Source: a virus. Taken from it: a stretch of DNA of 20,853 bases. Location of the stretch: positions 1 to 20,853 of IMG/VR virus record IMGVR_UViG_3300042691_035511, one strand, 5' to 3'. Under the pieces are notes generated by a model, which worked only from the letters and a program-made list of their open reading frames with translations, did no database searches and was not told where the DNA came from. Below are positions 1-20,853 of the stretch, piece by piece (position 1 is the stretch's first letter; each line of letters begins with the position of its first letter). The position numbers and the translations under genes were made by a program.

Positions 1-63
1 TGCAACGCTCATCGTCTAGGAAATACACACACTCCGTCTGGGTTGTAAGGAAAATGCCCATAA
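1..63 (+). other. Left edge, leader of the terminase gene
   Basis: No complete gene fits here. Frame 1 is open from the window edge to a TAA at 46-48 and could be the last 15 codons of an upstream gene (a small terminase would be expected there), but this is too short to judge. An AAGGA at 47-51 is the likely ribosome site for the terminase ATG at 64, with a long spacing of 12 bases. A competing ATG at 54 opens only a 13-codon frame. Confidence 0.25.
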
Positions 64-2160
64 ATGTCACCTGCTCAAGGCCACAAAGAGCGTGAACGAG
101 ACCAGGCCGCAAAGCGTCGTAAGCGAGCGGAAGAGAAAGATGTACCGATACCTGAGTGCGTCGATTTAGCGACCCGTGCAGAGCTTGAGAAGGATATTTA
201 CGAGTGGCTTTATTTTTTTGGTAATGGTGACTTCGAGTACAAGTTTACCGAAGCTCAAACCGAAATCATAAACGCAATTCTTCGCGCGATTGAATCAGGT
301 GGCGACCAAGCAATTGCAGCTCCGCGCGGTGAAGGAAAAACCTATTTGACGGAATGGGTCACGATGTATGCGGTACTCACCGGCAAGGTGCGTTTTGTGG
401 TCATCTTCTCAACGACTGGCAGTGACGCAGAGGACTGCTTGAAATCGATCAAAACACGCTTTGAAGAGAATGGAATCTTGCGATCCTATTACCCTGAAGT
501 CTGCGAACCGATTGCCGCATTGGAGAGCACGCCACAGAGAGCGCACAGTCAGACCGTGAGCGGTAAGCGTCAGGATACCGGAGCCACGTTTCAGAAAGTG
601 TCTTCAAAGTTCTCTTGGTGTGGCCGCGAAATCGTGTTGCCCAACGTGCCTGGTTCACGATCAGCGAAAACTATCATTGCCACACGCGGTCTCGATTCAG
701 CGGTGCGCGGCATGAAACGCGGCAATGTGCGTCCAGAGCTTGCGATTATCGATGATCCCGATACCGAAGAAACAGCAGCCAGCGAAGAGCAAACTAAAAA
801 GCTGGAACGTAAGATTGATAGAAACATTGCGTACCTTGGCGGGCAGAAACGACGAATAGCCCGCGTGCTGCTCACCACTTTGCAGAACAATGTTTGCGTC
901 TCTGCGATTTACACTGACCCAGAGAAGAAGCCTTCATTCAGGGGCAAGCGTTTCCGCTTTCTTATCGAGCCACCGGAACGCCAGGACCTGTGGGAAGAAT
1001 ATGTTATTCTTCGCCGAAACGACTGGATAAAAAGCACCAACAACGCGCAGGAGCTGTACAAGGCAAACCTTGAGGAAATGCAACGCGGTGCCAAACTTCT
1101 GAACCCAAACCGCAAGGGCGATGAAGGGCAAATTGACGCACTTGAATGCTTTTACTATGAAGTTGCTCGCACCAGCATGGAGGCCGTGCAAACCGAGCTG
1201 CAGAACGACCCACCGCAGGAGTTTGGCGGTACAGATTGCGGGCTTACTGCCAATCGAATTCAAAAGCAGGTATCTGGCTATCCTCGCCTAATGGTCCCGC
1301 CGGAATGCGTCAAAATCACTATGGGTTGCGACATCGGCAAGTACTCGCTGCACTGGGTTGTCAGGGCATGGCGCGCCGATGGCACAGGCTTCGTAATCGA
1401 TAAGGGCGTGCACGATGTGGTTAATACGACTCGCAATGTAGAGGAAGGCGTTGATGTCGCAATTTACAGAGCAATCCTAAGTCATCACGACCAAATGAGA
1501 CAAGTCAGGTATGCAACTGCTGATAAGCAGCTGCGGAAGATCGACATATCACTTTACGATGCTGGCTACAAAACAAATGCCGTTTACCAAGCCTGTCGAG
1601 ACATTGGCAAAGGTGTCTATCCCATCATGGGTGCAGGCAAGTCTAGTGGTTGCGTGAAGGTCTCGTTCAACGATGAACTCAAGGCCTCTCGCACAAAGAA
1701 GCCTGGGGACGGTTGGTTCTTTTCAAAGCAGAAATCATACAACGTCTGGCTGGTAATGGCCGATGCCGACCGTTGGAAAAATTGGGAACACGACCGCTGG
1801 CTTACCACTCTTGGCATGCCTGGTAGTATGCAGCTCTACGGTAGCCCAGCCACCGGAAACGAAGTGCTTTCCATCGACGAGCGCGACCACGTAAAGTACG
1901 CGCACCACATCATTAGCGAAACAGAAGTAGAAGAGTTCCATAACGGCGCATTGCGTCGTAGATGGCGAGTCAGGAACCATAATAACCACTGGCTTGATGC
2001 CAGCTACTATTCCGATGTCGGAGCCTCAATTGTTGGAATCCGCGTTGTGTCCGGCGTGGATTCGGCACCTGTTGAGGTTCCTTCGTCTGTTGCCAGCATG
2101 GTTTCCAGCGATGCAAGGAAGCCTCTCACTCTGGCAGAAATGGCGGCACAAGCACGATGA
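64..2160 (+). CDS. Terminase large subunit (TerL)
   Basis: This is the motor that packages phage DNA into the prohead and cuts the concatemer. The N-terminus is highly charged (about residues 8-26). The ATPase domain shows a Walker A motif APRGEGKT at residues 86-93 and a Walker B LAIIDD at 226-231. The C-terminal nuclease half has three aspartates placed as in RNase H-like terminase nucleases: D423 in GCDIG, D499 in LYDAGY, and D645 in HWLDASYY. At 698 residues it is longer than the usual 450-650. The last residues include PLTLAEMAA (687-695), repeated at the start of the next protein. It overlaps the next gene by ATGA (2157-2160). The place ahead of gpW-like and portal genes is the classical one. 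ATPase and nuclease motifs are seen; the catalytic assignment of the aspartates is inferred. Confidence 0.93.
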   Translation: MSPAQGHKERERDQAAKRRKRAEEKDVPIPECVDLATRAELEKDIYEWLYFFGNGDFEYKFTEAQTEIINAILRAIESGGDQAIAAPRGEGKTYLTEWVTMYAVLTGKVRFVVIFSTTGSDAEDCLKSIKTRFEENGILRSYYPEVCEPIAALESTPQRAHSQTVSGKRQDTGATFQKVSSKFSWCGREIVLPNVPGSRSAKTIIATRGLDSAVRGMKRGNVRPELAIIDDPDTEETAASEEQTKKLERKIDRNIAYLGGQKRRIARVLLTTLQNNVCVSAIYTDPEKKPSFRGKRFRFLIEPPERQDLWEEYVILRRNDWIKSTNNAQELYKANLEEMQRGAKLLNPNRKGDEGQIDALECFYYEVARTSMEAVQTELQNDPPQEFGGTDCGLTANRIQKQVSGYPRLMVPPECVKITMGCDIGKYSLHWVVRAWRADGTGFVIDKGVHDVVNTTRNVEEGVDVAIYRAILSHHDQMRQVRYATADKQLRKIDISLYDAGYKTNAVYQACRDIGKGVYPIMGAGKSSGCVKVSFNDELKASRTKKPGDGWFFSKQKSYNVWLVMADADRWKNWEHDRWLTTLGMPGSMQLYGSPATGNEVLSIDERDHVKYAHHIISETEVEEFHNGALRRRWRVRNHNNHWLDASYYSDVGASIVGIRVVSGVDSAPVEVPSSVASMVSSDARKPLTLAEMAAQAR

Positions 2161-2393
2161 GCGAAGAAAGGAAGCGACCTTTGACACTAGCAGAAATGGC
2201 GGCAATGTCCGCATCTACCGATGGTTGGCAGTGCCCTCGTTGTGGCTGTAAGGATTGGCGAGTGGTGAACAGTCACGAGCGCAACGGAGTGCGAAAACGA
2301 CAGCGAGTTTGCCGGAATTGCGAGTACGATTTGCCCACTATTGAGTTTCCTGTACCGCAAGGATACCGCATAGAAATCGTGAAAGATGAATAA
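2157..2393 (+). CDS. Small zinc-ribbon protein between terminase and portal
   Basis: A 78-residue protein with one four-cysteine zinc ribbon: C26-P-R-C29 and C52-R-N-C55. Between them lies a basic stretch, GVRKRQR, like the arginine-rich loop of the NrdR-type zinc ribbon, and TIE follows the last pair much as in that family. The N-terminus carries RPLTLAEMAA, nearly the same peptide as the terminase tail. It starts inside the terminase stop (ATGA), so translation is probably coupled. The likely role is nucleic-acid or protein binding during packaging or late regulation, but no function is established. It is too short, and lacks the helix-turn-helix, for a typical small terminase. Confidence 0.8.
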   Translation: MSEERKRPLTLAEMAAMSASTDGWQCPRCGCKDWRVVNSHERNGVRKRQRVCRNCEYDLPTIEFPVPQGYRIEIVKDE

Positions 2394-2473
2394 TTTTCAC
2401 TGTCATTTACTACATATAGTAATCTTGGGATAAATCGCTTGATGAAAGCTCGCTCCTGTGTATCAATACACAC
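2394..2473 (+). promoter_or_regulatory. Intergenic stretch with two inverted repeats before the gpW-like gene
   Basis: This 80-base gap is AT-rich and holds two perfect inverted repeats. The first is TTACTA-CATA-TAGTAA around 2407-2422. The second is TGTGTAT-CA-ATACACA at 2457-2472 and ends one base before the ATG at 2474. No Shine-Dalgarno sequence is present, because the second hairpin occupies its place. A weak promoter (TTGATG at 2439, TATCAA at 2461) could be drawn but would start the RNA almost at the ATG. The stretch may act as a translation control element or protein site. Neither repeat has a following T run, so they are not terminators. Confidence 0.4.
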
Positions 2474-2686
2474 ATGAGCACGCCAGAAACTCCTAACGAA
2501 GCGATTGAAGAGGCCATTGTTGGCGGCGTAAAACGTACGCGCGAAGATGCCAACGGTCAGGAAATTGAATCACACTCTATTCGTGACATGATCGCTGGAG
2601 CCAATCACCTGGCTAACACAAATGCAGCTTCTAAAAATCACATGGGCTTGCGATTTACCAAGCTAATTCCACCGGGCGGGGGTTAG
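2474..2686 (+). CDS. gpW-like head-to-tail joining protein
   Basis: A 70-residue protein in the lambda W position, between terminase and portal. Its pattern resembles gpW: a helical start, a lysine/arginine hairpin with DANGQEIES, a second helix (about 35-50), and an ending FTKLIPPGGG like the short flexible gpW tail. In lambda, gpW plugs the portal after packaging and prepares it for gpFII and the tail. The match is by length, layout and position rather than strong sequence identity. The ATG at 2474 has no ribosome site, and the only other in-frame Met is too far inside, so the start is kept. The stop lies two bases before the portal ATG. Confidence 0.65.
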   Translation: MSTPETPNEAIEEAIVGGVKRTREDANGQEIESHSIRDMIAGANHLANTNAASKNHMGLRFTKLIPPGGG

Positions 2687-2688
2687 GC

Positions 2689-4194
2689 ATGATCGCTCTT
2701 GCAAATCGCATTGCTGCAAGCTCTCCCGTCGATGATGCTCTGCTTGGCATCACGCCAGCTCAGCGCAGGGCGATGGTTCGTACCGACATTGTCGAATCTG
2801 CTAATGATCGAACAGCAATCAAAGCCAAGTACGACGCTGCCAGCGATTCCGATGAATTTAAAAACTATTGGGCTAACGCTGATGCTCTCGATGCTGACTC
2901 AGCACATTCCAAGCATGTTCGAGCCAAGCTGGTAAAGCGCTCACGTTACGAAGTTGGCAACAACGGTTTCACAGATGGCATCGTGCAAACGCACGCCAAT
3001 TTCGTGGTTGGACTCGGCTGTAAATTGCGGATGCTGACACAGAACAAAGAGTTTAACGAAACTGTAGAACGCGAGTTTGCAGCATGGTGCAAAGCTACTC
3101 AGTTCCGCCGTAAATTGTGGTGCTTGTGCCACGCAAAAGTTCAAGACGGTGAATCGTTCGGAATTCTAAAGAGCAACCCCAAAGTAAAACATCCCGTTAA
3201 GCTCGACATGGTTGTATTCGAGGCTGAACAATGCCAGAGCCAACACACTCCGTTTAATGTCCCTGGCCATATCGACGGTATTATCTTCGACGAATTCGGC
3301 AACCCTGAATTCTACGAAGTGCTCAAGTATCACCCTGGCAGCCAGTTCAACACGATGTACGAAGCTCCTGAGTTGGTGCCAGCTAAGTTTGTTGTGCATT
3401 GGTTCATGCTTCGCCGGCCTGGTCAGCATCGCGGCATTCCTGAAATGAAGTCAACCATGCAGGTTGGTGCCAGTTCCCGACGCTGGCGCGAGGCTACCGT
3501 AAGTGCTGCTGAGAACATTGCGAGATTCTCCCTGTTTCTGCGCACTGCGTTTCAGCCTGACGAAATGGTGCAGCCAGCGGCAATGTCAACCCTCGAAATT
3601 CAAAAGGGGATGATGACCGCTTTGCCTGCTGGTCAGGATGCGTTTCAACCCAAGGCAGAGCAGCCCAACGCATCCTATGAAACATTTAACGAAGCCCAAA
3701 TTAACGAGCAGGCACGCCCTAAAAACATGCCGCTCAATATCGCTAAGTGTGATTCGAGCCGATACAACTTTGCCTCTGGTCGATTAGACCGCCAAGTGTA
3801 TTTCGGTGGTGTCGATGTCGAACGCCAAGAGTGCGAGGAATGCGTCTTGGCGAAAGTGTTTCCGCTCTGGTACGAGGACGCTGTATTGCGATTCGGCTGG
3901 GATGCTCCGCCTGACGAAACTCCCCCTCATACATTTGACTTTCCCAAACATCCAGAAGCCGATCTGGAAAGTGAAGCTAAGGCCAATGACGTTAAGCTGC
4001 GTAACGGCTCACTGACTTTGTCACAACTCTACGCAAATGACAGCGAAGACTTCTTCGACAAGCTCAAAGAACTGGCTGAGGACTACGGAATTACCGAAGA
4101 AGAAGCCCGTAAGGTGCTGCTCGATACCGTGTTTTATCGTCGCTATCAAGCCTATCCACAGAATCAAAAACAGGAGACAGGCACCGATGCTTAG
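2689..4194 (+). CDS. Portal protein, lambda gpB type
   Basis: The portal forms the ring at one head vertex through which DNA enters and to which the neck binds. At 501 residues it fits the lambda-type family. Family-like features include the early RSRYEVGNNGF segment (about residues 84-94) followed by IVQTHANFVVGLGCKL, the KVQDGESFG block, DMVVFEAEQC, and the FVVHWFMLRRPGQHRGIP block in the middle, typical of the wing and stem region. The C-terminus is acidic and helical and may be a flexible tail. The gene starts two bases after the gpW-like stop, and its last 8 bases overlap the protease-capsid gene. Recognition as a portal is firm from these motifs and the gene order. Confidence 0.92.
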   Translation: MIALANRIAASSPVDDALLGITPAQRRAMVRTDIVESANDRTAIKAKYDAASDSDEFKNYWANADALDADSAHSKHVRAKLVKRSRYEVGNNGFTDGIVQTHANFVVGLGCKLRMLTQNKEFNETVEREFAAWCKATQFRRKLWCLCHAKVQDGESFGILKSNPKVKHPVKLDMVVFEAEQCQSQHTPFNVPGHIDGIIFDEFGNPEFYEVLKYHPGSQFNTMYEAPELVPAKFVVHWFMLRRPGQHRGIPEMKSTMQVGASSRRWREATVSAAENIARFSLFLRTAFQPDEMVQPAAMSTLEIQKGMMTALPAGQDAFQPKAEQPNASYETFNEAQINEQARPKNMPLNIAKCDSSRYNFASGRLDRQVYFGGVDVERQECEECVLAKVFPLWYEDAVLRFGWDAPPDETPPHTFDFPKHPEADLESEAKANDVKLRNGSLTLSQLYANDSEDFFDKLKELAEDYGITEEEARKVLLDTVFYRRYQAYPQNQKQETGTDA

Positions 4195-6325
4195 CGAATT
4201 ACCAATTATTGCCAGTGATGCAAATGTTTACACGTTTGAGGCGATTGAATTTATCGCCACGGCAAGCATTGAAGCTGCTGCGGACGCAAGCGGTACGCCT
4301 AAGTTTTCAACCGTTGCATACACTGGCGGCATCCTGAAAACTAACAAATACCCCAAGGGAATCATTGTTGACCTGCAAGGATTGCAGCCATCGGAACGCA
4401 TCTTGGCGAACCTGAAGCACGACCAAGAACGTTTAGTTGGCCATGTAACAAACACAGCCAACGATGGCAGAAAACTCACGCTCGACGGTCTGCTCTCCTA
4501 TCCAGGCGAGCCACGTAACGAGGTTATCGAAGCCGACAAAAACGGCTTTCCTTGGAACACTTCAATTGAAGCCTTACCTTATGCCGGAAGTGTCGAACAC
4601 ATTGCCGCTGGCAAGATCGTAACAGTGAACGGTCAAACCTTTGTAGGTCCCGTCGATGTTGCGCGAAAAAGTATTTTAGCTGGGGTTGGGTTTGTGCCAC
4701 GTGGTGCAGACCAGAAATCTACAGTAACTATTGCGGCATCTGCCGCCAATATCCGTAAGGAGAATGAACCGATGAACTTTGAACAATGGATCATGGCGAT
4801 GCAGCTTGACCTGACAACGCTAACCGATGCACAAAAAGCCGCCTTGAAAAAGGAATACGACAGCAAGGCGGCACAGCCAGAACCTATCAAGGCTGCCAGT
4901 TTTGATGCTGAAGAAATTGCCGAAATTTATGCCGAACACAATTCCAATCTGGAAGTTGTGTTTGCAAATCGTGAGGAAGGTGTGCCTGCGCCTAAGTTTG
5001 CGGAAATCAAAGCCGCTGGCTTGAAAACCTCGCGTGAAATCAAAAAGAAGGCTGTTTCCGAAAAATGGGCTGGTCCCAAGCTGGAAGTTGAGCTTATCAA
5101 AGCTGCCAGCGCCATTGAGTTGAAGCTCATTGAAGCCGAACGGCCAACTGGTCCTGCTATTCATTCCAGCCGCAAAGACATGAGTGGCGACGTAATCGAA
5201 GCTGCTTTGTGCCAGTCGTTGAACATTCCTGACCATGAAAAAGGATTCAGCGATAAAACTCTGCAAACTTCGCATTCACAGTTCCGTGGTCGAATGGGAT
5301 TGCAACAGGCGATTATCATTGCCGCTGCCCAAAACGGCATGCCATTAGCACCAGGCGACCGAATCACCGACGGTAACTTGCGTGAGGTGTTGCGATTTGC
5401 ATTACCTGTACACGGCACTGCATTCACTGCCGTTTCACTCTCAGGCATATTATCGAATGTGGCCAACAAGGAACTGTTAGCTGGATACGTAACGGAAGAT
5501 CAGACCTGGCGTGAAATTTCGGACATCAAAACGTCGAACAATTTCCACGCCATGACTTCATACCGCATGATCGATGGCATGGAGTACGAAGAATTGTCTC
5601 CGACTGGTCACATGGCGCATGGAAAGGTCGGCGAAGAGTCCTACAGTCGCCAAGTCAAGACCTACGCCAAGATGTTCGCTTTAACCCGCCCTCATATCAT
5701 TAACGATGACCTGAGCGCGTTCGACGATATCCGTATTCGTTTAGGCCGTGGCGCTATCCTGAAATTCCTCAAGATTTTCTGGACTGAATTCTTGGCCGAC
5801 GCTTCCACGTTCTGGACTGCTGCTCGCACCAATTATATCACTGGTGCAACAACTAACCTTGGCACCGATGGCGTTGGTTTGGGCTTGGGTGCAACTGCAT
5901 ACCGTGAACGTAAATCGGCAGCGGTAAACAGCGATGAAACCACTCGCTTCATGCTCGGTGGCGAGCCAGCCAAATTGCTTGTGCCTTCGGCTTTGACCAA
6001 CAATGCTGAAATTCTGTACAAGAATAACAACTTGGCCAGCGTAAAAGCCAGTGATGCAAATATCCATGCCGGTAAGTATCGACCTATCACTGTGACGCAG
6101 TTAGGCGATACCTCCTACACAGGCAGCAGTACGACTGCATGGTATTTGTTCGGCAACAACATGAACCCAATGGCAGTGAGCTTCCTGAACGGAAATCAAA
6201 ACCCAACGGTGGATTCTGCCGATGCCGACTTCGATCAGCTCGGGATTCAGTTCCGAGGTTATCACGACTTCGGCTGTAACAAATCGGAATACATGGCTGG
6301 TATCAAATCCAAGGGTGCCGCCTAG
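4187..6325 (+). CDS. Prohead serine protease fused to major capsid protein
   Basis: A single 712-residue frame encodes both maturation protease and shell protein. Residues 1-190 resemble the HK97/Mu-type prohead protease, with likely catalytic His78 in LKHDQE, Ser126 in WNTSIEA, and a GFVPRGAD segment near 168. Residues about 196-330 are helical and charged, as in a scaffold or delta domain. From about 331 follows the capsid fold, including LREVLRFALPVHGTAF, a long W/F-rich region, and the end FRGYHDFGCNKSEYM. Such protease-capsid fusions are known in phages. The open frame extends back to 4037, but ATG 4187 is preferred: it has AGGAG at 4172-4176 and overlaps the portal end by 8 bases, whereas the earlier part overlaps the portal by 150 bases. 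A second, strongly signalled start lies inside at 4772. Confidence 0.88.
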   Translation: MLSELPIIASDANVYTFEAIEFIATASIEAAADASGTPKFSTVAYTGGILKTNKYPKGIIVDLQGLQPSERILANLKHDQERLVGHVTNTANDGRKLTLDGLLSYPGEPRNEVIEADKNGFPWNTSIEALPYAGSVEHIAAGKIVTVNGQTFVGPVDVARKSILAGVGFVPRGADQKSTVTIAASAANIRKENEPMNFEQWIMAMQLDLTTLTDAQKAALKKEYDSKAAQPEPIKAASFDAEEIAEIYAEHNSNLEVVFANREEGVPAPKFAEIKAAGLKTSREIKKKAVSEKWAGPKLEVELIKAASAIELKLIEAERPTGPAIHSSRKDMSGDVIEAALCQSLNIPDHEKGFSDKTLQTSHSQFRGRMGLQQAIIIAAAQNGMPLAPGDRITDGNLREVLRFALPVHGTAFTAVSLSGILSNVANKELLAGYVTEDQTWREISDIKTSNNFHAMTSYRMIDGMEYEELSPTGHMAHGKVGEESYSRQVKTYAKMFALTRPHIINDDLSAFDDIRIRLGRGAILKFLKIFWTEFLADASTFWTAARTNYITGATTNLGTDGVGLGLGATAYRERKSAAVNSDETTRFMLGGEPAKLLVPSALTNNAEILYKNNNLASVKASDANIHAGKYRPITVTQLGDTSYTGSSTTAWYLFGNNMNPMAVSFLNGNQNPTVDSADADFDQLGIQFRGYHDFGCNKSEYMAGIKSKGAA
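4757..4774 (+). promoter_or_regulatory. Internal ribosome site and start within the protease-capsid gene
   Basis: AAGGAG (4757-4762) precedes an in-frame ATG (4772-4774) by 9 bases, at the exact junction between the protease and the helical scaffold-like region. Starting here would give a 517-residue protein (Met196 of the fusion) with scaffold and capsid parts but no protease. This layout resembles lambda C/Nu3, in which the scaffold is made from an internal start. The site is seen; its use is inferred. Confidence 0.55.
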
Positions 6326-6354
6326 TATTTCATCAAATCAGTATTTTCAAATCA
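6324..6354 (+). repeat. Short imperfect direct repeat after the capsid gene
   Basis: AGTATTTCATCAAATCA (6324-6340) is followed by AGTATTTTCAAATCA (6340-6354), two bases shorter. It fills most of the 52-base AT-rich gap between the capsid stop and the next gene. It may be a leftover of slippage or a protein site; nothing shows a function. Confidence 0.5.
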
Positions 6355-6377
6355 CTTAAATTCAATAGTCGGAGATA

Positions 6378-7322
6378 ATGACAATGGAACTTGAAACAGT
6401 AAAAAACGCGGAGTATATCGACTTCACGCCCACCGCTGCTGTTAGCGCTGGCGAAGTCATTCAACTGCCAGACGGGCGTGCAGCTTACAGCCCCGTCGAT
6501 GTTGCGGCGGGTGAGCTTGGCTCGTTTGCAATTGGCCGCATCGTGCGAGTTGCTAAGACAGCCTCAATGGTTGTTTTGTATGGTAGCAGCCTCTTCTGGG
6601 ACGCCTCTGCCAACGCTGCTCACTTGCGCCACCGCAACGACAAAGATTTCTTTCTAGGCACTGCCAAGGAAGATGGCACATCGTCTGCAACCACAATCTT
6701 GGTTGAACTGAATTTGCAGCCCGTGTACACCGCAACCTTGGCCGATGGATTCGTTAGTGTGCCTATCGAGACCGCTGGCTTCGTGGCAGCAAACGGCGTG
6801 GGTGACGGTGTTAATTTGCGTTTCTCTGCAACCGCAGAAGCTCAAAAGGTTGACGCTCTCTCACATCGTGCCTTTGCCGTTGGTACGCCAGCGATTGTGG
6901 ATGTGCTCATTTGCGTAAATACCAATGGCGATGCAGCTGCTGTTGACATCAATATCGGATTGGCTAATGCCACGCATGCCACCGATGCCGATTCCATTAC
7001 CGAATCGTTGTTTGTGCATATCGATGGGGCTTCGACAAACATTGCTATCGAAAGTGACGATGGCACCACCGAAGTTGCTGCTACGGATACGACGGTTGAC
7101 TTCACCGCTGGTACTCCTTTCCTTGTGCAATTCGATTTGCGAGACAACGAAGACATTCAGGTTTACGTCGATGGCGTGAACGTGCTGCCTTCCAGTGTGT
7201 TCAAGCTCGATGCTGCCACAGGTCCGCTGAAACTGCTGGCGCACATGGAAAAAACCAGCGACGACAGCCCTGGTAACGTGTCCGTTCTCACGCTCGGATA
7301 CCGTACTTTCCAAGCGTTCTAA
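6378..7322 (+). CDS. Capsid decoration protein, DUF2190-like, with extra beta domain
   Basis: The first 110 or so residues follow the pattern of the small DUF2190 capsid cement proteins: a GEVIQLPDGRAAYSPVDVAAG segment, then a run like G-x-I-x-V-A-K-T with LFWDASANAA. Cement proteins bind the outside of the expanded capsid and stabilise it. Residues about 115-314 are an added, beta-rich, glycine- and aspartate-rich domain ending in LTLGYRTFQAF, which looks like a lectin or concanavalin-type beta sandwich displayed on the head. At 314 residues it is about three times the usual family length. GGAG at 6371-6374 lies only 3 bases before ATG 6378 but 9 before the in-frame ATG 6384, which may be the true start. 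The cement call is fairly sure; the lectin-like call is inferred. Confidence 0.7.
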   Translation: MTMELETVKNAEYIDFTPTAAVSAGEVIQLPDGRAAYSPVDVAAGELGSFAIGRIVRVAKTASMVVLYGSSLFWDASANAAHLRHRNDKDFFLGTAKEDGTSSATTILVELNLQPVYTATLADGFVSVPIETAGFVAANGVGDGVNLRFSATAEAQKVDALSHRAFAVGTPAIVDVLICVNTNGDAAAVDINIGLANATHATDADSITESLFVHIDGASTNIAIESDDGTTEVAATDTTVDFTAGTPFLVQFDLRDNEDIQVYVDGVNVLPSSVFKLDAATGPLKLLAHMEKTSDDSPGNVSVLTLGYRTFQAF

Positions 7323-7345
7323 TCGCTGCTCAAGATTAACCTTCT

Positions 7346-7379
7346 AAAGGGCAGAGCTGTAACAAGCCTGCCCTTTTTT
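7346..7379 (+). terminator. Rho-independent terminator after the head genes
   Basis: The stem AAAGGGCAG (7346-7354) pairs with CTGCCCTTT (7368-7376), and an inner GCT/AGC pairing tightens the loop. The 3' arm runs into a T tract ending at 7379. The next ribosome site, GGAG, begins at 7380. It probably lowers transcription of the neck and tail genes relative to the capsid genes. Confidence 0.8.
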
Positions 7380-7391
7380 GGAGTAACGACA

Positions 7392-7748
7392 GTGACACGA
7401 TTCAGCTTATTTCAGAAAAGAGGACTGGTCCGACATCTGCAATTAAATCCTGCATCGATCACCTACACACCTGCCTCAGGATCACCAGCCACGTTTTTGG
7501 CAATCATCTTTCCAGAGACCAGTGGCGAAGAAGTTGAGACCAAAGGCGGTGTAAAAATCTCCTATAAACGCAACTGCTCGATTCTCAGAGACGATATTGA
7601 TAACCCTCTGGAAAACGCAGCGGTAACATACGACGGGACTGATTACACGGTTAATAAAATCATGAGCCGTGACGAAAATCGCACGATGGTAGAACTCATT
7701 CGCGTGGCTTACAAATCGCGCGGTCAAGGTGTTGAGGCTAAACGGTAA
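7392..7748 (+). CDS. Probable head-tail joining or stopper protein
   Basis: A 118-residue protein with a GTG start preceded by GGAG at 7380-7383 (8-base spacing). The sequence alternates beta strands: VTYDGTDYTVNKI, then RTMVELIRVAY near the end. The pattern of a strand-rich domain with a short 'YDGTDYTV' turn is typical of small head-closure proteins such as lambda gpFII, which cap the neck and receive the tail. Its place as first gene after the capsid block fits this. The call rests on size, fold pattern and position, not on a recognised family motif. Confidence 0.5.
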   Translation: MTRFSLFQKRGLVRHLQLNPASITYTPASGSPATFLAIIFPETSGEEVETKGGVKISYKRNCSILRDDIDNPLENAAVTYDGTDYTVNKIMSRDENRTMVELIRVAYKSRGQGVEAKR

Positions 7749-8308
7749 TGACTAAACCAACAGGCACAGACCCGCTCTCGATGGCAATTGCCCGCTGCAT
7801 GATGCTGCTGGCGAATTGCAATAGTGTGCAGTCGTTCCTTGGTGCAGGCGATGCCGATGAAGCTTACCCACGCATTCACGATACTGACATTGAGTACCCA
7901 GCAGCCACGCAGGTTACATGGACAAAGAACGAACTCGATGAGTTGCGGCCATTTATCACCGTTGAAATGGATGTCTCACAAGGCTTTCGCTCGGTGCGCA
8001 CTGCTACCGATGGCACCTATAACGATGGTGGCAGGCTGCAAGTCATGTTTGAGCGTTCGCTGGCTTCTGGCGACGGTGAAACGCTGGCCACTCCCAAAAA
8101 TGCAGTGGTCAACATGCGAGAGGAAATCGGCGCGATCATCGCTGAAATGTGGGAAAAACACGAACAAGCCGCCGACGCAGACCACGATTACATTTCTCTA
8201 CAAAGTATCAACCTATTTGGTCCTCTGGTGTCAAACCATAAAGAAGCATCTGAGTCCGGTGAATATGTTGTTGCCTGGCTCGATATTGTTTACGGGAATC
8301 AACAATAA
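7748..8308 (+). CDS. Probable neck or tail-terminator protein
   Basis: The 186-residue product begins with a helix (SMAIARCMMLLANCNSVQ), as in tail-terminator and head-completion proteins that open with 'a short helix then acidic loop'. It continues with beta segments such as RPFITVEMD and GRLQVMFERSL, and ends EYVVAWLDIVYG. A DGTYNDGGR loop lies in the middle. Its ATG overlaps the previous stop by one base (TAATG), so it is translationally coupled. In comparable phages this slot, two genes before the tail tube, holds the tail terminator or the protein joining head and tail. No decisive motif was found, so the exact role is open. Confidence 0.5.
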   Translation: MTKPTGTDPLSMAIARCMMLLANCNSVQSFLGAGDADEAYPRIHDTDIEYPAATQVTWTKNELDELRPFITVEMDVSQGFRSVRTATDGTYNDGGRLQVMFERSLASGDGETLATPKNAVVNMREEIGAIIAEMWEKHEQAADADHDYISLQSINLFGPLVSNHKEASESGEYVVAWLDIVYGNQQ

Positions 8309-8838
8309 TGGCCGCTGAATTCACTGCCAGAGAGTCAGGCGTAACACCACGCATTATGCAGCGTGAACTGAACGCTATTGGCAGGCTCGTGGCGTGGGGC
8401 ATGGGCTACCTGTGGCACACTACGATGCGGCCAAGGCACTTTACGCGCGACGGTGCCAGAATGTATGGCTACACGGATCGCCAAGGTGAAGGCAGTCGTG
8501 CAAGTGAATCAAAAAACTACTGGACTTCATACAGCGGGAAGAAGCGTCGCAAGATGGGACACGCCGACCCGCTGAAATACACCGGTGAAAGCGAAGCAGC
8601 AACTCGCGTGGTCAACATATCGAGCACGGCAACCAGCAAACGGGCGCGGGCGCAAGTGAAGATGAATGCCCAAAAACTGAACTATAAAGCTGCCACAAAG
8701 AGCGGCATCGTGATCGACAAAGTGAAAGAACTGACAACGATCACTGAGCCTGAAACAGATACGGTTATCAAATTTTCCAAACGTGAAACCTTCGAGCGAT
8801 TAAAGGCGCTGAAGGAATCAAGAAGCATAAACTTATAA
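8308..8838 (+). CDS. Probable minor tail or neck protein
   Basis: A 176-residue, basic protein that starts in the stop of its upstream neighbour (TAATG). A segment of aromatic and basic residues stands out: RPRHFTRDGARMYGYTDR (about residues 42-59), followed by SGKKRRKMGHADPLKYTGES. This 'RHF..A..YGY..R' then 'PL.YTGE' arrangement resembles small neck proteins found beside tail tube genes in other siphophages, but I do not recognise a named family. The C-terminal third has an alternating strand/helix pattern and ends in a lysine- and arginine-rich helix. Its position suggests tail completion (lambda Z or U slot). Confidence 0.5.
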   Translation: MAAEFTARESGVTPRIMQRELNAIGRLVAWGMGYLWHTTMRPRHFTRDGARMYGYTDRQGEGSRASESKNYWTSYSGKKRRKMGHADPLKYTGESEAATRVVNISSTATSKRARAQVKMNAQKLNYKAATKSGIVIDKVKELTTITEPETDTVIKFSKRETFERLKALKESRSINL

Positions 8839-8849
8839 AGGGTCATAAC

Positions 8850-9812
8850 ATGGCATTCGATCTGCATACGTTGTCGCAAATCAAGATTCATCCTGACGGT
8901 ATTAGCTCGGTGGTGTGCGGTGGGATCCGCAACCAAAGCGGTCGTACCGGAATCGAGCTAAAACAGGAAGTTACCAGCGGCAATATCTGGCCTGAATTCC
9001 AGTCCATTTACTCAGCAAAACCTACGTTTGGTTTCGGGACTGTATCGGTCAAGCAGGTACTCGACGCGCTCGGTACAACTGCTCTGGCAATCGCCAATAG
9101 TACAAATCCTGGTGTGGTCATGTACGGCAAAAAGAAGTTGTCAGGCGGTGGGCGTGCCACTGGAAGCAATCACCTGACCTACACTGTCGGCAAAGGGCTG
9201 CTAGTTCCCCGCACACTCACTGCTGAGCACCAGCAAGATGCGATTATGAACCTTGACCTCATGGCCGTGAGCGATGCGGATCAGGCAGCTCCGGTCGCCT
9301 ATGGTGCTTCACAGGCATTGCCTAGCAGCACAGTCGATAATGTGCGATGGACACTGGGCAAAGTGGTGCTTGGCTCCACTTCCGAAAATCAATTTACACT
9401 TACTCAAAAAACGCGAGTTGAATTGGATTTTGGCCTATCTGCAGAAACCGTTTCAGCCGACGGCCATGTGTACGACGAACACGCCCATATCAACGACCAG
9501 AACGGTATGGCGATCACGATTAGCGTCATGGCTGCTGACTTACTGGCTTCTGCAAAGCTCGGTTTCACTGGCTTGGAAATCAACGACGATTACAGTTATG
9601 TGATTCTTCGCAAACGTGCGATGGGGGCGGGCTTTGTGGGTGACGATGTTGCCGAACATATCAAGCTAATCCCGCTATTTGGCCGTGCCTATATCGATGA
9701 ATTTTTCAACGCCAGCGGTACGGCTAACTCAGTTGCATCGATACGCATTCCGCTCATTTCCGATGGTACAAACGCTCCACTCTCGATGGATACGACCAGC
9801 ATTATTGAATAA
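8850..9812 (+). CDS. Major tail tube protein
   Basis: The protein, 320 residues, is predicted to build the tail tube, the hexameric stack through which DNA passes. It lies two genes before the tape measure, as expected for lambda V. It has the strand-rich, glycine-rich make-up of tube subunits, an early VVCGGIRNQSGRTGIELKQE region, a central GGGRATGSNHLTYTVGKG loop, and a strong beta pattern after residue 170 (TRVELDFGLSAETV, GMAITISVMAA). Tube subunits are usually 150-260 residues, so it is long; the extra part may be an outer domain. AAAGGG at 8837-8842 is a good ribosome site. Identification is mostly by place, length and composition. Confidence 0.65.
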   Translation: MAFDLHTLSQIKIHPDGISSVVCGGIRNQSGRTGIELKQEVTSGNIWPEFQSIYSAKPTFGFGTVSVKQVLDALGTTALAIANSTNPGVVMYGKKKLSGGGRATGSNHLTYTVGKGLLVPRTLTAEHQQDAIMNLDLMAVSDADQAAPVAYGASQALPSSTVDNVRWTLGKVVLGSTSENQFTLTQKTRVELDFGLSAETVSADGHVYDEHAHINDQNGMAITISVMAADLLASAKLGFTGLEINDDYSYVILRKRAMGAGFVGDDVAEHIKLIPLFGRAYIDEFFNASGTANSVASIRIPLISDGTNAPLSMDTTSIIE

Positions 9813-9854
9813 GCCGTAGCGGTAACACCTTCACGCATTCACAAGGACTTTCAC

Positions 9855-10163
9855 ATGCCAAAAGACGCAACTCCTGAACAGGTAAAGACACCTGAACCAG
9901 CCCCAAAAAGCGATAGCAGCAAAGCACAACCCAAGGTAAAGACACCTGAACAAAAGGTGTTTGAACTTGTCTCCAGAACAACCGGGCTGGGAAGAACGGC
10001 TGTTGAGAATATCATTGCCGACCTCAGCGAAGATAACAAAGCCGCAATTGTTTCGGCTTACGACAGCGGTAAGAAACAGGAGGCAGGTAAGTTAATTACC
10101 GGCTTCATCGACGCGATCACCGACAAAAAAACCAAAGAATCCAAACCTGTTCAACCTAAGTAA
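9855..10163 (+). CDS. Small charged protein between tube and chaperone genes
   Basis: The product is 102 residues long. The first third is a Pro/Lys/Glu-rich linker in which VKTPE occurs twice (residues about 10-14 and 28-32), coded by an 18-base direct repeat 54 bases apart. The rest looks helical: an EQKVFELVSRTTGLGRTAVENIIADL stretch followed by an acidic helix, then a lysine-rich end. AAGGA at 9843-9847 gives good initiation. Its place beside the chaperone gene suggests a tail-assembly helper or a small tail protein, but I do not recognise the family. It is probably real: good ribosome site, tight packing and protein-like composition. Confidence 0.65.
   Translation: MPKDATPEQVKTPEPAPKSDSSKAQPKVKTPEQKVFELVSRTTGLGRTAVENIIADLSEDNKAAIVSAYDSGKKQEAGKLITGFIDAITDKKTKESKPVQPK
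9880..9951 (+). repeat. 18-base direct repeat within a coding region
   Basis: AGGTAAAGACACCTGAAC occurs at 9880-9897 and again at 9934-9951, 54 bases apart and therefore in frame. Both copies encode VKTPE plus flanking residues in a proline-rich linker. Confidence 0.8.
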
Positions 10164-10168
10164 GCACC

Positions 10169-10957
10169 ATGCCATTCCTGTATTTCATGCCGCATTGCAA
10201 CACGATCTCTCAAGCCGAAATTGAGAGGCGAGACTTAGGCTATGTGCTCGATTCGTTCGAGCGCAAAAGCTACCTAAACCTCTCACGGGGACCAGGTGCA
10301 GCCAACGGCTATTTGTTCTGTGATGCACGTATGCCCGAAGGAAAATGCAAATACATTCCCGACCAGCAAGAATGGGTGAGCATGGCCGACAGGGAGCAAG
10401 GTGCAGAGGCGTGGGTAGGCTTCTGGAAAGACTCGCCACCGAAGCCAGAAACGTTGCAACGGTCTTCCATGCTGGCTGGTAGTCGCGTGCTGTTGGCCGA
10501 TGGAAACCAGTGGCAAATACCGATGGCCAGAAAATGGGAGCAGGATGAATCTTGGCTAACGAATCCTAAGGACATGATGCCCAGATTCACCAGCGAAATT
10601 GAGCAATCACTGATCTACCGATTACGCGACGGTAAAGCCGGTTGGTACTACGGTGGACCGGTTAAGAAGTACCAATCGCTGTGGAGCATGGCCGAACTAC
10701 TGGGCTTTTATTTGTGCGACGACAACGGTGCGAGTATCGAGAATTTTCCTGTCGATATGGACATTGCCACCGCAGTTTTACAGGCCAATTACGCTATCGG
10801 AAAATGGGAGGCCAGCTTACTCGGATTGTTCACATCAAAGAATTGCGAGACTGTTCTCAAGCAATTCATAGACTACGACAGCCTTGTGGAACTTGTCAAA
10901 AAAAAAGCAATCGTCCTGGCCAATGGTCAAGGTTCCTTAGGTGGGCAAGAGGTTTAG
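10169..10957 (+). CDS. Putative tail assembly chaperone (lambda G-like)
   Basis: The unshifted 262-residue product stands directly before the tape measure, where lambda gpG lies. The N-terminal half is beta-rich, with NGYLFCDARM, a PPKPETLQRSSMLAGSRVLL segment and a DGNQWQIPMAR motif. The C-terminal part (about 165-250) is helical (SLWSMAELLGFYLC, VDMDIATAVLQANYAIGK). It is longer than usual gpG proteins (about 140), so the first half may be an added domain. At KKK (codons over 10898-10906) the reading frame can slip back by one; without slipping it ends 16 codons later at TAG 10955-10957. The short form is expected to be the abundant product, as with gpG over gpGT. The chaperone call rests on place and slip site; no close family motif is seen. 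Confidence 0.6.
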   Translation: MPFLYFMPHCNTISQAEIERRDLGYVLDSFERKSYLNLSRGPGAANGYLFCDARMPEGKCKYIPDQQEWVSMADREQGAEAWVGFWKDSPPKPETLQRSSMLAGSRVLLADGNQWQIPMARKWEQDESWLTNPKDMMPRFTSEIEQSLIYRLRDGKAGWYYGGPVKKYQSLWSMAELLGFYLCDDNGASIENFPVDMDIATAVLQANYAIGKWEASLLGLFTSKNCETVLKQFIDYDSLVELVKKKAIVLANGQGSLGGQEV

Positions 10958-11055
10958 AGCCTCAGTATTTGCCGACATGGGGTGAGTGGTTTGCGTACTC
11001 GGTACTGTTCGATTATGAGCCGGAAGTGATTATTAAACATAGGCAGAACGAATGA
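10169..11055 (+). CDS. Putative frameshifted chaperone (lambda GT-like)
   Basis: If ribosomes slip by -1 on the nine-A run (10898-10906), the product has 246 residues of the short form plus 49 from the -1 frame, 295 in all. The -1 extension reads as plausible protein: LEPQYLPTWGEWFAYSVLF followed by an acidic, hydrophobic end, and it runs to TGA 11053-11055. That stop overlaps the tape measure ATG at 11052 (ATGA), the spacing expected for translational coupling. In lambda the GT form binds the tape measure while it is being wrapped. The join is not proven; the alternative is a sequencing or evolutionary indel in the A run. Confidence 0.55.
10898..10906 (+). promoter_or_regulatory. Candidate -1 slippery site (A9)
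   Basis: The frame-0 codons read C AAA AAA AAA G, containing A AAA AAA, which lets both P-site and A-site lysine tRNAs re-pair in the -1 frame. The same run could also cause transcriptional slippage. I see no strong stem-loop at the usual 5-9 bases downstream; a weak GAGG/CCTC hairpin lies about 40 bases away. Confidence 0.55.
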
Positions 11056-12821
11056 GCAGCGACGGAAAAATTAGCGTCGAAATGACCATCGAGCAAGCGC
11101 AGGCACATAATGCACTTGTTACGCTGATTGCTGCACAGACTAAGTCGGAAAAGGGTTTTACGAAGATTGCCGACGAAACCAAAAAGATGGCACGCGAGCA
11201 GGCATCTGCACAAAAGGAGTTGCAGAAGTTTGCCGAAACTCTCAATAAAATTGAAGCTTCGCCTTTGGAAAAATACAGAACGGAAATGGCCAAGCTCAAG
11301 GCCGTTGAAGATGCTGGACTGGTTAGTGCCGAAAAACTCGCCAGCGCCAGAAAGAAGGTAACGAATGAATTTATTAAGAATTCAACAGAGATAGAAAAGA
11401 ACAGTTCTCAACTTACTAAATCGAGTACCATTGCAGAAAAAAACGCTACTGCAACAGGCGAGATTGCCAGCAAGGGCAATAAGGCTTTTGGTAGCGATTC
11501 CGTCGCCATGATCGCTCGATACGCAAGCGGTTTATTGGGAGTGGGTGCCGTTATAAATGAACTGCGTAATGGTATGCAGCGTTACGATGAGGAATCGAAA
11601 AAGGCGCTATCAAATTACCAGAGTGTCAGAGAATCAAATATATCTTTTGCACAATTGGCTGGAGGCGATGAAGAAAAGTACAAAGCCATGATTAAAGAAC
11701 GGGACGCATTGGCAGTAAAGTATGCAATCGACCCTAACGTTGCCAGCCGCGCATTATTTCAGTCAATTTCTGGAAACTTTAACGAGAAGGAGAAGCAGAC
11801 TGTATTTCAGGCTGGTGAAGCTGGTGTTACCGCTGATGATGCGGCGAAGCTGATGCTCAAGGGGAAAAACTTATTTAACCGAGAAGGCCGCGATGTAATA
11901 AACGCCACCATTGTTGCCGCTGGTGCAACGAGCACCGAAGTATCTGAAGTTGCAAAATACGCGCCTAAGGCATTTGTTTCAGCGGAAAAGGCAGGCTTCT
12001 CGATGGAGGAAGCCGTAACGATTGTTGCGAAAATGACCGACCTATTCAAGGGTCAAGATCAGGCCGCTGATCGTGCTGCAACATTGTTTGACAAGATGGC
12101 AATCAATCCAGAACTCAAAGGAACGGGACTGGCTGGCGTGAGGAAGCTTATGCAGGACGAAGAGTTCATGCGTGACTTTGCCAAAGACGATTCAGAAAAA
12201 AATCAGGTTGTCACTGCCTTTACTAAACAGTCGGATGCGGTTCAGGCATTGATCGAAGATGTGAAAAAGGGAGTGAGCACAAAAAACAAAGGCTTAGACC
12301 CTCTCGAAGAAATGGTAAAGGTTATTTACTCGGACGAAAATGCTGTAAACGAACGGCAGTTAAGGAAGAACAAGATCAGCGCGGACATGGCTGGCATTGA
12401 TACCTATGCCGGACAAACAGCAGCACGTGATGCCTACTGGGAAAGAACGCGAGGCAAAGCCAACGAAGCAGGTGCAGGTAGCTTCACAATGACCGCCTTA
12501 GATATAGCTCAACGATTGGAGTGGTTTAAGTTTGCATTGCGACCAGAAGCCCAAACTAAGCAAAATTACATACCAGGAATTGACAATCAGGATGAAATCC
12601 TGAGCAGTGTTGGAATAAAGCCACAGAAGCCAAGAACTGGTGTGCCGTTAATGAAGGTCCGCGAAGAATCAGCCGAAGAAAAGGCGGCACAAGAAAAATT
12701 CATACAGTCGCTGAACTCCTTGGAGCAAGAGCTCAAGGATATGAACAAATCAGTAAGGGAAACAGCTAACAACACCAGCTCCCCTCCCGTAGTCCTGAAA
12801 CCCACAGCCAACAGAAAGTAA
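11052..12821 (+). CDS. Tape measure protein
   Basis: This protein sets tail length and is ejected ahead of the DNA. It is a 589-residue, mostly helical protein. The N-terminal 140 residues are rich in Ala, Lys, Glu and Gln with heptad-like runs (KSEKGFTKIADETKKMARE, LQKFAETLNKIEA), as in coiled coils. A hydrophobic stretch near 155-175 (IARYASGLLGVGAVI) could act in membrane passage. A helical repeat region follows (SEVAKYAPKAFVSAEKAGF), and the C-terminus ends in a Pro/Lys tail. It is short for a tape measure. By the rule of about 1.5 angstrom per residue the tail would be near 90 nm. No lysozyme or peptidase domain is seen. The identification rests on composition and on its place after the chaperone gene. 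Confidence 0.8.
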   Translation: MSSDGKISVEMTIEQAQAHNALVTLIAAQTKSEKGFTKIADETKKMAREQASAQKELQKFAETLNKIEASPLEKYRTEMAKLKAVEDAGLVSAEKLASARKKVTNEFIKNSTEIEKNSSQLTKSSTIAEKNATATGEIASKGNKAFGSDSVAMIARYASGLLGVGAVINELRNGMQRYDEESKKALSNYQSVRESNISFAQLAGGDEEKYKAMIKERDALAVKYAIDPNVASRALFQSISGNFNEKEKQTVFQAGEAGVTADDAAKLMLKGKNLFNREGRDVINATIVAAGATSTEVSEVAKYAPKAFVSAEKAGFSMEEAVTIVAKMTDLFKGQDQAADRAATLFDKMAINPELKGTGLAGVRKLMQDEEFMRDFAKDDSEKNQVVTAFTKQSDAVQALIEDVKKGVSTKNKGLDPLEEMVKVIYSDENAVNERQLRKNKISADMAGIDTYAGQTAARDAYWERTRGKANEAGAGSFTMTALDIAQRLEWFKFALRPEAQTKQNYIPGIDNQDEILSSVGIKPQKPRTGVPLMKVREESAEEKAAQEKFIQSLNSLEQELKDMNKSVRETANNTSSPPVVLKPTANRK

Positions 12822-12824
12822 GCC

Positions 12825-13220
12825 ATGAGTAACTACATCGGCAACATTGCTGTGGACGGGTGGCAGGGAACACCTGAGGGCATCGAAATGGAACTGGAAA
12901 TAGTTTCACGCGGTGGCCTGAATGGTGTGGATGTTTACACACTTGGTTCACGCGGAACACAGTTTCAGATCAGCAGCTTTGAATATGTTGCCGATTACCA
13001 CGCGGCATTGAACAGAGTGGACGATTACCGACGACTGATAACATTTGGACCAGTACCATTACACGTGAACGGTCGAACCAATAGTCGCTACATGTACCAA
13101 GTTTTACACGTGCAACCAGACAGCCAAAGAACGCGAGCTATTACCGCTGCCAGCAAAGGTTCAGGGTATCGCGGGCTTTGCGTTTGCACGTGGACACTAT
13201 TACCAATTTCCATAACCTAA
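12825..13220 (+). CDS. Unrecognised protein after the tape measure
   Basis: A small 131-residue product with a strand-rich sequence: YIGNIAVDGWQGTPEGIEMELEIVSRGG at the start, TQFQISSFEYVADYHAAL in the middle, and GPVPLHVNGRTNSRYMYQVLHV near the C-terminus. It ends in an unusual cysteine- and tryptophan-bearing segment, GLCVCTWTLLP. I do not recognise the family. The place right after the tape measure is where distal tail proteins or other tail-tip parts are usually coded, so a role at the tail tip is plausible. It follows the tape measure stop by three bases with only a weak ribosome site, so coupling is likely. Confidence 0.6.
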   Translation: MSNYIGNIAVDGWQGTPEGIEMELEIVSRGGLNGVDVYTLGSRGTQFQISSFEYVADYHAALNRVDDYRRLITFGPVPLHVNGRTNSRYMYQVLHVQPDSQRTRAITAASKGSGYRGLCVCTWTLLPISIT

Positions 13221-13230
13221 AGGAATCGAT

Positions 13231-14589
13231 ATGAGCCTTTCACCGTTAGCACAAACGATACTCGACAACCCACTGCTCAAAGCTGCTCGCAGCCGCGCCA
13301 GTGAAGTTTTAACCGAACTGAGAAACACGCGAGTTGAGCACAGCAGCAATACGCGTTTCACCGCTGCGGATGTAGATGACCGTTACCGTGGCGAAAACAT
13401 TTCCGGCTTCGTGTTTGTGGCGGTGGAAAATGCAATCTGGGGAATGCAAGCCCAGGTGAATGCGTTGCGCGAGGAAGACGCACAAGGCAACGCCTCTGCA
13501 ATCATGGAGATACGAGCAACAATTCTGCGACTCCAAAATTATGCTCAAAAGTTCAACCATGAAGGGCTTAATTTATCCGATGCAGAAATACGCCAGCAGA
13601 TCAGTGGATTGCAAGCCGCTGGACTATCGCAAGGCATGACCGAAAAACTGATGCGCATGGGTGTTTGGAGTGAATCGCCTTACGAAAATTTGCAACTCTC
13701 TCAGGTGCAGGAAGCAATTGCCGAATCGAGACGCTACGAGCTGCATAATGCCAACGATACGCATTTGCAATCGAAAAAAGACCTGCACAATCAGTTGAGA
13801 GCACGTATTGATGCTGGCCTTACGAATTCGCTAGAGCAACTTAGAACGGCATGGGGAATTCTGCTGCTGTGCCTGTTGATCCTGTTACCATCGAGCCTAT
13901 TGGCGGGCGAGAAAGTCCAGGAGATCAACCGCCCCATCGTGCTGGAATCGCAAGACTGCTACAACGGGGAAAATGTGATTCTGGTACCAGCCGAAGATTT
14001 TCAGGGGGAAGCGGCCTTTGTGATTGGTTCCGCCGAAAAAATTACCAATGGAGTCACCATCGAAAATGTTTCTGTTAGGAGGTTTCCGCTGGGACTGATC
14101 GCGCGGAATACCAATTACCTCTGCCTCACAAAATTCAATTTACAGGGCTGCGAAGAAGGGGTGAAGCTATCCGGCTGCTGGGACACTACACTCGGTCCCG
14201 CCTTTCGCTCGATCCAATGTGGCACCGTGCTGGAGATCGCTGGCACACCCGAGCGCTACAGCAACCCGACGCTGCTCATCGATTGCCGCTTCGAAAGCTT
14301 TAGCACCAATGCGGTGACCTTGCGCGACTGTGGCAATGTAGTGTTTGTCGGCTGCAAGTTTCACGGCAAGATCGATGCCCCTTCGACCAAACCCACGATC
14401 TTTACGCAGCAAAATTACAACTGTGTGAAGTTCACCGACTGCTTATTCATGTTCAGCAAACAGCATTTTGCGGCAGCCAATAGCGAGAAATTGCAGATCT
14501 CAGGCGCTATCACCGATGATCCCAAAAGCCTGCGAGTACAGGGGCGCGATATTGCCAAGGGCACTTTGACCAATCAGAGAGGCAGGTAG
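13231..14589 (+). CDS. Tail protein with helical N-half fused to beta-helix C-half
   Basis: The 452-residue product has two unlike halves. Residues 1-205 are helical and charged, with coiled-coil character (EVLTELRNTRVEH, EIRATILRLQNYAQK, KKDLHNQLRARIDAG). At 207-225 comes a strongly hydrophobic run, WGILLLCLLILLPSSLLA, that looks like a signal peptide with possible cleavage after LLA. Residues about 226-452 show short repeated strands with conserved Asn, Cys and Gly turns (NGVTIENVSVRRFPLGLIARN, ALTLRDCGN-like repeats), typical of a right-handed parallel beta-helix as in adhesins and polysaccharide-binding tail spikes. A signal-like segment in mid-protein is odd for a virion part and suggests fusion. 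AAAGGA at 13219-13224 supports the start. Whether it is one protein or two is open. Confidence 0.65.
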   Translation: MSLSPLAQTILDNPLLKAARSRASEVLTELRNTRVEHSSNTRFTAADVDDRYRGENISGFVFVAVENAIWGMQAQVNALREEDAQGNASAIMEIRATILRLQNYAQKFNHEGLNLSDAEIRQQISGLQAAGLSQGMTEKLMRMGVWSESPYENLQLSQVQEAIAESRRYELHNANDTHLQSKKDLHNQLRARIDAGLTNSLEQLRTAWGILLLCLLILLPSSLLAGEKVQEINRPIVLESQDCYNGENVILVPAEDFQGEAAFVIGSAEKITNGVTIENVSVRRFPLGLIARNTNYLCLTKFNLQGCEEGVKLSGCWDTTLGPAFRSIQCGTVLEIAGTPERYSNPTLLIDCRFESFSTNAVTLRDCGNVVFVGCKFHGKIDAPSTKPTIFTQQNYNCVKFTDCLFMFSKQHFAAANSEKLQISGAITDDPKSLRVQGRDIAKGTLTNQRGR

Positions 14590-14594
14590 TTAGC

Positions 14595-16001
14595 ATGGCG
14601 TTTACCGAATTTTATTGTCAGTCAGGCGGTAGCAATCTCAATGCGGGGTCGACTACCGATAACACTGCGCCTTATGCGTTCACTGCGGGGACATGGGTGA
14701 ATGCAACCAGAGTCTTGACCGTAGGCAGTACGACTGGCGTGAGTGTCGGTATGTGGATTAGCGTCCACACCTCGGGCGCAACTGTTGCTACTTATATCGC
14801 CAGAATTTCAGCAGTTACGTCAACCACTATCACTACAGATGCAAGCCGTTATTCGGGTAGCATTCCGGCTAATGGTACTTATGATGCCAAGGTCGGAGGG
14901 GCTTGGAAAGGACCCAATGCGGCCAGCGGATTTCCTATCAGTTTTCTGAATATGGACATGCACGACAGCAGTGATAACCCGATGCGCGTGAACATGAAAA
15001 ACGACGCCGATTACTCCATCACTGCTGCCATCGTCGCCAACGTAGCGGCAAACGTTCGCAGTGCTCGCCGCCAATTTGAAGGCTACACAACCACGCCTGG
15101 CGACGGTGGTAAGGCAGTGGTTAATGGTGGCACATCAGGGGCAGCGTACAATTTGCTATCTGTCTCATCTGCGACTTACTATTATTTCAAAAATCTGGAG
15201 TTTAAGAATAATGGAGCCAGCGGAGCAGCCGCAGGGGTAAGATGTGTAACCACTGGGGCTGCAATTTTTGAAAATTGTATTGTCAACAATGTTAGGAGTT
15301 ATGGATTTGATACTACTGGTAACGTGCTAATTGCTTGTGAAGCATATGCTTGTTTGAATCATGGGTTTTATGGTGGTGGCAGCAATAATCGGTATGTAAA
15401 TTGTATTTCACACGACAATACAGGTGGTTCAGTTGATGGTTTTAATGGTGCTGGAACTGCAGATATGTACATTGGTTGCATTTCTGACAGCAATGGCCGT
15501 TATGGATTCGCTGCTAAAACGGATGATTTTTATCTGAATTGCGAAACTTACAATAATGGCTCACATGGATGGTTTGTAGCAACATGGGGTAGAACTGGAC
15601 TTATCAATTGCAACTGCATTGATAACGTCGGCTACGGACTGGGAGTCACTAATCAATCGTGGCCTGGCTACCCCTTTATCGCAATTGGCTTTGGCTCTGG
15701 CACTGCGGCCAATGGAAGTGGAACATACCACTCCACAAATTTCAAAGGCCAGATTATTAGCGAAGTGACCTACCCATCCAATCAAACACCATGGAATGCG
15801 CCAGCCACTGGGGATTTTACTATTGTGCTGGCCGAGGCCATTAACGCCGGATTCGACAACTACACACAAACAGCATCCAGCTATTCGGGCACAGTGGCTT
15901 ACGCCTCAATTGGCTCGGCCCAGCCCGAGGCTGACACAGGCGGTGGTGGCGGTGGCAACATTCCGCGCGGTGGATCAAGCAATTTACGGAGTAGAATCTA
16001 A
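14595..16001 (+). CDS. Beta-helix tail fibre or adhesin
   Basis: A 468-residue protein predicted to form a right-handed beta-helix that recognises the host surface. The N-terminal part (1-110) begins FYCQSGGSNLNAGSTTDN, with small-residue-rich strands, and may be the attachment domain. From about 150 to 370 there are repeating rungs with N-C, G-F and H-G-F turns, for example ENCIVNNVRSYGFDTTG, NRYVNCISHDN, MYIGCISDSNGRYGF and FYLNCETYNNGSHGWF. Each rung carries a Cys or Asn at the turn. The C-terminus is a glycine-rich linker (about 449-455) ending in NIPRGGSSNLRSRI, perhaps for attachment to another tail part. Its DNA between about 15170 and 15560 is visibly more AT-rich than its surroundings. 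No catalytic motif of a pectate lyase is seen. Confidence 0.75.
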   Translation: MAFTEFYCQSGGSNLNAGSTTDNTAPYAFTAGTWVNATRVLTVGSTTGVSVGMWISVHTSGATVATYIARISAVTSTTITTDASRYSGSIPANGTYDAKVGGAWKGPNAASGFPISFLNMDMHDSSDNPMRVNMKNDADYSITAAIVANVAANVRSARRQFEGYTTTPGDGGKAVVNGGTSGAAYNLLSVSSATYYYFKNLEFKNNGASGAAAGVRCVTTGAAIFENCIVNNVRSYGFDTTGNVLIACEAYACLNHGFYGGGSNNRYVNCISHDNTGGSVDGFNGAGTADMYIGCISDSNGRYGFAAKTDDFYLNCETYNNGSHGWFVATWGRTGLINCNCIDNVGYGLGVTNQSWPGYPFIAIGFGSGTAANGSGTYHSTNFKGQIISEVTYPSNQTPWNAPATGDFTIVLAEAINAGFDNYTQTASSYSGTVAYASIGSAQPEADTGGGGGGNIPRGGSSNLRSRI

Positions 16002-17155
16002 TGGTTTACGCACCCAATGACCCCGTTAAAAAACTGTTTTTCCTGCATGGCATTACCGGCGCGCTGGTGAATGGGGACAGCGCACCAGCGGGCACCGTGT
16101 ACCAAAATGGTACTGCCGATGGTGCCGTGACTGTGACAGTCACTAATCTGGCAACTGGCAAATACAAAGCAGAATTCACCATTCCCAGCGGTTACGCTCC
16201 GGGAGATATTGTGGAGTGCACTGTCGATTCTACAATTAGCTCAATTGCAATCTGCGATTCAATCTGGTGTGAAAAACTGGTGCAATGGTCGCCCACTTCC
16301 CTCCCCGCAGCTGCTGCTGGGGCAGTCGGTGGTGTGCCTGTACTCAATGCCAATTCGCGCGTACCAGCTTTGGTGGAAGAGTGCGATGCCGATGTGATCG
16401 ATGCCGCCGCTTTGGCTGCCGATGCCATTACCGAAATTCAGGACGGTCTGGCTACTAGCACTGATACCACAAACATTATCAACGCCATAGATAACCTCGA
16501 TAACAACACGTATGTGAGCAGCAACATTCCGGCTATTCTGGAGCGGCCTGATATTAGCTCCGATGTGGTGGTGATTCGTCTCTTATTCTGCGATGCTGCT
16601 GGCTCTCCTGCTAATCTCGACAGTGGCAATCCTACGGTCAGCATCACTGGCGCACTTACTGGCGATGTTTCATCGCGACTTGATACCGGATCATGGGCCA
16701 ATCCCAGCACAGGCGAATATACCGCCAGCTACACCAACACCTCGACCGATGCGCCGGAGCATATCACTTGGCGGATCACGGGCACTGTCGGTGGCATTGG
16801 CCGTGTGCAGATCGTTCCGATGCAAGTAGTTGATACCACGGCTGTGGACTTTACTCCTGATGATCGCAACATGCTCGACGAAATTCACGAAGCCATAACA
16901 GTGGATGGTGTGACGCTGGCGAATGGCTCGATCACCGATAGCATGTTTGTGGTCGGGAGCATCGACCAAACAGTCATACCCACCGGCTTTTTGGACCGCA
17001 TGCTGTGGCTCTATCGTCGCTTCTACAAGCGCATGACCCGCAACAAGACTACTGGAGCGATCACCATGTACGCCGATGACAACACCACGCCGATCAGTGC
17101 CACCCAAGAAATGACCGACGACGGGACCACCGAAGAACAAACTGCAGTCAGCTAA
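16001..17155 (+). CDS. Tail appendage protein with two beta-sandwich domains
   Basis: A 384-residue protein whose ATG overlaps the previous stop by one base. It seems to have a beta-sandwich domain at about 1-90 (GAVTVTVTNLATGKYKAEFTI), a helical linker rich in Ala and Asp (about 125-170, with AAALAADAITEIQD and INAIDNLDNNT) that could trimerise, a second sandwich domain at about 185-285 with an immunoglobulin-like pattern (PTVSITGALTGDVSSRLD, GEYTASYTNT), and a C-terminal helix plus RFYKRMTRNKTTGAITMY segment. Such Ig-like fibre and base-plate upper proteins carry receptor-binding parts. The C-terminal DGTTEEQTAVS run is acidic. Identity as a virion appendage is likely; the exact partner is unknown. 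Confidence 0.65.
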   Translation: MVYAPNDPVKKLFFLHGITGALVNGDSAPAGTVYQNGTADGAVTVTVTNLATGKYKAEFTIPSGYAPGDIVECTVDSTISSIAICDSIWCEKLVQWSPTSLPAAAAGAVGGVPVLNANSRVPALVEECDADVIDAAALAADAITEIQDGLATSTDTTNIINAIDNLDNNTYVSSNIPAILERPDISSDVVVIRLLFCDAAGSPANLDSGNPTVSITGALTGDVSSRLDTGSWANPSTGEYTASYTNTSTDAPEHITWRITGTVGGIGRVQIVPMQVVDTTAVDFTPDDRNMLDEIHEAITVDGVTLANGSITDSMFVVGSIDQTVIPTGFLDRMLWLYRRFYKRMTRNKTTGAITMYADDNTTPISATQEMTDDGTTEEQTAVS

Positions 17156-17160
17156 GGAGG
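17154..17160 (+). promoter_or_regulatory. Very strong ribosome site
   Basis: AAGGAGG with a 5-base spacing to ATG 17166 is the best Shine-Dalgarno match in the window and decides that start over the in-frame ATG at 17244. Confidence 0.85.
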
Positions 17161-17165
17161 CGAGC

Positions 17166-17786
17166 ATGGGAATCAGTATTAGTACCATTGCCGCCTTGGC
17201 ACCACCCTTTACATTTGACTTTATCACAGGAGAAATAACCGGCATGGGCTACACCTCAACACTATCGGCAAACTTCCGGCTCTCGATTACCGAGACCGCC
17301 GACGATTCAATTTCTCCAGCTTCTCAAGACGGAGGAAACAGCCGTATCTACGACACCTATGGTCTCGATGTGCGTCTCACTGCTGACACCACGCCAGCGA
17401 CTCACGGCGCGATTCCTGACTTGTCGCACGCAATACCTGGCGGTGGTACAACCACATTTGATTTGACCGCATGCCCAGCAGCACGCGATACGAATGTTGA
17501 GGAAATCGACCTAACCGGTAAGAAGCTCTTGGCATGGTCAATCAAGGCACCAATCGGCAACGCTGACCCAGTGACCGTCGAGCCTGGTGCCAGTAACGCC
17601 TACCACTTGTTTGGTAGCAGCACGGCTAAGATCGTGTTGTATCCTGGCCAAGTAGTGTGCAGCGGGTTTGTAGAGTCTTCTGGACTCGCATTGCCAGCCG
17701 TTTCAGGTTCCGCAAAAACCGTGAAAGTAAGCGGTACGGAAGCTGACGAAATCAATATCATCATGGTATTTGGCGACCCAGCATAA
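17166..17786 (+). CDS. Unrecognised tail-region protein
   Basis: A 206-residue protein, strand-rich and with many Thr, Ser, Gly and Asp (for example TADTTPATHGAIPDL and GGGTTTFDLTACPAARD, then LLAWSIKAPIGNADPV). The hydrophobic segment AALAPPFTFDF near residues 9-19 is too short for a membrane helix. The end, DEINIIMVFGDPA, is typical of a beta domain. I do not recognise the family. Its place between an appendage and the hub gene suggests a tail-tip or fibre-attachment role, and the very strong ribosome site suggests it is made in many copies. An alternative start at ATG 17244 (Met27) would remove the first 26 residues. Confidence 0.6.
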   Translation: MGISISTIAALAPPFTFDFITGEITGMGYTSTLSANFRLSITETADDSISPASQDGGNSRIYDTYGLDVRLTADTTPATHGAIPDLSHAIPGGGTTTFDLTACPAARDTNVEEIDLTGKKLLAWSIKAPIGNADPVTVEPGASNAYHLFGSSTAKIVLYPGQVVCSGFVESSGLALPAVSGSAKTVKVSGTEADEINIIMVFGDPA

Positions 17787-19948
17787 TGGCCACCGTTGAC
17801 CTTTCCAGCCCGTTTAATTCTCAGCGCGGTACAGCAGTTACCTCGCCAAGAGTTTATACGCGCACCACGTGGGGCGGGGCGTGGCAGGAAAACAAGGCTC
17901 TGGTTTGCACAATGATGCGTTTCGCCATTGCTCCTGATATTGGCTCAGCTACTTTCGAGCATCGTTACGGTGTTGGTTATCGTGGTACTATTGGCGAGAG
18001 CAGGCCAGCGAAGATTGAGAAAATCGATACTGCTGAAATCTATTTGCGTGTCGATAAAATTTGTGACGTAACCGGCACAGTGGTGAGTTGGTACGGCATC
18101 GGAAGCGTGACACATGATGAGCAACGCGGTTTCACTCCAAACGGCAATGCAGTGGCCTACAATGGCATTCAGCACATTTCAGCAGTTGGACTGGAAAAGC
18201 TGCTTGACGATACTCCCGTTAGAAGCTCTCTCTACTATCACGAAGTCGATAAAAAGGTTTACCAAGTCGATCACGTAATACCATTCAACAAGCCTCTAGG
18301 CGATGCAAAAGTGGGAGCCAATCGCGCAGAACATCGCGTCGATAGAGCTGCTGTTTTCACTGGCAAGGTGGCCGAAAAGGACAAGACATGGACAACTTAC
18401 GAGATCCTGCTTTACTTGGTTGAACTACTGGGGATGCGAGACTCGCAAAGCATTCAGCGTATAAAATGCTACTTGCACCCTGACACGCTGGAACTGCTGA
18501 AATCGATCAATGACCAGCCAGTTTTTGATGCGGCAAATAAATCGCTTCGCACATGCTTGAATGAGTTGTTGCCACCTCAGCGCATGCTTAGCTGGAACCT
18601 TATTCCATCCGGCTCAATGCTGGCTGTCAGGGTTTACTCACTTGCTGGCAGAACGGTGGATTTACCGACCGGAATACTCAAGCCCAACCTCAACATGGTT
18701 GACGTAATTAACACCAGCGACCGCAGCGGAAGCAGCTCTGTTATCACCAGCCACTTGGAACGAGTCGAGCGGGTCCGATGCCGAGGCGCACGAGCCACAA
18801 CTACCGGAACATTCAGCAAGCAAACGAACACCATCGAAGCAGGTTGGACTCAAACGCTTGGCGAAGAATTTAACGCCGGTGCCTCTGGTGAAGCTGGCTA
18901 TTCAGCAGCAAACGACGAAGAAAAAAAACGCATGAACGACCTTGTGCGAAGTAGTGAAGAGTATCGCAACGTGTTCACTCGATACCGAATCCCTGACAAC
19001 TTTACCGGCACAATTGATGGTGAAAATATCGTTCAGAATCCGTACAACATTTATAAATTTAAGCTGTGCCCAAGTGAGTTAATTATTGAGCAATCACTAC
19101 CAATGGTCAGCAGTGCGACTTATGCAGCTGGCCAAGCAGACGGACTTCCCGTAATCAATGAAACGCGAGTTGGCAAAGGACCGCATGAGAAGTTGCCACC
19201 TCAATGCTACCTGCAAAAACCCGATGAGTCCGGCTACGTTCTCAGTAGTAAAATGTCACAGCTTCGCCAGCACACCGATGGTAAAGAAGAAAAATACGAC
19301 TTCACTGCAACAGTAATGATTCCCGACAATGACCGCGCAGTACACATGCAAATTGATGGTGCCGAACAGTATGCGATTGCCAGCGACTATTCTGGTACCG
19401 GCTTTTACTTTGACCCGCTGCCAGTAGAAGAAAAGTTTCTGGGAACATTGGCCGACTGGAAAGAAGCGTACTTTGTATTGTGCATTCGTCTCGATTATTT
19501 CTGTGAAGGTGTGTGGCCGGACAATCAGCCAAACAACAGGGAAACAGTGCGCGAAATGCTGCTCAATGTTGGCGACCAATACCGACTCGATTGGGTTGCA
19601 GCTAACACCGTTACTGGGCTTAGCCATTCTGGAGACCTGCTTGAATTAGGTACCGCTGGCTGGCTGAAAGATGACAGAAAAAAACTCACGGCCAGAGCCA
19701 AGTTAGCTTATAGCTGGTATGGTGAAACTCGCAGAGCAATTCAAATTTCATCGGCAAAGTTTCACAGCGGGTTGCGTGCTGGGTATCTGGTAAGGCAATA
19801 CACTTCACAAGGTAGCCCGATCACGATTAACAGCATAATCACGGCGGTTGAATACACGCACCCATCGACAACGAGCGGTGCAGCGATGCCAGGGGTGCGT
19901 TACGAGACGCAGTTTTTCACACCAGATTTAGACAGCTTCGAGCCATAA
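17786..19948 (+). CDS. Putative tail hub or tip protein
   Basis: The largest tail protein here (720 residues) is the probable hub at the tail end. It opens after a one-base overlap (TAATG). Early residues 25-65 carry NKALVCTMMRFAIAPDIGSATFEHRYG. Then follows a beta region with VSWYGIGSVTHDEQRGFTPNG and an AVGLEKLLDD segment near 130-142, of the sort seen in gp27-like hub proteins. The middle holds helical blocks (TWTTYEILLYLVELLGM, NDEEKKRMNDLVRSSEEY), and the C-terminal third contains further strand-rich parts ending RYETQFFTPDLDSF. No lysozyme or peptidase motif is seen. Hub identity rests on size, on the GLE-LLD block and on being next to the coiled-coil tip protein. Confidence 0.55.
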   Translation: MATVDLSSPFNSQRGTAVTSPRVYTRTTWGGAWQENKALVCTMMRFAIAPDIGSATFEHRYGVGYRGTIGESRPAKIEKIDTAEIYLRVDKICDVTGTVVSWYGIGSVTHDEQRGFTPNGNAVAYNGIQHISAVGLEKLLDDTPVRSSLYYHEVDKKVYQVDHVIPFNKPLGDAKVGANRAEHRVDRAAVFTGKVAEKDKTWTTYEILLYLVELLGMRDSQSIQRIKCYLHPDTLELLKSINDQPVFDAANKSLRTCLNELLPPQRMLSWNLIPSGSMLAVRVYSLAGRTVDLPTGILKPNLNMVDVINTSDRSGSSSVITSHLERVERVRCRGARATTTGTFSKQTNTIEAGWTQTLGEEFNAGASGEAGYSAANDEEKKRMNDLVRSSEEYRNVFTRYRIPDNFTGTIDGENIVQNPYNIYKFKLCPSELIIEQSLPMVSSATYAAGQADGLPVINETRVGKGPHEKLPPQCYLQKPDESGYVLSSKMSQLRQHTDGKEEKYDFTATVMIPDNDRAVHMQIDGAEQYAIASDYSGTGFYFDPLPVEEKFLGTLADWKEAYFVLCIRLDYFCEGVWPDNQPNNRETVREMLLNVGDQYRLDWVAANTVTGLSHSGDLLELGTAGWLKDDRKKLTARAKLAYSWYGETRRAIQISSAKFHSGLRAGYLVRQYTSQGSPITINSIITAVEYTHPSTTSGAAMPGVRYETQFFTPDLDSFEP

Positions 19949-19949
19949 A

Positions 19950-20741
19950 ATGAGCGACTTTCCAGCCTCGAACCGCACGGAAATTCTAAACCTGAAAAGG
20001 GAAGTGGACTCGTTGCGCCAGCAGGTGAAGGCGTTGATGGCCATGCAGGGGGCGAGCGGGAAGGATAAGGGAGTTAATCCGGTTCTATTGGGTAAAGCCA
20101 AAGAAGCCATAAATCGCGGCTCTTATGGAACTGTCGGTTGGTGGTACGGCTTTGAGGATGCTGGCTTGCCTGATGAGCAAGATAGTGAAATCGAAATGAC
20201 CGTTTTCAATTACATGGGTGATTTGGCCGAAGGCGCGTGGGTCAAGTTCGTGCGCATTCAGGATAGCTATTATGTGGTTGGAAATGTACCGGGGCGATAC
20301 TTCGCGCTAAATCCGAGTGCCGGCGCTGAAGTCTCTGGCGATAATATCTATCCGCATTTTGCACCAATCGTTGGCGAGCACGATCACGGCTTGAAGATCA
20401 CGCGGAATCTATCGCACCCATCGGCCAGCGGTAAAAGCGTGTTTGTGCTGGAAGAGGCTTCTCGACTTTACAAATTTCACTGGGACTTGTCGTTCATTTC
20501 CGACGCGGCACATCTGGGATTCTTGGTCTATGGCACAGTTGGCACATTAGGAGGCAGTTACAAAGCACTGGCTGAGATCGATCACCAAGGAGGCTATGGC
20601 CACATTTCTCTTGATTACTGGGCGGTCGATTGCGAGGTCGATGCCTACCTCTATTTGGAAATTTCAAGCGATACCAGTCCTGTTGATATGAATGATTCAG
20701 GAGGAATTACTTCTTGCTTTGAGGCTGAGCGGATTTTGTAG
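19950..20741 (+). CDS. Coiled-coil tail-tip or fibre protein with jelly-roll head
   Basis: This 263-residue protein starts one base after the hub stop. Residues 8-35 form a clear heptad helix, RTEILNLKREVDSLRQQV, likely a trimeric coiled coil. A glycine-rich middle (57-130, with GTVGWWYGFEDAG and YVVGNVPGRYFALNPSAG) may be a neck domain. From about 140 a compact beta domain follows (EHDHGLKITRN, KFHWDLSFISDAAHLGFLVYG, YLYLEISSDTSP), resembling a TNF/C1q-like jelly roll used as a receptor-binding head. This layout is common in tip fibres. The C1q comparison is by pattern only. Confidence 0.65.
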   Translation: MSDFPASNRTEILNLKREVDSLRQQVKALMAMQGASGKDKGVNPVLLGKAKEAINRGSYGTVGWWYGFEDAGLPDEQDSEIEMTVFNYMGDLAEGAWVKFVRIQDSYYVVGNVPGRYFALNPSAGAEVSGDNIYPHFAPIVGEHDHGLKITRNLSHPSASGKSVFVLEEASRLYKFHWDLSFISDAAHLGFLVYGTVGTLGGSYKALAEIDHQGGYGHISLDYWAVDCEVDAYLYLEISSDTSPVDMNDSGGITSCFEAERIL

Positions 20742-20743
20742 CA

Positions 20744-20851
20744 TCAATCAAACTGGTAAATGTCCCAAGGTGCCTGCTGGCCAGCGAAGAGAGTTATTTG
20801 CTTCTTACCCATCGTTTCAAAGATGCTGCTAATACTGGAATGAAACCCTAG
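20744..20851 (-). CDS. Possible 3' end of a convergent minus-strand gene (partial)
   Basis: On the minus strand one frame is open from the window edge to a TGA at 20744-20746, giving 35 residues that end GKKQITLFAGQQAPWDIYQFD. The sequence looks protein-like, and a convergent end just after the last tail gene would be a natural border of the late operon. It is short and cut by the window edge, so chance openness is possible. A competing + strand ATG at 20759 gives only 27 codons. Confidence 0.25.
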   Translation of the reverse strand, partial: LGFHSSISSIFETMGKKQITLFAGQQAPWDIYQFD

Positions 20852-20853
20852 TA

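Follow-up and report, generated by a model that had tools for sequence, protein, structure and literature searches.

A zinc-ribbon protein encoded after a phage terminase large subunit mirrors its C-terminal motif and is likely to share its portal tether

The window analysed here (the whole stretch of DNA, 20,853 nt) is a 20.9-kb piece of a tailed-phage genome in which a GpA-type terminase large subunit (TerL) is followed by a small zinc-ribbon protein (ZR), a small gene in the lambda W position, a lambda-family portal and a fused protease-capsid (Table 1). The last of these corresponds to a single long frame at 4037-6325, with matches to head maturation protease and major capsid protein; the portal gene ends inside this overlapping frame. 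The locus raises the question of why TerL should end, and the adjoining ZR begin, with the same short peptide. By sequence comparison we show that both copies exist, co-vary genome by genome, are kept as peptide and follow the identity of the portal. Taken as a whole, these observations are likely best explained by ZR copying the portal tether of TerL and docking at the same site, binding itself being inferred.

Table 1. Coordinates of the features discussed in the text, as positions of the window
Feature	Position	Strand	Basis
TerL, 698 aa, GpA-type terminase large subunit	64..2160	+	Pfam PF20454, E 2e-18
TerL linker, residues about 661-687, predicted disordered	2044..2124	+	pLDDT < 50 at 664-687
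TerL tail motif PLTLAEMAA, residues 687-695 of 698	2122..2148	+	frame 1
ATGA overlap, TerL stop / ZR start	2157..2160	+	sequence
ZR, 78 aa, NrdR-like zinc-ribbon protein	2157..2393	+	PF22811, E 3.2e-5
ZR N-terminal motif copy PLTLAEMAA, residues 8-16	2178..2204	+	frame 3; predicted helix 11-20
Zinc ribbon of ZR, residues 25-63	2229..2345	+	Pfam span; family alignment
Small gene, lambda W position, between ZR and portal	2474..2686	+	gene order as in lambda and relatives
Portal protein, lambda family, proposed docking partner	2689..4194	+	PF05136, E 1.3e-43

The first-pass annotation of the window had reported PLTLAEMAA at TerL residues 687-695 and ZR residues 8-16, read in different frames and with distinct codons for LTL (CTC ACT CTG in TerL, TTG ACA CTA in ZR), and both statements held. 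What it omitted is that both copies have the same proline codon (CCT) and the same following stretch of 15 nt (GCAGAAATGGCGGCA), the codons for AEMAA being identical; the two 27-nt copies, which lie 56 nt apart, share 85% DNA identity, and the likeness extends slightly past the nine residues (SSDARKPLTLAEMAAQA vs SEERKRPLTLAEMAAMS). A degenerate pattern for the motif matched the window only twice, at the TerL tail and the ZR N-terminus, and did not match shuffled window sequence in any of 100 trials. Searching viral contigs for exact PLTLAEMA returned 26 stretches, none of them at a TerL end or a ZR start, which makes the exact string uninformative; the motif itself is degenerate.

More than 100 related loci were gathered in total. 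Single-protein searches with ZR, TerL and the capsid yielded no useful relatives: one locus retrieved with ZR (L002) proved unrelated, and TerL matches in phages and plasmids were too distant, at about 25% identity. A pattern for a conserved TerL stretch (RPxL..DDPxTxE) recovered about 120 homologues, whose tails often carry related short terminal motifs, and a search with a ZR alignment gave 46 loci. A further search with a portal alignment alone provided 26 distinct new tails, 24 of them accompanied by ZR; the alignment was built from motif-bearing genomes and consequently samples their clade. Most loci are metagenomic fragments in which upstream sequence is mostly missing and the small terminase subunit (TerS) is rarely present, and ZR starts were picked by proximity to the TerL stop. 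The -4 offset between TerL and ZR seen in the window is common among relatives.

Within the window's portal clade the TerL tail bears a variable short motif, the same variant of which is found at the N-terminus of the adjoining ZR, and nearly all genomes of the clade have the motif in both proteins. Among the loci of the ZR search, side-by-side reading of the two peptides revealed mirroring specific to each genome (TerL/ZR): RMSLRQYA/RMSLREYA in L200, KISLAELQ/KISLAALQ in L202, RRSLADMA/RRSLQDMA in L188, QPMSLAEMA/QPKSLQEMA in L168, RPTLDQL/RPTLGEL in L174 and, in L175, YRFGR/YRFKR, an unlike peptide that is mirrored nonetheless. Most of the 24 pairs of the portal-only set are visibly mirrored as well, including MTLAEMAAA/MTLAEMAAQ (L225), SRPSIAQVAGR/SRPTMAAVAGR (L228) and RSLAEAAAE/RTLQEAADE (L235), with L270 as a clear exception. 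Much of the wider family, which has other portals, encodes a ZR without the motif even where TerL has one, so docking by ZR is not universal.

The likeness between the two peptides is not due to chance. For 59 dereplicated pairs that had not been chosen by motif, own pairs exceeded swapped pairs (20.0 vs 15.5; 0/5000 permutations), and controls with the C-terminus of ZR, or with TerL segments other than the tail, gave an excess of only 0.3 to 0.9. Taken singly, 10/59 genomes reached p<0.01 when compared with residue shuffles, the number expected being 0.6, with the qualification that the alignments of two of them (L097 and L176) overlap the motif only partly. With later loci added, the difference was 24.2 vs 17.6 over 66 dereplicated genomes; it amounted to 31.5 vs 23.4 in the 31 genomes of the window's portal clade and to 31.3 vs 24.7 in the 24 genomes of the out-of-sample portal-only set (0/10,000 permutations in each case). 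We relied on these unselected sets, as the 18-genome "motif-bearing" discovery set was chosen by eye and its significance is circular. Both the permutation and the Mantel-type tests assume exchangeable genomes, and hence overstate certainty for related ones.

At the DNA level, codon sharing between the two copies at identical residues does not exceed what codon usage would lead one to expect (34/118, with 47.6 expected, in the discovery set; 48/140, with 52.1 expected, in the new portal-only set), which indicates that the motif is kept by selection on the peptide and not on the DNA. The first-pass annotation had read the repeat as an old duplication held by selection on the peptide. The second part is supported, by codon use and by genome-by-genome co-variation; the first is not established, no DNA-level signal being left in the family and the window alone keeping its 15-nt identity. 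A recent DNA duplication across the family was rejected on codon use. The below-expectation sharing in the discovery set might conceivably mean that direct DNA repeats lying close together are avoided; the shortfall in the new set is only slight.

The identity of the tail motif follows that of the portal. In every genome whose portal is at least 43% identical to that of the window, the tail bears the motif and ZR, where it could be extracted, mirrors it, despite TerL cores that are only 24 to 47% identical. Conversely, four loci with related TerL cores and other portals (L151, L062, L142 and L069) have tails without the motif; in L151, where the TerL core is 47% identical to that of the window and the portal 21%, it is absent from both TerL and ZR. 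The association of the tail with the portal given the TerL core was 0.295 (0/2000), compared with 0.074 for the tail with the TerL core given the portal, and regression of the tail assigned weights of 0.16 to the TerL core, 0.32 to the portal and -0.02 to the capsid. When the W-position gene, which intervenes between ZR and portal, was included as a linkage control, it received 0.04, with 0.10 for the TerL core and 0.25 (0/1000) for the portal. In the TerL segment that directly precedes the tail, similarity goes with the TerL core instead (0.78 vs 0.05 for the portal). Simple linkage therefore fails as an explanation, since the W-position gene adds nothing and the upstream segment follows the core. 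The ZR N-terminus behaves like the tail, with 0.38 (0/1000) for the portal and -0.03 for its own ribbon. No portal segment stood out as co-varying with the tail, and there was no clear peak.

These associations agree with what is known of lambda, in which the C-terminus of TerL (gpA) has been described as a "portal binding tether", with TerS bound to the N-terminal part and the portal to the C-terminus (PMC9026076), and in which a mutation in the connector suppresses a gpA binding mutant (PMC2366019). The TerL of the window matches PHROG 38 and 15 (terminase large subunit), and its nuclease match spans residues 394-660. The predicted structure is ordered to about residue 660 and continues as a disordered linker capped by a lone tip helix at 690-697. 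The tail thus resembles the lambda tether in lying at the extreme C-terminus, past the nuclease domain, and, in the model, in placing a short docking element after a flexible link; in the family, specificity follows the portal, by sequence association only. The two systems are also alike in that the element is the C-terminal tip of a GpA-type TerL, and in the order TerL, W-position gene and lambda-family portal. Tails of lambda (KKTLADYARAL), N15 (NKTLADYARAL), Ec705R4 (NKLSLEEMARML) and ARM81ld (RTMAELAQQL) resemble the window motif by eye only, without a supporting statistic, the cores being TLADYA in lambda and N15 and LSLEEMA in Ec705R4; five other lambda-related TerLs (PaD14L, RcKvothe, FoX2, Turba and WOVitA2) showed no similar motif. 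That the TerL tail of the window binds the portal is inferred from these relatives, such binding being known for lambda. Unlike the window, lambda and the lambda-type phages that were checked carry the motif in TerL alone, and their next gene has no copy of it. Among the gathered loci, L044, L051, L053, L077, L113, L130, L138 and L146 have ISREEMAAKRAELLAKMGR-like TerL tails resembling the window motif, and no zinc-ribbon gene was found adjoining TerL in any of the eight.

The ZR of the window scores 24.2 bits against PF22811, below the curated cut-off of 27.2, and 39/40 ZRs of the family match this model at E<=0.01. Its predicted structure comprises one short helix over the motif and a zinc ribbon, with NrdR chains as the best structural matches. 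In the family alignment C26, C29, C52, C55 and R53 are invariant, with R48 and R50 conserved at >=90%. NrdR ribbons pair, grip the DNA backbone through an RRRR arginine cluster and kink the DNA (PMC9110341). ZR shares with NrdR the fold, four cysteines in two CxxC pairs and the arginine cluster before the second CxxC. It differs from NrdR in its size (78 aa), in its putative N-terminal docking motif, in being encoded in a packaging operon and in lacking an ATP-cone, for which no match was found. That ZR binds DNA is only an inference, by analogy with NrdR.

A role similar to that of TerS and IHF in lambda packaging, as a DNA-binding partner shaping DNA at packaging initiation, is conceivable. 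ZR is nevertheless unlike TerS in that it has no helix-turn-helix and no TerL-binding domain, follows TerL and copies the portal tether, and its fold and position rule it out as TerS itself. In two loci (L159 and L198), small ORFs just upstream of TerL have a common GAPxxxxGxxxLxxYxAWL segment; they could be TerS and are better candidates for it than ZR, although for the protein of L159 no PHROG family matched convincingly.

We consider it likely, in the absence of binding data, that TerL and ZR have a portal tether in common. According to this reading, the end peptide of TerL would be the tip of a flexible, lambda-type portal-binding tether, and its copy at the ZR N-terminus would dock on the same site of the portal ring, bringing a probable DNA-binding ribbon to the portal. 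ZR would then be a DNA-binding packaging accessory, an inference only, whose most likely role would be to keep DNA in place, or to bend it, at the mouth of the portal. ZR may share docking sites with TerL or take them over, a proposal made because the twelve-fold portal has more sites than the five-fold motor uses: packaging assemblies of HK97 contain at most five TerL per dodecameric portal (PMC9410871), so that spare docking sites may exist. It may occupy these spare sites or, once packaging ends, take the place of TerL; any timing or competition is speculative, and we consider a specific role in hand-off or competition less likely than not. A bolder reading, to which we would give slightly less than even credence, is that ZR mimics the portal plug of the motor, competing with TerL or filling neighbouring sites on the twelve-fold portal, and thereby controls motor loading or the motor-to-neck hand-off after packaging; plug and receptor would co-evolve and constitute a readable code of portal specificity.

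The first-pass annotation had suggested a docking tag by which both proteins bind the same partner, for example portal or small terminase, or compete for it. The shared tag is supported by comparison, without binding of either peptide having been established. The portal is the favoured partner, given that tail and ZR N-terminus track it and that lambda TerL provides a precedent, and the choice between competition and side-by-side docking is not settled. It had also proposed asking whether both proteins keep the motif, which they do in nearly all genomes of the window's portal clade, some of the wider family having a ZR without it, and whether other proteins bear it. No third protein was found to do so in the 14 loci tested, where TerL and ZR alone had their genome's own motif on the coding strand.

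Several alternatives to a common portal tether can be weighed. The two copies might bind each other, ZR being a terminase subunit that holds the TerL tail and the portal not being the common partner. Like-with-like segments would co-vary too, and the genes are usually adjacent, with stop and start often overlapping. We nevertheless consider homotypic pairing unlikely: both peptides track the portal, the motifs are short and leave little room for a coiled coil, and the motif occurs in lambda-type TerLs and in groups such as L113 with no ZR after them. Nor does a receptor other than the portal, with both peptides sitting on TerS or on the TerL body, appear probable. TerS had been named as a candidate at the outset, and missing upstream sequence prevented its sampling; against it, in lambda the portal takes the C-terminus of TerL and TerS the N-terminal part (PMC9026076). 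As for the TerL body, core similarity fails to predict the tail after the portal is taken into account, and it fails to predict the ZR N-terminus.

Two further explanations are much weaker. The peptide could be a functionless leftover, copied by recent local duplication or gene conversion at the TerL/ZR junction, as the 15-nt identical stretch in the window, with its copies 56 nt apart, might suggest. This is very unlikely and is refuted for the family, where codon sharing is at or below expectation and many diverged lineages repeat the own pairing, which is seen as well in L168, whose ZR lies 307 nt downstream. Alternatively, ZR might be an NrdR-like or Ogr-like transcription regulator resembling the tail for an unrelated reason. 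Its ribbon fold does best match NrdR, and Ogr/Delta matched 2/40 family members. The genome-specific match between ZR N-terminus and TerL tail, the tracking of the portal by that N-terminus, which the ribbon does not explain, and a gene position inside the packaging operon render this reading highly improbable.

In DNA packaging it is still open how TerL holds on to the portal, how a motor of five-fold symmetry makes use of a ring of twelve-fold symmetry, and by what means the motor comes off. A second, co-varying copy of the plug offers many matched peptide-portal pairs for mapping the docking site, and the finding points to an unrecognised packaging factor. A limited search of open-licence literature found no report of a tether shared between TerL and an accessory protein.

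Three observations on individual loci and hosts complete the picture. In L168, ZR lies at 2916-3113, 307 nt past TerL and without overlap, and its N-terminus still mirrors the tail. In L153, TerL has KVKKVSYL at its end and is followed by a cysteine-rich protein beginning with MKKAQKKVSVKK, perhaps a mirrored pair built on a different motif. Related ribbons found in genomes belong mostly to Planctomycetes bins.
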